Shown here in pieces: positions 1 to 64,000 of a DNA stretch of 64,000 nucleotides (positions within the stretch are counted from its first letter, which is position 1; the number at the start of each line of letters is the position of its first letter). Origin of the DNA: Gammaproteobacteria bacterium (GTDB taxonomy: Bacteria > Pseudomonadota > Gammaproteobacteria > GCA-001735895). Position numbers and translations under genes: made by a program. The notes under the pieces are model-generated. The model was not told where the DNA came from. It was given only the letters and a program-made list of their open reading frames with translations, and made no database searches. The DNA lies in the NCBI GenBank assembly GCA_029862005.1, contig JAOTYD010000020.1:1-64000 (forward strand), written 5' to 3'.

Positions 1-1872
1 GCCGACGTCACCGCGATCAACGTCATACTGCAATACCCGGAAAAGAACCTGATGGAAGTGCCGCAGGCGGTCAACCATGCACGCGAACTCGCGGCATTGA
101 TAGAAGCCGAGTACCCCGCCATCGACATACACCTGACCGGTGTTTCGATGTTGAACAACGCCTTCGCCGAGACCGGCATCAACGACGGTGCGACGCTGAT
201 GCCGCTGATGTTTGTCGTCATCTTCGTACTCACCTGGCTCATCATCCGCTCGTTATCGGCCACGTTTACAACCCTCGTCATCATCGGTCTGTCGTCGATG
301 ATCGGCATGGGCATCGCCGGATACTTCGGCGTCAAACTGACCCCGATCTCGATGTCGGCGCCGATCGTGATTCTCACGCTCGCGGTCGCCGACTCGATTC
401 ATATTCTATTATCACTGCACGGCCTGATGCGCGAAGGCATGGCCAAGCGCGATGCCATCGTCGAAGCGGTGCGCATCAACTTCCTGCCGGTCAGCATTAC
501 CTCGGTCACCACCATCGTCGGCTTCCTCGCGCTCAACTTCTCGGACGCCCCGCCCTACTGGCACCTCGGCAACATCACCGCGGTCGGCATCGCGGCGGCC
601 TGGTTGTACTCGCTCACGCTGTTACCGGCGCTGCTCTCGATCCTGCCTTATCGCGTCAAGCAAACCCAAGGCACCGAATGGTCGCAGCGTGCGATGGATA
701 AATTCGCGGATTTCGTCATCGGTAACAACAAGAAGTTGCTGATCGGCGTCGGCGCTGTCACGCTGGTGCTGATCTCGTTCGTGCCGACGCTCGAATTCAA
801 CGACCAGTGGGTCGAGTATTTCGATGAGCGCATCGAATTCCGCCGCGATTCGGACAAGTCCATGGAGCATTTCGGGCTCTACCCGATCGAATACTCGGTG
901 CCGTCTAATGGCCCTGGCGGCGTTAGCGAGCCGGAGTATCTCACCAACATCGAAAACTTTGCCGATTACCTGCGCACACAGCCGAACGTGACTCACGTCT
1001 ACGCGCTGTCCGACATCATGAAACGGCTGAACCGCAACATGCACGGCGACGACGCGGCCTGGCACCGTATCCCCGATGACCGCGAACTCTCGGCGCAATA
1101 CCTGTTGCTGTACGAATTGTCGCTGCCCTATGGGTTGGATCTCAACGACCGCATCAACATCGACAAGTCCGCAACCCGCGTCACCGCAACCCTGTCACGC
1201 ACCTCGACCGCGGAAACCAAGGCGTTCTTCAACGGCGTCGCCGCATGGCAGCAGGCCAACTGGCCCGCGTACATGCACGCCGAGCCGACCAGCGCCGCGG
1301 TCATGTTCACCTACATCAGCGAGCGCAATATGGAGAACATGGTTACCGGCACGATCGTCGCGATCATCGCCATTGCGCTGATCATGATGTTCGCGCTGCA
1401 AAGCCTGCGCCTGGGCGCCTTAAGCCTGATCCCGAACGGCCTGCCGATCCTGACCACCTTCGGCGCCTGGGCGCTGCTGGTCGGCACCGTCGGCTTCTCG
1501 GTCGCGACCGTGGCGTCGATCTCGCTCGGCATCATCGTCGACGACACCGTGCACTTCCTGTCGAAGTACGTGCGTGCTCGCAACGAACGTACACTGTCGA
1601 TCGAGGATTCGATCCGCTACGCATTCCATAACGTCGGCATCGCGATCGTGGTCAACACCATCATCCTCGCCGCCGGCTTCTTCGTCATGACCACCTCGGC
1701 CTTCAAGATGAACGTCGATCTCGGCCTGATGACGATACTCGCCATCGGCTTCGCGCTGATCCTCGACTTTTTGTTGCTGCCCGCACTGCTGTTACTCGGC
1801 AAACGCCAGCCGGATGCATTGAAAGCACCCGAGGCCGCACTGCCAGCACCATCGGCAGCCACCGCTAACTAA
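1..1872 (+). CDS. MMPL/RND-superfamily exporter (5' end missing)
   Basis: Inner-membrane, proton-driven exporter of the MMPL branch of the RND superfamily. The reading frame is open from base 1, so about 623 residues are visible and the N-terminal transmembrane helix with part of the first periplasmic loop lies outside the window. Two membrane blocks of several helices each surround a periplasmic domain (roughly visible residues 265-450). Both blocks carry the family's charged-helix signature: VADSIHILLSL in the first and GIIVDDTVHFLSKY in the second, which provide the proton-relay acidic residues. The C-terminus is a short Ala/Pro tail. It is followed on the same strand by a LolA-fold lipoprotein-sorting protein and a beta-barrel protein, a recurring trio that suggests lipid or hydrophobic-compound traffic to the outer membrane. 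Family assignment is firm; the substrate is unknown. Confidence 0.88.
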   Translation, partial: ADVTAINVILQYPEKNLMEVPQAVNHARELAALIEAEYPAIDIHLTGVSMLNNAFAETGINDGATLMPLMFVVIFVLTWLIIRSLSATFTTLVIIGLSSMIGMGIAGYFGVKLTPISMSAPIVILTLAVADSIHILLSLHGLMREGMAKRDAIVEAVRINFLPVSITSVTTIVGFLALNFSDAPPYWHLGNITAVGIAAAWLYSLTLLPALLSILPYRVKQTQGTEWSQRAMDKFADFVIGNNKKLLIGVGAVTLVLISFVPTLEFNDQWVEYFDERIEFRRDSDKSMEHFGLYPIEYSVPSNGPGGVSEPEYLTNIENFADYLRTQPNVTHVYALSDIMKRLNRNMHGDDAAWHRIPDDRELSAQYLLLYELSLPYGLDLNDRINIDKSATRVTATLSRTSTAETKAFFNGVAAWQQANWPAYMHAEPTSAAVMFTYISERNMENMVTGTIVAIIAIALIMMFALQSLRLGALSLIPNGLPILTTFGAWALLVGTVGFSVATVASISLGIIVDDTVHFLSKYVRARNERTLSIEDSIRYAFHNVGIAIVVNTIILAAGFFVMTTSAFKMNVDLGLMTILAIGFALILDFLLLPALLLLGKRQPDALKAPEAALPAPSAATAN

Positions 1873-1907
1873 ATCATTTACATTAACTCGAAAACGGAGA
1901 CACCATT

Positions 1908-2054
1908 ATGAAAAGCAAGACCATGAAAACTTATCGCACCGCCCTCGGCTCTCTGCTGTTGCCGGCATTGCGGCTTTCCGGGCTGCGCAAGCAGAACCCA
2001 ACCAAAACATTCAAGGTAAAGCGACCGGCCGGTTCGGTAGCACCCCTTTATTAA
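1908..2054 (+). pseudogene. short secreted protein broken by a frameshift
   Basis: A 48-codon frame opens with ATG after a GGAGA motif and starts like a signal peptide (MKSKTMKTYRTALGSLLLP). The hydrophobic core and an AQA-E cleavage site (GIAAFRAAQAEPN) continue only in the +1 frame from about 1970. Joining the two frames gives a normal signal peptide followed by a short polar tail, so this looks like a small exported protein damaged by a one-base indel, or a sequencing error. It lies inside the exporter operon, between the MMPL gene and the LolA-like gene. No family is recognised. Confidence 0.35.
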
Positions 2055-2075
2055 TCCCGATTAAGGAGAACCAAC

Positions 2076-2891
2076 ATGCATCCCAGTACCAATACATCAC
2101 TCGCCATCGCCCTTGTAATTGCCCTTTTTGGGGGCATCGCGTTTGCCGCACCCGTAGCGGCCAACACGCCCGCAGAGCAAGGCTTCGAAATCGCGGCGCG
2201 CTCGGACCGCACCGATATCGGCTTCGGCGACAGCCGCGTCGAGCTGCAGATGATCCTGCGCAACGCCGCCGGACAGCAATCCACGCGCTCGCTCAAAATC
2301 GCGACGCTGGAAAAACCCGACGAAAGTGTCGGCGACAAGAGCCTGGTTTTGTTCGAAACGCCGCGCGACATCGAAGGCACCGCGTTGCTGTCGCACGCCA
2401 AGATCCTCGATCCCGACGATCAATGGCTGTATCTGCCGGCGCTGAAACGCGTCAAGCGCATCGCGTCCAGCAACAAGTCCGGCCCGTTCGTCGGCTCCGA
2501 GTTCGCATTTGAGGATTTCACCGCGATCGAACTCAACAAGTTTGATTACAAGTACATCGGTACCGAAACCTACGGCGAGTTCCAGACCGATGTGCTCGAA
2601 CGCAAACCACGTTATGAGAACTCCGGTTACAGCAAGCAGATTTCGTGGGTCGACCAGGACGCGTTCCAGTTGCGCAAGGTCGAGTTTTACGACCGCCGCG
2701 GCGACCTGCTGAAAGTGCTCAAGCTCGAAGACTACCGCCAGTACGACAACGGTGTGTGGCGCGCGCACAAGCTCATCATGGAAAACGTGCAGACCAACAA
2801 AAAGACCGACCTGGTCTACCAGGACTACGCGTTCAACGTCGGCATCTCAGACAAGGACTTCGTCAAGGGCCGCCTGAGCCGGTTGCGCTAA
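2076..2891 (+). CDS. outer membrane lipoprotein-sorting protein (LolA-like fold)
   Basis: Predicted periplasmic protein of 271 residues with a signal peptide ending near IAFAAPVAA. The mature part fits the COG2834 family: a half-open beta-barrel of the LolA/LolB type, with the typical run of strands around DIEGTALLSHAKILDPDDQW, LYLPALKRVKRI and the late WRAHKLIMENVQTNKKTDLVY block. Family members bind lipid or lipoprotein acyl chains. The start is chosen for the AAGGAG sequence six bases upstream. The gene is sandwiched between an MMPL exporter and a barrel protein, so it probably acts as the periplasmic carrier for that exporter. Its own substrate cannot be read from sequence. Confidence 0.85.
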   Translation: MHPSTNTSLAIALVIALFGGIAFAAPVAANTPAEQGFEIAARSDRTDIGFGDSRVELQMILRNAAGQQSTRSLKIATLEKPDESVGDKSLVLFETPRDIEGTALLSHAKILDPDDQWLYLPALKRVKRIASSNKSGPFVGSEFAFEDFTAIELNKFDYKYIGTETYGEFQTDVLERKPRYENSGYSKQISWVDQDAFQLRKVEFYDRRGDLLKVLKLEDYRQYDNGVWRAHKLIMENVQTNKKTDLVYQDYAFNVGISDKDFVKGRLSRLR

Positions 2892-2896
2892 TTCTT

Positions 2897-2923
2897 GGTC
2901 ATTGCGAACGAAGCGAAGCAATG
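2897..2923. repeat. short palindromic repeat with CATTGC/GCAATG ends
   Basis: The stretch GTCATTGCGAACGAAGCGAA runs into GCAATG, so its ends are inverted (CATTGC...GCAATG). It closely resembles a short dispersed element I know from many unrelated bacterial genomes. It fills the gap just before the next gene's ATG and makes an upstream in-frame TTG unlikely as a start. Confidence 0.5.
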
Positions 2924-2925
2924 TG

Positions 2926-4128
2926 ATGAATAAAATCCTCCTCAAGTCCATTGCGACGATTACCTTCCTGCTCTCGGCGCTCGTCGCCGAGACAGGAAGG
3001 GCTTCTTGGGATGTCTCGTCAAACATCGACCTGACCACGCGCATATTCACCGAGGAAACGCGTTGGCCCGGCCAGGACGACACGACGTCGCAACTGTCAA
3101 TCGCCGGCTCGACCGAGTTTCGCTGGCGCGGTGACGAATCGCGCGCGTCGATCATCCCCTATCTGCGCTACGACGAAACCGACGACGAACGCTCGCTCGC
3201 CGACCTGCGCGAGGCTTACTGGGCGAAAGAGGCGGAAAGCTTCGAACTACTCATCGGCGTCAATACCGTATTCTGGGGCGTCACCGAATCCGTACACCTG
3301 GTCGACATTGTCAACCAGACCGACGCCGTCGCCGACATCGACGGCGAAGACAAGCTCGGCCAGCCGATGATCAACCTCGAACTGCAGCGCGACTGGGGAT
3401 TGGTCAGCGTTTACGTATTGCCCTATTTCCGCGAACGCACTTTAGTGGGTGAAGACGGCCGCCTGCGCACCCCGCTGCCGGTCGACACCGACGACCCGCA
3501 TTACGAATCGTCAGCCGAAGAAACCCACGTCGACCTCGCACTGCGTTACAGCCACTACGTCGGCAGCGTCGACATCGGCGTCAGCGCCTTCAGCGGCACC
3601 AGCCGCGAAGCGAGACTGCTGCCGAACGCCAACGGCAGCGAACTAATCCCATTCTACGACCAAATCGACCAACTCGGCCTCGACCTGCAATACACCGGTG
3701 ACGCCTGGATATGGAAGTTAGAAGTCATCGCCCGTGAAACCCAAAACGATTCATTCACCGCGGCGGTGGGCGGCTTCGAATACACCTTTTACCAGGTGAC
3801 TGAATCAAACGCCGACGTCGGCGTGCTGCTCGAACTGCAATACGACGGCCGCGATGACGGAGAACCCGTAACGCTCGCCGATAATGACCTGTTCGCCGGC
3901 ATTCGCCTCGCGCTCAATGACACCCAGGACACCGCCGTACTCGCCGGCATGGGTTATGACCTGGAGACCAGCGAAACCTACGTCAATATCGAAGCCGACC
4001 GTCGCCTCGGCGATGACTATGTACTCGAACTGCGGGCACGCTTTTTCACCAATGTCGAGTCTGGCGATACCAGCCACGCAATCGAGAACGACGATTATCT
4101 GCAGTTGCAGTTAAGTCGGTATTTTTAG
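2926..4128 (+). CDS. outer membrane beta-barrel protein (DUF1302/alginate-export-like)
   Basis: About 400 residues with an N-terminal signal peptide (MNKILLKSIATITFLLSALV, cleavage near GRA-S). The rest is a long series of alternating amphipathic strands rich in aromatic girdle residues, with many acidic loops. It ends in YLQLQLSRYF, the terminal aromatic typical of proteins inserted by the Bam machinery. I place the start at the ATG at 2926; an in-frame TTG at 2902 lies inside the preceding repeat and would put charged residues before the signal peptide. With the MMPL exporter and LolA-like protein upstream it probably completes a trans-envelope export route. The exact barrel family is less certain than the localisation. 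Confidence 0.72.
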   Translation: MNKILLKSIATITFLLSALVAETGRASWDVSSNIDLTTRIFTEETRWPGQDDTTSQLSIAGSTEFRWRGDESRASIIPYLRYDETDDERSLADLREAYWAKEAESFELLIGVNTVFWGVTESVHLVDIVNQTDAVADIDGEDKLGQPMINLELQRDWGLVSVYVLPYFRERTLVGEDGRLRTPLPVDTDDPHYESSAEETHVDLALRYSHYVGSVDIGVSAFSGTSREARLLPNANGSELIPFYDQIDQLGLDLQYTGDAWIWKLEVIARETQNDSFTAAVGGFEYTFYQVTESNADVGVLLELQYDGRDDGEPVTLADNDLFAGIRLALNDTQDTAVLAGMGYDLETSETYVNIEADRRLGDDYVLELRARFFTNVESGDTSHAIENDDYLQLQLSRYF

Positions 4129-4133
4129 ACCGA

Positions 4134-4211
4134 AACGGAGTTAGTACTTCCAATACAGATGGGAACCTCACTTTAACTGGTAACCAAATAGAAATACTGG
4201 CCCCGGAATTC
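4134..4211. repeat. degenerate type A palindromic element
   Basis: The right half, AATACTGGCCCCGGAATTC, is a mutated copy of the RAYT-end sequence GTATACTGTCCCCGGAATT. The preceding GGTAAC-rich stretch resembles the elements at 12921 and 13601. The left arm is barely recognisable. Confidence 0.45.
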
Positions 4212-4271
4212 ACAATAGCTTTGGATTGCATAATACGATTATCGGCTGACGGGAATCTAACCTGAAAAATT

Positions 4272-4304
4272 AATAGTTATCGATTCAATTAATCGATAAC
4301 TATT
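4272..4304. promoter_or_regulatory. perfect 14-bp inverted repeat next to a -10-like box
   Basis: AATAGTTATCGATT (4272-4285) and its exact reverse complement (4291-4304) are separated by CAATT. Five bases later comes TATAAT (4309-4314), a consensus -10 box. There is no run of T, so a terminator is unlikely. An operator overlapping the -35 region of a promoter that reads into the cassette array is the simplest idea. It could also be part of a degenerate integration site. Confidence 0.45.
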
Positions 4305-4341
4305 CGGGTATAATCGTATTCAAGTTTTTGTGAGGGAATAC

Positions 4342-4425
4342 ATGCACTTATCTAAATTACAAAATTCACTCGCCGATAATCGGTTCAACCCTCTAATATA
4401 TATTAAAAGGTCGAAGACCTTTTAA
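4342..4425 (+). CDS. 27-residue open frame ahead of the cassettes
   Basis: ATG follows a GAGGG motif at six bases and lies about 28 bases after the TATAAT box. The frame encodes a short, mostly polar peptide. Its last codons and stop fall inside a 10-bp-stem hairpin (TTAAAAGGTC, loop GAA, GACCTTTTAA at 4403-4425). It could be a leader-type peptide for the cassette promoter or a chance frame. No homology is recognised. Confidence 0.25.
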   Translation: MHLSKLQNSLADNRFNPLIYIKRSKTF

Positions 4426-4456
4426 ATGAGCTGTTATGCGGATTAACTAAACGACA

Positions 4457-4771
4457 ATGAAAGAGGCAGATTGGAAGATTTTTAAAGAGATCAAAGAGAA
4501 AGCGCTTGGATCCTTCTGTGAAAATGCTTTTTCTGAATTCACGGAGATTATCGAAAACGAAAGTGAACATATTCACGATAGATATCTTAAGCTGTATAAA
4601 CTCGTTCATGAAAAAGACAAAGAATTAAGCGACATTTTTGATGGTCATAGCCGGTCAAAAGCAGCATTCCAATTACTATTAATCCGAAAAATGGGATTGG
4701 CGGATAAGGGTTTATTGCAAAAGATATCTGACGAGTTTGCCGAAGAAACCGATCCAGGGAGGTTACGTTGA
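4457..4771 (+). CDS. cassette 1 protein, unknown function
   Basis: A 104-residue, highly charged and mostly helical cytoplasmic protein with no signal peptide, no membrane segment and no motif that I recognise. Two amphipathic helical stretches (about residues 20-45 and 65-95) suggest a small all-alpha fold. The ATG lies 16 bases after the cassette boundary, as is usual for cassette genes, and the stop precedes the attC by five bases. Cassette genes of this size include toxins, antitoxins and phage-defence factors, but nothing in the sequence selects one of these. Base composition is clearly AT-richer than in the surrounding operons. Confidence 0.7.
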   Translation: MKEADWKIFKEIKEKALGSFCENAFSEFTEIIENESEHIHDRYLKLYKLVHEKDKELSDIFDGHSRSKAAFQLLLIRKMGLADKGLLQKISDEFAEETDPGRLR

Positions 4772-4776
4772 AGAAT

Positions 4777-4853
4777 CCGCATAACAAGGGCATGCAGACG
4801 GATCTCCGCAAGCGCTACACGCATGCTCCGGCCGCTGATGCGAGGCGTTATGT
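4777..4853 (+). other. attC recombination site 1
   Basis: Starts CCGCATAAC and ends GCGTTATGTG. The inner half-sites pair as an imperfect hairpin (CATGCAG...CTGATGCG). It carries the GTTATGT core where the integrase cuts. Confidence 0.82.
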
Positions 4854-4886
4854 GTTATTTACAAAATCAAAGTATCGGAGCCTACT

Positions 4887-5309
4887 ATGTCAGAGTTAAT
4901 CGAAGCGAAAGGATCTTGTCTTTGTGGTGCCATTCGTTTTACTGCTAGGAAAGTTAGTAAAAGTGTAGGCGCCTGCCATTGCGGCATGTGCAGGAAATGG
5001 GGGGGCGGACCGTTGATGGCAGTTAATTCTGGCAGCGATGTATCATTCGAAGGAGAAGAAAATATATCGGTATACGATTCTTCGGCTTGGGCGGAACGAG
5101 GTTTCTGTAAACAATGCGGAAGCCATCTATTTTATCGGTTGAAAGAAAGCAACCAGCACATTATTCCGGCTGGTCTTTTCGAAAATCAGAAGTCTTTTGT
5201 TTTCGATAATCAAGTTTTTATAGATAAAAAGCCTTCGTTCTACAGCTTCGCAAATAAGACAAATGACATGACCGAAGCTGAGGTTTTCGAAAAGTATGGC
5301 GCATCATAA
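4887..5309 (+). CDS. cassette 2: GFA (CENP-V)-family zinc protein
   Basis: A 140-residue protein of the glutathione-dependent formaldehyde-activating (GFA/CENP-V) fold. The zinc ligands are all visible: CLCGAIRF near residue 10, the CHCGMCRKWGGGP block near residues 31-43 and CKQCGSHLFYR near residues 76-86. Family members bind one or two zinc ions; some act in C1 or sulfur-adduct metabolism, but many are uncharacterised, so the formaldehyde label should not be taken as a function. ATG follows an AGCCTACT spacer after GGAG. GFA-type genes are a common type of passenger in environmental integron cassettes, which fits the attC sites on both sides. Confidence 0.85.
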   Translation: MSELIEAKGSCLCGAIRFTARKVSKSVGACHCGMCRKWGGGPLMAVNSGSDVSFEGEENISVYDSSAWAERGFCKQCGSHLFYRLKESNQHIIPAGLFENQKSFVFDNQVFIDKKPSFYSFANKTNDMTEAEVFEKYGAS

Positions 5310-5312
5310 AAA

Positions 5313-5387
5313 AACACATAACAAGGCGCTGCAGTCGGATCGCCAAATCGCTACGCGGTTCGGCGACCGTTGAGCGCAGCGTTATAA
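5313..5387 (+). other. attC recombination site 2
   Basis: AACACATAAC opens the site and GTTATAA closes it. The interior CTGCAG...GCGCAGC supplies the hairpin half-sites. The first ten bases pair exactly with the 5' end of cassette 2. Confidence 0.82.
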
Positions 5388-5402
5388 GGCATTTGGAGAA
5401 TC

Positions 5403-5768
5403 ATGAATTACAAAGCATTAAATTTTAAAGAAAAACTTTCTCTCTTTAACGAGCAATGGACACCTAAAGTTATTGCGGAGATGAATGATTATCAATTCAA
5501 GATCGTAAAAATTAAAGGTGACTTCGTATGGCATGACCACGAGGACACGGACGAAACCTTCATTGTCTTGGAAGGAAATCTTCGCATAGATTTTAGGGAT
5601 GGCCAGGTAGAACTGACGGATGGGGAAATGTTTGTCGTACCCAAAGGTGTAGAACATAAGCCCTATGCTGAAGAAGAGGTGAAAATGCTTTTAATTGAAC
5701 CGCGAGGAGTAAAGAACACTGGGGATAAAGGTGGCGAACTTACCGCGGAAAATGATGTATGGATTTAA
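5403..5768 (+). CDS. cassette 3: single-domain cupin protein
   Basis: A 121-residue small cupin. Cupin motif 1 is visible as the HDHEDTDETFIVLEG segment (around residues 41-55), with two His and one Glu as metal ligands. Motif 2 is the MFVVPKGVEHKPYAE segment (around residues 80-94), with the last His ligand. Such proteins bind a divalent metal in a beta-barrel; roles range from isomerases to sensors, and none can be chosen here. ATG follows GGAGA by four bases. The gene lies entirely within one integron cassette and ends at the attC, so it was probably acquired together with that site. Confidence 0.85.
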   Translation: MNYKALNFKEKLSLFNEQWTPKVIAEMNDYQFKIVKIKGDFVWHDHEDTDETFIVLEGNLRIDFRDGQVELTDGEMFVVPKGVEHKPYAEEEVKMLLIEPRGVKNTGDKGGELTAENDVWI

Positions 5769-5833
5769 TGCCTTATAACAAGCGCATGCAGTCGGGCGCG
5801 GCAGAGCCGCGCCGCTGATGCGAGGCGTTATGA
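5767..5833 (+). other. attC recombination site 3
   Basis: AATGCCTTATAAC is exactly complementary to the start of cassette 3. The site ends GCGTTATGA, and its internal CTGATGCGAGGCGTTATG is shared with attC 1. This is the last site of the array. The first base of its stop-side half overlaps the end of the cupin gene. Confidence 0.8.
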
Positions 5834-5850
5834 ATAATAGGAAAATATTA

Positions 5851-5915
5851 GGGGATAGACCAGGTTTATTTCACCGTCCGAATAGCAATCGAGCTAATCG
5901 TGGTCTGTCCCCTAT
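5851..5915. repeat. type B palindromic element
   Basis: Arms GGGGATAGACCA and TGGTCTGTCCCC, about 40 bases apart, form an inverted pair immediately after the last attC. Confidence 0.7.
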
Positions 5916-5945
5916 TGTTCTCTTTATGATTTTTTGAATCGCCAG

Positions 5946-6638
5946 TTACAAGGCGGCTTGCAAATGACGTACCGGGTCCATTGCCCGCCCATCTCTACGG
6001 AACTCGAAATGCACGTGATAGCCGGTCGCATTGCCGGACCTGCCGACTGTAGCAATTATTGCTCCCTGCTGCACGCGCTGACCTCGCTGTACCATATTTC
6101 GTTGATTGTGCGCGTACGCGGTTTCAATGCCACCACCGTGATCGATGACAATCATATGACCATAGCCGCGATTGTAGCCGGAGTATTTGACCCTGCCCGC
6201 GGCCGATGCGCGAATCTGTGTTCCGCGCGCCGCGCGTAAGTCAATACCGGCATGCATGCGTCCACGGCGGCGACCAAAATGCGACGAAATCTCAAACCTG
6301 GCGAGCGGCCAGATGAAATCGGAGCGCCGGAGCTGACTGTCTAAATGCGCGTTCGATTGATCCGCCTGCTGGTTAGCATCGCCGTACGCATAATGGCTGT
6401 GCGGTGAAGCGTCAGGTATTACAAGCTGTGTGCCAGGCTCTATATATAACGGATCAACCCACGGATTGGCGTGGCGCAATTGCCCGGGTGTGACTTCGAG
6501 CGCAAAGGCGATGGAGTGGATGTTGTCATTCGACTTTACGGAATAGTAATTTGGCGATGGTCGCTCGCTATACGGCTGAAACGGGGCGCAGCCGAAAACT
6601 GTAACAACCGTCGTCAATACAAACAGAACTTTCAACAT
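5946..6638 (-). CDS. LysM/M23 murein-hydrolase-type lipoprotein (NlpD-like)
   Basis: Envelope protein of about 230 residues. The start is set at an internal ATG because it then begins with a lipoprotein signal (MLKVLFVLTTVVTVFGC, lipid-modified Cys at residue 16), so it is probably anchored in a membrane facing the periplasm. One LysM domain follows (YYSVKSNDNIHSIAFALEV to LVIP), which binds peptidoglycan. The C-terminal M23 peptidase domain contains the HAGIDLRA motif and the late HVHFEFR motif, giving the zinc ligands H-x3-D and H-x-H, so it may be an active endopeptidase. NlpD of E. coli has lost these residues and only activates amidases; here they look intact. It is transcribed divergently from the YbaK-type gene. 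Confidence 0.88.
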   Translation of the reverse strand: MLKVLFVLTTVVTVFGCAPFQPYSERPSPNYYSVKSNDNIHSIAFALEVTPGQLRHANPWVDPLYIEPGTQLVIPDASPHSHYAYGDANQQADQSNAHLDSQLRRSDFIWPLARFEISSHFGRRRGRMHAGIDLRAARGTQIRASAAGRVKYSGYNRGYGHMIVIDHGGGIETAYAHNQRNMVQRGQRVQQGAIIATVGRSGNATGYHVHFEFRRDGRAMDPVRHLQAAL

Positions 6639-6761
6639 AGCATGCGTTCCGGCGGTGATTCGAGAACGAATGAAGTACTCTGATTGTACCAATTATAAAT
6701 GAACATTCGCTTAATCGCTCAGCGCGCCAATTAGTAAAAAAATAAAGTTAATCTAACTAGT

Positions 6762-6775
6762 TTGACTCAAGTCAA
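6762..6775. promoter_or_regulatory. TTGACTCAAGTCAA palindrome in a divergent gap
   Basis: A perfect 14-base palindrome in the AT-rich 240-base gap between two divergent genes. It could be an operator for either one; no regulator is identified. Confidence 0.25.
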
Positions 6776-6878
6776 CAGCTTTTGCCGATAGTTTTGGTAT
6801 TTATCAAATTCGATCATTGTGTAGATAGATTCAATTCGTCTCTAAAAGACGGATTTACTATCGACAGGAGAAAGTCCG

Positions 6879-7352
6879 ATGACTATTGCACAAACGGTTC
6901 AGAAGCATCTAAAAGACCGCAAGATTGACTATGATGTAATCACCCATTCGCCGACAGGCTCGAGTTCGGAAACCGCGCAAAGCGCGCATGTCCCGGGCGA
7001 CCGGATCGCCAAGGGCGTGGTGGTTAAGGATAGCAGCGATTACTTGCTGGCGGTGGTGCCAGGTGAGCACTATCTGGATGTAAAATCCCTGGGCGAGCAT
7101 TTAAATCGTGATCTCGAAATGGCCGATGAGTCGGAACTCGGTAAGTTGTTCATAGACTGCAAGGAAGGCGCGGTACCGGCGCTGGGTATAGCCTACGGCC
7201 TCACAACCCTGGTCGACGAAGGCCTGCTCAAACAGCCCGAACTGTATTTTGAAGCGGGTGATCACGAGTCGCTGATCCAGGTCAAGGAAGCTGATTTTGA
7301 AGTCCTCATGGAGGGTGCAGAATTCGGCGTATTCAGTCACCATCGTTTGTAA
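6879..7352 (+). CDS. YbaK/EbsC-family aminoacyl-tRNA deacylase
   Basis: A 157-residue stand-alone editing domain of the YbaK/ProRS-INS superfamily, which hydrolyses mischarged tRNAs in the cytoplasm. The conserved first segment (YDVITHSPTGSSSETAQSAHV), the lysine in the GDRIAKGVVVKD motif, which is the key residue of this family, and the GAVPALGIAYGL loop are all present. The ATG is preceded by GGAGAAAG. Its length matches stand-alone YbaK or ProX-type proteins. Whether it edits Cys-tRNA(Pro), Ala-tRNA(Pro) or another tRNA cannot be told. The C-terminal extension (YFEAGDHESLIQVKEADFEVLM) is typical of a proteobacterial subgroup. Confidence 0.85.
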   Translation: MTIAQTVQKHLKDRKIDYDVITHSPTGSSSETAQSAHVPGDRIAKGVVVKDSSDYLLAVVPGEHYLDVKSLGEHLNRDLEMADESELGKLFIDCKEGAVPALGIAYGLTTLVDEGLLKQPELYFEAGDHESLIQVKEADFEVLMEGAEFGVFSHHRL

Positions 7353-7366
7353 CTGATAAAAAAGAT

Positions 7367-7397
7367 GACGGGGGGATTATTTTTTATTCCCTCCGTC
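7367..7397. terminator. possible hairpin terminator after the YbaK-type gene
   Basis: GACGGGGGGA and TTCCCTCCGTC pair with one mismatch around a T-rich loop. The T run lies in the loop and not after the stem, so termination activity is uncertain. Confidence 0.3.
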
Positions 7398-7468
7398 GAC
7401 TTCTTCTCGCTTCGAATGGCTATTGCAAATGATGCATTAATTTCAATTGCGCTGAGCGAAAAGCATCT

Positions 7469-8197
7469 CTAGCCAGCCAGTAACGTGTCTTTTGCCAAAT
7501 TTATCTTGGCCGCGAGATATGCAGAACCACCGCGGTCCGGATGCAGCTTCTGCATCAGCCGCCGGTGCGCCTCGATAATCTCTGCTTCGCCGGCGTCGGA
7601 TGACAATCCCAGTACCTGCAGCGCCTCTTCACGCGACATATCGCCCGGTTCGCTGGCTGTCCGTTGCTGCCCTTGCGTGCCGGCCTGTTGTTGCCAGGTG
7701 TCCGCATACACCCGGTCGAGGTAGGCCTGCAACAAGGCAACAGACTCCTCGTCGTCCTGACATTCGCGCAACAATTGCAGCAACGCATCCAGTCCCATTC
7801 GATCGAGCGTGCTGCCCTTGAACTGTCCCGCCAGAACCTCCCCGTTGAGGTCTCCCGAATCGTGGTTCAGTGTCATGCGGACATATTTGCTTTGTACGGT
7901 AGATGTTTGCCCGCTGCTCGGTTCAGTTCTTGATTTTAAAGCATCAATATCAACCAGCACCCGCTTGAGTAACGGAATATGATTGAGCAACACGAGCATG
8001 GCTCGCATGAACGGCAGCAAAGCGGCAAAAACCCCCGCCAGCCAATGCACCCGCCCCGTCAACACCAGCACCAGCAGCGCTACCGCGAGCAGGACCGCTA
8101 TCCACTGCCAGTAAACCCGGGGAGGTTGGCTAAACAACCAGCGTAAAAAGAAGAACAGTCCAGCCGCCAGGCCGAGTAACAGTAACAGCCGTGCCAC
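7469..8197 (-). CDS. membrane-anchored J-domain protein
   Basis: A 242-residue protein with two or three N-terminal transmembrane segments (residues 1-20, 28-50 and 55-75). A linker follows, and the C-terminal J-domain (about residues 185-242) contains the essential HPD tripeptide in [11 protein letters not shown]. The J-domain would stimulate an Hsp70 such as DnaK at the cytoplasmic face of the inner membrane. The middle region ([18 protein letters not shown]) resembles the helical segment seen in DjlA/TIM14-type proteins. It follows the VWA gene with only three bases between, so both are probably co-transcribed and may act on the same client. Confidence 0.78.
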
Positions 8198-8200
8198 GGA

Positions 8201-8914
8201 TCAATCCTTGCCCATCTGGCGGGTCAGTTGCCGCACAACCTCGCTGCGATCTTGACTGAAATCCTGCAAGGCTTTCTGACCGCCGGCGGCATAGACGGCA
8301 ACCGCGCTCAACAGGTCCCGCAATTGGCCGGCGCTGGTCGCGTCGAAGCAACAGCAGGCGCCGCGGGTCAAGCGCGCGAATTCTTTGAACGCCCGTTGCG
8401 CCACCGGCTCTTCACCTTCATGAAACAGAAAAGCCGGCACCCCGAGCATCCCCAGTTCGCCCGCCAGGTGGCACAAGCGGTCGACGTCTTCTTCCACGCA
8501 GTCGCCGACGAACACGAGTGCCTGGACTTTCTTTTGTCTGGTCTGCTCGATTGCCTGACGCAGTACCTTTTCGATCTGCGTATAACCACCCCGGCAAGAC
8601 ACGCTCGTCATGCGGTGCAGCAGGTCATCCGCAGAAGACAGCCACGGGCTGACTTCGAATTCGCCAAAGCCGCGGTAGTAGCAAAGCTGAATATCCAGGC
8701 CGCCGAGCGCCGCGGTTTCGGTGAACATTTCGCCCTGAATCTGGCAGGCCTGGTCCCAGGTAGGCTCTCGACTGGCAGTGGCGTCCATCGCAAATATCAA
8801 TCGCCCGCGTTCCTGACCGGATTTGACCACCGGTGTCGACCTGACCTGTTTAACGAACGCGTCAATCGCGACCTTGGTCGATTTTTGCGGAAGATCTTTG
8901 TCTGCGCCTGTCAT
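8201..8914 (-). CDS. von Willebrand factor A domain protein
   Basis: A 237-residue cytoplasmic VWA-domain protein. The MIDAS metal site starts with DATAS (residues 44-48, fitting D-x-T/S-x-S), and the later acidic residues lie in FVGDCVEEDVDRL. There is no signal peptide or membrane segment. VWA proteins of this kind usually serve as scaffolds with AAA ATPases or chaperones; here the immediate downstream partner is a membrane J-domain protein, so a joint chaperone role is a reasonable inference. The Cys-Cys-Cys motif (GACCCFDA) is unusual but without known meaning. The start codon is the first ATG of the frame. Confidence 0.75.
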   Translation of the reverse strand: MTGADKDLPQKSTKVAIDAFVKQVRSTPVVKSGQERGRLIFAMDATASREPTWDQACQIQGEMFTETAALGGLDIQLCYYRGFGEFEVSPWLSSADDLLHRMTSVSCRGGYTQIEKVLRQAIEQTRQKKVQALVFVGDCVEEDVDRLCHLAGELGMLGVPAFLFHEGEEPVAQRAFKEFARLTRGACCCFDATSAGQLRDLLSAVAVYAAGGQKALQDFSQDRSEVVRQLTRQMGKD

Positions 8915-8935
8915 GAAATCCGTCTTAGAACAGTC

Positions 8936-9010
8936 ATCCCGGAGACAGTATACCTATTTTCCATGCGGCGGTTTTCAAGCCTGAACCAGGTGTCACTGTA
9001 CCGGGAATTA
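8936..9010. repeat. degenerate type A/C palindromic element
   Basis: Left arm CCCGGAGACAGTATACCTATT and right arm GGTGTCACTGTACCGGGAATT frame a 28-base loop. It sits between the VWA gene and sohB. Confidence 0.65.
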
Positions 9011-9052
9011 ACCGATCCCGAGATTCAATCACGAATTGCCAGACGTACTCGT

Positions 9053-10135
9053 TTAAGAAAAAAATCGAGAATGCATGCCTCGTTCCCACCAGCGCATCAG
9101 TAATCCGTCGACCGTGTCCTGCAGCACGATACCCAGTCTTTCCGGGAGCGGCTTTTTCTCCACGTACTTGACCTCGAACACGTCCGAATCCTCGCACGCT
9201 TTTGCGATGTATTCATCGCTGGTGATCAATTCGTCGACCAGCGCGCGGTCCAGCGCGCGTTGACCGAACCAGGATTCCCCGGTCGCGACCCGTTCGATAT
9301 CGAGCCCGGGCCGGTGGTGGGTAACGAATTGCTTGAACAGCAGATGAATGTCCTCGATTTCCTCGGTGAACTTCTCCCGGCCCTTGTCGGTGTTCTCGCC
9401 CAATATCGTCAGGGTGCGTTTGAATTCGCCTGCCGTAATCATCTCGAAATCGATATCGTGCTTTTTCAGCAGGCGATTGAAATTGGGTATCTGCGCAAGC
9501 ACGCCGATCGATCCGAGGATGGCAAACGGTGCGGCCAGAATTTTATTCGCAACGCAGGCCATCATATAGCCGCCGCTGGCGGCAACCTTATCGACGCAAA
9601 CGGTCAAGCTGACGCCGTGTTCCTTGATGCGATCGAGTTGCGAGGACGCAAGCCCGTAGGCATGCACCATGCCGCCGCGGCTCTCCAAGCGCACGACTAC
9701 CTCGTCGCTGGCTTGTGCCATCGACAATACCGCCGTAATTTCCCGCCGCAGCCGAGCCACCGCCAGGGCCCTAAGATCGCCGACGAAATCGAGCACGAAA
9801 ACCCGCGGTTTAGCGTTTGCTCCGGTTTCACCGGTGGTAGCGCCCTTGGCGCCTTGCTTGAGCGCTTTCTTGCGTGCTTTGTGTTCGAGCTTTATCTCCT
9901 GACGCTTTTGCTTGATATGCAGTTTATACGTATCAGGATCTGATACCCCCGCATCGAGCGCAAAGCGCATGGCATCGATCTCGTCGTTGACCTTGGTGGT
10001 CTCGATATGGCCTTTCCTCGATTTCTTGACGCGTCGGGTGGCGAAAAACGAAACGACGACAACAACCAGTATGCCAATGACGATGGTAGCCAGCTTGGCG
10101 GCAAACAAGCCATAATCAAATAAGAATTCAGTCAC
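9053..10135 (-). CDS. sohB: S49-family inner membrane peptidase SohB
   Basis: About 360 residues, a signal-peptide-peptidase-like serine protease of the inner membrane. A single N-terminal transmembrane helix (LATIVIGILVVVVVSFF) is followed by a charged linker and the ClpP-like S49 domain. The nucleophile is the Ser in DKVAASGGYMMA, and the general-base Lys is in TAGEFKRTLTILGEN, as in SppA/SohB. I choose the GTG at 10135 because GGAG lies seven bases upstream and because SohB proteins start just before the YGLFLAK-like helix; an in-frame ATG 36 bases further upstream has no such site. In E. coli, sohB in high copy suppresses degP loss. The gene is divergent from the M28 peptidase gene. Confidence 0.88.
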   Translation of the reverse strand: MTEFLFDYGLFAAKLATIVIGILVVVVVSFFATRRVKKSRKGHIETTKVNDEIDAMRFALDAGVSDPDTYKLHIKQKRQEIKLEHKARKKALKQGAKGATTGETGANAKPRVFVLDFVGDLRALAVARLRREITAVLSMAQASDEVVVRLESRGGMVHAYGLASSQLDRIKEHGVSLTVCVDKVAASGGYMMACVANKILAAPFAILGSIGVLAQIPNFNRLLKKHDIDFEMITAGEFKRTLTILGENTDKGREKFTEEIEDIHLLFKQFVTHHRPGLDIERVATGESWFGQRALDRALVDELITSDEYIAKACEDSDVFEVKYVEKKPLPERLGIVLQDTVDGLLMRWWERGMHSRFFS

Positions 10136-10269
10136 GCTTAATCTCCATTTGTGTGAGTTGTGTTTCGGCAAGCATGATACCCGGCTGCCGCTGCTTGCGA
10201 TACCGGGCTAACCATGGACAATGGAATCGAATCATTTGGTCTCCCGATAAGATAACCGTGACGCCCAGA

Positions 10270-11244
10270 ATGACTTTTTATCTGATTCTTGTTGTTGGCC
10301 TGATCGCTTTTTTTACCTACATGATTTACATGCCGGGCCGATCCTACCAGGGGGAATTACCCGCGCTAGATTCTGCCGGCGAGCAAATGGCGCGACGCTT
10401 CGAGACCCATGTTGCTGCTCTGTGCAGCCACCCGGCGGGCAGGAATTACATCGAAAAAGAAGGCCTGGCCGCAGCCAGGGCGTATATCGCCACGCAGTTT
10501 GAAGCTTACGGTTATTCGGTCAGGCACCAGGAATATCAAATCTCGGGTGATCGTTTCGCTAATCTCGAGGTGACCCGCCTAGGCACCACGCGCCCGGACG
10601 AGATTGTGATCGTCGGCGCCCATTACGACGCCGTCATTGGCGCGCCCGGTGCGAACGATAATGGATCGGGTATTGCCGCCGTGCTCGAGCTCGCGGACCG
10701 ATTCAAGGATGCGGAATTTCCGCGCTCAATCCGCTTTGTTGCCTTTGTCAACGAAGAGCCGCCGCATTTCACGCAGAAGACCATGGGCAGCGACGTGTAT
10801 GCCAGACAGGCTGCGCAGGAAAAAGAAAAGATCGTCGCGATGTATTCCCTCGAAACAATCGGTTTTTTTCGTGATGAGGAGGACAGCCAACAGTATCCGC
10901 CGTTGTTCAATCTGTTTTATCCGCGCGCCGGTAACTTTATCGCGTTTGTCGGCAATCTTCGCTCACGGGGCCTCGTTACCCGCTCACTTCGATCGTTTCG
11001 CGCGCACGCAAGCTTTCCGTCGGAGGGAATTGCCGCACCGGCAATCATTCCCGGAATCAACTGGTCGGATCACTGGTCATTCTGGAAGCAGGGTTATCCC
11101 GCGATCATGATTACCGATACCGCACCCTACCGATATCCGCATTACCACAGCCCGGAAGATACGCCGGACAAGGTCGATTATGAGAAAATGGTTCCTCTCG
11201 TTAGCGGGATCGAAAAGATGCTGCAAGATATGCTGACAGAGTAA
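10270..11244 (+). CDS. membrane-anchored M28 zinc aminopeptidase
   Basis: About 325 residues with an N-terminal membrane anchor (MTFYLILVVGLIAFFTYMIY) and a periplasmic M28 peptidase domain. The zinc-binding and catalytic residues are visible in order: His and Asp in GAHYDAVIGAPGANDNGSG, Glu in FVNEEPP, and the last His in the YPHYHSPEDTPD segment. The family cleaves N-terminal residues from peptides, and some members act as glutaminyl cyclases or on other substrates; the FVNEEPPHF variant is common in proteobacterial homologues. A GTG at 10258, four codons upstream, is an equally acceptable start. It stands alone between sohB, which is divergent, and a stress-protein gene. Confidence 0.85.
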   Translation: MTFYLILVVGLIAFFTYMIYMPGRSYQGELPALDSAGEQMARRFETHVAALCSHPAGRNYIEKEGLAAARAYIATQFEAYGYSVRHQEYQISGDRFANLEVTRLGTTRPDEIVIVGAHYDAVIGAPGANDNGSGIAAVLELADRFKDAEFPRSIRFVAFVNEEPPHFTQKTMGSDVYARQAAQEKEKIVAMYSLETIGFFRDEEDSQQYPPLFNLFYPRAGNFIAFVGNLRSRGLVTRSLRSFRAHASFPSEGIAAPAIIPGINWSDHWSFWKQGYPAIMITDTAPYRYPHYHSPEDTPDKVDYEKMVPLVSGIEKMLQDMLTE

Positions 11245-11343
11245 TGGGGGGCGGTATACACTGGTGATTTAACTTGCCGAAATCTATCAATATCCGCGTT
11301 ATTGGGTGTATGCTTTAAATCTCTCTCGTTGCGGAGATTTGTC

Positions 11344-11754
11344 ATGTTTAAAACTATTTTATTGCCAGTAGACGTGGCCCACCTGGATGAAGGACATAAA
11401 ACCCTCGAATTCGCACTGACTGTAATGAGCCCGGATACAGCGATTATTCTCCTCTATGTCATGGAAGATATACCCAATTGGACCGATATTGACCTGCCGC
11501 CAAATTTCAAGGCAAACTCTATGGAATCAGCCCGGAAAGCACTCGAAACGATTGCTGAAACGACCGATAAAGCGGTACAGATAGAAACCAGGGCGGGCCA
11601 TGCCTACAGCACCATTCTGAAAGAGGCCGAGGCCATGAATGCCGATCTGATCATCCTCGCATCGCACAAACCGGGATTGAAAGAATTTTTTATTGGATCA
11701 AATACCACAAAGGTGGTCAGTCACGCCAATTGCTCGGTAGTGGTGGTGCGTTAA
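11344..11754 (+). CDS. universal stress protein family (UspA-like)
   Basis: A 136-residue single-domain Usp protein. It opens with MFKTILLPVDVAH, the usual first strand with the Asp of the nucleotide site. It ends with ADLIILASHKPGLKEFFIGSNTTKVVSHANCSVVVVR, which holds the G-x2-G-x9-G(S/T) ATP-binding signature in a modified form (GLKEFFIGSN), so ATP binding is likely but not certain. The ATG at 11344 follows GGAGATTTGTC; an ATG 42 bases upstream lacks a ribosome site. Usp proteins help survival during growth arrest and oxidative stress. It may be monocistronic; a long structured gap follows. Confidence 0.85.
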   Translation: MFKTILLPVDVAHLDEGHKTLEFALTVMSPDTAIILLYVMEDIPNWTDIDLPPNFKANSMESARKALETIAETTDKAVQIETRAGHAYSTILKEAEAMNADLIILASHKPGLKEFFIGSNTTKVVSHANCSVVVVR

Positions 11755-11961
11755 TCGAGCTCGGCCCGTCTGACTCAGGACGGATTGACGCAGGGTGTCG
11801 TCAGTGTTTAGATAGCAGGTCAGGGGTTCGAAAATTACCAATCGCCGGGGATCCCGTGAACCCCTGGTTGAACGAAACGGCGACGCCGTTTCCGAACACA
11901 AAACGCGGGCGCAATGCCTGGTGCCCCCGGGGGTCGCCGGTGAAGAATTCAGGAGGACATC
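11755..11961. ncRNA. highly structured 207-base gap, possible leader RNA
   Basis: Three hairpins can be drawn. CAGGGGTTC (11821-11829) pairs with GAACCCCTG (11858-11866) around GGGGATCCC. GAAACGGC pairs with GCCGTTTC (11874-11892, loop GAC). CCCCCGGGGG is self-complementary (11924-11933). The structure ends 15 bases before the ribosome site of the zinc-ribbon gene, so it could be a 5' leader. No known riboswitch consensus was recognised. Confidence 0.3.
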
Positions 11962-12447
11962 ATGACGTCAACGTCCTGTAACCGGTGCCACGCCGAAACC
12001 GAACTCACGATCATCAATTTCGCCGACGGCGAAGCAAATCCGTTACGCATTCGCCTGAAAGAATTCCCGCTGCGCGCATGCCCCGAGGGCCATCGCCAGT
12101 TCGTGCGCCCGGATTTTGCCGCCGAGCTGTTGCAACACCTGACCGAGGAAGACGAACCCGAATTGCCAGCCGGCAAGGAAAAAGGTCTGATCATGAAGAA
12201 ATACCTGTGCGAAAGCTGCGGCGAAGCGCTCGAGCCGAAGCCGGACCATCAGCATACCTTTTCGATCGATATCAGGCTCGACGATCTCGATCCATTCGGT
12301 GTAGACCTGACGATGCCGGTGTACAAGTGCTCGGCCTGCGGCAAGGAACAACTGCATTCGTTGAAAGAGGTGCGCAAACTGACGCCGGTGGCAATGGCGC
12401 ATGCGTTCGAGGCGGCCGACATTCCGCCGCCACCGGCTGTTATCTGA
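11962..12447 (+). CDS. double zinc-ribbon-like protein
   Basis: A 161-residue cytoplasmic protein with four cysteine-containing motifs: C6-x2-C9, C40 with EGH, C83-x2-C86 (CESCGEAL) and C123-x2-C126 (CSACGKEQ). They could form two zinc-ribbon units, one per half, like a duplicated rubredoxin-like or YgiT-type module. Each half also has a hydrophobic strand pattern. No family name is certain. ATG is preceded by GGAGG at seven bases. It precedes the DsrC-like gene by 43 bases on the same strand, so the two are probably co-transcribed and may work together in redox or sulfur handling; that link is inference. Confidence 0.6.
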   Translation: MTSTSCNRCHAETELTIINFADGEANPLRIRLKEFPLRACPEGHRQFVRPDFAAELLQHLTEEDEPELPAGKEKGLIMKKYLCESCGEALEPKPDHQHTFSIDIRLDDLDPFGVDLTMPVYKCSACGKEQLHSLKEVRKLTPVAMAHAFEAADIPPPPAVI

Positions 12448-12490
12448 ACATTGATTTTCAGACCAAATTTGGAGACAGGAGACCACAATC

Positions 12491-12847
12491 ATGAACGTTT
12501 CTTCCAATTCGAATCCAGTGACCGAGAAAAATCGCGGATTCCCTTTTGCGCCTGAAAACTGGCAGGAAAGCGATGCCGAGCGAATCGCTCGTGACGAAGG
12601 CATAGAACTCGGCCCGGATCACTGGCTGTTGTTACAATGCCTTCAAGAGTATTTTTCCAGGCATGAAAATTCCGACATTAACGTCCGGGAACTGAAGGAT
12701 GCCCTGGATGAAACTTTTCATCAAAAAGGTGGGATCAGTTACCTCCATCGATTGTACCCGGGTGGACCCGTGGCACAGGGATGCAGACTCGCCGGCCTAC
12801 CGATACCACCGGGCGCAGTGGATAAATCTTTTGGCAGCGTGCAATAG
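12491..12847 (+). CDS. DsrC/TusE-superfamily protein lacking CysA
   Basis: A 118-residue protein that aligns along its whole length with the DsrC/TusE family: FPFAPENWQESDAERIARDEGIEL, the DHWLLLQCLQEYF helix, and the C-terminal arm ISYLHRLYPGGPVAQGCRLAGLP. In DsrC the arm ends PTGCV, with the reactive penultimate CysA. Here the equivalent reads PPGAV, so CysA is replaced by Ala109, and eight more residues (DKSFGSVQ) follow. CysB is kept as Cys98. TusE proteins keep only CysA, and RspA-type homologues lack both, so CysB alone is unusual. Sulfur transfer through a CysA trisulfide is therefore unlikely; a regulatory or binding role is possible. GGAG precedes the ATG. Confidence 0.75.
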   Translation: MNVSSNSNPVTEKNRGFPFAPENWQESDAERIARDEGIELGPDHWLLLQCLQEYFSRHENSDINVRELKDALDETFHQKGGISYLHRLYPGGPVAQGCRLAGLPIPPGAVDKSFGSVQ

Positions 12848-12920
12848 ACTTCATCCTTGAAATAGGGTGATCGGGCTCGACATGATCACCGATGCAGGGC
12901 GACGCCACGAGGTCGCTAGC

Positions 12921-13001
12921 AATTGGGAGACAGGTTACGTATTTAATCCTCTGGTAATTATTAAGCGTTATTGGTAACAAAAATACTGTCCCCAGAATAC
13001 C
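12921..13001. repeat. degenerate type A element, copy 1 of a local pair
   Basis: Starts GGGAGACAGGTTACGTATTTAA and ends AATACTGTCCCCAGAATACC. The loop (CTCTGGTAATTATTAAGC) is shared with the element at 13601, so both come from one local duplication or one subfamily. The remaining bases of the 390-base gap 12848-13237 hold no gene that I can support. Confidence 0.65.
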
Positions 13002-13065
13002 CTGAACAAGCACCCGGACGCCGGGTCACACGAGGTAAATCCCGCAGACCGTCACCAAGTGTATA

Positions 13066-13090
13066 AAAAACGTGATCTGTTCCCTATTTA
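13066..13090. repeat. type B half element
   Basis: AACGTGATCTGTTCCCTATT is a mutated right arm of type B (CGTGGTCTGTCCCCTATT). No left arm is found nearby. Confidence 0.45.
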
Positions 13091-13237
13091 TTTATTACGA
13101 CCAGCATCTAATAACGGGAATCAATCAAAAAAATAGAAATAATTCCTTTTTAATTCAATGATTTGTGATCCAAGCGAATTAAATCGGTTGATGGAAAATA
13201 TAAAATAAATAAATGTTCCAAAACCTCGAGAGGGTTT

Positions 13238-13549
13238 ATGGCTTGTGCAATATTAAAAATGAGTCCAGATGCAAACAGTGCATGTTGGGATAAGCTCGTG
13301 ATGGTTGTTAACGGGTCCGACACCGTTATTCCGTTTATTCGCTTCAAAGATCGTTTTGATGCGGTGAATGCGTATAACCAGACTTTTATTGCACACACGA
13401 AAGGACACACTGGTGATCTCGATGTCGAAATTAACGGAATAATCCACAGGTTTACCTATGACGTGTGGCAGGCCGTTGGAGGAACACTTGACAAGTGGTA
13501 CGAGGAGTACCTTGCTCTAGCTGATCAAACAGAAAGCCAATTTCAATAG
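13238..13549 (+). CDS. 103-residue orphan protein
   Basis: A short soluble protein without signal peptide or recognised domain. ATG follows GAGAGGG at three to four bases. The middle (KDRFDAVNAYNQTFIAHTKGHTGDLDVEINGIIHRFTYDVWQ) alternates strand and helix, and it has two cysteines near the N-terminus (Cys3 and Cys16). The region is AT-rich, crowded with mobile palindromes on both sides and carries no operon partner, so a recently acquired accessory gene is likely. I cannot name a function. Confidence 0.55.
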   Translation: MACAILKMSPDANSACWDKLVMVVNGSDTVIPFIRFKDRFDAVNAYNQTFIAHTKGHTGDLDVEINGIIHRFTYDVWQAVGGTLDKWYEEYLALADQTESQFQ

Positions 13550-13600
13550 CAAACCCTGCAATCATATCTCCAGAATTTAACCGATCGTTACGGGTGACAG

Positions 13601-13679
13601 TCGGAAGACAGTATACGTATTTAACGCTCTGGTAATTTTTAAGCTATATTTGTAATAGGAATACTGGCCCCAGAATACC
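13601..13679. repeat. degenerate type A element, copy 2 of a local pair
   Basis: Left arm GGAAGACAGTATACGTATTTAA and right arm AATACTGGCCCCAGAATACC; the loop matches the element at 12921. Together the two copies bracket the orphan gene at 13238-13549. Confidence 0.7.
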
Positions 13680-13832
13680 CGGGGGCGTAATTATTTTTGT
13701 TAAGAATGAATGCGGCCCATTTATCAAAATAGTCCACAAAAAAGCAGTAAATAATTTCGCACCCCTAAATCCAATATACCGACATAACTCTCTATTATCA
13801 GTAACAACGAAGTAAAACATCGGAGAAATGAC

Positions 13833-14096
13833 GTGGTCGCAATAACGACAATGCATAAATTGATAGGCGCTACTCTTGCATGGCCCCTATTGTGGGTACT
13901 GGTGTTTGACAGATGGTTCTTCCTAAGCCCGCTTGGTTTGTTTATCGCGTTCGGTATACCGATCGCAGGCTGGCTAATCTGGTGGAAATTTTATAAATCT
14001 GATGAACAGAAAATCGTAGCTGACAGTCAACTTGTATTAAACAAGGGTACGGAATTTTTGCACAAGCTTAAAAAACGTTTTCCCAATCATCAATAA
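13833..14096 (+). CDS. small two-helix membrane protein
   Basis: An 87-residue protein with two transmembrane helices (about residues 8-27 and 30-50, including LSPLGLFIAFGIPIAGWLIWW) and a basic, polar C-terminal tail. The GTG start is chosen because GGAG lies seven bases upstream; an internal ATG at 13851 would trim the first six residues and leave the helices intact. No family is recognised. It sits alone in an AT-rich stretch between repeats. Confidence 0.55.
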   Translation: MVAITTMHKLIGATLAWPLLWVLVFDRWFFLSPLGLFIAFGIPIAGWLIWWKFYKSDEQKIVADSQLVLNKGTEFLHKLKKRFPNHQ

Positions 14097-14143
14097 TCCA
14101 ATCCTGCTCAAGTAAACGGGGGTCAGTACAGGAATTCCGGGGG

Positions 14144-14261
14144 GGAATTCCGGGGACAGTATACCTATTAACTAATAGCCCCTAATCGTGGCATTAATTT
14201 TCGGAATTCCGGGGACAGTATACCTATTAACTAATAGCCCCTAATCGTGGCATTAATTTTC
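14144..14261. repeat. two perfect 59-bp tandem copies of a type A half element
   Basis: Each unit begins GGAATTCCGGGGACAGTATA and ends GGCATTAATTTTC; units at 14144-14202 and 14203-14261 are identical. A third partial start (GGAATTCCGGGGG) lies just upstream at 14131. Perfect identity means the duplication is recent. Confidence 0.9.
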
Positions 14262-14742
14262 AAGCAAGTTTCTCTGGCGGGCATAAGCACAATTTTTACA
14301 ACTGGGATGCGCGTCCGGAATGTCTTCCTGATTTATCAATGTGATCATTTCTGAGACTTTTCCGGGAATCCAGTCCGTGCTCCAGTCATAAGGTATCAAG
14401 GTTTCACTGAACTTCATCACCCCGTAAAAAATTCGCCGCGGTCCGGTCTGTATTACAGACCAGAAAGTAAGCGGTTTCCGCGACGTGAAACCCAATCTGC
14501 TGCAGCAGATAGGCATAAAAATCCATCTGCGTTTTATAGCTCTCGCGATAGACATCAGACAAGTAAGTCTCAGCATCCAGCGATTTGGTATTTGCCTGGG
14601 ATTTGTAATCGGCAACGACCAGTCGCTCACCCCGGGTATCTTGCCAGAGATCATCAACCCCTCCGGTCAGAATGATATTGGTGTCTTCAAAGCGATACAT
14701 CAGGCCGTGGCGCAAGGAATCCCGCCACTTATCCATGTCAGG
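14253..14742 (-). pseudogene. broken PD-(D/E)XK nuclease (Cas4-like), 3' part
   Basis: Two overlapping frames on the minus strand give one protein fragment. The first contains FKHPDMDKWRDS, GGVDDLWQDTRGERL and VVADYKSQ, the D...(D/E)xK active-site pattern of the PD-(D/E)XK superfamily. The second continues as SETLIPYDWSTDWIPGKV and ends with CKNCAYARQ, a cysteine pair like those that hold the Fe-S cluster in Cas4/AddB-type nucleases. The frames change at a run of six A (14426-14431). The 5' end stops abruptly at a type B half element (14751), so at least half of the gene is lost. Decay of a defence or recombination nuclease is the best reading. Confidence 0.6.
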
Positions 14743-14750
14743 ATGTTTGA

Positions 14751-14768
14751 ACGTGGTCTATCCCCTAT
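14751..14768. repeat. type B half element at a gene breakpoint
   Basis: CGTGGTCTATCCCCTATTC joins the truncated nuclease gene to the end of the VIT-family gene; the last codons of the latter lie within or next to it. Confidence 0.5.
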
Positions 14769-15355
14769 TCGCTATTCGCGGTAAACACGTAGATCAGCGT
14801 GGCGGTCACGATCGCGACCAGCAGCGTCTGGATACCGCTGCGCAGCCAGGATACGCCCGAGATCCGGCCGAGGAATACGCCGAGCAGGAAAATTATCAGC
14901 AGCGCGACGACTATTGCCGCATATAGCGGGGGTATCGGCAAAGGCAGCCCGGTCTGATCCAGGAACAGCGGCAACAGGATCGAAAGCGATATGGCCAACG
15001 GCGCCAGTCCGTTGACCAGCGCGATCAACAGCGGCACCCCGCGCGCCGCCTCGCCGTGCGCGCTGTCTTGCAAGCTGGTGATCATCGCCTCTTCGAGTTT
15101 GCCCAGTGCGCGCCGGCGTTCTGCAGCTTCGCTAACGTAGGCGCTGCTAAGGCCGCTCATGCCGAGCGCGATTGCAGCGCCCAAGCAAACATTTATAACT
15201 ACCCTGAGATCGCTCGCGCCGCTGACCAGGAAACCGATGATGAGACCCAGCATCGTCAACGCCCCATCGAATCCGTTGACGACGAAATAGCGCCGCACGA
15301 TATCACTGGAGCGGGTGATGCCCAGTAAAAATTTCACCTGGTCCAATAGGTTCAT
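14765..15355 (-). CDS. VIT1/CCC1-family transporter
   Basis: A 196-residue membrane protein of the vacuolar-iron-transporter-like family. The start YFVVNGFDGALTMLGLIIGFLVSGAS matches the first conserved helix of VIT1/CCC1 proteins (normally DG-x-x-T or DGLTT-like), followed by a second helix with GMSGLSSAYVSEAAERR. Three more helices follow (LLIALVNGLAPLAIS, PLYAAIVVALLIIFLL and LLVAIVTATLIYVF). Members carry Fe(II) or Mn(II) out of the cytoplasm. The gene overlaps the DUF211 gene by four bases, so they are translated together. The C-terminus ends close to a palindromic element and may have been trimmed. Confidence 0.75.
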   Translation of the reverse strand: MNLLDQVKFLLGITRSSDIVRRYFVVNGFDGALTMLGLIIGFLVSGASDLRVVINVCLGAAIALGMSGLSSAYVSEAAERRRALGKLEEAMITSLQDSAHGEAARGVPLLIALVNGLAPLAISLSILLPLFLDQTGLPLPIPPLYAAIVVALLIIFLLGVFLGRISGVSWLRSGIQTLLVAIVTATLIYVFTANSE

Positions 15356-15630
15356 GGACCTTGACTGTCTTGGCCTTTACCCTGAACTTCGACTTCATCG
15401 ATGCTGTGCAGCGATCCGCCTAGTTCACTGATGCTCGACTGTATCGCTTCGAAATCGATGCTGCCGCCTTCGACAACGACCTGTATGGTTTCGGTGTTTT
15501 CGTCGACCTCGAGCACCGTAACGCGCACCCGGCATTTATTGCTGGCACTTGCGATGGTACGCGCAAATTCGAGCACGTTCGGCTGGTGAGGTTTGAGCAC
15601 ATCAAGCACCAGCTTTTTAACAATGGCCAT
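15352..15630 (-). CDS. DUF211 protein
   Basis: A 92-residue protein of the DUF211 family, a ferredoxin-like fold best known from archaea. The N-terminal VKKLVLDVLKPHQPNVLEFA is the conserved opening, and TVLEVDENTETIQVVVEG and the IDEVEV end are also typical. Structures of archaeal members show small oligomers that bind metal ions, but no function is established. It overlaps the VIT/CCC1-type transporter downstream (ATGA), so it is probably a soluble partner or sensor for the metal it carries; this is inference from context. ATG has GGAAGGTAG upstream. Confidence 0.78.
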   Translation of the reverse strand: MAIVKKLVLDVLKPHQPNVLEFARTIASASNKCRVRVTVLEVDENTETIQVVVEGGSIDFEAIQSSISELGGSLHSIDEVEVQGKGQDSQGP

Positions 15631-15749
15631 CTACCTTCCCCGCGTCAATCGAACCGAAGATCATACCCGATCCCTGCCGGAAGCCACAGGGGCTGTGACA
15701 GAATTACGCAGCAGGGTATATTTCATAAAAATCGTTTCCAGCCTGAGAC

Positions 15750-17168
15750 CTACCCGCCCAGGTAAATAAAATAATACAGCAGCACCAGGGTCATACCGGT
15801 GCCGAGATTTACCAGAAAACCGTTCTTGATCATTTCACGCACGTTGACCACGCCGGTGGAATAGGCAATCGCGCTCGGCGGCGTGCCCACTGGCATCATG
15901 AAGTCGAGCGACACGCCGATTGCGATCAGCATCGCCATCGACTTTATGTCTAGCCCCAGATCGTCGGCCAGCGGCAGCATCAGCGGAATCAGAATCGCCG
16001 CCGAGGCGGTATTGCTGGCTACCATGGTCACACCGATGCCGAAAAAAACCAGTATCAGCAGCACCGCGAACAATGGAATACCCGTGATCGAGTCCTGCAC
16101 CAGGCCAGCCAGCCAGGTGTCGATGCCCACCTGGTTGACCGCCGAACCCAGGCTCAGCCCACCGCCGAACAACAACAGCGTGGGCCAGGAAATTTTCGCC
16201 AGGTCGCCAACCTCGAGCAAACCCAGGGTAAACAAGGCGATAACCGGCACGAGCGCCACGGTGGCGGCGGACAAACCGGTAAACTTGGTGCTCAGCCAGC
16301 CGATCACGGTGATCAGGAAAACGAGAATAATCAATTTTTGTGAACGGTCGAGTTTGCGCTCGTGGTAGGTAAAACGGATTCTGTCGATCTCGGGTTTGTT
16401 GAACAGCGACAGCAGCAACCAGGTGAACAGCAGCGCCAGCAGCACAAAAGGCAGCGCCTTCGCCATCCATTCAACAAAATCCAGCGAGACGTTGTTCTGG
16501 TTCAGGAATTTTACCGCGATTGCGTTGGGCGGACTGCCGACCAGCGAACCGATGCCGCCGATGGTGGCGGCGTATGCCACCGCCAGCACCACCCCCTTGG
16601 CGAAGCGCGAATGTTCGTGAAACAGCCGGTTTTCCTTCAATACGATGATCGATATCGGAATCATGATCGCGGCCGAGGCCGTATTCGACATCCACATCGA
16701 AAGAAACGCCGTCACGAGCATCAGCCCGAGGACAAAAACGAGTGGCCGGTCGCCCATACGCTTTAATATTTCGTGCGCAATGCGGTAATCGATCCCGTAC
16801 TTCTGCATTCCCTGCGCGAGGATAAAACCGCCGAAAAATAAAACGATCACAGGATCGAAATACGGCTGAAACACGGCCTCGGCGGTAAAATCGCCGAACG
16901 CGAGCAGTAAAAAAGAGCCGATCAGCGCAGAGACGAACAGCGCAATCACTTCAGAAACCCAGAGAATTACGACCGCAACCAGCGTAGCGGCAACCACCGC
17001 CTGGTTAGGCTCTGCTTGCGGCCAGGCCCAGTAGACCGCGATAAATGCCAGCACGGCAAGCAGGAACGCCCACCATTTGGAGTTGCCCCCGGCATTGGCT
17101 TTTTTTTCTGTGGTTTTACCTGTTTCCATTAGCCCGATTTTCTCTGCCGCAGCAGGAATTCTGATCAC
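15750..17168 (-). CDS. SLC13/DASS-family anion symporter
   Basis: About 460-472 residues and 11-12 transmembrane helices of the divalent anion:sodium symporter family, importing dicarboxylates, sulfate or similar anions. The two repeat halves each hold an SNT motif: WMSNTASAAIMIPI in the first and VASNTASAAILIPLML in the second, which form the substrate and sodium sites. LVGSPPNAIAVKFL and VGTPPSAIAYSTG are the matching reentrant hairpins. The first 13 residues could be omitted, since an ATG at 17129 (METGKTTEKKA) starts just before the charged leader. It stands alone; no regulator is adjacent. Confidence 0.88.
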   Translation of the reverse strand: MIRIPAAAEKIGLMETGKTTEKKANAGGNSKWWAFLLAVLAFIAVYWAWPQAEPNQAVVAATLVAVVILWVSEVIALFVSALIGSFLLLAFGDFTAEAVFQPYFDPVIVLFFGGFILAQGMQKYGIDYRIAHEILKRMGDRPLVFVLGLMLVTAFLSMWMSNTASAAIMIPISIIVLKENRLFHEHSRFAKGVVLAVAYAATIGGIGSLVGSPPNAIAVKFLNQNNVSLDFVEWMAKALPFVLLALLFTWLLLSLFNKPEIDRIRFTYHERKLDRSQKLIILVFLITVIGWLSTKFTGLSAATVALVPVIALFTLGLLEVGDLAKISWPTLLLFGGGLSLGSAVNQVGIDTWLAGLVQDSITGIPLFAVLLILVFFGIGVTMVASNTASAAILIPLMLPLADDLGLDIKSMAMLIAIGVSLDFMMPVGTPPSAIAYSTGVVNVREMIKNGFLVNLGTGMTLVLLYYFIYLGG

Positions 17169-17329
17169 AATACACCGTTTAACCGTTCAACAATTGAGTC
17201 CGGTCAATTCGCGGATGGTGATTCGGTGGCAATATGAAATTTGACGAGTTATTTAAAATGGGTTTTAAGCCTTTTTTTATAATGATATTTGGACTTTATT
17301 CACGAAACAGCTGCTGAGGATTTGATAGA

Positions 17330-17686
17330 ATGGATTTTAAAGAAGTGATTTCGATAGCGGGTTACGGCATCGAAACTATCGGCGTTTTGGTCATCATTGT
17401 CGGCTCGGCAGCGGCGTCATTTCGTTTTTTGTCTAGATTTCGCAAGGAGCCCGAAGGTGTTGCCTACGACGCCGTTCGGCGTCAGCTCGGGCGTTCGATC
17501 ATCCTCGGCCTGGAATTTCTCATTGCCGGGGATATCATTCGCACGGTGATCGTCGCTGACACCTTGACCAACGTAACGATACTGGGATTGATTATCCTGA
17601 TCAGAACTTTCCTCAGTTTTTCCCTGCATTTCGAGGTCGAGGGGCGATGGCCATGGGAGACTGCCAGACTATCGGGGAAAGATTAA
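17330..17686 (+). CDS. DUF1622 membrane protein
   Basis: A 118-residue integral membrane protein with three transmembrane helices (residues 10-30, 55-75 and 80-100) and the DUF1622 signatures RRQLGRSIILGLEFLIAGDIIRTV and LIILIRTFLSFSLHFEVEG. The family is widespread and uncharacterised; a role in ion transport or stress has been suggested only from context. ATG follows GAGGATTTGATAGA. A small gap separates it from the DksA-like gene on the same strand, and both may be transcribed together. Confidence 0.8.
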   Translation: MDFKEVISIAGYGIETIGVLVIIVGSAAASFRFLSRFRKEPEGVAYDAVRRQLGRSIILGLEFLIAGDIIRTVIVADTLTNVTILGLIILIRTFLSFSLHFEVEGRWPWETARLSGKD

Positions 17687-17734
17687 GAGATCCTGTTGCG
17701 GCCTTACGGGTCGAGAATATTTTAAGGAATAAAC

Positions 17735-18133
17735 ATGAACAACCAATTGAACGACAAGCAAATACATCGATTAAGAGAACAGCTGGAAAATCAATTCAAC
17801 GCCTTGTGGAGTGAAATTGGTTCAGAACTGAAAGGATCGGCCAAAGAGCGCTTCCTGCAAATCGCCGGCGAGGTTCATGATCTGGAGGATAGTTCGGTTG
17901 CTGACCTGTTTGCCGACCTGAATATGACGATACTCGACAAGCACGTGCAGGAAACGCGGGATATCAATAGCGCGTTGATTCGGATCGACAAGGGGACTTA
18001 CGACATTTGCAACGACTGTGGCGAATCAATCGACTTCGATCGCCTGATCGCCTATCCGACAGCGACACGCTGTGTGCGCTGCCAGGATGTCTACGAGAAA
18101 ACCCACGTCGAAGGAATGCATTCCAAGCTTTGA
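17735..18133 (+). CDS. DksA/TraR-type C4 zinc-finger protein
   Basis: A 132-residue protein with a helical N-terminal half and a C-terminal four-cysteine zinc finger, CNDCGESIDFDRLIAYPTAT then CVRCQ, the DksA/TraR signature. The helical part is short and lacks the DxxDxA tip of true DksA, so it is more like the YbiI/YocK/TraR-like group; it may bind RNA polymerase or simply be a general stress protein. AAGGAAT lies in front of the ATG. It is directly followed by a type B palindrome. The frame is on the same strand as the DUF1622 gene. Confidence 0.8.
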   Translation: MNNQLNDKQIHRLREQLENQFNALWSEIGSELKGSAKERFLQIAGEVHDLEDSSVADLFADLNMTILDKHVQETRDINSALIRIDKGTYDICNDCGESIDFDRLIAYPTATRCVRCQDVYEKTHVEGMHSKL

Positions 18134-18139
18134 AACTTT

Positions 18140-18194
18140 AGGGGACAGACCACGCTTTCCTAAGCATTAAACTATAAACGTGGTCTGTCCCCTT
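18140..18194. repeat. type B palindromic element (intact)
   Basis: AGGGGACAGACCACG and CGTGGTCTGTCCCCT form perfect 15-base arms around a 25-base loop. It lies downstream of both flanking genes and could also stop transcription from either side. Confidence 0.85.
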
Positions 18195-18199
18195 AAATC

Positions 18200-19474
18200 C
18201 TATTTCAGTATTCTAGTGTGACTTATCGGCCTTGTTACCGTATCCAGCGCTATTCCCTGTTTCAGCATCTGCATGATTCCCACCGCTTCGAGATAATTGT
18301 TCGCGCGAAAGAACTTTCCGTGCTCGAAATCAAGTTCGTCCAGATCATTCGTCATGATATTTCGATTCCTTACTGCTATGACGGGTATGCCTTGTCTTAT
18401 ACAGGCCAGAACGGGTAATCCCACACAACCATCGGGAATAAGCACACAGGATACATCGCTGGCATTGAATCCCTTCTCGTAGGATACGATTCCGGGACTC
18501 TTGTGCAGACCCTTCAATACACAATGGATATGCCGAATTGAACCTGCAACAGGAGCCAGTCTCGGTTCGAAAACACCGTGATGCGGGGCGTCTCCCTGGG
18601 GAGCAGGGGCATGCGCGCACGGCTTATTGAAGAGCTCCACCGCAGCGTGTGTCATCATCGCTTCGATGCCACCGGTCGGGTTCACTGCTACATCCTGATA
18701 TTCCCTGTCGGGATTAAAATATTCACGATACCAATCCGTATCCCGCTCTACATGAGTAGACAAAGCTATCGCTTGATAAGGATCGCCATACTTGTCTATG
18801 GTCTCGAAGAGATTCTCCATATGTTCCAACGCACCTACTGCCCTGCCTGATTTGGACAGGCCAATCGTGCAAGATGTCAATTTCTCCATCTCGAAAATGT
18901 CCGAATCGAGACCCAGCGTAATCCTTGCCGTCGAAACGGCATTGCGTATTTCCTCGTTGTATCTGAGGGCGCCCTTGTCAACCAGGGTTAAAATTCTGTT
19001 TGCTCTTACTTTTTGCAAGCCGACCTGTCCCATGAGAAGCCGGGTAACCGTGCTACCTTCGACGTACTGGGTATTTGGAAGCATTTCGTTATAGTCGGTC
19101 GCATTGACAACGTTAGGATGGGTAATCAGCGCATCGCAAGCCGAGGCCACTAATCTGCATACTGCATTTCCATCCCCTTCGTGACCACCTATCTCGCAGC
19201 CGATACCGGTAGGAATGATCAGGACTGCATTAAAGTTATCAGTGTTTTCGCGTTCTCGTTGGCGAAAGGCAAATATTCCGGGTTTCTCCGAGGACCATGG
19301 ATTGGAACTATCGATCTCGAGAAAATCGACTTCCAGAAACCGCTGCCCGTCGTCGCAACCACAAACGATAAAACGAATGGCATGTTCGCCATACTCGCGG
19401 ATTTTTGCATCCAGGTTTTCAAAGGTTAGCTCTTCCTCTTTGTTTATTCTTATCTCTTTGTGATAGACCCTCAT
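18200..19474 (-). CDS. DUF3326-family protein
   Basis: A 424-residue cytoplasmic protein of the DUF3326 family, known from cyanobacteria, plants and scattered proteobacteria. Diagnostic blocks are FNAVLIIPTGIGCEIGGHEG, CDALITHPNVVNATDYNEML, YVEGSTVTRLLMGQ and CVLIPDGCVGLPVLACIRQG, the last resembling a nucleotide- or substrate-binding loop. The first 90 residues form an additional N-terminal domain. Function is unknown. I use the ATG at 19474 because GGAG lies eight bases upstream; the longer frame to 19531 would begin inside a palindromic element. The gene is bracketed by two type B elements in direct orientation, so it may have moved as a unit. Confidence 0.78.
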   Translation of the reverse strand: MRVYHKEIRINKEEELTFENLDAKIREYGEHAIRFIVCGCDDGQRFLEVDFLEIDSSNPWSSEKPGIFAFRQRERENTDNFNAVLIIPTGIGCEIGGHEGDGNAVCRLVASACDALITHPNVVNATDYNEMLPNTQYVEGSTVTRLLMGQVGLQKVRANRILTLVDKGALRYNEEIRNAVSTARITLGLDSDIFEMEKLTSCTIGLSKSGRAVGALEHMENLFETIDKYGDPYQAIALSTHVERDTDWYREYFNPDREYQDVAVNPTGGIEAMMTHAAVELFNKPCAHAPAPQGDAPHHGVFEPRLAPVAGSIRHIHCVLKGLHKSPGIVSYEKGFNASDVSCVLIPDGCVGLPVLACIRQGIPVIAVRNRNIMTNDLDELDFEHGKFFRANNYLEAVGIMQMLKQGIALDTVTRPISHTRILK

Positions 19475-19516
19475 GATCTCTTCTCCGGGTTGGGTAACTC
19501 TAATTGGGTCAGTCTT

Positions 19517-19572
19517 TAGGGTACAGACCACGTTTTCCCGAGCATTAAACTACAAACGGAGCCTGCCCCCTA
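19517..19572. repeat. degenerate type B element related to the one at 18140
   Basis: AGGGTACAGACCACGTTTTCCCGAGCATTAAACTACAAACG shares loop and arms with 18140-18194 in the same orientation; the right arm is mutated (GGAGCCTGCCCCCTA). Confidence 0.7.
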
Positions 19573-19655
19573 TACACGATATCGACAGCAGGTGATGCAG
19601 GTCAACTAATAGCCGGACAGCTATTTGTAAGCTTCGGTAATTGTAAGGAATAGCA

Positions 19656-21014
19656 ATGCGGATTTTATCGTCATTATTCCGTCTGATACCGGCACTGGCC
19701 GCGCTGTTAATGATCTCGCCGGCCGGTGCCGACGAGGGCGGCAAGGCATACCTGATCGAGCTCGAGGGTACGATCGGGCCTGTCACCCAGGAACTCGTCA
19801 CACGGGGTATCGCCGAGGCTGAACAGGACCATGCCGCCATCGTTATCCTGCAAATGGACACGCCCGGCGGCCTGGATCATTCGATGCGGGAAATCATCAA
19901 GACCATCCTGGATGCCCAAGTGCCGGTTGTAACCTGGGTCTCGCCGCAGGGATCACGCGCCGCCAGTGCGGGCACCTATATCCTATACGCCAGCCACATC
20001 GCGGCGATGGCCCCGGCGACCAACCTGGGCGCGGCGACACCGGTGCAGATCGGCGGACTACCCAAACTGCCTTCCCAACCGTCGCAGCCGGGGGAAGAAA
20101 AGCCGGACGACGACGGTAAAACCGACATGGAACGCAAGATCCTCAATGACGCGATCGCCTACATCAAGGGCCTGGCGAAACTCAGGAACCGCAATGAACA
20201 ATGGGCCGAGCAGGCAGTGCGCGAGGCCGCCAGCCTGAGCGCGGAGGAAGCGCTGGAGCTGAATGTCATCGACCTGGTCGCGGCCGATCTCAACGACTTG
20301 CTGAGACAGCTCGACGGGCGCGAAATCAACGTCAAGGGACGCATCGTGGTACTCGACACCGATGCCATGGTCGTCGAACGCATCACTCCGGATTGGCGCT
20401 CCGAGCTGCTCGCCATCATCACCAATCCCAACATCGCCTACGTACTGATGCTGATCGGTATTTACGGGCTGATTCTCGAGTTTTCCAACCCGGGGGCGAT
20501 TTTGCCGGGCGTGACCGGTGCAATTTGCCTGTTGCTCGCGCTCTACGCCTTCCAGGTGCTGCCGGTCAACTATGCCGCGCTCGCGCTTCTCGCGATCGGG
20601 CTCGCGTTCATGATCTCGGAGATATTCGTCACCAGCGGCGGCATCCTCGGCATCGGCGGTGTAGTCGCGTTCACCGTCGGCTCGATCATGCTGTTCGACG
20701 ATGATTACCTGGCCGTGTCGATCCCGATGATCGGCGGCACCGCGCTGGTCGCCGCCGGATTCATGCTGTGGATACTGAGGCGTTTCGCCACGCTCAGGCG
20801 CGCCCAGGTGGTCAGCGGCGAGGAATACATGATCGGCCATATCGGCACCGTGCGCGAGGCGTTCGACGCCCGCGGGCGGATCGACCTCGATGGCGAAAAC
20901 TGGATCGCGGAAACCCGCGTTCCGCTGGACGCGGGGCAAAAGGTGCGCGTCACCGCCGTCGATAAACTGATACTGAAAGTCGAGCCGGTCGAGAAATCGT
21001 CCGAGGAGGAATAA
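19656..21014 (+). CDS. nfeD: NfeD membrane serine protease (long form)
   Basis: A 452-residue NfeD/ClpP-class protein. A signal peptide (to about residue 25) leads to a periplasmic S49-like protease domain, with the nucleophile in [21 protein letters not shown] and the conserved [12 protein letters not shown] strand. Four transmembrane helices follow (residues 255-370), and a C-terminal cytoplasmic OB-fold of the NfeD type ([14 protein letters not shown] to [10 protein letters not shown]). Archaeal homologues cleave the C-terminus of stomatin. It is followed after two bases by a slipin gene, a classical nfeD-stomatin operon, and the two work together in membrane quality control. Confidence 0.9.
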
Positions 21015-21016
21015 AC

Positions 21017-21784
21017 ATGTTTTTATTAGAATACATTACGCCCGCGATCATACTCTTTGCAATTGTTGTTTCTGCAATCCGAATCCTCCGGGAATACGAG
21101 CGTGGCGTGATTTTTTTCCTCGGCCGTTTTCAGAAGGTCAAGGGCCCGGGGCTGATAATCGTTATACCGTTCATCCAGAAAATGGTGCGGGTCGACCTGC
21201 GCGTCATCACCTATGACATCCCGACCCAGGACCTCATATCGCGCGATAACGTGACCGTGCAGGTCAGCGCGGTATTGTATTTCCGCGTGGTCGATCCGGA
21301 ACGCGCGATCATCCAGGTGGAACAATTTTTCGAGGCCACCAGCCAGCTGGCACAGACCACGCTGCGCTCGGTGCTGGGCCAGCACGACCTCGACGAAATG
21401 CTGTCGCAACGGGACAAGTTGAACGCTCACATTCAGAAAATCCTCGATGAGCAGACGGCTTCCTGGGGCATCAAGGTCACCAATGTCGAAATCAAGCATA
21501 TCGACCTGAACGAGAGCATGATCCGCGCCATCGCCAAGCAGGCCGAAGCCGAACGCGAGCGCCGCGCCAAGGTCATTCACGCCGAGGGCGAACTGCAGGC
21601 ATCTCAAAAGCTGCTGGAGGCGGCGGAGGTCATGTCGAAAAATCCGCAGACCCTGCAGCTGCGCTACCTGCAAACCCTCAACGACATATCAAACGAAAAT
21701 GCCACGACGATCGTGTTTCCGATACCGATTGATATTATGAAACCGTTCACCGGACCGAAGCCGGAAACTGTCGAAAAGAATTAG
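21017..21784 (+). CDS. slipin/stomatin-like SPFH protein
   Basis: A 255-residue SPFH-domain protein. An N-terminal membrane hairpin or helix ([17 protein letters not shown]) is followed by the SPFH domain ([61 protein letters not shown]) and a coiled-coil rich in Ala and Glu ([22 protein letters not shown]). These proteins form large oligomeric rings on the membrane and act as partners of the NfeD protease, whose gene lies directly upstream. The C-terminus keeps the hydrophobic NfeD-cleavage-type tail region ([14 protein letters not shown]). Confidence 0.92.
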
Positions 21785-21794
21785 CGAAAATAAC

Positions 21795-21846
21795 TAGGGG
21801 GACTGACCACTTTTTACAGCCAGATTTGGAGACAGCATAACTGTTT
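21795..21846. repeat. degenerate palindromic element (B/A mixture)
   Basis: GGGGGACTGACCACTTTTTA followed by GGAGACAGCATAACTG looks like a type B left arm next to a type A or C left arm. Confidence 0.4.
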
Positions 21847-21888
21847 TGATCCCGAGGAAGAGGCAAACAGGTATACCGTGGAACTAAT

Positions 21889-22194
21889 TCACTCGGGCGC
21901 GGGGCGCAGCAGTGCGGCGTTCACCTCATAACTCGAGCCGTCAAGGGCGCGAATGCTGATCTCCCACAGCTCTTCGTCCGGAATACTGGTGCGTTCATGG
22001 CCCGGCAGCTCGAACTCGTCGTCGACCTGTACACCCCACTGACGCACGTGGCGAACCGCCTTTACCGGTATTCGCCCAACGTCGAAACGGTCGCGGAACT
22101 CCCTGGGTAGCGACTCATCCGCAAACACAACATAGCCACGCCGTTCGATGGCGGCGACTTCGTCGGGCAGCCTGGTCGTAGGATCGTTCATCAT
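21889..22194 (-). CDS. 101-residue conserved-looking orphan
   Basis: A small acidic soluble protein with no signal peptide or known domain. Segments such as EVAAIERRGYVVFADESLPREFRDRFDVGRIPVKAVRHVRQWGV look like a compact alpha/beta fold, and the composition is that of a normal chromosomal gene. GGAGTATGCA lies in front of the tandem ATG-ATG start. No operon neighbour is on this strand within 250 bases. I cannot assign a function. Confidence 0.6.
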   Translation of the reverse strand: MMNDPTTRLPDEVAAIERRGYVVFADESLPREFRDRFDVGRIPVKAVRHVRQWGVQVDDEFELPGHERTSIPDEELWEISIRALDGSSYEVNAALLRPAPE

Positions 22195-22235
22195 TGCATA
22201 CTCCTTCGGTTACACCGCACGCACACTCCGTAAAT

Positions 22236-22300
22236 CCCGAAACAGTATACCAGTTTCTTTACCTATGGCTTTCAAACTGTGGTGACAGTTTACTTAACTC
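22236..22300. repeat. mixed type A/C element
   Basis: CAGTATACCAGTTTCTTTACC is followed by GGTGACAGTTTACTTAACTCACC, a clean type C left arm. The remainder of the 22195-22394 gap holds nothing else I can name. Confidence 0.5.
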
Positions 22301-22394
22301 ACCCGGCTTGCCGGCCTGGGGCCGGTCTCTAACTTTTTTTAAATCGCTTCCGGGGAGAAGTCGAGCCTGATTCAACTTTTCGGGAGTCAAATCC

Positions 22395-22447
22395 TAGGAC
22401 AGACTACATTTCTTGAATAACTAATTAAAACGTGGTCTGTCCCCTAT
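22395..22447. repeat. type B palindromic element
   Basis: AGGACAGACTACATTTC and CGTGGTCTGTCCCCTATA frame a 25-base AT-rich loop, with a different loop sequence from the copies at 18140 and 19517. Confidence 0.75.
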
Positions 22448-22448
22448 A

Positions 22449-22718
22449 CTAAACCTCTCCCAATAAGGCGCGCAGTCCGGGGACTTCGCGTTTCAATTCC
22501 TCGAGTGAGGTTTCCGCCGAATCCAGGTTAATAACCCGGTTAACGCCCGCTGCACAGACAACCATCGCGGTGGCTTCGATCCGCGCGAAAAGCCAATAAA
22601 ATCGACCGGATTTCTCCGCATTGCAATGGACCGCCTCGATGGCAATTACCCTGATCTTGTCGTCGGCATGAATTTCGCTGGCGCGCAGCTTCCGCATCGA
22701 TCGCCCCGGACTATTCAT
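22449..22718 (-). CDS. small protein coupled to DUF2953/GerW genes
   Basis: About 89 residues, soluble, no recognised domain. Its ATG overlaps the TGA of the DUF2953 gene (ATGA), which indicates translational coupling, so I prefer this start to the ATG 48 bases upstream. A central strand-rich segment (KIRVIAIEAVHCNAEKSGRFYWLFARIEATAMVVC) is followed by a Leu/Glu-rich helix. It may be a third component of the GerW-DUF2953 module. Two cysteines, in VHCN and VVCAAG, could bind a metal or form a disulfide. Confidence 0.6.
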   Translation of the reverse strand: MNSPGRSMRKLRASEIHADDKIRVIAIEAVHCNAEKSGRFYWLFARIEATAMVVCAAGVNRVINLDSAETSLEELKREVPGLRALLGEV

Positions 22719-23305
22719 GCGGCCTGACGCATTCGTTGCATGCCGCGCCAGAAGGATGGTGAACACAACAAGCCGAGCACGAGATATAACAGTTGCAGCG
22801 GAATCACGCTGATTTTGCCGCTGCTGTCGAGTTCAAATACGGCATCGATGAATTCCGGTTCGAGTGCGATCGACGCATCCTCGATATTGGCCAGCAGGCC
22901 GGACAAGGGCCCGAACAGCGCCCATAACTGCCCGGTCTCGGCCGGATCGCCCAGGCCGACCCGGATTCGAAGATTTAGATCCCGTTTCCGAAACGCACGC
23001 CAGATATCGCGCCCGAATCGCAGTGTCCGTTGGCGAAAGGATTTTTGCCGCAGCGCAGCCAGCGGGTTGGATTTTTTACGCGCCGTTTTGGCCCTGGGCC
23101 GGGTCGCGTCGTCGGATATCTTTATTTTCGGGGCGGACGCGTTGCCCCGCGGTGGCGCCAGCCGCACGCGAACGAGGCCGAACAGCCATTCCAGCCTGGC
23201 CTCGCCGCGTAGTTTTTGCTGCCAGTTGAGCTCGTAAGTCAGGGTGACCGGGACCGCTAGCAAGGCCAACAATACCAACAGGACTATTGCCGTGGCGGAC
23301 AACAC
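22715..23305 (-). CDS. DUF2953 protein (YtfI-like)
   Basis: A 196-residue protein of the DUF2953 family. The N-terminal transmembrane helix (IVLLVLLALLAVPVTLTYELN) precedes a beta-rich domain (ARLEWLFGLVRVRLAPP), a basic linker, and a second region ending with the hydrophobic VIPLQLLYLVLGLLCSPSFW. In Bacillus the homologue YtfI is encoded next to ytfJ (gerW), and the same pairing is kept here, although the host is not a spore-former. A membrane-bound partner for the GerW-type protein is likely. Fifteen bases separate it from the gerW-like gene. Confidence 0.8.
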   Translation of the reverse strand: MLSATAIVLLVLLALLAVPVTLTYELNWQQKLRGEARLEWLFGLVRVRLAPPRGNASAPKIKISDDATRPRAKTARKKSNPLAALRQKSFRQRTLRFGRDIWRAFRKRDLNLRIRVGLGDPAETGQLWALFGPLSGLLANIEDASIALEPEFIDAVFELDSSGKISVIPLQLLYLVLGLLCSPSFWRGMQRMRQAA

Positions 23306-23320
23306 CGGAGCGCACGCCGA

Positions 23321-23677
23321 TCAATCGTTGTCCTTGGCGCCCTTGGTGGTGGCCACCTTGCCGATGGACTCGGCGACCTTTTCCAGTACCGACGCGGTGC
23401 CGGATTTGATCGGTTCGACGCGTACACCGTCGGCATTGATAATGACCAGCGCCACCGGCTTGACGCCGCCACCGCCGCCGGTCCCGCCGCCCTGCCCGCT
23501 GCCCTTGTTCGGTTCCGTGCCCTTGCCGCCGCCGACGCCAAAACCGAAACCGACATTAATCAGTGGGATCAGCGTGTTACCTTCAACCGTGATGGGTTCA
23601 CCCACGACCGTTTTGCTGTTGAGCATGCGCTCGATTTCGGCTACCGCCTTGTCGAACAGGTTTTCGATGTCTTGCAT
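23321..23677 (-). CDS. GerW/YtfJ-family protein
   Basis: A 118-residue protein of the GerW (YtfJ) family. The sequence shows LNSKTVVGEPITVEGNTLIPLINVGFGFGVGGG, the Gly-rich loop with repeated GGG, and the final strand VKPVALVIINADGVRVEPI, all typical. In Bacillus it is needed for spore germination; here it must do something else. It heads a three-gene set (GerW, DUF2953, small protein). ATG is preceded by GGAGAATACA. The glycine-rich insertion in the middle is longer than in many homologues. Confidence 0.88.
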   Translation of the reverse strand: MQDIENLFDKAVAEIERMLNSKTVVGEPITVEGNTLIPLINVGFGFGVGGGKGTEPNKGSGQGGGTGGGGGVKPVALVIINADGVRVEPIKSGTASVLEKVAESIGKVATTKGAKDND

Positions 23678-23780
23678 TGTATTCTCCTATGATCGGTAAG
23701 CCGCAGTTAATCACTCGTTCCGGCATCGCGTATTGACGTGAGTCAGGCATTCCTGTCATCGGCTGGTGTAATTTGGGATT

Positions 23781-24605
23781 TTGATATCGATTGGCCAGGC
23801 GACGGCGGGATTAAAAAGCAAACCAGTGAAACAAGGCAAAGCAAAATATGGATACCTTTTTATAGCGGCGAATATCGTTTATCTATTCTTCGTTATCAGG
23901 GGTTTGCCCAATCACCATTACCTGGACTGGACGCGGGAATTTCAGATCGGAGATTGCATTGCAATCATCATATTCACCATCCCCCTGGTTTGCCTGGTCC
24001 TCAAATGGCTCTCCCGCAAGCAAGACTATGTTAAAGATTCAATCTGGTTTGCCTTTTTTACTTCGGTTCCGTTTCTGATTTACGACTCGCTTTATCTCGG
24101 TATCTTCAAGGGCTTCGGTTTCAGTTATTTTCGTGAATTCTGGTTTTTGACCATCTTTTATTTCATTGTCTGGGTAGAGATGCCGCTCATCGGCTATCTC
24201 ATGCAAGTCGATGATCCGAAGATTACGAAAAAGCATTTGCTGATGTTATTGATCGCTGTCGTGGCTTGGTGGCTGAATTGGTGGGAAGGATCCTACAGCC
24301 ATCATTATCTGGACCTGGCATTGAATATGAAGCTTGCACATCTCATCAACATCGTATTGATGCTGTTGCCGATTATTTACCTTGTGCTCAAATTTCATTC
24401 CAGCAAAGCACAGTACTTCAAAGATGCCATTTTTCTGACGCTCTACCTGATGTTCATATTCGTGCTGTTCGACTTCTTCTATTTCGCAATTTCACAGGAT
24501 CATGGTTTGCGTTATTTAGTCGATTACTGGTTCGTTACCGTGCTTTACGTCATTTTCTGGATCGAAATCCCGTTAGTCGGCAGGGTGATGCAAAAAGATA
24601 TTTGA
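23781..24605 (+). CDS. eight-helix membrane protein made of two duplicated halves
   Basis: A 274-residue integral membrane protein. Each half holds four transmembrane helices, and the halves align: HHYLDWTREFQIGDCIAIII with HHYLDLALNMKLAHLINIVL, then VLKWLSRKQDYVKDSIW with VLKFHSSKAQYFKDAIF, and VEMPLIGYLMQVDDP with IEIPLVGRVMQKDI. Conserved HHYLD, FKD/VKD and (V/I)E(M/I)PL motifs in both halves suggest that they line a polar path. The family is unknown to me. ATG at 23781 is a plain choice with no strong ribosome site; some N-terminal residues may be wrong. Confidence 0.7.
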   Translation: MISIGQATAGLKSKPVKQGKAKYGYLFIAANIVYLFFVIRGLPNHHYLDWTREFQIGDCIAIIIFTIPLVCLVLKWLSRKQDYVKDSIWFAFFTSVPFLIYDSLYLGIFKGFGFSYFREFWFLTIFYFIVWVEMPLIGYLMQVDDPKITKKHLLMLLIAVVAWWLNWWEGSYSHHYLDLALNMKLAHLINIVLMLLPIIYLVLKFHSSKAQYFKDAIFLTLYLMFIFVLFDFFYFAISQDHGLRYLVDYWFVTVLYVIFWIEIPLVGRVMQKDI

Positions 24606-24612
24606 GCAATTT

Positions 24613-24676
24613 CGATGACAGTTTACCTGTTTCGGCATCGAGGAATCGGCAAATGGGTATACTGTCCCCGGAACTG
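24613..24676. repeat. hybrid element with a type C left and a type A right arm
   Basis: GATGACAGTTTACCTGTTTC and GGGTATACTGTCCCCGGAAC lie about 28 bases apart. It sits between two convergent genes. Confidence 0.65.
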
Positions 24677-24686
24677 GTAGGTCGAT

Positions 24687-25469
24687 TTACCGGGCAGCAG
24701 CCAGTCCTTTCTGTACCGCTTCTCTATCCTGGATAAGCTTCGCCCAGCGTAATACGTTGCTGTACGAACCCGTGTCCAGGAATTCGGCGGCATCGTAAAC
24801 TTTACCCAGTGCCAATCGCCCGTACCACGACCAGATCGCAATATCGGCGATCGAATAGCCGCTGGCACACATACTTTCACGCTCGGCCAGGTGACGATCC
24901 AGTACATCAAGTTGACGCTTGGTTTCCATGGCATAGCGGTTGATCGGATATTCCATCGGGTAGGGTGCATACTTGTAGAAGTGTCCGAAACCGCCGCCGA
25001 GGAATGACGCACTGCTCTCCTGCCAGAACAGCCAGGAAAGGCATCCCGTGCGCTCCGCCGCATCCTGCGGCAGCAAAGCACCGTATTTCTCTGCCAGGTA
25101 GAATAGAATCGCACAGGACTCGAACACGGATTGCGCGGGGGATTGGGACTGATCGAGTATGACCGGAATTTTCGAGTTCGGGTTGAGCTTGACGAAATCG
25201 GAACCGAATTGCTCGCCTTTGCCGATATCGATGCGGTGCAGATCGTAGGCCGCATCCGTCTTACCCATTGCCAGCAGTTCTTCCAGCATGACCGTGATCT
25301 TGATGCCATTGGGCGTGCCCAGCGAGTACAGTTGTATCGGTTTATCGCCGATCGGCAGGGTTTTCTCATGGGTCGGCCCGGCGATCGGGCGGTTGACGCC
25401 GGCCCATGTGCCGCCGCTTTCCTTGTCCCATGTCCAGACTTTCGGTGGGGTGTAGTCGCTATCGCTCAT
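24687..25469 (-). CDS. yghU: YghU-type glutathione S-transferase
   Basis: A 260-residue GST of the YghU group (disulfide-bond oxidoreductase acting with two glutathione molecules). The N-terminal extension TPPKVWTWDKESGGTWAGVNRPIAGPTHEK, conserved in this group, precedes the thioredoxin fold with LYSLGTPNGIKITVMLEELL, where Asn binds glutathione, and NPNSKIPVILD with the cis-proline. The helical domain ends with YSIADIAIWSWYGRL, containing the N-capping Asp. The ATG at 25469 (MSDSDYTPP) fits family start positions better than an ATG 45 bases upstream. It stands alone and points towards the preceding palindrome. Confidence 0.9.
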   Translation of the reverse strand: MSDSDYTPPKVWTWDKESGGTWAGVNRPIAGPTHEKTLPIGDKPIQLYSLGTPNGIKITVMLEELLAMGKTDAAYDLHRIDIGKGEQFGSDFVKLNPNSKIPVILDQSQSPAQSVFESCAILFYLAEKYGALLPQDAAERTGCLSWLFWQESSASFLGGGFGHFYKYAPYPMEYPINRYAMETKRQLDVLDRHLAERESMCASGYSIADIAIWSWYGRLALGKVYDAAEFLDTGSYSNVLRWAKLIQDREAVQKGLAAAR

Positions 25470-25639
25470 CGTGTGGATCTCAGGTTTCGGTGATTTCAGT
25501 GGATAATAAATCAATCGGCACTTGCTTGTGGATTTAAACGATGCCGGGATTTTTGGTCATTCACGGATAAACAATCGACACGGTTTGGCCTTATAATGAC
25601 TTGCCCACTCACCAACATCCCCAATCCGGAGGATTTCTT

Positions 25640-25939
25640 ATGGCCGCCTATTTGATTTTCACGCACAAAGTTACCGATGCCGACACGTTGAACAACGTCT
25701 ATCTCCCCAAAGCCGTCGAGACACTGGGGCCCTACGCCCCGGAAATTCTCATCGTCGACGAAAACATCGAGGTGATCGAAGGCGATACCGGCGATACCCG
25801 CACCGTCATGCTGAAATTCAAGGACCGGGACGAGGCGAAACGGTGGTACAACTCGCCCGAGTACCAGGCCATCGTCAACCTGCGAATGGATTCCATCTCA
25901 GGCGCTCGCGCGGTACTTTGCGACAGCTTCGAGGGATAA
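25640..25939 (+). CDS. DUF1330-family protein
   Basis: A 99-residue dimeric alpha/beta-barrel-type protein of the DUF1330 family. The sequence shows MAAYLIFTHKVTDADTLNNVYLPKAVETL, IEVIEGDTGDTRTVMLKFKDRDEAKRWYNSPEYQAI, the hallmark core, and the end of the second motif. Function is unknown; a role as a small-molecule-binding monooxygenase-like fold has been proposed for the family. GGAGG lies seven bases before the ATG, so I use 25640 instead of the frame's first ATG. Confidence 0.88.
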   Translation: MAAYLIFTHKVTDADTLNNVYLPKAVETLGPYAPEILIVDENIEVIEGDTGDTRTVMLKFKDRDEAKRWYNSPEYQAIVNLRMDSISGARAVLCDSFEG

Positions 25940-25976
25940 CAGGCCTGACCGCTAAAGTGTGGTCGATGAGAAAAAA

Positions 25977-26654
25977 TCAGATCTCGATGTCCTGCGCATA
26001 GCAGATATATTCCAGCAGCGGTTTCGCGGCCCTGAAGGTTTTTTCCACCTCGCCCACAAAACCGTCGTCGAGAATGATTTCGGGCGGCTCGCGACGCATC
26101 AGGAAAAAGCTTTTACGCTTGAGGTCCTCGATGTGCTCGTGCTCGGCATCGAAACCGCGCGGCGGGCGCTTCAAACCCTCGCCGCCGATGCCGCCGAAGA
26201 ATTTCTTCACCGAGCGGCTCGACTTGATCCGCCGCCATGCGTGCGGGTTATCGACGATGGTATTGCGTATTTTCAACAGCTCGCTGCCAGGCGGCAGCCA
26301 GATGCCGCCACCGAACACGGCCTCCTCGGCGGAGAGATGCACATAGAAACCCACCGTATGCGCATCCTTGCCCAGTTCATGGCGAAATTGACAGGCCGCA
26401 TGCAGTTTGTAGGGGCGTTTGTCTTTGGAGAAACGTACATCGCGGTAAATGCGAAACATCGAGCCGCCGTGGGGGCGTGAATCGGCAATAAAATGCGGCG
26501 AAATCCTCTTAAGCCGAGGTGCCATCGCATCGATGAAAGCGCACATTGGTTGCACCACCGCCTGCTGATAGCCCGGTTTATGTTCGTTAAACCAGTCTCG
26601 ATTATTATTTTTCGCCAGTGCCTGGTAAAAATCGAAGAATTTCGGCGTGAACAT
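25977..26654 (-). CDS. DUF2461-family protein
   Basis: A 225-residue protein of the DUF2461 family (TIGR02453). The conserved parts FFDFYQALAKNNNRDWFNEHKPGYQQAV, FRIYRDVRFSKDKRPYKLHAA, GFYVHLSAEEAVFGGGIWLPP and the WRRIKSS-FF block are all there, so the gene looks complete. The function is unknown. A 70-base piece of this gene recurs at 35698-35767 joined to the palindrome that lies upstream of it, evidence that this locus has been copied. There is no clear ribosome site before the ATG. Confidence 0.88.
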   Translation of the reverse strand: MFTPKFFDFYQALAKNNNRDWFNEHKPGYQQAVVQPMCAFIDAMAPRLKRISPHFIADSRPHGGSMFRIYRDVRFSKDKRPYKLHAACQFRHELGKDAHTVGFYVHLSAEEAVFGGGIWLPPGSELLKIRNTIVDNPHAWRRIKSSRSVKKFFGGIGGEGLKRPPRGFDAEHEHIEDLKRKSFFLMRREPPEIILDDGFVGEVEKTFRAAKPLLEYICYAQDIEI

Positions 26655-26719
26655 ATTCAGTTCTCAAGTGGTTGGTCCGGTAACAAGCCGGGGAATTAAA
26701 GTGTGCACAAACCTTCGGG

Positions 26720-26804
26720 GAAATTGGAGGGCAGTATACCAAATTAAGTCAGCTCAACTTTCGGGCCGGGCTCGATGAAACAAGTATACTGTCCCTCGAA
26801 TTCC
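26720..26804. repeat. type D palindromic element (parent of the copy at 35.7 kb)
   Basis: TTGGAGGGCAGTATACCAAA and AGTATACTGTCCCTCGAATTCC lie about 45 bases apart, with the loop AACTTTCGGGCCGGGCTCGA. The same arms and loop occur at 35764-35847. Confidence 0.8.
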
Positions 26805-26895
26805 TGGAGCGGGATCTACTGAACCCGTAATATTGATTAAACTGTTATCCTGATTCTGGAATGGTAATCGACTTATTTAATCGCCGAAACAGGAA

Positions 26896-27789
26896 ATGAT
26901 AAGACCAGGACCCTTCGGGCGCGGATTGGCCGCGGTCGCCATGCTCGCGTGGTCGGGTTTAGCCATCACGGCACAACCCTTCGCCGATGTGCATGTGCAT
27001 TTCAACTGGGACCAACGGGAACTGATCGACGCCGAGCAGGTTGCCGCGAAGCTACAGGCCGCAGGTGTTGAATTCGCAGTCGCCGCGGGAACGCCGTCCG
27101 AACTCGCGCTCGAGCTCGCCCGCGCTTCGGGTGGCCGTGTCATCCCGCTATTTTCGCCCTATATTCACGAACTGGGGCGCCGCGACTGGCACCTGGACCC
27201 GCGCGTCGTCGCCAGGGCGGAGGCCGGATTAAGTGCGGGCGACTACTACGGAATCGGCGAAATTCACTTCATGACCGGGTTTAAGCCAGGTCTCGATAAT
27301 GGCGTGTTTGTGCAGTTGATGGCGCTCGCGGTCGAGTACCGGGTGCCGGTGCTGATACACATCGATTCGGGCAACGAAGCAGCCTTCATGGCAGTCTGCC
27401 GCGCCTACCCGTCGCTGGATCTGCTGTTCGCACACGCCGGCGGCAATCTGTACCCGTCACACATCCGGCGCATCGTCGAGGCCTGCCCGAACGCATGGAT
27501 CGAGTTCTCCGCACGCGACCCGTGGCGCTTCGGCGGACTGGCGGGCGAAGACGGTCGCCTGCTGCCGGAATGGCGCGAGCTGGTACTCGAACACCCGGAC
27601 CGTTTCGTCACCGGCACCGACCCGGTCTGGCGGGTCACACGAACCCAATCCTGGGATCTCGCCGACGACGGCTGGGATTACTTCGAACAGCTGATCGCCT
27701 GGCACCGCGCCTGGCTCGCGAACCTGCCCGAAGATGTGCGGCGCAAAATCAGCGTGGAAAACGCGCGGCGACTCTTCAGGCGGGAATAA
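26896..27789 (+). CDS. secreted amidohydrolase-family protein
   Basis: A 297-residue protein with a signal peptide (MIRPGPFGRGLAAVAMLAWS, cleavage near AITA) and an amidohydrolase 2 TIM barrel. FADVHVHFNWD gives the H-x-H metal motif, the GIGEIHF strand the Glu, PVLIHIDSG and LLFAHAGGN further ligands, and FVTGTDPVW the last Asp. Members cleave C-O or C-N bonds or decarboxylate aromatic acids. The ATG follows AGGAA immediately, so the start is not certain. The 3' end of this gene has a damaged copy at 32305-32423. Confidence 0.8.
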   Translation: MIRPGPFGRGLAAVAMLAWSGLAITAQPFADVHVHFNWDQRELIDAEQVAAKLQAAGVEFAVAAGTPSELALELARASGGRVIPLFSPYIHELGRRDWHLDPRVVARAEAGLSAGDYYGIGEIHFMTGFKPGLDNGVFVQLMALAVEYRVPVLIHIDSGNEAAFMAVCRAYPSLDLLFAHAGGNLYPSHIRRIVEACPNAWIEFSARDPWRFGGLAGEDGRLLPEWRELVLEHPDRFVTGTDPVWRVTRTQSWDLADDGWDYFEQLIAWHRAWLANLPEDVRRKISVENARRLFRRE

Positions 27790-27801
27790 AAATTACGAAA
27801 A

Positions 27802-27845
27802 GAGGACAGAGGGATGAAATGGTAATCCCTCCGTATCCTTTTTTC
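27802..27845 (+). terminator. intrinsic terminator after the amidohydrolase gene
   Basis: AGGACAGAGGGAT and ATCCCTCCGTATCCT form a bulged stem, followed by TTTTTT. It reads in the gene's direction. Confidence 0.65.
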
Positions 27846-27956
27846 TAAAAGTGACAATCACCTCAATTCCATATTAAGTAAACGGTCATCATTATTTGAA
27901 AATCTATGAGAACTACAGAATTTTCTGAATCACGAAGATAGTATCGCAGCTTAATT

Positions 27957-30900
27957 TCAGGCGGCGGTCTTGTGCGAAGCGTCGACCGCGGCCGGGGTAG
28001 TCGACGCAGGTCGAGCCAGTCCCAGGCAGGCCATGGTCAGCGCCGGCAGGAAAGTCAGGGTAACGATCGCGGTGCCGACAAGACCGAACAGCACGATCGC
28101 GCCGAGTCCACGATAGAGCTCGGTGCCCTCCCCGGGAATCAGCACCAGCGGCGCCAGGCCGCATACCGTGGTCAGCGTCGTCATCGCGATTGGGCGCAGC
28201 CGGATTGCAACTGCTTCGCGCACGGCATCCCGGGCCGCCATTCCCTGTTCGCGGAAATTGACCATGGCCTGGTGCACGATCAGGATCGGATTGTTGACCA
28301 CGGTGCCCATCAGGATCAGGAAACCGAGCATCGTGATCATGTCGAAGGATTGATGGATCGAACCCAAACCGATCAACGGTAGCGCCGCGCCGACCTGGTT
28401 CATCAGCCACAGGCCGACGATGCCGGAGGCGATACCGAGCGGGATCGTCGTCATGATCAGCAGCGGATAGCCCCAGTGCGTCAGAATCGCGACCAACACC
28501 AGGTAAATGATCGCCAGCGCAATCAGGTAGTTGGCGGAGAGCGACTGGCGCGTTGCCTCGAGTGCATCGCTGGCGCCGGAGATCAGAATCTTGACGTTAC
28601 TCGGAATTTTGCCTGCATCCTGCAGATTCCTGACGACGTCTTTTTTGACCAATTCGAGCCCGGTTTCGAGCGCAATGTTGTCCGGCGGAATGATCGACAG
28701 CGTTACCGTGCGTCCGCCATCCACGCGGCGAATATCGCTGGTGTCTACCGATTCTACAATGCGTGCCAGCGAGGCGAGCGGAACCACCGCTTTTGCCGGC
28801 GTGTAGATCGGCAATTGTTCAAGCGTATCGAGCGCGGCACCCGTAGCGGCGGCGCTGTATGCATAGATGTCGATCTTTTCATCGTCGATAAAGAATTCGT
28901 CGATGTAGGCACCGTCGGTCAGCGCAGCGACGGTGAAACCCATGTCGGCAGCGGTCAGGCCGGTTTGTTGCAACCGATCCCAGTAAGGCCGGATTTCGAT
29001 CATCGGTTGCGACAGCGTCAGCGAGCGCGGCTGCGAGCGCACGCGCGGTTTTTTCAATACTTCGCGCGCACGTGTCTCGATGACCGCGGCCACGCGATAT
29101 ATGTCGGCCAACGAAGGACCCGAGATGTCGAGATCGATGCTGCGGGTACCGCCGCTGTTGCTGGTGATGATCGAACCGCGCGCGACGAAGGAGCGCATGC
29201 CGACATAGGATTCGAACTTGCGGTTGACTGCGTCCATCAACGCCTTGATATCGTGCGGATCCTTCGTCTGGGCGATAACGAATAATCGGGTTGCCTGCAC
29301 GCTGACGTTGACGTAGAGCAGCGCCGGCACTTCGGTTTCGCCGCGCTGGAACTGCGCCGGGTCGTGCTCGAGAAACGGCAGCATCCAGGCCTGGATTTCC
29401 TCGCCGATGCGAGTCATGGTGCCGAGATTGTAGCCCGTCGGCGGCGCCAGGTTGGCGAACATCTTCGGTTCCTCGCCCTCAGGCAGGTACTCGGCAGGCG
29501 GCGTCAGGTAGACGATGACCGACGCGCAAACACCGACCACGACAGCAATTACGCCGGCACGGCGCAGTGGCGAAGCGATCATCCAGTCAACACCGCCGGT
29601 CACCCGTTCGCGCCAACCGGCAGACACCGCCGCGGACCCGCTTTTGGCACCGAAAACCTTGACCGCCGCGGCCGGGATGACCGCGATCGCAACCAGCATC
29701 GAGGCGATGATCGACGCCGAAATCGCGATCGCGACATCGGAATAGAGTTGGCCTGCCTCCTGCTCGATAAAACCGATCGGCACAAACACCAGCACCGTGG
29801 TCAGGGTCGACGCTAGCACCGCCGGCCAGACCTTGCGCACGCCTTCGACCGCGGCGTGCCAGCGATCCAGCCCGCGCCGCCAGGCGTTCTCGATGCTTTC
29901 GAGCACGACGATGCTGTTGTCCAGCGTCATGCCGATCGCAAACGCAACGCCGGCGAGCGAAATCACGTTGATCGTGCGCCCGGCGAGAATCAGCCCGGTA
30001 AACGCGGCGATGGTACAGATCGGAATCCCCATGACGCCGATCAGCGTAACGCTTAAGCGGCGTAGAAACAGGAACATGACCAGGCTGGCGAGCGCGGCGC
30101 CGATCAGCAGGTTGGTCCAGACGTTATAGATCGACGCCTCGACGTAACCGACGTCGTCGGCCAGCAGGCGCATCTCCATGCCTGCCGGATTCAGCACATC
30201 GCGGTTGATTTCGTCGACCAGCGGCATCATTCCGCGTTTGATGTCGATCACGTTGGAGCCGGCCTGGCGGCGTACCGACATGCCGAGCGCGGTGCTGCCG
30301 TTGGTATAGAAAAAGCGGTTGATTTCGAAGTGGCCGAGCCTGACCTCGGCGATTTCGCCAAGCCGAATAAACGCGTCGCCGCTGGCGTCGACGATGACCT
30401 GTTCTAAGTCCTCGATACTGTCGAAGCGACCGATGGTGCGCAGCAGGTAGCGCCGCTTGCCGGACTCGATTTCACCGCCGGAAATATCGCGGTTACGTTC
30501 GCGTATCGCCTGCCGTATCTGGCCCATGGTCAGGTTGCGCTCGGCCAGTCGCACCGGGTCGACGAGGACCTGGATCTGGCGCGCGGCACCGCCGTAGGTC
30601 GAAACCTCGGACACTCCTGGCACGGTTTCGAGGCGGGAGGCGACATTGTCACGCACGAAATCCTGCAGCGGCGCCATGTCCAGGTTACGTGGGTTACCGG
30701 CCAGCGGCATGACGCGAAAGTACATGAACGAGTTCGACGAAAACGAGGTTGCATAGATGCGCGGCTCGTCGACGTTGTCCGGGTAAGCGGACACGCGATT
30801 GAGCGCGTTGATGACGTCGATCAGCGTCTGGTTCAGATCGATGCCGAACGGAAACTCGAGCTCGACGCGCGCGCGGCCGAAAGAGGCCGACGACACGATA

Positions 30901-31130
30901 CGCTGCAGGCCCGGTACGCTGCGCAGCTGTTCTTCCTGCTCAATCAGTATTTCCTTTTCGACGTCCTGCGGCGTCGCGCCGGGCCAGATCGTACGCACCG
31001 AGATCGTGCGCACCTCGAGGTCCGGAATCATCTGCACCGGGATGCGCGTGGCCGCAACCAGGCCAAGCACGGTAACGATTAATGTCGCGACCGTGATCAG
31101 GATGCCGTGCCTGACCATCTTTTCGAACAT
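27957..31130 (-). CDS. RND efflux permease (HAE1/MexB-like)
   Basis: A 1057-residue inner membrane pump of the RND family with 12 transmembrane helices and two large periplasmic loops. The N-terminus MFEKMVRHGILITVATLIVTVLGLVAATRIPVQMIPDLEV, the DNSIVVLESIENAWRRG segment of TM4 (proton-relay Asp) and GTVVNNPILIVHQAMV of TM10-11 are typical. It follows the adaptor gene after three bases and reads in the same direction. The trimeric pump would drive drugs, bile-like compounds or lipids outwards. No outer membrane factor is encoded here, so a TolC-type channel must be supplied from elsewhere. Confidence 0.92.
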   Translation of the reverse strand: MFEKMVRHGILITVATLIVTVLGLVAATRIPVQMIPDLEVRTISVRTIWPGATPQDVEKEILIEQEEQLRSVPGLQRIVSSASFGRARVELEFPFGIDLNQTLIDVINALNRVSAYPDNVDEPRIYATSFSSNSFMYFRVMPLAGNPRNLDMAPLQDFVRDNVASRLETVPGVSEVSTYGGAARQIQVLVDPVRLAERNLTMGQIRQAIRERNRDISGGEIESGKRRYLLRTIGRFDSIEDLEQVIVDASGDAFIRLGEIAEVRLGHFEINRFFYTNGSTALGMSVRRQAGSNVIDIKRGMMPLVDEINRDVLNPAGMEMRLLADDVGYVEASIYNVWTNLLIGAALASLVMFLFLRRLSVTLIGVMGIPICTIAAFTGLILAGRTINVISLAGVAFAIGMTLDNSIVVLESIENAWRRGLDRWHAAVEGVRKVWPAVLASTLTTVLVFVPIGFIEQEAGQLYSDVAIAISASIIASMLVAIAVIPAAAVKVFGAKSGSAAVSAGWRERVTGGVDWMIASPLRRAGVIAVVVGVCASVIVYLTPPAEYLPEGEEPKMFANLAPPTGYNLGTMTRIGEEIQAWMLPFLEHDPAQFQRGETEVPALLYVNVSVQATRLFVIAQTKDPHDIKALMDAVNRKFESYVGMRSFVARGSIITSNSGGTRSIDLDISGPSLADIYRVAAVIETRAREVLKKPRVRSQPRSLTLSQPMIEIRPYWDRLQQTGLTAADMGFTVAALTDGAYIDEFFIDDEKIDIYAYSAAATGAALDTLEQLPIYTPAKAVVPLASLARIVESVDTSDIRRVDGGRTVTLSIIPPDNIALETGLELVKKDVVRNLQDAGKIPSNVKILISGASDALEATRQSLSANYLIALAIIYLVLVAILTHWGYPLLIMTTIPLGIASGIVGLWLMNQVGAALPLIGLGSIHQSFDMITMLGFLILMGTVVNNPILIVHQAMVNFREQGMAARDAVREAVAIRLRPIAMTTLTTVCGLAPLVLIPGEGTELYRGLGAIVLFGLVGTAIVTLTFLPALTMACLGLARPASTTPAAVDASHKTAA

Positions 31131-31133
31131 AGT

Positions 31134-32228
31134 TTAGCTATCCGCCTCGCGCAGGATGACCGTCTGCCCTTCGTAAAGCGATTCGTTACCACGCACAACC
31201 ACCAGCGCACCCGCCTCGAGACCACTGGTGATCGCGACGCGGCCGCCGAAACTTAGCCCCGTCTGCACTCGCAGTTCGCGCACCCGGGCCTGCTCGCCAC
31301 CCGCGTCCGCGATCCACACCGTGACGCGACCGTCGGGGTAGCGAATGATCGCATCGCGCGGCACGACGACACCGCGTTCGCCGCTGTCGAGACGCAACAC
31401 GCCGCTGGCCGACATCCCGGGCGCGAGCCTCACTTCGGTATTGTCGAGCGCCGCGCGGATCAAAAACGTGCGGCTAACCGGGTCGGTAACCGGAACGATT
31501 CGATCGAGACGGCCGTCAAATAGTTGGCCGGGCAAGGCGTCGAGCTGGACGCGCAGGCGGGTCAAATCGCCAATTTTCGCGTAAACCGATTGCGGCGCCT
31601 GGAAATCGATGCGTAACTCGTCCAGCGCAACTAGCTCGATCACGGTCTGGCCGGGCTGAATCCACTCGCCCCGCTCTACCAGCTTGCGGCTGACCACCCC
31701 GGCAAAGGGCGCGGTCAGGCGATGACGTTCGAGCCGAGCGGCCTCGCGTTTCTCTTCAGCCTGGGCGCGCCGAAGGCTGGCCACATCGATCTGGACCTCG
31801 GCCGCGATCGATTCGGCTACCGACAGACTCTGAACTTCCCCGAGCTTACGCGCCTCGGCGAGGCGCCGGCGTGCATCGGCGAGTTCGTGCCGCGCCTGTT
31901 CCGTGGACGCCCGCGCCGCCTCCAGCGTTAGCGCCTCGAGTTCCGAGTTGAGCCGCAGTATCTGCGCGCCGGCGTCCACGTGATCGCCCGGCTCGACTCC
32001 GATCTCATCGACGATGCCGCTGACCTCGGTGGACAGTTCGGCAATGCGCGGAGATACGACGGTGCCGGTCAATGGCACCTCCTCGATCAACGCGGTCTGC
32101 TCAGCGCGGCTAACGAGAACGGTGGGGGCATTTTGCTGCGCCGTTGCGAGCGAAACGCCGAACAGCCACAATGCCAGCAGGCAACCGGCCGGGATAGACC
32201 AGCTTATGTCGGACCGCCTCGTTTTCAT
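31134..32228 (-). CDS. RND periplasmic adaptor (membrane fusion protein)
   Basis: A 364-residue adaptor with a signal peptide (WSIPAGCLLALWLFGVSLATA), a lipoyl domain split around a coiled-coil hairpin (LTLEAARASTEQARHELADARRRLAEARKLGEV), a second lipoyl half (LTAPFAGVVSRKLVERGEWIQPG) and beta-barrel and membrane-proximal domains. The start at 32228 is preceded by GAGGAAACG; the longer frame up to 32300 lacks such a site. It has no lipobox. The gene leads the operon with the permease immediately downstream. Confidence 0.9.
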   Translation of the reverse strand: MKTRRSDISWSIPAGCLLALWLFGVSLATAQQNAPTVLVSRAEQTALIEEVPLTGTVVSPRIAELSTEVSGIVDEIGVEPGDHVDAGAQILRLNSELEALTLEAARASTEQARHELADARRRLAEARKLGEVQSLSVAESIAAEVQIDVASLRRAQAEEKREAARLERHRLTAPFAGVVSRKLVERGEWIQPGQTVIELVALDELRIDFQAPQSVYAKIGDLTRLRVQLDALPGQLFDGRLDRIVPVTDPVSRTFLIRAALDNTEVRLAPGMSASGVLRLDSGERGVVVPRDAIIRYPDGRVTVWIADAGGEQARVRELRVQTGLSFGGRVAITSGLEAGALVVVRGNESLYEGQTVILREADS

Positions 32229-32304
32229 CGTTTCCTCATGCGCCACGGACAAACAAAACCATAAAGTATCACCTACTGCAAAAAATGGCGATCTGCACAA
32301 GCCC

Positions 32305-32423
32305 CTGGGATTATTTCGAACAGCTGATCGCCTGGCAACGCGCCTGGCTCGCGGACCTGCCTGAAGACGTGCGGCGCAAGATCAGCGTGGAAAACGCGCA
32401 GTGACTATTCGGGCGGGAGTAAA
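32305..32423 (+). pseudogene. 119-bp fragment of the amidohydrolase 3' end
   Basis: Matches 27672-27790 without gaps and with about eleven differences over 119 bases. It begins CTGGGATTATTTCGAACAGC and ends in the stop region GGGCGGGAGTAAA. In the copy the reading frame ends early at a TGA (GCG CAG TGA). It lies upstream of the RND operon and is in the same orientation as the intact gene, so the two form a direct repeat around the pump genes. Confidence 0.85.
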
Positions 32424-32428
32424 GCGGT

Positions 32429-32482
32429 TAAGGTGACAATTAACTTATACTCGCAGTGCAGAAATCAGTTAACTGTCACCAA
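32429..32482. repeat. type C palindromic element
   Basis: AAGGTGACAATTAACTTA and AGTTAACTGTCACCAATT face each other across an 18-base loop. Confidence 0.75.
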
Positions 32483-32488
32483 TTCGGA

Positions 32489-33349
32489 TCAAGCTTTCCC
32501 TCTGAAGATCTCGATCAGGCTCGCGTTATCCTTATCGAGGTAACCGGCAGCCGAGGCGCGTTGGTATAGCCCGAGTATGAAATCAGGAAATTCGGTGTTT
32601 ATTCCAAGATCACCGGCCAGAGCACGAATGGCAGACGCTGCCTCGATCGAGGTTCCGACCGTGGCCGCGATATCCTTCTCGTAGTCGCCGCTTTCAACGA
32701 CCCTGGCCAGGTGGCGGGCCCGATCCCCCTGCGGGAACATACCGGCATATTCCGCGAGGGGCACGCCTTCCGACTCGCAGATATGAATCCCGTAGACAAT
32801 CGCAACCGTGTTGGCGACCAGCCGGGATACGAGCGCCATGTCGAGCGCCGCCGCGGCTCCTATGGTCGCCCCGAGATAGCGAATATCGCCGCCGAGGTGA
32901 TCGATAAACCCGGCGCATTCGTCGTAAACCTCGCGTGATCCCGCCACCAGCAGTTGCCCCTCGGCGGTACCGATCGATGGCGGATAAACCATGATCGAGC
33001 AATCGAGGTAACGCCCCCCGTGCCGATGGGTCCAGGCTTCGGCGTCCCGGGCTTCGGCCGGCGTACCGGTACTCATCTGGATAACAGTGCAACCGGACAG
33101 CAGCGGAACGATCTCGGGATCGTCGAGCAGCGCACGGGTAGCCGCGTAACCGTGGATGCAAACCATGATGCGAGGGCTCGCCTCGATCGCCTGTTTCAGG
33201 CTTTCGGCCACGGTAGCGCCCAACGCCGCCAGGTCTCCGGTTTTATCTGCAGACCGGTTCCAAACCGTCAAATCGCACCGATGATCGATCAGCGTCCGCG
33301 CGATGGCGGATCCCATGGCGCCCAACCCAACCAACGTCAACTCACTCAT
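32489..33349 (-). CDS. beta-hydroxyacid/imine-reductase-like NAD(P) dehydrogenase
   Basis: A 286-residue oxidoreductase. The Rossmann signature LTVLGLGAMGSAIARTLIDH is read as ELTLVGLGAMGSAIA, and the NRSADKTGDLA stretch is typical of NADP users. The C-terminal helical domain has AAALDMALVSRL, which matches the Asp-containing helix of imine reductases, while the Lys of classical 3-hydroxyisobutyrate dehydrogenases is not at that place. The ATG at 33349 has GGAGGGTCTGCA upstream. So an imine or beta-hydroxyacid substrate is likely, but the exact one is unknown. It stands alone. Confidence 0.82.
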   Translation of the reverse strand: MSELTLVGLGAMGSAIARTLIDHRCDLTVWNRSADKTGDLAALGATVAESLKQAIEASPRIMVCIHGYAATRALLDDPEIVPLLSGCTVIQMSTGTPAEARDAEAWTHRHGGRYLDCSIMVYPPSIGTAEGQLLVAGSREVYDECAGFIDHLGGDIRYLGATIGAAAALDMALVSRLVANTVAIVYGIHICESEGVPLAEYAGMFPQGDRARHLARVVESGDYEKDIAATVGTSIEAASAIRALAGDLGINTEFPDFILGLYQRASAAGYLDKDNASLIEIFRGKA

Positions 33350-33387
33350 TGCAGACCCTCCCCTTTCGAGCAATCCTGTGATATTCC

Positions 33388-33516
33388 GGATATTCCGGGG
33401 ACAGTATACCTATTAGGGGACAGACCCTGGTTTTAGTTAAAGCCCAGGAAAACGTTTTCTATCCCCTATTTGCCACGGGCAGCAATGTCAATCCTAATGA
33501 CTGTCCCCGTATTGCA
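33388..33516. repeat. type B element nested in a type A element
   Basis: ATATTCCGGGGACAGTATACC (type A left arm, to 33413) is followed directly by AGGGGACAGACCCTGG...TTTTCTATCCCCTATT (type B, 33415-33471) and then by ATGACTGTCCCCGTATT (type A right arm, to about 33516). The B copy thus interrupts the A copy. Confidence 0.6.
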
Positions 33517-33610
33517 TTGATCTGATCCATCAGGTCCTGGCGAACGTAATAAAGGTTAGTTAAATCCAGTTGGCCGATACGGCATATCAAATGAGGCAAT
33601 AATCCCGATC

Positions 33611-34282
33611 ATGAACCCTGTAACGGAATCATCGACACGAAACACCCTGGTCCGCCCACTCATTGCGGCGCTGGTCACGCTTGCGCTCGGCGGTTGCAGT
33701 TTGCTGGGTATTCGCACCGCCGAAGAGGCGGCCTACGTCGTGGTGAGCAACCAGGACGATATCGAGTTGCGCGAGTACGCCGCCTACATCACGGTCGAAA
33801 CGACTGTCAACGCTGAATTTAAAGATGCAGGTAACCGCGCTTTCCGCAAGCTGTTCGACTATATCTCTAGCGAAAACCGGACCCGACAGAGCATCGAGAT
33901 GACCGCACCGGTGATCGCGAGCGAGACAGGTACCGCCGATGGCGAGTCCATCGAAATGACCGCCCCCGTCGTCACTACGAAACAGCAGAACGGCTGGCGC
34001 TACGCCTTCGTGTTGCCGGCACGTTACACGATCGACAATGCGCCACTGCCCGTAAGCGAGGATCTCAGTCTTGTAGAGAACAAGCCGAAGCGCGTCGCGG
34101 TGCTGACCTTTACCGGATCGTGGCGGGAATCCGGTTTCAGGCAACAGCTCGACCGGCTACAGGGCTGGATAGAGAGCAACCAGCTAGAATCCGCCTCGGA
34201 GCCGCGCTTCGCCGGTTACGATCCGCCCTGGGCGATACCCTTTCTGCGCCGCAACGAAATCATGATCGACATAAAATCCTGA
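33611..34282 (+). CDS. SOUL-family heme-binding lipoprotein
   Basis: A 223-residue protein of the SOUL/HBP family. A lipoprotein signal peptide ends at LALGGCSLLG, so the mature protein is anchored in a membrane. The SOUL fold shows AAYVVVSNQDDIELREYAAYITVETTV, FRKLFDYISSENRTRQSIEMTAPVIASE with the conserved MTAPV repeated as IEMTAPVV, and PLPVSEDLSLVENKPKRVAVLTFTG. Eukaryotic relatives bind heme; bacterial ones are uncharacterised. The GC-rich frame precedes the MipA-like gene by 33 bases on the same strand, so both may be an operon of envelope proteins. Confidence 0.9.
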   Translation: MNPVTESSTRNTLVRPLIAALVTLALGGCSLLGIRTAEEAAYVVVSNQDDIELREYAAYITVETTVNAEFKDAGNRAFRKLFDYISSENRTRQSIEMTAPVIASETGTADGESIEMTAPVVTTKQQNGWRYAFVLPARYTIDNAPLPVSEDLSLVENKPKRVAVLTFTGSWRESGFRQQLDRLQGWIESNQLESASEPRFAGYDPPWAIPFLRRNEIMIDIKS

Positions 34283-34315
34283 CAGGATTACCAGCTTGAA
34301 ACGAAAGACTTACCT

Positions 34316-35131
34316 ATGCTGAGAGCCATACCCGTAAAATCCCGCGTAGCCAGGGGCTTACTCGCCGTTCTCGGAATGTGGCTCGGCACGGTGGTTATCG
34401 CGGCAGCCGCGCCAGCCGCCTCCGAGCAGGGCGAGAACCGGGCGCGGATCGAGCCAACGGGTTTTTTCTACGGCGGCGCGCTCGGTGTGCGCCGCGAGAT
34501 TTATGCCGACTACGAGCGTCGCATTATCCCCTTGCCCGTCATCGGCTACCGCGGCGAAAAGCTGCGAGTGTTCGGCCCCTTCGTCAGCTACGAGGTCGGG
34601 CACGCCGGCGCAATGGATCTCGATGTCAGGTTGAGCCCCCGTTTCAGCGTTTTCGACGAATCCGACAGCGATAACTTTGACGGCATGGAAGAACGCGAGT
34701 TTTCGATGGACGCAGGCTTCGGCCTGACCTGGGCACGCGACGACTGGAAACTCGAGCTGGCCGGCCTGCGAGACGCGCTCGATCGCTCGAACGGAAAGGA
34801 ATGGAGCGCGACCCTCGGGCGCGCGTACCGCGCCGGCACGCTGTTGCTCGAACCGGCTATCGGTTTGAGTTACCTCGACCGCCGACACGTGGATTATTAC
34901 TACGGTGTCGATACAAGCGAGGCCACGGGTTCGAGGCCCGTGTATCGCGGCGACAGTGCGCTGAACACCACGCTCGGACTGACCCTCGCTACACCCGCCC
35001 TGTTCGGCGGGCTGACGCGCATCGGTATCGAGAACACCTGGTACGATTCGCCGATCGAGGACAGCCCCATAACCGACGCGGATTCGAACCTCAGCGTCTT
35101 CATCGCGTTCTCGAAATTCTTCGATAAGTAG
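34316..35131 (+). CDS. MipA/OmpV-family outer membrane protein
   Basis: A 271-residue beta-barrel protein. After a signal peptide (GLLAVLGMWLGTVVIAAAAPA) the MipA/OmpV core is visible: FYGGALGVRREIYADYERRIIPLPVIGYRGEKLRVFGPFVSYEVG, LDVRLSPRFSVFDESDSDNFDGMEEREFSMDAG and the late NTWYDSPIEDSPITDADSNLSVFIAFSKFF ending with the aromatic strand. MipA of E. coli scaffolds murein enzymes; OmpV of Vibrio acts as a porin or adhesin. Function here is not determined. It follows the SOUL gene at a short distance. Confidence 0.88.
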   Translation: MLRAIPVKSRVARGLLAVLGMWLGTVVIAAAAPAASEQGENRARIEPTGFFYGGALGVRREIYADYERRIIPLPVIGYRGEKLRVFGPFVSYEVGHAGAMDLDVRLSPRFSVFDESDSDNFDGMEEREFSMDAGFGLTWARDDWKLELAGLRDALDRSNGKEWSATLGRAYRAGTLLLEPAIGLSYLDRRHVDYYYGVDTSEATGSRPVYRGDSALNTTLGLTLATPALFGGLTRIGIENTWYDSPIEDSPITDADSNLSVFIAFSKFFDK

Positions 35132-35207
35132 TCCCGACCTCACGGAGATAGAAGTTAAATTAAAGGATTAGCTATATTATCCTCGGGACTTTCGGTTACC
35201 CAATACG

Positions 35208-35489
35208 ATGATCCTGGAAGCCACCCATACTCATTTATATCCCGGCCTCGAGGGGAAGATACCTGGCCTGGCGCAAATAGCGGAGATGCAGTCGGGCGGC
35301 GATTGCCTGGTCGAATTTTCTGATGGATCGGTAACCCCCGCCAGAATTACTAAGTCCGAGAACGGTTGGCAACTCGACACAGACGCCTATCGTACGGCAG
35401 CCGGAACGAATATCCCGGAAAAGCGCTGGCTAGTCTCTCTGAGAGAAAACGGTAACCACGTAAGTTTTCGAATTGTTAGACGCGACTAA
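35208..35489 (+). CDS. 93-residue orphan protein
   Basis: A small soluble protein with the repeated strand pattern of a compact beta fold (DCLVEFSDGSVTPARITKSENGWQLDT and WLVSLRENGNHVSFRIVRRD). No signal peptide, no cysteine-rich motif and no family recognised. It has ordinary codon use. The ATG has no visible ribosome site, so the start is provisional. It may be a domain of a larger lost protein or a small housekeeping factor. Confidence 0.5.
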   Translation: MILEATHTHLYPGLEGKIPGLAQIAEMQSGGDCLVEFSDGSVTPARITKSENGWQLDTDAYRTAAGTNIPEKRWLVSLRENGNHVSFRIVRRD

Positions 35490-35514
35490 TCCATAAGATC
35501 CTCTTCCAATCTGT

Positions 35515-35538
35515 AAAAACGTGATCTGTCCCCTATAT
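35515..35538. repeat. type B half element
   Basis: AAAACGTGATCTGTCCCCTATATT: right arm of type B without its partner. Confidence 0.5.
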
Positions 35539-35543
35539 TCGAT

Positions 35544-35700
35544 CTACTGGTCGATCCCAGGTCTCGACAGCTCGCTCGCGATAAACCGCTCACCCTCAAG
35601 CACAATTGTTATCGAAAATCCTAACTATAAGTTCAGTGTATTGACCTTCGACGTCCTCGCCGCTGTGTTGCAGATAGACATCACATTTGGGGCTAAGGTA
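35544..35700 (-). pseudogene. degenerate coding fragment, minus strand
   Basis: Minus-strand frames read YLSPKCDVYLQHSGEDVEGQ then, after a shift near 35612, VLEGERFIASELSRPGIDQ and a stop at 35544. Joined, they look like the C-terminus of a normal soluble protein. The 5' side is cut off by the chimeric repeat at 35698. No family recognised. Confidence 0.35.
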
Positions 35701-35847
35701 CATCGCGGTAAATGCGAAACACCGAGCCGCCGTGCGGGCGCGAATCGGCAATAAAATGCGGCGAAATTGGAGGGCAGTATACCAAATTCAGTCAACTCAA
35801 CTTTCGGGCCGGGCTCGATGCAACGAGTATACTGTCCCTCGAATTCC
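35698..35847. repeat. chimeric copy: piece of the DUF2461 gene plus a type D element
   Basis: 35698-35767 matches 26435-26504 (inside the DUF2461 gene), and 35764-35847 matches 26721-26804 (the type D palindrome upstream of that gene). The parent has about 216 further bases between the two parts; they are missing here, and the join falls at GAAAT, present at both parent ends. Confidence 0.85.
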
Positions 35848-35862
35848 ATCATCCAATCTATA

Positions 35863-35886
35863 TAAGCGTGGTCTGTCCCCTATATA
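35863..35886. repeat. type B half element
   Basis: AAGCGTGGTCTGTCCCCTATATA: right arm only, adjacent to the chimeric repeat. Confidence 0.6.
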
Positions 35887-35968
35887 TTCTCCGAATAGAT
35901 ACTATGATCTATCGTAGATAACCAGTCTGTTTGATTGGGCTTCAAACTAAATTAGGAGTCAATTAGCA

Positions 35969-36262
35969 ATGCGAAAACTGAATAGTATTGGATTAACCAT
36001 AATTTTAGCTGCACTCATTTTACCGACTGTTGCCAATGCCGAGTCCTGGATTTGCGAGCATGAAAATTTAATGCGTGAAATAACCGTCGAACGTGAAACT
36101 ACCGATCCGGCACCTTGCTCAGTGGTATACAACAAAGACACCGAAAATCTCGGTTCCACGGTACTCTGGACTGCACAAACCGACGGCGCTTACTGCGATG
36201 CTAAAGCCAACGTCCTGGCCGAAAAACTTGAAGGTTGGGGCTGGTCTTGTACTGCATTTTGA
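35969..36262 (+). CDS. small secreted protein with four cysteines
   Basis: A 97-residue protein with a clear signal peptide (IGLTIILAALILPTVANA, cleavage before ESW). The mature part is about 70 residues and has Cys in WICEH, APCSVV, AYCDAK and WSCTAF, which can form two disulfides in the periplasm. A similar secreted alpha/beta fold is possible; no family recognised. ATG follows AGGAG at nine bases. The gene is AT-richer than its neighbours. Confidence 0.65.
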   Translation: MRKLNSIGLTIILAALILPTVANAESWICEHENLMREITVERETTDPAPCSVVYNKDTENLGSTVLWTAQTDGAYCDAKANVLAEKLEGWGWSCTAF

Positions 36263-36283
36263 CAACAATAAGTAAAAGTAATC

Positions 36284-36350
36284 AGGGGACAGTATACATA
36301 TTTCAATCGTAAAGCTTGACGGGCTTGGATAGGTATACTGTCCGCTCTAA
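36284..36350. repeat. type A palindromic element
   Basis: AGGGGACAGTATACATATTT and ATAGGTATACTGTCCGCTCT, 25 bases apart; one arm has drifted. Confidence 0.75.
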
Positions 36351-36380
36351 TCCCTGAAAGAGGACTAGTCAATAATTCGA

Positions 36381-36545
36381 TTGCCAGGTAATCCTCTTTT
36401 ACAAAAATCGCACAGGCTAAAAGGGTTCAAGCCTGACATCCCACATTCGAGCAAGCGCATCAAATGTAAGGCCTGCCAGCGCATACAGGCCCATCTTTCC
36501 AAACACGCCGATCCTGAATTAATGGCCAGCACCATCTATAGTTAA
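36381..36545 (+). CDS. possible 54-residue CxxC protein
   Basis: A TTG-started frame ends LSKHADPELMASTIYS and contains IKCKACQRIQ, a single CxxC pair that resembles half a zinc finger. Codon use looks coding, but a TAAGGC-type palindrome (36424-36479) overlaps it, so it may be a remnant. No ribosome site is obvious. Confidence 0.25.
   Translation: MPGNPLLQKSHRLKGFKPDIPHSSKRIKCKACQRIQAHLSKHADPELMASTIYS
36424..36479. repeat. type E palindromic element (TAAGGC arms)
   Basis: GGTTCAAGCCTGACATCC and AATGTAAGGCCTGCC resemble the arms of the elements at 46574 and 48488. Confidence 0.4.
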
Positions 36546-36581
36546 TTAGTATTGGAAATCGACATCGAAGGGAGTACTGGG

Positions 36582-37025
36582 TTGAAATCGATCTTACTGG
36601 CAGCAGCGATGAGCATTCTGGTTCTGAATGCAAGCCAGGCCAAAGACGCCCTGACGAAAGATATCGTGGTTTACAAAAATCCCGAGTGCGGCTGCTGCAC
36701 CAAGTGGGTTCGCTATCTCGAGGAAAAGAATTACAACGTTACCATCGAGCACACGCGAGACATTTTCGAGGTGAAAAAGCGCCTCGGCGTACCCGAGAAA
36801 CTGGCTGCCTGCCATACCGCTGTCATCGACGGCTATGTCATCGAGGGCCATATTACCCACCGCGACATCAAGCGCCTGCTGTTGTTCCGACCAGAGGTTA
36901 CCGGAATCGCGGTTCCAGGCATGCCGATCGGCACCCCGGGTATGGAGCAGGGCAACACCAAACAGCCTTACGACGTCATCAGTTTCGATAAAAAAGGCAA
37001 TACCGGGGTGTTCGCCAAACACTGA
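36582..37025 (+). CDS. DUF411 periplasmic metal-binding protein
   Basis: About 147 residues of the DUF411 family. The start is taken as TTG at 36582, giving a signal peptide (LKSILLAAAMSILVLNASQA) with GGGAG seven bases upstream; the longer frame has charged residues before it. The mature part has the signature VVYKNPECGCCTKWVRYL and AACHTAVIDGYVIEGHI, whose cysteines and histidines suggest copper binding. DUF411 genes often occur beside copper resistance genes, but none is seen here. It is followed by a type A palindrome. Confidence 0.85.
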   Translation: MKSILLAAAMSILVLNASQAKDALTKDIVVYKNPECGCCTKWVRYLEEKNYNVTIEHTRDIFEVKKRLGVPEKLAACHTAVIDGYVIEGHITHRDIKRLLLFRPEVTGIAVPGMPIGTPGMEQGNTKQPYDVISFDKKGNTGVFAKH

Positions 37026-37047
37026 TCCTCGATTCCATTCGGCAGTT

Positions 37048-37117
37048 CGGGGGACAGTATACCTATTAACCACTAGCGAGCCTTAGGATTGAAATAACTA
37101 TACTGTCCCCGGAATTT
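37048..37117. repeat. type A palindromic element, copy 1 of a near-identical pair
   Basis: GGGGGACAGTATACCTATTA, loop ACCACTAGCGAGCCTTAGGA, then ATACTGTCCCCGGAATTTG. It shares the whole loop with the copy at 39850. Its right arm codes the last residues of the downstream gene. Confidence 0.9.
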
Positions 37118-37796
37118 GCCGTGATTTTTGCGCGACGAATATCTTATGGCGGCTGCCCTTGCCCGGACGGGCTCTTACCGTACGCAGCTGGACATCGAAA
37201 CCGGTTTTTCTGAGCCGCTTCGTGAATAGAGGATCCGCCCTCGCCGACCAGATCGCGGCAATGCCCTCGGGGCGGAGTTTTTCGTATATTGTTCTTAACC
37301 CATCGGGTGAGTAAAGCCAAACGTTGTCGGAAGAAGTCATCGCCTCGGGGCCATTGTCGACATCGAGCAGAATCGCATCGAATTTCTCTGATCGATGTTT
37401 TAACAGATCCGCCACGTCGCCCAGATGCACGCGCGTGCGGCCATCGTCTACAGGTCGTCCCGCACATTGCCCCAGCAGACCCCGATTCCATTCGACCACA
37501 GCAGGCACCAGTTCCGCCACGATCACCTCGGCCGACCCCGGCACGGTCTTGAGAACCTGCGCCAGCGTGAAGCCCATGCCGAGACCGCCGACGAGTACCC
37601 GCGCATTTTCGATCCTGCGCAGACGGCTACAGGCGAGTTCGGCCAGCGCTTCTTCGGAGTGGTGCGTTCGGCTATTCATCAGATCGCCCGGTACACCGCC
37701 GATACGAATCGCAAAATCGTCATTACGCTGCAACAGGGTCAGTTCGGTATCGCTGCCGGGAACAGCAGTGCTCGCGATGATTATCCAGGGGTCCAT
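37098..37796 (-). CDS. spermidine-synthase-like methyltransferase-fold protein
   Basis: A 232-residue Rossmann-fold protein of the spermidine synthase/SAM-dependent group. The sequence has the N-terminal TELTLLQRNDDFAIRIGGVPGDLMNSRTHHSEEALAEL, the motif I ARVLVGGLGMGFTLAQVLK, the acidic IVAELVPAVVEWNRG, RVHLGDVADLL and FDAILLDVDNGP. Polyamine-binding residues are only partly kept, so an aminopropyltransferase or another SAM enzyme is possible. The last six residues, QIPGTV, and the stop are read from the type A palindrome, so the natural C-terminus was replaced. It lies divergently or isolated; no operon partner on this strand. Confidence 0.78.
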   Translation of the reverse strand: MDPWIIIASTAVPGSDTELTLLQRNDDFAIRIGGVPGDLMNSRTHHSEEALAELACSRLRRIENARVLVGGLGMGFTLAQVLKTVPGSAEVIVAELVPAVVEWNRGLLGQCAGRPVDDGRTRVHLGDVADLLKHRSEKFDAILLDVDNGPEAMTSSDNVWLYSPDGLRTIYEKLRPEGIAAIWSARADPLFTKRLRKTGFDVQLRTVRARPGKGSRHKIFVAQKSRQIPGTV

Positions 37797-37828
37797 AGGA
37801 GTTCGTCAAAGTCCAGGGGTCGTGTCTT

Positions 37829-37847
37829 ACAGTTTACCTGTTCCAGC
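37829..37847. repeat. type C half element
   Basis: TTACAGTTTACCTGTTCC: a single arm in the gap before deaD. Confidence 0.35.
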
Positions 37848-37921
37848 CATCGCCACCGTCTGCAAAATAAAAGGCCACACATCACTATTCCCTCGCATCA
37901 CTCCGGATTTCCCGGGCCCTG

Positions 37922-39733
37922 TCAGGCCCGCGCGCGTTTTGGCTTGCCTTTGTTCTTTTTGTCCCTGGCCCTGTTTTTCGGCCTGCTCGCGGGCGCCTTG
38001 CCCGCATCCGCCTTTTGTTTTGCGTTTCTCTTTTTGCCGCCGAGCAGCGAAATATTCAGGCGTTGACCGGCAACCCGCACATTCTTGAGTATTCTGAGCA
38101 ACTCCTTCGGCATGCCTTCGGGCAGGTCGACCAGGCTGTACTCGTCGAAGATATCGATCCGGCCGATGTACCCGCTGTCGATATCGGCTTCGTTGGCGAT
38201 CGCGCCGACGATGTTACCCGGCTTGACCTTGTGCTGATGTCCGACTTCGATGCGAAAGCGATCCATTCCCGCCTCGGGCTGCTGGTCCCTGGCCGCGGGG
38301 CGATCGCGACGTGTTTTCCGCCCGCCATCGCCCGCCTGCCGGTCGCGGCGTGGTTTTCCCTGCGTCCGGGAATCGTCCCGCTCCAGTTCCCGGGTCGGCA
38401 TAACCGCTGCCTTGCCGGATAATAAAAACGGCGCCCGACCCTGCATCTGCCTGGCCAGCGCCGCGGCGATATCGAGCGCGTCGACCTGGTTTTCCTGCTG
38501 GTAGTTTTCGATCAATTCCCTGAACAGGCTCAAGTCTTCTTCAGCCAGCGTATCGCTAATGCGCTGCTTGAACAGCTCGATGCGGCGATTGTTGACCATG
38601 TCGGTCGAGGGCAATTCCATCAACTCAATTTGCTGGCGCGTCGCCTTTTCGATCGCCTGCAGCATGCGTCTTTCGCGCGGTGCGACAAACAGGATCGCGT
38701 CGCCTTCGCGCCCGGCCCGCCCGGTGCGGCCGATGCGGTGCACATAGGCTTCAGTATCGTGCGGAATATCGTAATTGATGACGTGACTGACCCTGGCCAC
38801 GTCGAGACCGCGCGCGGCGACGTCGGTAGCGACCACGATATCGTGCTTGCCCGCTTTTAACTGTTCCACTATGCGTTCACGATTTTTCTGCGCGATGTCG
38901 CCATTGAGCGCAACGGCGCTATATCCCCGCGCCTCGAGTTTTTCGGCAAGCTCGAGGGTGGCGGTCTTGGTACGCACGAATACCAGCATCGCATCGAAAC
39001 TTTCGGCCTCGAGAATTCGAGTAAGCGCGTCCAGTTTGTGCGTGCCGCTTACCGGCCAGTAACGTTGACGAATCGTTTCCGCGGTGGTGGTTTTGACCTC
39101 GATCGTCACTTCGGCCGGATTATGCAGGTAACGTTTACTTATTTTTCGCACCGCGGCGGGCATGGTTGCGGAAAACAACGCGATCTGACGTTGTGCGGGA
39201 GTCTGCTCCAGGATCCATTGCACATCGTCGATGAATCCCATGCGCAGCATTTCGTCGGCCTCGTCGAGCACCAGGGTTTTCAGCCGGTCGAGCTTTATGT
39301 TGCCGCGGCGCATGTGGTCCATCACCCGGCCCGGGGTGCCGACCAGAACCTGTACGCCACGTTGCAGCGCGCGAATCTGGGCGCCATATTCCTGCCCGCC
39401 GTATACCGGCAGCACGTGAAAAGATTTCAATTGCGAAGCATAGGATTTAAATGCCTCGGCAACCTGTATCGCAAGTTCGCGGGTCGGCGCCAGCACCAGG
39501 ACTTGCGGCGCCTTTTGTTTAAGGTCGAGATTCGAGAGTAACGGCAGCGCGAAGGCCGCTGTTTTGCCGGTGCCGGTTTGCGCCTGTCCAAGGACATCCC
39601 GACCCTCCAGCAGTAACGGAATGGTTTGCGCCTGGATCGCGGTAGGCATCTCGTATCCGAGCGCGTTCAGGGCCTTCAATAGCGGAGGATTCAGCGCCAT
39701 ATCGGCAAACTGAATGGTGGTTTGGGCAGGCAT
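37922..39733 (-). CDS. deaD: DEAD-box RNA helicase DeaD/CsdA-like
   Basis: A 603-residue cytoplasmic ATP-dependent RNA helicase. Motifs in order: Q-motif (GYEMPTAIQAQTIP), Walker A AQTGTGKT, PTRELA, VLDEADEML (DEAD), SAT, and HRIGRTGRAG (motif VI). The C-terminal part holds the DbpA/CsdA RNA-binding domain (FRIEVGHQHKVKPGNIVGAIANEADI to INISLLGGK-like end), then a basic Lys/Arg-rich tail. It unwinds structured RNA in ribosome assembly and cold response. The gene stands alone. The longer C-terminal extension of E. coli DeaD is partly preserved. Confidence 0.93.
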   Translation of the reverse strand: MPAQTTIQFADMALNPPLLKALNALGYEMPTAIQAQTIPLLLEGRDVLGQAQTGTGKTAAFALPLLSNLDLKQKAPQVLVLAPTRELAIQVAEAFKSYASQLKSFHVLPVYGGQEYGAQIRALQRGVQVLVGTPGRVMDHMRRGNIKLDRLKTLVLDEADEMLRMGFIDDVQWILEQTPAQRQIALFSATMPAAVRKISKRYLHNPAEVTIEVKTTTAETIRQRYWPVSGTHKLDALTRILEAESFDAMLVFVRTKTATLELAEKLEARGYSAVALNGDIAQKNRERIVEQLKAGKHDIVVATDVAARGLDVARVSHVINYDIPHDTEAYVHRIGRTGRAGREGDAILFVAPRERRMLQAIEKATRQQIELMELPSTDMVNNRRIELFKQRISDTLAEEDLSLFRELIENYQQENQVDALDIAAALARQMQGRAPFLLSGKAAVMPTRELERDDSRTQGKPRRDRQAGDGGRKTRRDRPAARDQQPEAGMDRFRIEVGHQHKVKPGNIVGAIANEADIDSGYIGRIDIFDEYSLVDLPEGMPKELLRILKNVRVAGQRLNISLLGGKKRNAKQKADAGKAPASRPKNRARDKKNKGKPKRARA

Positions 39734-39814
39734 GGGACAGGTTCGGGAAAAAGGGTGGCGCAGTGTAGCGGTTTATCCCTTTATTTGCATGTCTTTATTA
39801 ATGGTTGCCGGCTC

Positions 39815-39840
39815 GGAATTATGGTGACCGTCACCTTTAT
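39815..39840. repeat. collapsed type C element
   Basis: TTATGGTGAC directly joined to GTCACCTTTAT: two arm ends without the loop. Confidence 0.45.
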
Positions 39841-39849
39841 CTCCTAATC

Positions 39850-39920
39850 AGGGGACAGTATACCTATTAACCACTAGCGAGCCTTAGGATTGAAAAAGGT
39901 ATACTGTCCCCGGAATTTGC
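39850..39920. repeat. type A palindromic element, copy 2 of a near-identical pair
   Basis: AGGGGACAGTATACCTATTA, the same loop as 37048, and GGTATACTGTCCCCGGAATT. Arms are perfect over at least 15 bases. Confidence 0.92.
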
Positions 39921-40041
39921 GGAATTTGTGACTCGGACCACGTTTTACGTTTTTTCCTGCAAATGGCAAAAACTGGCCTGCTCCCTGACTCCATTCGTAT
40001 AATGGCGCCTCAACGATTCGCGGTGGATAAGGATCCGGCTT

Positions 40042-40542
40042 ATGAGTAACTTTAAAGAAGTCTTTCAGCACAAACAGGAGATACTGAGAAACAACCCGGA
40101 GAAATGTCGGGTAGAAGTTCATGCCGATAGCCGTCTCGTCGAAGCTTTTCGCAGCCACGCCAAGACCAGGGACTTTGACGTGATCGTCGATCAGCCTGAA
40201 AACATGGGCAGCACCAACCAGGGGCCTAGACCCAGCGAACTGCTGCTTGCCGCGCTTGCCGCATGCCACGAAGTAACCTATCGCCTGTACGCGGACGCGA
40301 TGGACATCGACCTCAAAAGCGTTGCCGTCAACGTCACCGGAGTATCCGACGCGCGGGGATTTTTCAACGTCGAAAAAGATATCGCGGCCGGATTCTCCGA
40401 GGTTTACGGCGAAATAAAAATCGAGAGCGACGCGACGGACGAGGATATCGAGCGTTTACGTCAAACGGTGAACCGCCACTGCCCGGTGCTCGATGACCTG
40501 CGTAAACCGGTCATAGTAGAGCTGGACATCAAACGTTCCTAG
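40042..40542 (+). CDS. OsmC-family protein
   Basis: A 166-residue OsmC/Ohr-like protein. The two catalytic cysteines are recognisable: one in LLAALAACHEVTYRLYADAM and one in LRQTVNRHCPVLDDLRKP. These reduce organic hydroperoxides via thiol chemistry in OsmC members; some relatives have other roles. ATG is preceded by AAGGATCCGGCTT. The gene faces the ABC operon convergently, and a strong terminator lies between them. Confidence 0.88.
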   Translation: MSNFKEVFQHKQEILRNNPEKCRVEVHADSRLVEAFRSHAKTRDFDVIVDQPENMGSTNQGPRPSELLLAALAACHEVTYRLYADAMDIDLKSVAVNVTGVSDARGFFNVEKDIAAGFSEVYGEIKIESDATDEDIERLRQTVNRHCPVLDDLRKPVIVELDIKRS

Positions 40543-40580
40543 CCCACGGGGCGCAATATTCGGCCTGACGCCAGAAAAAA

Positions 40581-40610
40581 AATCCCGGTCGCGGCTACGC
40601 GACCGGGATT
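40581..40610 (-). terminator. strong intrinsic terminator of the ABC operon
   Basis: AATCCCGGTCGCG, loop GCTA, CGCGACCGGGATT: a perfect 13-base stem. On the minus strand it is followed by TTTTTTTT, so it ends the ABC-operon transcript and may also slow transcription of osmC. Confidence 0.9.
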
Positions 40611-40628
40611 CAAAACAAAAGCTCGTTT

Positions 40629-41723
40629 CTAGTATGGCCGCGTGGACCGTGGTTTACCCTCGATCCTGCCAATCGGCGCACTCAGCCCCATTTCCGCCAA
40701 CGCCTTTTTGATCGGCATGTCGTTATAAGCGTTCGGGGGCGCGTCAGGTGATTTGAGCACCTTAAGCTGATGCAAAAAGGCGTAACCGTTGTTCATCAGC
40801 GTCAGGACATCGTCGTCGAAAATCATCTTCGCCTCGTAGGTCACCGGATCGCCGCCGATGGCCGCCGGATTTTCCTCGTAGATCGCAGACCAGATCGTGG
40901 CCTTGGGGTAACCGGTAAGCTCCTTGTAAAGAATTTCAACGGTCTCTTCCGGATTATTGATAATGAACTGCATGGCCTCGATTTCGGCCTTCATCCAGCC
41001 AATCGCGGCTTCCGGGTGTTTCTCGATGAAATCCTGGCGCATCAGCGTAAAGTCGGCGTCGGTCTCGCCCCAGGGCGCGCCGGTTGCAACGTACTTGGCG
41101 TGCCCCGCCTCGACCACGCGCCGCGCATGCGGTTCCCACATCGCCGCGCCGCCTTTGAGCTTGCCGGCTTCGAGGTTACTGGTAATGACCTCGATAGTCA
41201 TGCTCAGGCGATCGGAAGGCTTGAACGCACCCTTGCTGATGATCGAATCGACAAAGCGATTGGCGCAGGTGCCGCGATGCACCGCGAAGGGCTTGCCGGT
41301 CAGCCACTTGCCAGCTTCCTCGACGCTGGCAAAATCGGGCGCATCGGCCGGCACCACTACCTTATTGCAATTCTGACCATTGCTGAACATCGGCGTCGAC
41401 ACCAGGCGGATGTCCGCGATTTTACGCTTGGTGGTGGCGACCAGCGACGGCATGTCGCCCATGGTGCCGATCTGCATCTTGTCGGCCAGCAACGCGTTCA
41501 CCATCGGCGGACCGGTCAGGTGCGCTTCGAACTTTACCGTGCTGCCCTTAGGCAGGTATTTCTCATGCAGTTTCTTGTGCTTGATAATCACGCCGTTCCA
41601 GCCACCAGTCCAGTAGGGGTGGTAGCCGTAGGTGATATCGACCGCTTCGGCCGCAAACAACGAGCTGCTGAACAGGGTCAGCATCAGGTAGGCGACGAAA
41701 TTTGCGATTTTCGTGTTTCTCAT
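40629..41723 (-). CDS. NitT/TauT-type substrate-binding protein
   Basis: About 364 residues of the periplasmic NMT1/SsuA-like binding protein family. Signal peptide MRNTKIANFVAYLMLTLFSSSLFAA with cleavage near AEA; start at 41723 with GAGGAG six bases before. The fold is visible in TYGYHPYWTGGWNGVIIKHKKL, LTGPPMVNALLADKMQIGTMGDMP, and MWEPHARRVVEAG. The bound ligand could be a sulfonate, nitrate, taurine, aromatic or a thiamine-precursor-like molecule; the protein alone does not decide it. It is the last gene of a five-gene minus-strand operon with two permeases and two ATPases. Confidence 0.85.
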   Translation of the reverse strand: MRNTKIANFVAYLMLTLFSSSLFAAEAVDITYGYHPYWTGGWNGVIIKHKKLHEKYLPKGSTVKFEAHLTGPPMVNALLADKMQIGTMGDMPSLVATTKRKIADIRLVSTPMFSNGQNCNKVVVPADAPDFASVEEAGKWLTGKPFAVHRGTCANRFVDSIISKGAFKPSDRLSMTIEVITSNLEAGKLKGGAAMWEPHARRVVEAGHAKYVATGAPWGETDADFTLMRQDFIEKHPEAAIGWMKAEIEAMQFIINNPEETVEILYKELTGYPKATIWSAIYEENPAAIGGDPVTYEAKMIFDDDVLTLMNNGYAFLHQLKVLKSPDAPPNAYNDMPIKKALAEMGLSAPIGRIEGKPRSTRPY

Positions 41724-41785
41724 TTTGAACTCCTCATGTTTCACGTTAGTTGGTGGTTGTTTCGTTGGATAGCTTGTCCCTCCCG

Positions 41786-42598
41786 TTACATTAGTTCTTC
41801 GGCACCTGCGTACAGGTGGTTCATCGCGATCTGTTTCAGGTCCAGGTATTGTTCGGTGACGGTTACCTCGAAACTGCGGGGCCGCGGCAGATCGATTTCG
41901 ATCACCTGGTCGATATTATCAGGCGCCTCGGTCATGACGTACAGGCGGTCGGCCAGGAACAGGGCCTCCTCCAGTTCGGATGTTATAAACAGCGTGGTCA
42001 ACTGGGTATCCTCGTACAATTGCAGATAGTACTCCTGCAACAGTTCCCGCGTCATCACGTCGAGGCCGCGAAATGGCTCGTCCAGGATCATGATATCGGG
42101 GCTATTGATCAACGCCTGCGCGATTTCGGCACGTCGTTTCATGCCGCCCGACAACTGGGCGGGGTACTTGTCTTTGAAATCGATCAGGCCGAAGCGCTCG
42201 AGCAATTCATCGGCCTTTTCCCTGGCTTCCGATCGGGGCAGAGCATTGCGCGCCAGCGGGCCGAAGATGACATTATCGGTCACCGTCATCCAGGGCCACA
42301 GCGCGGTCTCCTGGAAAACCATGATGCGATCGGGACCCGGCTCGGTTACCTCGCGACCGTCGATCTCGATCGAACCCCGGTCGGGATTCAGGTAGCCGGC
42401 GACCATGTATGCAAGCGTGGACTTGCCGCAACCCGATTTCCCCATCACGACATTGAGCAAACCAGGCTCGAATTCGACCGAGCAATTCTCGATGACGCTG
42501 ATCGCATTACCCTCCTTGTCGGTAAATCCACGCGCCAGGTCGCGGATCTTGATGTGCCCCCTGAGCGTTTCGCCGATATCGTTATTGACGTCATTCAC
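41786..42598 (-). CDS. ABC transporter ATPase 1
   Basis: A 270-residue ATP-binding subunit of the NitT/TauT type. Walker A GKSGCGKST, Q-loop FQETALWPW, signature LSGGMKRRAEIAQ, Walker B IMILDEPFRGLD and the switch region (ITSELEEALFLAD; the usual H is replaced by S/E) are present. It sits between the binding protein and the first permease. ITSEL instead of ITHDL means the switch His is missing, which would slow hydrolysis or be compensated by the partner ATPase; both ATPases probably form a heterodimer. Confidence 0.9.
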   Translation of the reverse strand: MNDVNNDIGETLRGHIKIRDLARGFTDKEGNAISVIENCSVEFEPGLLNVVMGKSGCGKSTLAYMVAGYLNPDRGSIEIDGREVTEPGPDRIMVFQETALWPWMTVTDNVIFGPLARNALPRSEAREKADELLERFGLIDFKDKYPAQLSGGMKRRAEIAQALINSPDIMILDEPFRGLDVMTRELLQEYYLQLYEDTQLTTLFITSELEEALFLADRLYVMTEAPDNIDQVIEIDLPRPRSFEVTVTEQYLDLKQIAMNHLYAGAEELM

Positions 42599-42603
42599 TG
42601 CGA

Positions 42604-43398
42604 CTACCGCCTTTCCCGCCAGGGCATCATGCGCGACTCGACCCAGTCGACCGCGATCGACGACAGGTACCCCGCCAGGCCGATACTGATCATGCCGATC
42701 AGCACGACTTCTGGCGTCGAGCTAACGTAACCCTCCCAGGTCATACGACCGAGCCCGCTATCGCTGGCGATCATTTCCGCGGCAATGACCACGTTCCAGG
42801 TAATCGCAATACCGAGCGTCATGCCGACCGCAATCGACGGGATCACCGATGGCAGCATGATACGTCTGAAAATCGTCATGCGGGTTGCGCCGAGCGAACG
42901 CGCCAGCCACAGGTGTTCCTTCTGGATACTGCCGACGCCCTCGAAGACGTTGATGACGATCACGAAAAATGCGCCGATAAACGTGATGAACACGATACTC
43001 GATTCATTGGTGGGCCAGAACAGGATCGAGACCGGTACCCAGGCCAGCGGCGGAATCGGCCTTAACAGCTCGAACACCGGGAAAAACATGTCGCGGAATT
43101 TCGGGCTGGTGCCAAATAGCAGGCCCAGCGGAATGCCCATGATCTGGGCGATGATGAAGCCGTAGAGCACGCGCTCGAAACTGACTACCCAGGAGCCCCA
43201 GTAGTCCGGACTGGCCATGTATTCGGTAAAAAAAGTACCCAGCGTCTGGATCGGCGTCGGCAACTCGGCGAAACCGGCAAGCTTCAGCACCACCGCCGCG
43301 TGCCAGAGCACGAAAAAAATTATCACCGAAACGGCGCCGCGCCACCTGACCTGCCGCCATCGCGAAGGTTTGCCGGGCATGGTTACCGCCTGTCCCAT
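42604..43398 (-). CDS. ABC transporter permease 1
   Basis: A 264-residue membrane protein of the BPD_transp_1 (NitT/TauT) type with about six helices. The EAA-loop reads EHLWLARSLGATRMTIFRRIMLPSVIPSI, and LRPIPPLAWVPVSILFWPTNES is the conserved TM4-5 stretch. It overlaps the upstream ATPase by one base. The second permease has a nearly parallel sequence, so the transporter core is likely a heterodimer. Confidence 0.9.
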   Translation of the reverse strand: MGQAVTMPGKPSRWRQVRWRGAVSVIIFFVLWHAAVVLKLAGFAELPTPIQTLGTFFTEYMASPDYWGSWVVSFERVLYGFIIAQIMGIPLGLLFGTSPKFRDMFFPVFELLRPIPPLAWVPVSILFWPTNESSIVFITFIGAFFVIVINVFEGVGSIQKEHLWLARSLGATRMTIFRRIMLPSVIPSIAVGMTLGIAITWNVVIAAEMIASDSGLGRMTWEGYVSSTPEVVLIGMISIGLAGYLSSIAVDWVESRMMPWRERR

Positions 43399-44273
43399 CA
43401 GGCCAGCTCCCGCTCGCCGCGCTCGAAGGCTTTTTTCGCCTCTTCGTGCACCGCGTTCACCGCCTGCTGTTTCAATTCCAGGAAACGATGGCTGGTCAGG
43501 GTTTCGCGGGTTCGCGGGCGCGGCAAATCGACATCGAGCCTGAGCTTGATCGTACCCGGGCGCGTGGTCATCACCACCACGGTATCGGCCAGGAAAATAG
43601 CCTCGTCGAGATCATGCGTGATGAAAAAAACGGTCTTGTGATACTGGTCGTAAATATCCAGCAAATGCCGGTGCATGGTGGTTTTGGAAACCGTATCCAT
43701 GGCGCGAAAAGGCTCGTCGAGCAGCAGGATTCTCGGATTATTGATCAGCGCGCGCAGGATCTCGACCCTGCGCTGCATGCCGGAGGAGAGCTGCCCGGGG
43801 TAGGAATGCGCGATGCGATCGAGATTGCCCGTTTTCGCCAGCAGCTCCATGCCCATTTCGTTGGCCTCGGGTTCCGTCATGCGATTCTGCACCAACAGCC
43901 CGTATACCACGTTCTGCAGCACCGTCTTCCACGGGAACAGCGCGCCGTTCTGAAATACGACCACGCGATCGGGGCCGGGTCTCGGCGGGTGATCGACGGT
44001 TGCCAGGGGCTCGTCGTCGAGCAGCACCTGGCCGCCGGTCAGATTATCGAAACCGGCGAGAATATTCAGCAGGGTACTCTTGCCGCAACCCGACGGCCCG
44101 ACCACGGCGATAAAATCGCCCGCCGGTATTTCGAGAGTGCAGTCCTGCAGCGCTTCCACGTGCACACCGTGCGGATCGTAAATTTTATTGACCTGCTGCA
44201 CCGACAGGTGGCCGAGACTCGAATCGGCGTCGGGCTCGAAAACTTGCGAAGTAACGGTCATGGTATCCGGCAT
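43398..44273 (-). CDS. ABC transporter ATPase 2
   Basis: A 291-residue ATP-binding subunit. GPSGCGKST (Walker A), LSSGMQRRVEILRAL (signature, with LSSGM instead of LSGGQ), ILLLDEPFRAMD (Walker B) and FITHDLDEAIFLAD (switch His present). The N-terminal extension of about 25 residues precedes the domain. ATPase 1 has lost the switch His and ATPase 2 keeps it, so the pair may be asymmetric. The ATPase gene starts seven bases after the permease 2 stop. Confidence 0.9.
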   Translation of the reverse strand: MPDTMTVTSQVFEPDADSSLGHLSVQQVNKIYDPHGVHVEALQDCTLEIPAGDFIAVVGPSGCGKSTLLNILAGFDNLTGGQVLLDDEPLATVDHPPRPGPDRVVVFQNGALFPWKTVLQNVVYGLLVQNRMTEPEANEMGMELLAKTGNLDRIAHSYPGQLSSGMQRRVEILRALINNPRILLLDEPFRAMDTVSKTTMHRHLLDIYDQYHKTVFFITHDLDEAIFLADTVVVMTTRPGTIKLRLDVDLPRPRTRETLTSHRFLELKQQAVNAVHEEAKKAFERGERELA

Positions 44274-44280
44274 GCCTCGC

Positions 44281-45090
44281 TCAATTCGCGGCCAGCCCGA
44301 TCGATTGTTCGCGCCAGCGCATCAATCGATTGCCGACGACACGGATGATCGCGCTGCTGGCGTAACCGACGATGCCGAGCGTAACCATCATGATGACGAT
44401 GGTCGGATACTGAACCAGGTTATAGGATTCGAGGATCATGAAACCGAGGCCATACTGCGCGGCGATCATTTCCCCGGCGACAAGTGAAAACCAGGCGGCA
44501 CCCATCGCAATCTGCAGACCGGTGAAGATCGACGGCAGCGCGCCAGGGATGATGATGTCGCGCAGAATATCGCCGGGTTTGGCGCCGAGGCATTCGGCGG
44601 CGCGAAAATAATCGCTGTCTATCGAACGAACCCCGAGCAGCGTGTTCATGGTAGTGGCGAAAAACGCCACCAGGAAAGTGACGAAGATGACCGCGGGCTC
44701 GCTACCCGGAAAGATCAGAATCGCCACCGGCACCCAGGCCAGCGGCGGGATTGGCCGCAGGATGCTGAGCAGCGCCGAGGCATACTCGTTCACCTTGACG
44801 CGCCAGCCCATCATAATCCCCAGCGGTACGCCGAGGATCACCGCCAGAAAAAACGAGGCGGTGGCGCGGTAGGTGCTGTACCAGATGTGCAGGTAGTAAT
44901 CCACGGTGAACACCGACAAGCCGTAATCGGGATCGGGATTGAACCATTCTATGACCACGGTCAGCGGGTCGGGCAGGCGCTGAAAGGACGAGATCGGCAG
45001 CCATTTAACCGAGGCATACCAGGCGAATATGGCTACCAAGTAACCCAGCCACATCAATCCGAAACGCTGTTGAAGCAATTTGTGTCGCAT
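44281..45090 (-). CDS. ABC transporter permease 2
   Basis: A 269-residue permease of the same family with about six helices. The start at 45090 follows GAGGAGGCC and gives the normal opening MRHKLLQQRFGLMWLGYLVAIFAWY; the longer frame to 45414 runs through palindromic repeats and is not coding. The EAA loop is DYFRAAECLGAKPGDILRDIIIPGALPSI. It is the first gene of the operon; the promoter must lie in the 45.1-45.3 kb gap, which also holds a type A element. Confidence 0.9.
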   Translation of the reverse strand: MRHKLLQQRFGLMWLGYLVAIFAWYASVKWLPISSFQRLPDPLTVVIEWFNPDPDYGLSVFTVDYYLHIWYSTYRATASFFLAVILGVPLGIMMGWRVKVNEYASALLSILRPIPPLAWVPVAILIFPGSEPAVIFVTFLVAFFATTMNTLLGVRSIDSDYFRAAECLGAKPGDILRDIIIPGALPSIFTGLQIAMGAAWFSLVAGEMIAAQYGLGFMILESYNLVQYPTIVIMMVTLGIVGYASSAIIRVVGNRLMRWREQSIGLAAN

Positions 45091-45262
45091 GGCCTCCTCA
45101 AACAGGGCTGCACCCTGCGTGTTATTATATTTATGTAATGTAAGGCAGACGAATAATGCATCCTGCAAATTATCGTTATTCGGCAAAAGCCTAGCAGGAA
45201 ATCGATGTATCTTACAAGCCGGCAAGAGCCTGTCACCAAAACCCCGGGACCCAAATCCCCTT

Positions 45263-45317
45263 CTACCTATTAGGTATACTGTCCCCGGAGTTGCGGAATT
45301 GCGTGTCCCCGGAATTG
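45263..45317. repeat. type A right arm followed by a second partial copy
   Basis: CTATTAGGTATACTGTCCCCGG then GTGTCCCCGGAATTGATG: one full right arm and one shortened repeat of its end. Confidence 0.65.
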
Positions 45318-45368
45318 ATGCGGTATTTACGACTCGTTCCGGCCCGGTGCAGCCGCGGGCAGGCTTCG

Positions 45369-45875
45369 TTACCTGAGCGCCCTGACCGGCGCCAGCAAAG
45401 CCGGATCGTCCCATTCACGGCTGCCAATCGCCTGGTAGACGATCCGGCCAGTGGGATCGACGACGAAGGTGGTCGGCAGGCCGCGCACCGGCCACTTCCT
45501 GGTAACCGAGGAGTCGCTGTCCATGAGCAACGGGAAATCGACCGGGTAGTCAGCAGTGAACTGGAAAATCGTATCCTCGTCCTCGCCGACATTGATGCCG
45601 ATCATGAGAATGCCTTCCTGACGAAGCTGTTCCCAGGCGCGCTGCATCGACGGCATTTCCTCGCGGCACGGCGGACACCAGGTTGCCCAGAAATTGACGA
45701 TGACGACACGACCGCGGTAATCCGACAGGCGGTAAACATTGCCGTCCACATCGAGCAGGCTGAAGTCCGGCGCCAGCGGCGCCTCTGCAAGCCGCGTGAG
45801 GCCGGTGCCGGCCTGCTGCGCGGCCGACGACAGCGAGGACAGCAACAGGACGGCGGCGAGAAGGTATCCACGCAT
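45369..45875 (-). CDS. TlpA-like periplasmic thioredoxin
   Basis: A 168-residue thioredoxin-fold protein of the TlpA/ResA type. Signal peptide GYLLAAVLLLSSLSSAAQ, then the thioredoxin domain with the redox motif WATWCPPCREEMPSM and the cis-proline segment VRGLPTTFVVDPTGRI. It would reduce disulfides in the periplasm, for example for cytochrome c maturation or copper-site assembly. AGGTGA precedes the ATG at 45875. It starts two bases after the stop of the next gene, so both are one operon. Confidence 0.9.
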   Translation of the reverse strand: MRGYLLAAVLLLSSLSSAAQQAGTGLTRLAEAPLAPDFSLLDVDGNVYRLSDYRGRVVIVNFWATWCPPCREEMPSMQRAWEQLRQEGILMIGINVGEDEDTIFQFTADYPVDFPLLMDSDSSVTRKWPVRGLPTTFVVDPTGRIVYQAIGSREWDDPALLAPVRALR

Positions 45876-45877
45876 GC

Positions 45878-46462
45878 TCAGTTCACCTCGCGGTCCGGCG
45901 GGCAAACGATGCCATCGATGGTTCGAGTCAGCTTTTCGCCGCCGAGGCGCAAAACCATCTCGAGATCGAAAGTCGAGCCAGACGGCAGACCGAAACCGGT
46001 CATACCCCAGTTATAATCACCCGGCTCGAAACGTTGGCTAGTAGGTAGCAGCGACCAGCGCAGCGCGATACGCGCGGCCTGACTCGCCTCACCTTCCTGC
46101 CAGACAGCATCCCAACGCTCTCGAGTCATCAGTTTTCCACTGGCGCCCCGGTGCAGTATACGCCAGTCGTCCAGCCTGTAGCTCAACGGCTGCTCGCTTT
46201 CGTTACGAAAGATGGTCTGAAAGATGCAGGCATTGGCGATGCGCTCGGCAGCGGCACCGGAAAATCCCCGCGCCTGGAAAAATGCCCGAGTCTGGTCCGG
46301 CAGCCTTTGCACCAACTGCAACGACACGCCCGCCTCGCGCCATTCCCACGAACGCAGGCCGGTCTCCGTATCCACGCCGCGCTCGACCACCGCCGCTGAC
46401 ATGCCGAAAAGGAACGGGATCGCCCACAACAGCGTCGTTACCGGCTTCACGCAGATACCCAC
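45878..46462 (-). CDS. 194-residue exported orphan next to TlpA
   Basis: A probably exported protein with a hydrophobic N-terminus (TTLLWAIPFLFGMSAAVV). Segments such as LRSWEWREAGVSLQLVQRLPDQTRAFFQARGFSG and CIFQTIFRNESEQPLSYRLDDWRI are beta-rich, and three cysteines are present (Cys4, one in NACIFQ and one in IVCPPD). The last could be substrates of the TlpA protein encoded immediately downstream. No family recognised. It is tightly coupled with tlpA. Confidence 0.65.
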   Translation of the reverse strand: MGICVKPVTTLLWAIPFLFGMSAAVVERGVDTETGLRSWEWREAGVSLQLVQRLPDQTRAFFQARGFSGAAAERIANACIFQTIFRNESEQPLSYRLDDWRILHRGASGKLMTRERWDAVWQEGEASQAARIALRWSLLPTSQRFEPGDYNWGMTGFGLPSGSTFDLEMVLRLGGEKLTRTIDGIVCPPDREVN

Positions 46463-46573
46463 GCTAGTTACCTCGCTCGATCACGAGCATCATCAAATCG
46501 AATCTCTCGGTTAGATCTTTGCCGCTTTACCTTAACCGCAGCGCCTTCGTATATCCAGCTTTCGCAAGTTGTT

Positions 46574-46631
46574 CGGAGTCAGGCCTTACCTATCAATAGT
46601 ATTTATATTAAAAATGTAAGGCTTGATCCCA
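46574..46631. repeat. type E palindromic element
   Basis: GAGTCAGGCCTTACCTATCA and AATGTAAGGCTTGATCCC; arms share TAAGGC(C/T)TGA with 48488-48579. Confidence 0.65.
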
Positions 46632-46664
46632 TAGCCTTCGGGTCGGATCGATCTACCGGCCTCG

Positions 46665-48374
46665 TCAGAGATCGAGCCGACGGACCGCCTCGGCTACCTG
46701 CGCGGACTCGAACACTGGCGTCGAGCAGACGCTGGCGCTACAGGCAAAGGCCGCGGCGCGATCGAGCGATGGATAGGTGACGTTGTCGTGCGGTAACGGG
46801 CCCTCGCGCTTGTCCCACCATTCAACCCGCTTGTATACCGTCGGGTAAGCTAGCGCGGAGCGGAACAATTCAGCCGCGGCGGGATCATCCTTGGCGCCGA
46901 CTACGGTGATGTGGGTGGGTTCACGAGCCAGTTCGAATTCGGCCTGCAGCACACCGGGCAGGAACCAGTAGGCGTCAAGCACGTGATCGGAGGTCAGATA
47001 ACCCATGCTGCTGCGCGCGATTTCGCGGTAACGTTGGTCGCCGCTGTAGTAATGCAGCAGATTGAAAAAGCGCGTCGCACGCACGTTTTCATCCTTATGC
47101 TTAACGGCCTTGGCGAGAAACCGCTGCGCCGGTCTGGCCGCGGCCAGAAAACCGCCGGTGTCGTCGTCGATGAAATTGGCGGCAATGAAATCGCCGGTCT
47201 CGATCGCTCGTTGCAGCCACTCTCGCTGAGCAGTCGATCGATAGAGCGCGAGCAGGGCCTGCGCCATGGCCAGCGAATCGACCAGGTAAGGCCCACCCGA
47301 ATCGACATCGTCGTGACGGAATCCACCGCTATCGAGGCGGCGATTAGCGAGCACCCAGCGCGCCTGCTGTTCGGCGAGCCTGAGCGCATGTGCATCGCCG
47401 CTGAAGTCGTGGAGCTGTGCCAGCGCCCGAATGGCTTGCCCGTTTTCGCGCGCATAGCGGCGACGATCAACTCCCGGCTCGAAATTATGCGATCCGGTGC
47501 TGGTGTAAAAGCCGCCGTCGGATGCGCGCATGGTGTCATCGAGAAACCCGACGATGCGCTGCGCGGCGTCGAGATGGCGTTGTTCCCCCCACAACGCATA
47601 GGCCAGGGAAAAGGTCTCTAGCCCGGCTTCCTGCGCGAACATTGGAAACTCCGGCAACGCGCGATCCCAGTCCATTGACAGGCTAATCTGCGACATACCC
47701 CCGTTGTCCGCATCGATCATGCCTATCAGGCCATCGACGGTTTGCCGGGCCCGAGTTTCGTCGAATTCGCCGCGTGCACTCTGTTCCAGCGCATAGACGT
47801 AGGTAGGGCCGTGGGTGAACTTGCTGTTGCGCCCCCAGCCACCATTTTCCTCGTCGTACATTTTGTTCATGAAATCGACGATGACCTTGCGCTGCGCATC
47901 GGTCAGGGACGTGATCTGCGAGGCCGCGCGCTCGGGGCCCCCGATACGTCCGTAGTCTACCGGGCTCGGGTCTTCGATGGTCGCCTGCAGGATCGGAATG
48001 AAAAAATTCGGTGAATAAAAACCCTTGAGCTTGACGATTTCGGTGCCGTCGGCGGCAAAGATGATCGTCGCCGGCCATCCCCAGCGCTCGTAGCGTTGCG
48101 AGATATCGGGTCGGCTGTCCTGGTCGACGTAAACCGGGATGAACTTGTCCGCGAGAATGGCGCGCACCGACGGATCGTCATAGGTAATCGTATTCATCTG
48201 GTGGCAGGGATGACACCACCAGGCTTGCAGGCTCAAGAGGACGAATTTGTTCTCTTTGGCCGCGCGTTCGAATACCGCGTCGCCCCAGGGTTGCCACGGA
48301 AAATCGGATTTCACCGGCGCGGCCTGCACGCCGACAACATAACACCAGGCAAGCACGAACAGTAAATGTTTCAT
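46665..48374 (-). CDS. secreted DUF255 thioredoxin-domain protein (YyaL-like)
   Basis: A 569-residue protein with a signal peptide (FVLAWCYVVGVQAAP). The N-terminal thioredoxin-like DUF255 domain has the motif LLSLQAWWCHPCHQMNTITY. It continues with a long alpha/alpha six-hairpin region (NGGWGRNSKFTHGPTYVYAL, FALASLA-like repeats with GGFYTSTGSHNFEPG), as in YyaL/SPATA20-type proteins. Most members are cytoplasmic; here the signal peptide puts it in the periplasm. Two short conserved cysteine sites (FACSASVCST) sit near the end. It may share a redox role with the TlpA protein 800 bases downstream. Confidence 0.85.
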   Translation of the reverse strand: MKHLLFVLAWCYVVGVQAAPVKSDFPWQPWGDAVFERAAKENKFVLLSLQAWWCHPCHQMNTITYDDPSVRAILADKFIPVYVDQDSRPDISQRYERWGWPATIIFAADGTEIVKLKGFYSPNFFIPILQATIEDPSPVDYGRIGGPERAASQITSLTDAQRKVIVDFMNKMYDEENGGWGRNSKFTHGPTYVYALEQSARGEFDETRARQTVDGLIGMIDADNGGMSQISLSMDWDRALPEFPMFAQEAGLETFSLAYALWGEQRHLDAAQRIVGFLDDTMRASDGGFYTSTGSHNFEPGVDRRRYARENGQAIRALAQLHDFSGDAHALRLAEQQARWVLANRRLDSGGFRHDDVDSGGPYLVDSLAMAQALLALYRSTAQREWLQRAIETGDFIAANFIDDDTGGFLAAARPAQRFLAKAVKHKDENVRATRFFNLLHYYSGDQRYREIARSSMGYLTSDHVLDAYWFLPGVLQAEFELAREPTHITVVGAKDDPAAAELFRSALAYPTVYKRVEWWDKREGPLPHDNVTYPSLDRAAAFACSASVCSTPVFESAQVAEAVRRLDL

Positions 48375-48487
48375 TGGCGGCCCTCCCCCGTAATTCTAGA
48401 TTAGGACCATGCGGGCGTTGCTTAGTTCGCCTGGCTTCCTCCAAATACCCATCCGGATCAGCCGAAATTCTCGCACAGCAACACCCA

Positions 48488-48579
48488 GGGATCAGGCCTT
48501 ACAATCGACAACAGGGCTTGAAATGAGCCTGGTTCAACAAAGCGCTCCTGATTCGTGTGGAATGTAAGGCCAGACCCCA
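48488..48579. repeat. type E palindromic element (intact)
   Basis: GGGATCAGGCCTTACAATCG and GAATGTAAGGCCAGACCCC, separated by about 50 bases. Confidence 0.75.
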
Positions 48580-48600
48580 AAGTTCATTCCTGTTTGACGC

Positions 48601-49605
48601 CTATTTCTGTAGATAACCGATCAGCCTGTTTTCGATAAAATCGAAAAACCTGAAGCGGCTGGCCCTGCTGTCGGCAACATTCTGCTCGCTGCGAGAGGCG
48701 ATCGCGATCACCGTCTTCAACGCCGGAATCATCAATAGGTATTGACCGCCATTACCCCAGGCAAATTGCACGGTGTGGCCATTCAGCTCCTGTTGCCACC
48801 AGCCATAGCCGTAATCATAGGGATTGAAGTGACTGCGGGTGTAAATCTGCATCGACTCGGCAATCCAGGCCCGCGGTACGATCTGTTTGCGGTCGTAAAC
48901 GCCCATGTTCATCACCATTGTGCCAATCCTGAGCAACGCCGAGGGCGACAGCGCCATGTTATTACCGCCGAAGTAGTAACCCTGGGGGTCCCGGTCCCAG
49001 CCACCGAGCCCGATGTCGAGAGGTTTGAACAGGTATCGTTCGGCAAACGCGCGCGTGCTCATCCCGGTGGCCCGGGTCAATATTACCGACAGTAAATGCG
49101 AGGAACCGGTACTGTAGATCATCTCCCCGCCCGGCCGTTCGACCAGCGGCCGATCGAGAGCAAACTCGATCCAGTTATCGCTCACGACCCAACGCCCGTA
49201 GTTGGCGCGGCTGGTCGATGCCAGCCCCGCGCGCATCGTCAGCAAATCCTGGATGGTGATAGATTCTTTTTCCGGATCGGGCCGGCGTTTGAAATAGTCC
49301 GGAAAAAATTCGCCGATGGGTTGCTGCACTCCCGACAGGTTCCCCTGCTCGATCGCGATACCAACCAGCAGCGAAATAATACTTTTACCCACGGACTTGA
49401 CGTTGGTCGTACGATCGGCCCTCATACCCATGCGATGCGCCTCGATCAGGAGCTCCCCGTCGCGCTGCAGCATAAAACTTTTAATCGGGCCGGTGCGCAG
49501 GGCCTCTTCGACGATTGCAGCGGTCTCCGCCTTCGAATGAGCGTATACGCCCGCGAACGTCGGAATTACAAAAAAACCAGCCAGTAACAAAAATCTGTAG
49601 AGCAT
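48601..49605 (-). CDS. beta-lactamase-family serine hydrolase
   Basis: A 334-residue class C beta-lactamase-like serine hydrolase with a signal peptide (MLYRFLLLAGFFVIPTFAG). The S-x-x-K motif is SVGKS (NVKSVGKSIISLLVG), the tyrosine motif is YSTGS (MIYSTGSSHLLS), and the third triad element is in the HTVQFAWGNGGQY region, where KTG is replaced by a W-G-N-G type. Such proteins cleave esters or peptides more often than beta-lactams. It is exported to the periplasm and stands alone before the nuclease gene, which is divergent. Confidence 0.85.
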   Translation of the reverse strand: MLYRFLLLAGFFVIPTFAGVYAHSKAETAAIVEEALRTGPIKSFMLQRDGELLIEAHRMGMRADRTTNVKSVGKSIISLLVGIAIEQGNLSGVQQPIGEFFPDYFKRRPDPEKESITIQDLLTMRAGLASTSRANYGRWVVSDNWIEFALDRPLVERPGGEMIYSTGSSHLLSVILTRATGMSTRAFAERYLFKPLDIGLGGWDRDPQGYYFGGNNMALSPSALLRIGTMVMNMGVYDRKQIVPRAWIAESMQIYTRSHFNPYDYGYGWWQQELNGHTVQFAWGNGGQYLLMIPALKTVIAIASRSEQNVADSRASRFRFFDFIENRLIGYLQK

Positions 49606-49649
49606 CAGGAAGATATGCGGTTTGCCCTTTTTCGAGGCCTGGATCGAGG

Positions 49650-49730
49650 AATTCGGGGGACAGTATACTTATTTCGTACTTGCCCAGGCATTTGAACTTG
49701 AGCGAATTAAGTATACTGTCGCCGTATTTC
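49650..49730. repeat. type A palindromic element
   Basis: CGGGGGACAGTATACTTATT and AATTAAGTATACTGTCGCCG, with a 36-base loop. Confidence 0.8.
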
Positions 49731-49767
49731 GAGCTGCCAATTGCCGCCTATCCCTGAACCTCCAAAC

Positions 49768-51243
49768 ATGCAGTTGTCAAAATCACAATACGTTCGCGGT
49801 CTTCAGTGCCACAAAGCACTGTGGCTGTATAAACACAAAAGAGAGGTAATGACACCCACCAGCCCGCGACAGGAATTCATCTTTGCGGGCGGCCACCGCA
49901 TCGGCAAACTCGCGCAGAGCCTGTTCCCCGGCGGCACCGAAATCGAGCATGACCAAAAAAACTTCGACGGCATGATCGAGAAAACCCGGGCACTGATCGA
50001 CCAGGGCGCGAACGTCATTTACGAGGCGACCTTCAAAAGCCGCAACATTTTAATCATGGCGGACATCCTGCTGCGAAACGGCGATGTCTGGGATCTCTAC
50101 GAGGTAAAAGCCTCGACCGGCGTTAAACCTCAACACAAGCCGGACGCCGCCATTCAGTGGTGCGTGATCCAGGACCACCTGCCGCTGGGCAAGGCCCACA
50201 TCGTGCACGTCAACAGCGACTACGTGTTCAACGGCGAGCTCGATATCACTCAGCTACTGGCCATCGAGGACATTACCGACGAGGTGCTCGAGCTGCAGGC
50301 GGGGCTCGACAAAAACCTGGAATCGATGAGCGACATGTTGAGCCAGAATGAGCCCGACATCCCGATCGGCCTGCAGTGTGACGACCCCTACGAATGCGAC
50401 TTCAAGGAATACTGCTGGCAAGACGTGCCCTCTCCTTCCGTGTTCAACCTGTATCGGATGGACAAGAACAGGAAGTTCGAGCTGTACCACGAGGGCAAAA
50501 TCAGTTACGCAGATGTCTGTAATCTCAAGCTTACGAAAACGCAAGCATTACAGGTCGACTCGGCGCTTTCACGGGAGGTTTATATCGATCGAAAAGCCAT
50601 CAGGGAATATGTGGACAGCGCGGTTTACCCGATCAATTTCCTGGATTTCGAAACCTTCAACAGCGCGATACCAAAGTTCCCCGGCCAAATGCCCTATCGC
50701 ACCGCGATCCCGTTTCAGTATTCGCTGCACATCCTGTACGAGGACGGAGAAATCGAGCACAGGGAATTCCTAGCCAACGAGCACCGGGACCCGCGCGCCG
50801 AAATCGCGAAACGACTGGCCGAGGACGTTACTGCCGAAGGCTCCATCGCCGCCTACAGTCAGAAGACCGAAAAATCGATTATCCGTCGACTCGCGACCGA
50901 GTCCGCCGAACACGAGCAAACGTTAATCGCGATGGACGACCGATTTGTCGACCTGTTAAAGCCGTTTCAGCAACTGATGTATTACCACCCGGATTTCAAC
51001 GGCAGCTTTTCGATTAAATCGGTGTTACCCGCCATGTTCCCGGATGACGCAGCGCTGGACTACAAGGCGTTGGATATCCAGGCGGGCGACATGGCCTCGA
51101 TGATCTATGCCGATCTGGACAGGATCGACGATGAAAGCGAAAGGCAGAAAATACGCGAAGCGTTACTCGATTACTGCAAACTGGACACGCTGGCGATGGT
51201 GATGATCTGGCAGGAACTCAGCAATATTGCAGAAGGGAGTTAA
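49768..51243 (+). CDS. Cas4-like nuclease fused to a DEDD exonuclease (DUF2779)
   Basis: A 491-residue cytoplasmic protein. The first half is a PD-(D/E)XK nuclease: Cys in YVRGLQCHKALWL, ATFKSRNILIMADILL with the catalytic Asp, YEVKAST with the E-x-K, and CDDPYECDFKEYC, so the N-terminal Cys plus the three late Cys form a Cas4-type Fe-S cluster. The second half (DUF2779) is an RNase H-fold exonuclease: INFLDFETFNSAIP with D-x-E, YHPDFNGSFSIKSV, and LLDYCKLDTLAMVMIW with the final Asp. It likely processes DNA ends; role unknown. The ATG at 49768 gives MQLSKSQYVRG, the usual start of such proteins. Confidence 0.85.
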   Translation: MQLSKSQYVRGLQCHKALWLYKHKREVMTPTSPRQEFIFAGGHRIGKLAQSLFPGGTEIEHDQKNFDGMIEKTRALIDQGANVIYEATFKSRNILIMADILLRNGDVWDLYEVKASTGVKPQHKPDAAIQWCVIQDHLPLGKAHIVHVNSDYVFNGELDITQLLAIEDITDEVLELQAGLDKNLESMSDMLSQNEPDIPIGLQCDDPYECDFKEYCWQDVPSPSVFNLYRMDKNRKFELYHEGKISYADVCNLKLTKTQALQVDSALSREVYIDRKAIREYVDSAVYPINFLDFETFNSAIPKFPGQMPYRTAIPFQYSLHILYEDGEIEHREFLANEHRDPRAEIAKRLAEDVTAEGSIAAYSQKTEKSIIRRLATESAEHEQTLIAMDDRFVDLLKPFQQLMYYHPDFNGSFSIKSVLPAMFPDDAALDYKALDIQAGDMASMIYADLDRIDDESERQKIREALLDYCKLDTLAMVMIWQELSNIAEGS

Positions 51244-51267
51244 CTGCCGCCATGATTGCTGAAACCA

Positions 51268-51292
51268 AATAGGTATAATATACCCGGAGTTC
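51268..51292. repeat. decayed type A right arm
   Basis: AATAGGTATAATATACCCGGAG; only the outer bases match GGTATACTGTCCCCGG. Confidence 0.4.
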
Positions 51293-51364
51293 AAATGCAG
51301 GAATTGTCTGCCGTCCGGCAACTTATAACAAGCGGTCGACCCGCACCAAACCAGGATTTGGCAT

Positions 51365-53398
51365 ATGAGAATACCATTTGTAAGGCTGGCATTGATTGCT
51401 GTCTTTCCAGCGGTTTGCGCGGCCCAGGACAGCGGTCTGGGTCCGATTACGATAACGGCGACCCGGGTCGAAAAGAATATCGATGAAATACCGGCAGCGG
51501 TCAGCACCGTCGGCCAGGATGAAATTCAGCTCGGTAACGAGCAACTCGGACTGGATGAGTCCCTGGGCGGAGTGCCCGGCCTGTTCATGCTCAATCGATA
51601 CAACTTCGCCCAGGACTTGCGCGCCTCGATCAGGGGCTTCGGAGCGCGTTCGAGTTTCGGCATCCGCGGAATCAAGATTATCGTCGACGGAATTCCCGAA
51701 ACTCTCCCCGACGGACAAGGATCGGTGGATGGCATCGATCTCGGCTCGGCCAGCCAGGTCACCGTTATTCGCGGACCGGCATCGTCCTTATACGGGAACG
51801 CATCAGGTGGCGCGATATTGATCGAATCCGAAAAAGGCCCCCTCAGACCGTTCGCCAGCGCGCGCTCTACCGTCGGCGATTTCGGCTTTAACAATACGCA
51901 GTTGAAAATCGGCGGCGAAAGCGGCAAGCACAACTACCTCGTGAACCTGTCGGATACGTCCTCGGATGGCTATCGCGATCATAGCGAATACGATAATACC
52001 CAGCTCAACGGCCGATTCGAAACCATATTCAAGGGCGGCTCCTCGCTCCTCGCAACCTTGCACCATACCGATCAGCCGGTGGCCAACGACCCGGGCAGCC
52101 TTACCGCTGCGGACGCGGAACTCGATCCGGAACAGGCACGGGCGCAAAACGAGGCATTCGACGCCGGCGAGGCCCTGGAACAGACCCGGATCGGTCTGCT
52201 CTATAAAACCAGCCTGAGCAAGGGCCGGGACTTCGAGACCCGGGTCTACAATACGCAAAGAGACTTCAGCAACAAACTGCCGTTTCAGGATGGTGGCGCG
52301 GTAAAACTCGATCGCGGTTTCACCGGTGCGGGCCTTAAGTTTACCTGGCTGGGCGAGCTGGCCGGCCGCCAAAATCAGCTATTGCTGGGCGTGGATTACG
52401 ACCGCCAGGACGACGACCGCCGCCGTTTCGACAACTTGTCGGGTTCGCTCGGTGCACTGACCTTCGACCAGAACGAGCAGGTGACTTCGATTGGCACCTA
52501 TCTGCAAAACGAAACGCAACTCAGCGATGGTGTCGAGCTCACGCTCGGTATTCGCTACGACGATATCGAGTTCGACGTCAGCGACGACTTTCTTGCCGAC
52601 GGCGACGATTCCGGCAAGGTCGACCTCGATCATACCAGCCCGATGGCGGGGATCAGCTACGCCCTGAGCGACGCTACCCGCTTATACGCTACGATCTCCA
52701 CTGCATTCGAGACGCCGACCACCACCGAGTTCGCCAATCCCGACGGAGGCGGTTTCAATCAGTCGCTCGATCCCCAGAATTCGACCAACTACGAAATCGG
52801 CATCAAACAGCGAACCGGCTCTTATCGCTTCGAGCTGGCGCTGTTTCACATTGAGGTCGACGACGAGCTAACCCCGTTCGAGCTGGCGTCTCAGCCAGGG
52901 CGCACGTTTTTCGAAAATGCCGGGTCATCCACCCGCGACGGACTCGAACTTTTCTATAGCCGGACTCTTGCCCCGCAAATCGAATTTACCTCGGCTTACA
53001 CTTACTCCGAATTCAAATTCGACCGATTTACCGATTCCGACGGCGACGTATTCGACGACAAACGGATACCCGGGATTCCGCGTGACCTGCTTTACCTGGA
53101 CCTGACCTGGTTCGGGGAAAATGGGTATTACGCAACCTGGGATTGGACCTATACCGGTGAGATATACGTCGATAATGCGAATCAAACCCGGGTCGGTTCA
53201 AGCCAGGTTTCGAATCTTCGAATCGGCCATAACGGGTTTTACGGCGACTGGGAGGTCTCACCGTTTCTGGGGATCAACAACCTGTTCGACGAAGACTACA
53301 ACAACAACATCCGGATCAATGCTTTCGGTGGTCGCTATTTCGAGCCGGCGCCGGAGCGGAACGCTTTTGTCGGCATTTCGGTTCGCGCATCCTTCTGA
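51365..53398 (+). CDS. TonB-dependent outer membrane receptor
   Basis: A 677-residue receptor. Signal peptide IPFVRLALIAVFPAVCA, then a TonB box-like GPITITATRV, plug domain (VGQDEIQLGNEQLGLDESLGGVPGLFMLNRYNFAQDLRASIRGFGARSSFGIRGIKIIVDG, SLYGNASGGAILIES) and a 22-strand barrel ending AFVGISVRASF. It resembles siderophore- or metal-type receptors (FecA/PupB-like), but the ligand is unknown. AGGA lies eight bases before the ATG. The following AT-rich cytochrome/dehydrogenase pair may be a separate unit. Confidence 0.92.
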   Translation: MRIPFVRLALIAVFPAVCAAQDSGLGPITITATRVEKNIDEIPAAVSTVGQDEIQLGNEQLGLDESLGGVPGLFMLNRYNFAQDLRASIRGFGARSSFGIRGIKIIVDGIPETLPDGQGSVDGIDLGSASQVTVIRGPASSLYGNASGGAILIESEKGPLRPFASARSTVGDFGFNNTQLKIGGESGKHNYLVNLSDTSSDGYRDHSEYDNTQLNGRFETIFKGGSSLLATLHHTDQPVANDPGSLTAADAELDPEQARAQNEAFDAGEALEQTRIGLLYKTSLSKGRDFETRVYNTQRDFSNKLPFQDGGAVKLDRGFTGAGLKFTWLGELAGRQNQLLLGVDYDRQDDDRRRFDNLSGSLGALTFDQNEQVTSIGTYLQNETQLSDGVELTLGIRYDDIEFDVSDDFLADGDDSGKVDLDHTSPMAGISYALSDATRLYATISTAFETPTTTEFANPDGGGFNQSLDPQNSTNYEIGIKQRTGSYRFELALFHIEVDDELTPFELASQPGRTFFENAGSSTRDGLELFYSRTLAPQIEFTSAYTYSEFKFDRFTDSDGDVFDDKRIPGIPRDLLYLDLTWFGENGYYATWDWTYTGEIYVDNANQTRVGSSQVSNLRIGHNGFYGDWEVSPFLGINNLFDEDYNNNIRINAFGGRYFEPAPERNAFVGISVRASF

Positions 53399-53645
53399 GG
53401 TTAACCGCTACTTCGCACGGAAACGGGGCCCACTAAAACCGCACCTGGAGTGCATATAAAATAATTTAATGCATCACCCCGCATACCCCATTTGCCGGGT
53501 TTACATAACATTGACAGGTTGCGACTTTCCTGCAAGACTTTTTCTCCGCCATTAATTAAGAGGAGAAGCTTGTAATTTTGTTGGATAGTAAAGAGCACAA
53601 TCGTTTTTGCTTTATGTAATTTTTTCATTCGGAGGAAGAGTCGAC

Positions 53646-53972
53646 ATTATTAGATTAACCCAAGGACTACTTTTGCTATTCCTTCTGAATTTTTCAGGAT
53701 ATGCATTATCTGGAGATAAGGTGGCAGGAGAGGAAAGATATAAGAAATCCTGCATTAACTGTCATGGACCAGCCGGTAAAGGTGTAGCCAGTTATCCAAA
53801 AATATCCGGAAATGAAGTTTCTTATACGAAGTCAAAGTTAGAGACTTACAGGGATGGGATTAAAATAGGACCCAATTCGGCTTTGATGATCATGATGGCA
53901 AAGCCCTTGACGGATGAAGAAATTGCAAACCTGGCCGCGTATTTGAAATACGCGAAATACGAAAATAATTAA
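53646..53972 (+). CDS. small secreted cytochrome c (possible ATT start)
   Basis: A class I cytochrome c of about 108 residues. The heme site is CINCHGPAGKG with a distal Met in the ALMIMMAKPLT segment. A signal peptide (IIRLTQGLLLLFLLNFSGYALS) comes directly after a strong GGAGGA (53631), but no ATG, GTG or TTG lies between; the only frame-consistent codons are ATT at 53646 or 53649. The TTG at 53607 lies before the ribosome site. ATT initiation, a sequencing error or a missing base are possible. It precedes the PQQ dehydrogenase gene by 9 bases and is probably its electron acceptor. Confidence 0.75.
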   Translation: MIRLTQGLLLLFLLNFSGYALSGDKVAGEERYKKSCINCHGPAGKGVASYPKISGNEVSYTKSKLETYRDGIKIGPNSALMIMMAKPLTDEEIANLAAYLKYAKYENN

Positions 53973-53981
53973 GGGGGATAA

Positions 53982-55295
53982 ATGATGAAAACACTAAGTA
54001 AGTTTTTCACGACAGTCATGGCGCTCGCTTTGATGTTTGGATTGTCTTCTAATGCCCTTGCAGACGGGCATGAGGGGATGGACATACCGACGATTAAATC
54101 ATCGGCACTTATGACCGGACTTGAAAATCCATGGGATATGGCTTTTTTACCTGACGGCACAATGTTTTTTACTGAAAAATGTAAAGGTCTTTCAGTCAGA
54201 ACAAAAAATGGAAGTGTGAATGCACTGTACGGAATGAAGGACTCTTCGGGCTACCGCGATTCTGGTAGTGATCTTTTTTGTGAAGGTCAGGCCGGTATGT
54301 TGGGCGTGGTTGCAGATATTCACTTTGCCAAGAATCGCACCCTTTACGTTTATTCCACTTCTTCCAAATACCATGGTTCCGGTTGCAAAACCAATTTCGA
54401 AAAGTGCGACGGAAACATTGTTATGCGGTTTAAGGTCAGTGACGACCTCAAGAGCGTTTCTAACCGAACCGATATCGTTAAGGATATTCAATACAAGCCA
54501 TTCGAATCGAACCAGCCGTTCGGCGGGCCCGGCGCTCACAATGGCGGCAGGATACGTATTGGACCGGGAGGATTCCTCTGGGTAGCTGGCGGTGATCGTC
54601 ACAGGGGAATTTGTCCTCAAGACGGTCAGTTACTATGCGGTAAAGTACTCAGGATCGATGGAGACGGTAACGCACACCCCGAAAACAACCCGCCCGAGGG
54701 CTACGACAAGCGTATCTACACCTATGGGCATAGAAACGTACAAGGTATAGATTTTCGTCCGAGCGATGGCAGAGCGTTTACCGCGGAGCATGGGCCATGG
54801 CATAACGACGAGATCACCGCACTGGTAAATGGTGGTAATGCCGGTTGGGACCCTGCAGAGAAAAGAGGCGGCAGAGACGCATGCCCGGACATGTACTGCG
54901 GTTATGAGCCAAATCAAATGGACGCTGTGGATCCTGCGGTACGTGCTGCCTATACCCCGATGAGCGATACTCGTTTCAAAGATCTGATGCCGGCTTCCTG
55001 GAATAACAATGGCTTTTCTCAAGGCACCGGATCTGCCGCATTCCTCAAAGGCAGTAACTGGGGTACCTATGAAGGCCACTTAGCAGTTGGCATCATGGGC
55101 ATTGCTTTCGGTGATACGCCGCCTGGATCCCGTATCGACATGATCGATCTCACGCCTGACGGATTAGGAATAAGGGGTATCGTGCGTATGCCGCTTGGAT
55201 TCTCGAAGAGATTTCGCGGTCTGGTGATGGGTCCGGATAATGCGCTGTATGCTTCTACCGACGAAGGTGAAATCTATAGAATTACAGCTGAATAA
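53982..55295 (+). CDS. PQQ-dependent sugar dehydrogenase (GSDH family)
   Basis: A 437-residue periplasmic enzyme with a signal peptide (FFTTVMALALMFGLSSNALA) and a six-bladed beta-propeller of the glucose/sorbosone dehydrogenase family. Landmarks are GLENPWDMAFLPDGTMFFTEK, GGPGAHNGGRIRIGPGGFLWVAGGDRHRG, YGHRNVQGIDFRPSDGRAFTAEHGPWHNDEI and GFSKRFRGLVMGPDNALYASTDEGEIY. It oxidises aldoses or similar and passes electrons to a cytochrome c, here the one encoded just upstream. ATG-ATG follows AAGGGGG. Its DNA is AT-richer than the neighbours, a sign of recent acquisition. Confidence 0.88.
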   Translation: MMKTLSKFFTTVMALALMFGLSSNALADGHEGMDIPTIKSSALMTGLENPWDMAFLPDGTMFFTEKCKGLSVRTKNGSVNALYGMKDSSGYRDSGSDLFCEGQAGMLGVVADIHFAKNRTLYVYSTSSKYHGSGCKTNFEKCDGNIVMRFKVSDDLKSVSNRTDIVKDIQYKPFESNQPFGGPGAHNGGRIRIGPGGFLWVAGGDRHRGICPQDGQLLCGKVLRIDGDGNAHPENNPPEGYDKRIYTYGHRNVQGIDFRPSDGRAFTAEHGPWHNDEITALVNGGNAGWDPAEKRGGRDACPDMYCGYEPNQMDAVDPAVRAAYTPMSDTRFKDLMPASWNNNGFSQGTGSAAFLKGSNWGTYEGHLAVGIMGIAFGDTPPGSRIDMIDLTPDGLGIRGIVRMPLGFSKRFRGLVMGPDNALYASTDEGEIYRITAE

Positions 55296-55316
55296 GAAGT
55301 AGTTAACTGAAATTAG

Positions 55317-55351
55317 TGCTCGCGTTACGATAGTAGCGCGAGTATTTTTTT
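55317..55351 (+). terminator. intrinsic terminator after the dehydrogenase gene
   Basis: TGCTCGCGTTAC, loop GATA, GTAGCGCGAGTA (two G-U pairs), followed by seven T. Confidence 0.88.
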
Positions 55352-55488
55352 CACTTGTCCGCATGCTCCGTCGAATGGGGCTGCGTCGGTCTGTTCATTG
55401 CTCCAACCCGTTCTCGAATTTTATTGAGCCACTTTCAGTATCGAGTCTGGTTCTTCCTCTACCACAAATCCCCGACAAATTTATCGAG

Positions 55489-55866
55489 CTATTGCTTACA
55501 CAGGATGTTAGCCAGGCGTTCCGTAGCTGAATTCGCATTGATAGACACCTTTGGTTTCTGCTTGGTGTCAGTTGCCATTGCCGGGGTGGTCCAGTTTTTA
55601 TCGGAGTAAAACGTACGTTGCAGTGTTGTTTCCGAGTACTCGGAGCAGTCTATTTTCATCAAGCTCTGATAGCTCGAGGCTCCCATGACCGAGGACTTAT
55701 ATCGAATTCTATTCCACACGTTAACGAGATTACCGTCCTTTTGCACTCGCGTGTCGTCGAAGAAAAAGACATCGCCATTCGCGCGGGTCGAATACTCAAC
55801 CCACTCTGCCATCGTATTGCACGAAAAGGTTAGCAGGAGTATGGGTAGTAGTTTTTTCAAGATCAT
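55489..55866 (-). CDS. surface-adhesin E-like secreted protein
   Basis: A 125-residue exported protein with a signal peptide (MILKKLLPILLLTFSCNTMA, possible lipobox-like TFSC). The mature part AEWVEYSTRANGDVFFFDDTRVQKDGNLVNVWNRIRYKS, the YQSLMKIDCSEYSETTLQRTFYSDKNW stretch and the final CKQ match the surface-adhesin E family (Haemophilus protein E-like). Two conserved cysteines would form a disulfide. Function beyond adhesion is not known in most bacteria. It converges on the PQQ gene and its terminator. Confidence 0.75.
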   Translation of the reverse strand: MILKKLLPILLLTFSCNTMAEWVEYSTRANGDVFFFDDTRVQKDGNLVNVWNRIRYKSSVMGASSYQSLMKIDCSEYSETTLQRTFYSDKNWTTPAMATDTKQKPKVSINANSATERLANILCKQ

Positions 55867-55990
55867 TCCTCAAATCTGCACAGAATAGTAGGCCATTGCC
55901 GACGGGGCTTGCAAGCGGGTGCTGGAAGTGCTGCTGGATCTGGTCGATGACGGACTGATCCCCAATACTGGCCAGGGCCTTCACCGGGAT
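55867..55990 (-). pseudogene. tail fragment of an IS91-like transposase
   Basis: The minus strand reads VKALASIGDQSVIDQIQQHF then PLASPVGNGLLF, resembling the C-terminal tail of IS91-family transposases (often VKVIASIEDPAVI-like followed by a short Pro/Gly-rich end). The zinc-finger part and everything upstream are missing: the fragment is cut by a type C element at 55991. Confidence 0.4.
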
Positions 55991-56039
55991 TTATGGTGAC
56001 AGTTTACTTGGTTCGGAATTAAGGTAACTGTCACCATAA
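55991..56039. repeat. type C palindromic element (intact)
   Basis: TTATGGTGACAGTTTACTT and AAGGTAACTGTCACCATAA; arms almost fully complementary, 11-base loop. It separates the IS91-like fragment from the truncated RAYT. Confidence 0.9.
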
Positions 56040-56043
56040 TATT

Positions 56044-56473
56044 CGGCATATTAATTTCCGCCAGGGTTGGCGCGGTCACTTGTGGCAATAGCGGTTTCAC
56101 TCCTTTCTGCTGGATGAAGATTACCTGCTTGCCACAGTCCGATATGTCGAAAGTAATCCGGTTGCCGCCGGACTGTGCCGACACCCCGGCGAATGGCCAT
56201 GGTCTAGCGCGCGGGCGCACCTCGAAGGCACGGACGACATCCTGGCGATCGTCAAGCCCATGCTCGATCGCGTAGCCGACTGGGAAGCCTACCTGTCCAG
56301 CAGCACCCGCAGCGACAGGGCGGAGTCGATCCGGCGACACAATCGAACCGGGCGCCCTCTCGGCATCACCGAATTCATAAAAATACTGGAGAAACAAACC
56401 GGCAAAACCCTCACCCCAAAACGCCCCGGCCCAAAACCAACCTCGACTAATTAGGTATACTGTCCCCGGAATT
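56044..56473 (+). pseudogene. truncated RAYT transposase copy with right-end repeat
   Basis: Nearly identical (few differences) to 62740-63169 of the intact element. The first 255 bases of the gene are missing, including the HVH nickase motif. A TAG replaces Glu101 of the intact copy (TGG CAA TAG CGG against TGG CAG GAA CGG). The Tyr region YVESNPVAAGL and the complete C-terminus are kept, and the copy still ends with the TTAGGTATACTGTCCCCGGA end (56451-56473). The high identity shows a recent origin. Confidence 0.92.
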
Positions 56474-56560
56474 GCTGGTGAAACCACCGGCACGTGAGTA
56501 TCTGGCGCAGCGAAGGGATTAACAATTTTCGCTCGGCCCCCCTCTCCCGAGACGGTTATA

Positions 56561-58546
56561 ATGCCCGCCATGGCAACCGGCACATTCCGCTTCGCGGCGA
56601 TCGCGACGATCGTCGTATCCGCGTCGCTCTGGGCGGGCGCGACAGCGGCCGCCGAGTGCGGCGGCGGCGAGGTCACAAGCGCGCACGCGATCGCGATGCA
56701 TGGCGAGCCGAAATACGCCGAGGGCTTCCCCCACTTCGACTACGTCAACCCGGCTGCGCCAAAGGGCGGCTCGCTGCGCCAGGGCGCGCTCGGCACCTTC
56801 GACAGCTTCAATGCCTGGATCCCCAAGGGCAACGCGGTCTCGACCGGGTCGATCGAATCGCTGCTGGTCGGCAACGAGGACGAGCCGTTGTCGCTCTACG
56901 GACTCATCGCCGAGCGCCTCGAGTGGCCCGGCGACCGTTCCTGGGTCATGTTCACGCTGCGCGATATCGCGCGCTGGCACGACGGCGTGCCGATCACCGC
57001 CGACGACGTAGTCTGGTCGTTCGAGACGCTGACGACAAAGGGTTCGCCGCAGTACCGTTTCGTCTACCGCGGTGTGAAAGGGGTGGAAAAGCTCGACGCG
57101 CGCCGGGTCAAGTTCAGCTTTTCCGACGCCAGCAACCGCGAGCTGCCGTTGCTCGTGGGGCAGATGCCGATCCTGCCGAAGCATTACTGGGAGAGCCGCG
57201 ATTTCGACAAGACCACGCTCGAGCCGCCGCTCGGCAGCGGCCCCTACCGGGTCAAGCGCTTCGAGCCCGGGCGCTTCGTCGAGCTGGAGCGGGTCGCGGA
57301 TTACTGGGGGCGCGAGCTGCCGGTCAACGTCGGCCACAACAATATCGACCTGCAGCGCACCGACTATTTCCGCGACGACACGGCGATTCGACTCGCGCTC
57401 AAATCCGGCGATCTCGACCTGCGCCTGGAAAACCAGGCCAAGGCCTGGGCGCTCGATTACGACGTGCCGGCGGTCGAGAAAGGCTGGCTTAAAAAAGAGC
57501 GCGTCGAGCACCGCCTGCCAACCGGCATGCAGGCCTTTGTGCTGAACTCCCGCCGCGAAGTCTTCAAGAATCCGAAGGTGCGCGAGGCGCTGGCCTACGC
57601 CTTCGATTACGAGTGGACCAACCGCAACCTGTTCTTCGACGAGTACACCCGCACCCGGAGTTATTTTTCCAACTCGGACCTGGCCTCACGCGAGCTGCCA
57701 CAAGGCCTCGAGCTCGAGATCCTCGAGCGCTACCGCGGCCGCGTGCCGCCGCGGGTGTTCACCGAGGAATACCGCCCGCCATCGACCGACGGCAGCGGCT
57801 GGCCGCGCGACAACCTGCGCAGCGCGTTTGCTTTACTCGCCGAGGCCGGCTGGGAGGTGGTCGACAACGCGCTCGTGCATACCGATAGCGGGCGGCCGTT
57901 CCGCTTCCAGTTCCTGCTGGTCTCCCCCGACTTCGAGCGCGTGGTGCTACCGATGATCCGCAACCTGAAGCGTCTCGGCATCGACGCCAGCGCGCGCGTG
58001 GTCGACTCGAGCCAGTACATCAACCGCCTGCGCAGCTTCGACTTCGACGCCTTCGTCTTCGTCTGGGGGCAGTCGGAAACCCCCGGCAACGAGCAGCGCG
58101 TGTTCTGGAGCAGCGCCGCGGCCGATCAGCCCGACAGCCGCAACTTCGCCGGCATCCGTGACCCGGTCGTCGACGAGCTGATCGAGGGCATGATCGCGGC
58201 CTGCACGCGCGAGGAGCTGGTCGCCTGGACCCGCGCGCTCGACCGCGTGCTGCTGTGGGGCTTCTACGTGATCCCGAACTGGTACCTGCGCTCCGACCGC
58301 GTGCTCTACTGGGACAAGTACGCGCGCCCCGCGGTGCCGGTCAAGTCCGGCGTCAACACGAGCCTGTGGTGGTACGATGCCAAACGCGCCGCCGCGCTCG
58401 AGCGGGTGATCGACAATCTCGACGCCGACAGCGAAACCGCGCCGCCGGGCGAAACGCCGGGCTGGGGCACCGTCATCGCCTGGCTGCTGGCCGGGCTCGC
58501 GGTCGCTTATTGGCTCGCGCGCCGCGCGCTGCGGCGGAAAACCTGA
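56561..58546 (+). CDS. yejA: YejA-like peptide ABC binding protein
   Basis: A 661-residue periplasmic solute-binding protein (SBP_bac_5). Signal peptide [23 protein letters not shown], then [45 protein letters not shown], the conserved YejA opening, and the tail [11 protein letters not shown]-like end. It ends with a C-terminal transmembrane helix ([20 protein letters not shown]), which is unusual for a soluble binding protein and would anchor it in the inner membrane. YejABEF imports peptides such as microcin C. DNA is strikingly GC-rich compared with the flanks. First gene of the operon; start codon at 56561 or 56570. Confidence 0.88.
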
Positions 58547-58559
58547 CGGGGAGGAACCG

Positions 58560-59660
58560 ATGGGCGCCTATATCGTTCGCCGACTGCTGCTGATGATCCC
58601 GACACTGTTCGCGATCATGGTGATCAATTTCATCATCATCCAGGTCGCGCCGGGCGGGCCGGTGGAGCAGATCATCGCCGAGCTGACCGGCACCGGCGCC
58701 GACATCACCGGGCGCGTGACCCGCACCGACGTAGGCGAAACCCTACAGTCGGCCGCCGCCGATGCCGATGCGACCGGCGGCTACCGCGGCGCCCAGGGGC
58801 TCGACCCCGAGTTCATCAAGGAGCTCGAGCAGCGCTTCGGTTTCGACAAGCCGCTGCACGAGCGCTTCTTCGAGATGATGGGCAACTACCTGCGCTTCGA
58901 TTTCGGCGACAGCTTCTTCCGCGACCGTTCGGTGGTCGACCTCGTGCTCGACAAGATGCCGGTGTCGATCTCGCTCGGCGTCTGGACCACGCTGCTGGTG
59001 TACCTGATCTCGATCCCGCTCGGCATCGCCAAGGCGATGCGCGACGGCAGCCGCTTCGACCTGTGGACCAGCGTCGTCGTCGTCATCAGCTCGGCGATCC
59101 CGAGTTTCCTGTTCGCGATCTTCCTGCTGGTGATCTTCGCCGGCGGCAGTTACCTCGACTGGTTCCCGCTGCGCGGGCTGGTGTCCGACAACTGGGCCGA
59201 CCTGTCGTGGCCCGATCGCATCCGCGATTACCTGTGGCACATCACGCTGCCGGTGATCGCGATGACCATCGGCGGCTTCGCCACGCTGACGATGCTGACC
59301 AAGAATTCGTTCATGGACCAGATCGGCCAGCAATACGTGCTCACCGCGCGCGCCAAGGGTCTCACCGAGCGCCGCGTGATGTACGGCCACGTGTTCCGCA
59401 ACGCGATGCTGATCGTCGTCGCCGGCTTCCCGTCGGCCTTCGTCGGCATGCTGTTCACCGGCTCGGTGCTGATCGAGATCATCTTTTCGCTCGACGGCCT
59501 CGGCCTGCTCGGCTTCGAGGCCGCGTTCAACCGCGACTACCCGGTCGTCTTCGGCACGCTGTTCTTCTTCTCGCTGCTCGGGCTTTTGATGACGCTGGTC
59601 GGCGACATCATGTACACCATCATCGATCCGCGCATCGATTTCGAGGCGAGGGGCCGCTAA
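58560..59660 (+). CDS. yejB: YejB-like peptide ABC permease
   Basis: A 366-residue inner membrane permease of the DppB/YejB type. Six helices, N-terminal opening [36 protein letters not shown], a periplasmic segment, and the EAA loop [31 protein letters not shown], ending with the [15 protein letters not shown] tail typical of YejB. GGGAGGAACCG lies before the ATG. Its stop overlaps the start of yejE (TAATG). Confidence 0.92.
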
Positions 59661-60717
59661 TGACCGAGCCGCCGGTGCAGCACCGATTTCTCGGCCAGCC
59701 GATCACACCGCTGACGCATCGGCGGCTCGAGAACTTCCGCGCCAACCGCCGCGGCTGGTGGTCGCTGTGGATTTTCGCGGTGCTGTTCGTCGTGACACTG
59801 TTCGCCGAGTTCGTCGCCAACGACAAGCCGATCCTGGTCTACTACGACGGCGGCTTTTACACGCCGATCTTCAGAACTTACCCGGAAACCGCGTTCGGCG
59901 GCGAATTTCCGACCGAGGCCGACTACCGCGACCCGTACGTCGCCGAACTGATCGACGACCGCGGCTGGATGGTCTGGCCGCTGGTCCGCTACGACCATCA
60001 AACCGTGTCCTGGGATCTCGCGGTGCCGGCGCCGGCGCCGCCCGACGGCCTGCACTGGCTCGGCACCGACGACCAGGCCCGCGACGTGGTCGCGCGGTTG
60101 GTCTACGGCTTTCGCATCTCGGTGCTGTTCGGCTTTACGCTGACCATCATCAGCGCGCTCGTCGGCGTCGCCGCCGGCGCCGCGCAGGGTTATTTCGGCG
60201 GCTGGCTGGATTTGCTGTTCCAGCGCTTCATCGAGGTCTGGGCGGGGCTGCCGATCCTCTACATCCTGATCATCCTCGCCAGCATCGTTGAGCCCAACTT
60301 CTGGTGGCTGCTCGGCGTGCTGCTGCTGTTCTCGTGGATGGGTTTCGTCGGCGTCGTCCGCGCCGAGTTCCTGCGCGCGCGCAACTTCGAGTACGTGCGC
60401 GCGGCGCGTGCGCTCGGCGTGTCCGACCGCGTGATCATGTTCAAGCACGTGCTGCCGAACGCGATGGTGGCGACGCTGACCTTCATGCCGTTCACGCTGG
60501 CGGGCTCGGTCACGGTGCTGACGTCGCTCGATTTTCTCGGCATCGGCCTGCCGCCGGGCTCGGCCTCGCTCGGCGAACTGCTGGCGCAGGGCAAGGCCAA
60601 CCTGCAGGCGCCGTGGCTGGGTTTGACCGGCTTTTTCGTCATCGGCGCGATGCTGAGCCTGCTGATCTTCATCGGCGAGTCGGTGCGCGACGCCTTCGAC
60701 CCGCGCAAGACGATCGG

Positions 60718-60721
<4 letters not shown>
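59660..60721 (+). CDS. yejE: YejE-like peptide ABC permease
   Basis: A 353-residue DppC/YejE-type permease. The N-terminus FLGQPITPLTHRRLENFRANRRGWWSLWIF, the long periplasmic insertion (FVANDKPILVYYDGGFYTPIFRTYPETAFGGEFPTEADYRDP) and the EAA loop YVRAARALGVSDRVIMFKHVLPNAMVATLTFMPF are diagnostic. Start codon overlaps the yejB stop, so I ignore the longer frame that extends to 59063 inside yejB. Confidence 0.92.
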
Positions 60722-62340
<1,619 letters not shown>

Positions 62341-62348
62341 ACCGAGGA

Positions 62349-63169
62349 AATTCCGGGGACAGTATACCTAACCCCAGAAGCACCGCTCAGTGGTAATCAG
62401 ATTCAAGCAGTCTCGTTGACAATTGCGCTATCGGTCTGGCGTGATATCATCATTGCGATCAAACGACTTACACGGAGGTAAGTTATGGCCAGGATGCCAA
62501 GACTCGTCGTGCCCGGTTACCCCCATCACGTCACCCAACGCGGGAATCGCCGTCAGCAAACTTTCTTCTGCGAAGGCGATTATCGCCACTACATCGCCCT
62601 GATGTCCGAATCCGCAGGTCAGGCCGAAACCGAAATCTGGGCCTATTGCCTGATGCCAAACCACGTGCACCTGGTGATGGTGCCGAGCAGCGCAGACGGT
62701 TTGCGAGCAACCCTGGGAGAAGCGCACCGGCATTACACCCGGCATATTAATTTCCGCCAGGGTTGGCGCGGTCACTTGTGGCAGGAACGGTTTCACTCCT
62801 TTCTGATGGATGAAGATTACCTGCTTGCCACAGTCCGATATGTCGAAAGTAATCCGGTTGCCGCCGGACTGTGCCGACACCCCGGCGAATGGCCATGGTC
62901 TAGTGCGCGGGCGCACCTCGAGAGCACGGACGACATCCTGGTGATCGTTAAGCCCATGCTCGATCGCATAGCCGACTGGGAAGCCTACCTGTCCAGCAGC
63001 ACCCGCAGCGACAGGGCGGAGTCGATCCGGCGACACAATCGAACCGGGCGCCCTCTCGGCAACACCGAATTCATAAAAATACTGGAGAAACAAACCGGCA
63101 AAACCCTCACCCCAAAACGCCCCGGCCCAAAACCAACCTCGACTAATTAGGTATACTGTCCCCGGAATT
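62349..63169 (+). mobile_element. RAYT unit with perfect 23-bp inverted ends
   Basis: The segment is bounded by AATTCCGGGGACAGTATACC(TAA) at 62349-62371 and its exact reverse complement at 63147-63169. It carries one gene, the transposase, whose last codon TAG overlaps the right end. The same ends recur as type A elements through the window, so the unit is probably the active parent. No target-site duplication was evident. Confidence 0.88.
62485..63150 (+). CDS. RAYT / TnpA_REP transposase (Y1 family)
   Basis: A 221-residue single-strand HUH nuclease of the REP-associated tyrosine transposase group. It has MARMPRLVVPGYPHHVTQRGNRRQ, the metal-binding motif MPNHVHLVM (His60 and His62), the catalytic Tyr119 in VRYVESNPVAAGL and the downstream GEWPWSSARAH. 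The C-terminal tail is basic. It would cut and move REP-type hairpins; here these are the type A palindromes. GGAGG lies six bases before the ATG. All key residues are intact, so it may be active. Confidence 0.95.
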   Translation: MARMPRLVVPGYPHHVTQRGNRRQQTFFCEGDYRHYIALMSESAGQAETEIWAYCLMPNHVHLVMVPSSADGLRATLGEAHRHYTRHINFRQGWRGHLWQERFHSFLMDEDYLLATVRYVESNPVAAGLCRHPGEWPWSSARAHLESTDDILVIVKPMLDRIADWEAYLSSSTRSDRAESIRRHNRTGRPLGNTEFIKILEKQTGKTLTPKRPGPKPTSTN

Positions 63170-63231
63170 CATGACCCCTTAGTCTCTGCACAGTAGGTAC
63201 AGGTTACGGATCTCTCCCCTTTAATTCATGA

Positions 63232-64000
63232 TCAAAGCTTGCCGGCTTCACGATAAGAGACCATGCGTTGCTGGTTTTCATCCCACAGGCTTGCCCGGAA
63301 ACAGTCCACGATATCCCGCGGTGCGAGTGACGTGGTGATCGGTGACTGTAGCTCGGGTATCGCGGCCATGGCTTCGGGCAGTCGATAAAACGGGATGCGC
63401 ACGTTGAGATGATGAATATGGTGGTAACCGATGTTGCCGGTGAACCATTGCATGAGTTTGCCGAGCCGCATGTAACTGGATGACTCCAGCGCTGCACGAT
63501 AAAAGGTCCAGGCCTCCGGCGAGATCACGTGCATACGTTTAAAACTGTGTTGCGCGAAAAACAGGTAACTGCCAAGTGCCGAGGCAATGACCATGGGCAG
63601 TATCACGCTAAACAGCGCGACATCAAAACCGCCGAACAACCATAACACGGTGATCAGTCCGCCATGAAACAGGAGTACCCACACGGAGTCCTTGTGCCTG
63701 CTCGGCTCAGTGATTAACGGCAGTAACGTGATGCTGAAGGCAAAGATCGTAATGTAGCCAAACAGCACCACCAGCGGATGACGCTGAAAGCGGTAACTGA
63801 AGCGTTGCGTGAATGAAGCATCGCGCCACATTCGAGTGGTCATCAACGGGAAAGCGCCGACACTGGCCTCGCTGATCTGGCCAACGTGGCCATGATGATA
63901 GTTATGACTATTTTTCCACGAGCTGGCGGGTGTCAGCGCAAAACCGGCATAAAGCTGAAACAACCACTTTGCTAAGCGCGAGTCACGCAGAATCGCACCA
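63232..64000 (-). CDS. membrane fatty acid desaturase (5' end missing)
   Basis: A minus-strand frame open to the edge of the window; about 255 residues are seen. Two histidine boxes are visible: SWKNSHNYHHGHVGQ and NIGYHHIHHLNVRIPFYRLPEAM, which with a third, missing box would form the di-iron centre. Four hydrophobic helices lie between them (LVVLFGYITIFAFSITLLPLI, GLITVLWLFGGFDVALFSVILPMV). Enzymes of this type introduce a double bond into acyl chains of membrane lipids. The stop at 63232 lies 60 bases from the RAYT unit. Confidence 0.88.
   Translation of the reverse strand, partial: GAILRDSRLAKWLFQLYAGFALTPASSWKNSHNYHHGHVGQISEASVGAFPLMTTRMWRDASFTQRFSYRFQRHPLVVLFGYITIFAFSITLLPLITEPSRHKDSVWVLLFHGGLITVLWLFGGFDVALFSVILPMVIASALGSYLFFAQHSFKRMHVISPEAWTFYRAALESSSYMRLGKLMQWFTGNIGYHHIHHLNVRIPFYRLPEAMAAIPELQSPITTSLAPRDIVDCFRASLWDENQQRMVSYREAGKL

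Follow-up and report, generated by a model that had tools for sequence, protein, structure and literature searches.

The window, a stretch of 64,000 nucleotides on contig C20 of a draft genome (3.99 Mb, 105 contigs), carries an array of gene cassettes with no integrase gene next to it, and this raises the question of where such an array came from and which enzyme, if any, handles it. A first-pass annotation had described an integrase-free array on which an integrase must act in trans or from which one has been lost. Based on the sequence at the head of the array, the rest of the genome and 41 genomes of the family, we consider it probable (about 0.6) that the array is a CALIN headed by an attI, forming a satellite of the genome's integron that is probably served in trans by the integrase encoded on contig C1.

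Three cassettes behind an attI module

The array occupies positions 4434-5827, and its three cassettes lie in one orientation on the forward strand, each ending in an attC. Crossovers of the form G/TT were placed at 4433/4434, 4847/4848, 5381/5382 and 5827/5828, which delimits cassette 1 (4434-4847), cassette 2 (4848-5381) and cassette 3 (5382-5827). The passengers were confirmed as first annotated: a 104-aa ORF without a Pfam or NCBIfam match in cassette 1 (4457-4771), a 140-aa GFA-domain protein in cassette 2 (4887-5309; Pfam PF04828, 2.3e-17), and a 121-aa cupin in cassette 3 (5403-5768; Pfam Cupin_2, 3e-13). A weak PADLOC match of cassette 1 to Csm2 (0.0084) was taken as chance. The attCs were located at 4779-4853, 5316-5387, and 5773-5833 by comparison with the attC profile and boxes, and for the second and third also by folding. 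When the bottom strands were folded as single-stranded DNA and compared with dinucleotide shuffles, attC2 (z -3.7) and attC3 (z -3.2) stood out, whereas attC1 folded no better than its shuffles (z -0.29); the R and L boxes of the attC family are present in attC1 despite this weak fold. No Rfam match reached the gathering score anywhere in the window.

Counted from the TT, the 5' ends of cassettes 1, 2, and 3 are exactly complementary to the starts of their own attCs over 11, 9, and 12 bases; with the G included, the runs are 12, 10, and 13 bases. The pairing reported by the annotation (9, 10, and 13 bases) was therefore real, and its second and third lengths hold when the G is included, while its first was too short. 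In the eight cassettes of the window (n = 3) and contig C1 (n = 5), the runs of own pairs were 12, 7, 5, 9, 11, 11, 9, and 12 bases; the 56 pairings of 5' ends with attCs other than their own gave a mean run of 4.0 and a maximum of 7. Such complementarity demonstrates intact cassettes but does not date them, and the description of the attCs as recent-looking is only weakly supported.

On the left, the array adjoins a gene (2902-4128) that has no Pfam hit and by inspection looks like an outer-membrane protein; contig C34 carries a paralogue of it that is 87% identical. On the right lies a gene for an M23 peptidase (5946-6692) on the opposite strand. Among five relatives of the porin gene and three of the M23-peptidase gene, compared on their downstream sides, none kept both flanks together. 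An inverted-repeat element, GGGGAYAGACCA...TGGTCTGTCCCC, was seen immediately right of the array (5851-5912) and again at 18141-18192, and a 12-mer of it occurs 11 times in the window with at most one mismatch (0.14 expected).

The array resembles other CALINs, which have at least two attCs and no adjacent intI and may share a genome with a complete integron: three attCs and no adjacent intI were found, in agreement with the label first given to it, and intI beside attI and an array occurs not in the window but on contig C1. It is unlike them in having an attI at its head, a feature that the earlier reading overlooked. The core of this attI (4393-4438, forward strand), at whose G/TT cassettes are inserted with cassette 1 beginning at T4434, is identical at 44 of 46 positions to the attI on contig C1 that separates intI from the first cassette there. 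The module to which the core belongs has its left edge at a palindrome, AATAGTTATCGATT-N5-AATCGATAACTATT (4272-4304), where homology to the C1 integron starts. From the palindrome to the core, 66 of 115 aligned bases (57%) are identical; left of the palindrome the identity is 45/109 (41%), which we take as absence of homology. The palindrome was also considered as an attC-like site and rejected on inspection, its core being oriented the wrong way round.

Inside the module, TATAAT (4309-4314, forward strand) could serve as the -10 box for transcription of the cassettes, with no -35 found, and a consensus scan of the module yielded no complete promoter. A leader ORF of 27 codons (4342-4425, forward strand; ATG to TAA) passes through the attI hairpin, TTAAAAGGTC-GAA-GACCTTTTAA (4403-4425), which comprises 23 bases and ten pairs and precedes the crossover. 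The exact 19-mer of the hairpin occurs at just two places in the genome, the window and the C1 attI; allowing up to three mismatches adds the same two places on the other strand and two loci with 3 mismatches. The leader stops 31 bases ahead of the start codon of cassette 1. Ribosome-binding signals are GAGG upstream of the leader and GGAG upstream of the ORFs of cassettes 2 and 3, and no Shine-Dalgarno sequence was seen for cassette 1. ORF-11 is arranged in this way, and ORF-11 and ORF-17 of attI1 (PMC8876359) are likewise short attI ORFs that have a ribosome-binding site and lie immediately 5' of the first cassette. The window leader differs from ORF-11 as described there in its 27 codons, its unrelated sequence and its stop before the crossover, the stop of ORF-11 being supplied by the cassette. 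The leader may feed ribosomes to cassette 1, which is what ORF-11 does in attI1.

This module bears on how the array was founded. CALINs, mobilization in trans and insertion at non-classical chromosomal attG sites are already known, and such off-target insertion is one route by which CALINs form (PMC8618304; PMC12444791). An attG insertion has a left boundary that is neither attI nor attC, but here the array is bounded on the left by an attI that nearly matches the resident one and has a leader ORF and a hairpin, and not by a bare GTT. At the 11 intI-linked sites in the family, the same motif and the matched intI frame are 92-170 bp apart. Because the array is headed by the attI copy at 4393-4438, plain off-target insertion does not account for it, and we regard that origin as extremely improbable.

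The integrase encoded on contig C1

Searching the genome for intI and further attCs, as had been suggested, located an intact full-length intI at C1:3728-4675 (TIGR02249, 431.8 bits; cut-off 265). An alignment of its product with the solved IntI4 2a3v spans 318 residues (358 bits) and takes in the GLR, LRHSFATH, and IYTHV segments, which we presume to hold the catalytic residues. None of the seven TIGR02249 matches in the genome was on the window's contig, and tblastn of IntI against the window gave no match. Thus, "integrase-free" is right for the array and wrong for the genome, and an integrase acting in trans, which the annotation had posited, has a candidate in the full-length C1 enzyme, whose trans action is suggested by the comparisons that follow.

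Beside the C1 intI, on the opposite strand, we found an attI, lying between intI and the first cassette, and five attCs reaching the start of the contig. With intI, attI, and cassettes, the C1 locus matches a sedentary chromosomal integron, unlike the window array, which has no integrase of its own; a locus of the C1 type is syntenic in four genomes. The attCs of the window and of C1 belong to one family with common R and L boxes. The attC model (R2) was built from 12 sites, including the three of the window and the five of C1, so the scores of the three window attCs are high by construction. Genome-wide it gave 20 matches at E <= 0.1: besides the five C1 sites and the three window sites there were 12 more, led by those on C7 (83 bits), C26 (53), and C56 (47.5). 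A further attI match in this genome is on C66 (52 bits, crossover altered), and partial ones are on C7 and C17.

Could the window array be a piece of the C1 array set on the wrong contig? Cassette arrays break draft assemblies (PMC9024848), and contig C1 begins inside its own array. However, unique sequence flanks the window array on either side in a single contig, and the two attI modules, which differ by 2 changes in 46 bases and by 49 in the 115 neighbouring aligned bases, are therefore not a single repeat placed twice. We therefore judge such an assembly artefact highly unlikely.

An intact enzyme gene, a matching attI, matching attCs, and cassettes at the crossover all support the window array being a satellite of the C1 integron. 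It is established for integrons in general that a bottom-strand attC recombines with a double-stranded attI and that cassettes are inserted newest first. Under the satellite reading, the second attI module (palindrome, leader ORF, hairpin, and crossover), followed by the three cassettes, would be supplied by C1-encoded IntI, which would insert cassettes in trans through ordinary attC x attI recombination at G4433/T4434; the folded bottom-strand attC would pair with the double-stranded attI, and the newest cassette would enter the first position. From these sequence comparisons we infer that IntI probably acts on the window attI and that the site may still be in use.

attI sites away from integrase genes in the family

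An attI profile (R1) made from 13 attI sequences was run over the 41 genomes of the family, all of them drafts and, where records are named, mostly MAGs. It gave 47 matches at E <= 0.01, distributed over 24 genomes, and 47 were recovered again when the extracted loci were scanned; outside the family, 3 of 183 genomes were matched. Eleven of the 47 sites had intI upstream (match of at least 295 aa), three had a partial intI (29, 47, and 62 aa, one of these at a contig end), and 33 had none. An intI-adjacent module of the same type was present in G001, G002, G013, G014, G018, G020, G023, G025, G035, and G057. For 28 of the 33 intI-less sites, from 16 genomes, at least 1.2 kb of upstream sequence was available (inspected to 3.5 kb), and intI was absent from it. 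Twelve of these 28 scored at least 60 bits. An attC was detected within 1.7 kb downstream at 13 and undetected over that distance at 15, some of them at contig ends; downstream sequence of at least 600 bp exists for 23. Contig G023:C56 supplies two of the 28, the second within an array, and six genomes contain both intI-linked and integrase-free attI. The large ORFs closest to the 28 sites on their upstream side were mutually unrelated, with the exception of one pair (G001:C85 and G023:C231), in which each site is 3' of a gene that we take to be apbE-like. With so many intI-less docking sites in relatives, a single integrase may handle several cassette platforms in parallel.

At its left edge the module repeatedly showed TTAT at the palindrome. 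In copies from the genus, where the module starts at the palindrome, this was mostly preceded by G, and intI-linked copies extend further left into the intI leader. A GTTAT edge is compatible with a fragment having been cut at a GTT-like core. Longer perfect palindrome arms (14, 14, and 16 bp), with locus-specific outer bases, were seen at three integrase-free modules, in the window (4272-4304), in G029, and at G001:C52 (loci L080 5645-5675 and L081 3476-3510); arms at intI-linked copies reach 11 at most. Being confined to three integrase-free loci, long arms are not a general mark.

The hairpin covaries among the 47 copies, with 93.9% of cells paired (shuffles 85.0) and 45 double changes (shuffles 13.7). 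In the 33 intI-less copies the values were 93.6% (shuffles 84.0) and 36 (shuffles 10.6), and 0 of 1000 shuffles attained either; these counts are to be read as support and not as a probability, since the alignment was fitted to a model containing six of the ten pairs and the shuffles ignore relatedness. In a test anchored on the model alignment, 39 of 46 copies had no stop in the leader frame across the 45 bases preceding the conserved motif (other frames 21 and 16), and a looser anchoring gave a weak 25 of 42 against 18 and 19. Conservation of attI may instead reflect promoter or leader function and not recombination.

These copies also bear on whether the window array is a dead remnant, that is, a second complete integron whose intI was deleted, leaving attI and cassettes as frozen leftovers. 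A partial intI does adjoin attI at 3 of the 47 sites, and the orthologous site in G006, 3' of the apbE-like gene, bears an apparently decayed attI (20.7 bits, E 0.06). On the other hand, tblastn found no IntI match upstream of the 28 sites with at least 1.2 kb, as in the window; genus copies lose homology at one place, the palindrome, and not at scattered deletion ends; and the attI core of the window is intact at 44 of 46 positions amid diverged surroundings. We thus find the remnant unlikely and favour the satellite platform. Of the 14 closest orthologues inspected at the apbE-like locus, two (G001 and G023) have attI, each of its own subtype, G006 has a probable relic, and the other 11 gave no R1 match at E <= 1; the G018 and G028 stretches there are possibly homologous. 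The G006 relic lies at L287 2555-2635; the corresponding place in G001 is occupied by an intact attI and its cassettes. Behind a dispersed repeat with GGGAGGCAATCTTCGGCCAGAAGCGGACGCT or similar, attI-like sites of a second class were seen, several per genome (L248 7125-7256, L251 5026-5157, L250 2831-2992, and L143 2956-3192).

Cassettes were found in common between arrays. The integrase-free arrays G001:C85 and G023:C56, from two different species, have cassettes in common (90.8% over 337 bp, 87.7% over 309 bp), and a 684-bp stretch of G001:C85 matches, at 74.7%, the intI-linked array on C1 of the window's genome. In the first cassette of G001:C85 (L122 1400-1935), about 100 bp of a GFA cassette are fused to another gene, presumably resembling an XRE-type regulator. 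A GFA protein 72% identical to that of cassette 2 is encoded in the first cassette behind attI at G001:C60, a contig that starts inside attI, so that an intI there is compatible with the data. Relatives of the GFA gene had an attC at 6 of 11 loci and none detected at 5, the closest (89%, G027:C87) having no attC nearby. For the cupin, an attC was near 1 of 11 loci, that of a distant relative, and cassette 3 is thus without a demonstrated cassette history elsewhere; cassette 1 had no relative among the 274 loci compared. The same three genes in unchanged order without attCs, which would have spoken against the annotation, were not seen: in the three genomes with close relatives of both GFA and cupin these lie apart, on C60 and C552 in G001, on C40 and C16 in G003, and 313 kb apart on C1 in G029.

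Known systems and the meaning of attI-led arrays

Integrons are described as one integrase, one attI, and one array, and integrase-free arrays as products of decay or off-target insertion. CALINs together with intI in one genome are known in Shewanella (PMC9229058). Our literature search, which covered few subscription journals or preprints, returned no description of several integrase-free attI sites per genome and just one precedent for an attI-headed CALIN, the CALIN of Shewanella prophage M16-3 with a Shewanella-type attI (PMC9892861). M16-3 is one case in one cryptic prophage, whereas the sites here occur in 16 genomes, some with several, beside different ordinary genes and with a leader ORF and covarying hairpin. 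Delta-attI cassettes, known from class 1 and class 2 integrons, resemble the window array in placing attI sequence away from its canonical position, but they are truncated attI ends replacing attC within an array (PMC12901181), while the window has a complete attI module at the head of an array of its own. Standard integron software detects no attI outside class 1 (PMC9024848), and the attI of a CALIN may for that reason go unnoticed.

For the family as a whole, we offer tentatively a wider picture that we hold to be doubtful: a hub-and-spoke integron, in which one resident integrase and several dispersed, transplantable attI modules, each made up of palindrome, leader, hairpin and crossover and kept functional by selection, would let cassettes be captured and expressed beside different chromosomal genes. 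The testable questions raised are whether one IntI serves several attI sites per genome and how attI spreads. If attI copies distant from intI are maintained and an integrase uses them in trans, then working platforms may be numerous among CALINs.

Follow-up and report, generated by a model that had tools for sequence, protein, structure and literature searches.

The window, i.e. the whole 64,000-nucleotide stretch that was analysed, contains between positions 62349 and 63169 a unit made up of one open reading frame enclosed by two 23-bp ends that are spaced by 775 nt. In Di Nocera et al. 2013 (PMC3733652), RAYT-like transposases with long terminal inverted repeats are named TIRYTs and the units TIRtrons, and these names are used here. 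The unit includes the following features.

62349 to 63169, + strand: TIRtron unit with the transposase gene and its perfect 23-bp terminal inverted repeats
62349 to 62371, + strand: left end with outer AATT, core GGGGACAGTATACC and inner tetranucleotide AACC
62416 to 62421, + strand: TTGACA, possible -35 element inward of the left end, by sequence
62474 to 62478, + strand: GGAGG, ribosome-binding site of the transposase gene
62485 to 63150, + strand: TIRYT transposase gene, 221 aa
63147 to 63169, - strand: right end, inverted, with the TAG stop inside and inner tetranucleotide AATT

The left end (AATTCCGGGGACAGTATACCTAA) is the reverse complement of the right end at 23/23 positions, and the transposase stop codon TAG (63148 to 63150) lies within the right repeat. 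The perfect ends and the overlapping stop had both been recognised in the initial annotation and were confirmed.

The 221-aa protein matches Pfam Y1_Tnp (E 6e-11) and includes N59-H60-V61-H62 (HUH), W99-Q100 and the catalytic Y119 in the segment Y-V-E-S-N-P, which differs from the Y---Q motif of IS200/IS605 (subclass 1.1). Among 76 sequences, comprising the window protein and its relatives, H60, H62, Y119, N59, N123-P124, W99-Q100 and G188-R189-P190 are invariant or nearly so, the GRP triplet being carried by the C-terminal tail (residues 146 to 221). The top NCBIfam match for 60/60 relatives is REP_Tyr_transpos (NF047646), for which the window protein scores 75.6 bits, just under the equivalog cut-off of 80. 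The structure model of the transposase (pLDDT 91, pTM 0.88) has E. coli TnpAREP (4er8) as its best match among solved folds (Z 17.1, 156 aligned residues, rmsd 2.5), and thus the TnpAREP core fold; IS608 and ISDra2 transposases rank after it. A sequence search against solved structures also placed 4er8 first (E 9e-6).

Comparison with a 77%-identical copy in the sister species G005 gave dN 0.13 and dS 0.98; hence, the gene is kept by purifying selection. It is the sole intact gene of its group in the genome. A further Y1 transposase gene, 33% identical, lies at G000:C59:8597-9250, and no GGGGACAG inverted ends were found around it in the stretch read.

The sequence GGGGACAG is present in both 23-bp ends of the unit, as expected for long ends of the GGGGWSAS type, and the protein carries the Y---NP, NHVH and WQ signature of class 2. 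According to PMC3733652, GGGGWSAS is common to many TIRtron ends, some of which occur as dimers or clusters. No GT[AG]G-footed REP hairpin was found within 400 bp of the unit on either strand, as would be expected for a TIRYT and not for a RAYT/REPtron, and the canonical REP/RAYT reading of the unit was rejected on account of this absence. Single ends of the unit and its relatives (122 ends) fold no better than shuffled sequences (mean z +0.16, other strand +0.26), and the subterminal hairpin in each end that characterises IS200/IS605 (subclass 1.1) is lacking in this set. Since isolated ends do not fold, the GGGGACAGTATACC hairpin proposed in the initial annotation was not borne out and represents merely two paired ends.

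Given GGGGACAG in both ends, the lack of footed hairpins and ends that are not self-folding, the unit is an intact TIRtron encoding a TIRYT, probably of subclass 2.1, and not a REP-flanked RAYT. The name RAYT given to it earlier is thus correct in so far as the gene encodes an intact Y1/HUH transposase of the RAYT superfamily, and incorrect as regards association with REP sequences. In Quentin et al. 2018 (PMC6006769), most TIRYTs are placed in subclass 2.1 of the TnpAY1 family, without REP-like structures; this subclass, equivalent to Bertels group 1, is the second largest TnpAY1 group (14.9% of strains) and is defined by a C-terminal HTH resembling Bac_DnaA_C or HTH_23. In the window protein the tail after residue 160 is predicted to be helical, and searches for an HTH gave no Pfam, PDB-profile or fold match, which does not disprove one.

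It is very unlikely that the ends are divergent REP sequences, recognised through a hairpin and a GTAG-like guide, and that the short elements described below are REPINs. Such a reading would agree with a nearest solved structure that is TnpAREP bound to a REP hairpin, with REP_Tyr_transpos as the leading model throughout the relatives, and with the occurrence of gene-less elements as inverted pairs, like REPINs. However, footed hairpins are missing at the unit, the 122 single ends show no folding above shuffles, the window protein falls under the model cut-off, and the ends fit the TIRYT motif as given in PMC3733652.

The 14-bp core GGGGACAGTATACC occurs in 27 exact copies in the 3.99-Mb assembly, as compared with none for the reversed control; when up to 3 mismatches were allowed, the 18-bp end gave 61 matches versus 3. 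Thus, the shared ends are not due to chance, and copies of this end, referred to as type A, are present elsewhere in the genome, without which the initial annotation could not have stood. Its statement that the type A palindromes share exactly the ends of the unit was too strong; only a core of 14-18 bp is common to them, and an exact match to all 23 bases is found in the window only at 62349, 63147 and 56451. The copies and type A elements in the window are as follows.

14144 to 14261, + strand: tandem 59-bp units with a type A end at the start of each
26721 to 26802, no strand assigned: short gene-less type A element with two inverted ends
35764 to 35845, no strand assigned: short gene-less type A element, ~90% identical to that at 26721 to 26802
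36279 to 36352, no strand assigned: short gene-less type A element
37044 to 37116, no strand assigned: short type A element; the same place in G020 is also occupied
39845 to 39917, no strand assigned: near-copy of 37044 to 37116; left end within a type C element, which G020 has without interruption
45214 to 45292, + strand: remnant with the C-terminal part of a related gene and a right end
49650 to 49729, no strand assigned: short type A element
56044 to 56473, + strand: second copy of the unit, 5'-truncated, with a stop inside and an intact right end; a type C palindrome replaces the left part

The copy at 56044 to 56473 has ~95% identity over its first 300 nt, and an internally deleted copy with both ends is located on contig C69. 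Homology between copies ends at the outer AATT, on the right side at 56473, in C69 and in a 95%-identical copy in G014, and on the left side in C69.

Of the 61 type A ends, 24 are located on the 66-kb contig C20, which comprises the window and another 2.3 kb (binomial P ~1e-26). This contig holds a striking concentration of type A ends together with most type B copies of the 4-Mb assembly, and its base composition is ordinary. Assembly contamination is not favoured as the cause of the clustering, the tetranucleotide profile and GC content resembling those of other contigs.

In the genus, about 100 elements were collected that have no gene and carry two type A ends in inverted orientation. They are mostly 46-230 bp, often 61 or 68-75 bp in length, and resemble MITEs in being short, in having no coding capacity and in sharing their ends with an autonomous element. 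Direct repeats at three tried borders of 101 short elements were not clearly above the shuffled expectation, so the target-site duplication of usual MITEs is lacking, and insertion with duplication of the target was rejected for this set. The absence of target duplication fits HUH enzymes and speaks against a mechanism of the DDE type.

A clean empty site was not found when the joined flanks of 43/58 short elements (5158 of 6960 bases) were compared with 31 genomes. The single candidate (G016:C40) is not exact, the bases at its junction being altered, and the other three aligned loci remain occupied by an element or by a degenerate relative of one. The genomes compared did not reveal any transposition event. 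At the place of the unit itself, synteny with G014 breaks at the right end, where G014 has a type A end followed by other DNA. Between window 63170-63230 and G014:C112 (L142), a stretch of 97% identity downstream of a desaturase gene ends at the type A end, and the two genomes differ beyond it, a pattern suggestive of recombination or insertion through this end.

As no other gene of this group is intact in the genome and the ends match, the unit is plausible as the source of enzyme for the type A elements, for which it is the best available guess. The initial annotation had gone further in naming it the likely parent of the local repeats, which is plausible but unproven. G018 and G016, species of the genus without a close intact copy, still carry 12 type A ends each, and the cores of the type B and type C families differ. 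A 49-bp type A element found at one locus in two species (G028:C146, L216, and G018:C70, L303) shows a compensatory A-T to C-G change in the stem, which suggests that the hairpin or symmetry is preserved at this locus.

The type A palindromes might instead be old, immobile inserts retained as terminators or other hairpins, on which the transposase no longer acts. Elements at the same locus in different species (G002/G000 and G028/G018), with the compensatory stem change, and their presence in species that lack a close intact transposase are in line with this; it is considered unlikely in view of near-identical elements at separate places in one genome (37044 and 39845) and of the intact gene under purifying selection.

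One scan gave 80 named loci encoding proteins 46-89% identical to the window protein, distributed over Pseudomonadota, Thermodesulfobacteriota, Nitrospirota, Bacillota, Planctomycetota, Myxococcota, Armatimonadota, Elusimicrobiota, Methylomirabilota, Candidatus Electryoneota and others. Ends were compared in ~100 relatives from ten or more phyla. Inverted repeats with the consensus AATTCcGGGGACAccATACttAATT surround the gene in most of 80 relatives. Conservation spans -6 to ~+19 from the first G and stops sharply outside, and the end is accordingly defined here as ~25 nt. In the protein tree, phylum groups are clustered yet broken up, which makes transfer likely without proving it.

The distance between end cores follows that between proteins (Mantel r 0.35 and 0.33, p 0.0005), whereas the outer flank used as control gave no significant correlation. 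Ends of the same element, left and right, lie closer together (distance 0.17) than ends of different elements (0.41). Tracking of the protein by the core and the likeness of the two ends are as predicted for a cognate pair of enzyme and end.

Among relatives L061-L140, 18/70 loci have the same spacing (56) between the GGGG of the left end and the start codon. The motif TTGA[CAT] is present within +16..+31 in 23/70 left ends versus 2/64 right ends, and a promoter may perhaps be built against the left end and be self-regulated.

The outer tetranucleotide of an end (-6..-3) is the Watson-Crick complement of the inner one (+18..+15), with z 4.0, 5.1, 5.9 and 4.4 for the four pairs in 122 ends, and the neighbouring pairs -7/+19 and -2/+14 show no complementarity in the same set. 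A second, partly overlapping set of ends gave z 2.4, 2.6, 3.5 and 1.5 on the same diagonal, and pooling (159 ends) gave z 9.5, as compared with 0.75 for direct repeats in the pooled ends. The value was 7.8 with one end per locus, 7.45 with AATT excluded on both sides, and 5.9 when inner sequences were shuffled only among ends of identical core. When only type A ends are considered, the complementarity is weak (maximum z 2.8).

In IS200/IS605 the enzymes choose a tetranucleotide by guide pairing, and the GTAG of TnpAREP can in part work likewise (PMC8266576); by analogy, a guide-like role of the inner tetranucleotide would be the most economical reading. In a group of 61-bp elements the outer tetranucleotide at one end varies from site to site (AGTT, TAAT, AAAT, TATT, AACT, AATT) with a nearly constant inside, and a short element in the C69 copy comes after a GATT which is part of the interrupted gene (GATGAAGATT/CTGGGGACAG). 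These observations suggest an origin of the outer tetranucleotide in the target, in a small sample where the opposite side of the junction is not continuing target.

The complementary tetranucleotides might alternatively be two half-sites bound by a transposase dimer on double-stranded DNA and not a guide and its target. This is possible but doubtful. Pairing within an end and across the two ends of an element could not be distinguished (327 versus 323; swap test 78 versus 72, not significant), and the covariation is strong between families and weak in type A, both of which favour half-sites. However, covariation persists among ends of identical core, and the fold of the enzyme is of a kind that acts on single strands.

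A tandem duplication of the junction between flank and element was found at 50/122 ends (~41%) in 40/75 loci, counted as an exact repeat with a run of at least 9. The duplicated unit combines 0-4 bases of the flank with the outer tetranucleotide and the start of the element, as in GGAATTAA/GGAATTAAGGGGACACC at locus L139 and GCAGATATGGG/GCAGATATGGGGACAG at locus L110. Random positions of the same loci gave 1.0 such duplications and shuffled flanks 0.4. In the second set of ends duplications occur at 12/48, about eight of them at loci outside the first set. Within the genus, 30/187 type A ends have a junction duplication, of which three in the window are listed.

14131 to 14155, + strand: junction tandem duplication (GGAATTCCGGGGG)(GGAATTCCGGGG)
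33380 to 33398, + strand: junction tandem duplication (GATATTCCG)(GATATTCCGG)
39911 to 39928, - strand: junction tandem duplication (CAAATTCCG)(CAAATTCCG)

For 28/32 strictly head-to-tail cases a start at -10..-6 is possible, and the other border is scattered from -8 to +29. Hence, one border is fixed at the element's edge and the other is free, a pattern that would be expected if synthesis or rejoining restarted at a fixed nick.

Ordinary replication slippage at G-rich or palindromic DNA, unrelated to the transposase, would also give exact repeats, often with 1-3 nt of microhomology, such as those found. It is not a probable source of the duplications, as they peak at -5..0 (50/122 ends) and are rare inside the element at +20..+50 (2-3/122), in counts that cover TIRtron ends alone, and as most of the exact cases (28/32) share a possible starting interval. 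Extreme repeats directly outside an end were observed at G000:C78:4174-4251, with three 22-bp copies, and at G005:C131:29696 (L225), with at least seven 8-bp copies (TTCGGGAA).

Taken as a whole, the unit is probably to be explained as an intact TIRtron of the TnpAREP superfamily whose enzyme nicks single strands via paired tetranucleotides and acts in trans on mini-elements. The transposase would nick single-stranded DNA at the AATT-like outer tetranucleotide, recognised by pairing with a protein-held inner tetranucleotide, in a manner similar to the guide-target pairing of IS200/IS605. The element would be joined to its target without duplication of the latter, type A mini-elements would be served in trans, and faulty or repeated processing at the nicked end may lead to short tandem copies of the flank-element junction. 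As a tentative proposal for TIRYTs in general, the target may be chosen by pairing with the inner tetranucleotide, and the target tetranucleotide itself may stay as the outer edge of the end; TIRYTs would then be hairpin-less relatives of IS200/IS605 with a guide in each inverted end, and processing would leave junction copies, seen at ~40% of ends across many phyla.

The unit belongs to a known, poorly studied TIRYT/TIRtron kind. It resembles units of this kind, as they appear in the two papers, in having a Y1 transposase with RAYT-type motifs, long inverted GGGGWSAS ends near the gene and no REP, and in the occurrence of ends as dimers elsewhere in some genomes. It differs in the ~25-nt end with complementary tetranucleotides and in the junction duplications, of which the available sections of PMC3733652 and PMC6006769 make no mention; no description of these two features or of absent target duplication was found in the papers searched, and it is the end features that deserve further attention. 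The unit shares its core fold and catalytic residues with RAYT/REPtrons (E. coli TnpAREP, 4er8), but it has no GTAG-footed REP hairpins and the protein has an extra C-terminal tail of 60-80 residues. Like IS200/IS605 (IS608, ISDra2), it has an HUH/Y1 core, no target duplication and a tetranucleotide possibly recognised by pairing; unlike these, it has neither subterminal hairpins nor tnpB, the ends are inverted repeats, and the Y motif ends in NP and not in Q. Type A elements are similar to REPINs and MITEs as short gene-less inverted pairs that presumably depend on a transposase in trans, but in contrast to REPINs they contain no palindromic REP core. The 25-nt end, the proposed rule of guide and target and the putative processing footprint make subclass 2.1 open to cleavage assays, and the findings tie an autonomous element to its short, presumably dependent elements within one genus.

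Two further families of repeats are found in the window. Type B, with the core GGGGACAGACCACG, occurs between 5851 and 35880 (at 5851, 5896, 14749, 18141-18192, 19519, 22428, 35517 and 35864); 8/11 of its copies in the genome (at most 1 mismatch) are located on contig C20, and no transposase with type B ends was identified. Type C (GGTGACAGTTTACTT) consists of short near-perfect palindromes at 22281, 32432-32480 and 55995-56035, one of which is joined to the truncated copy of the transposase gene at 56044.
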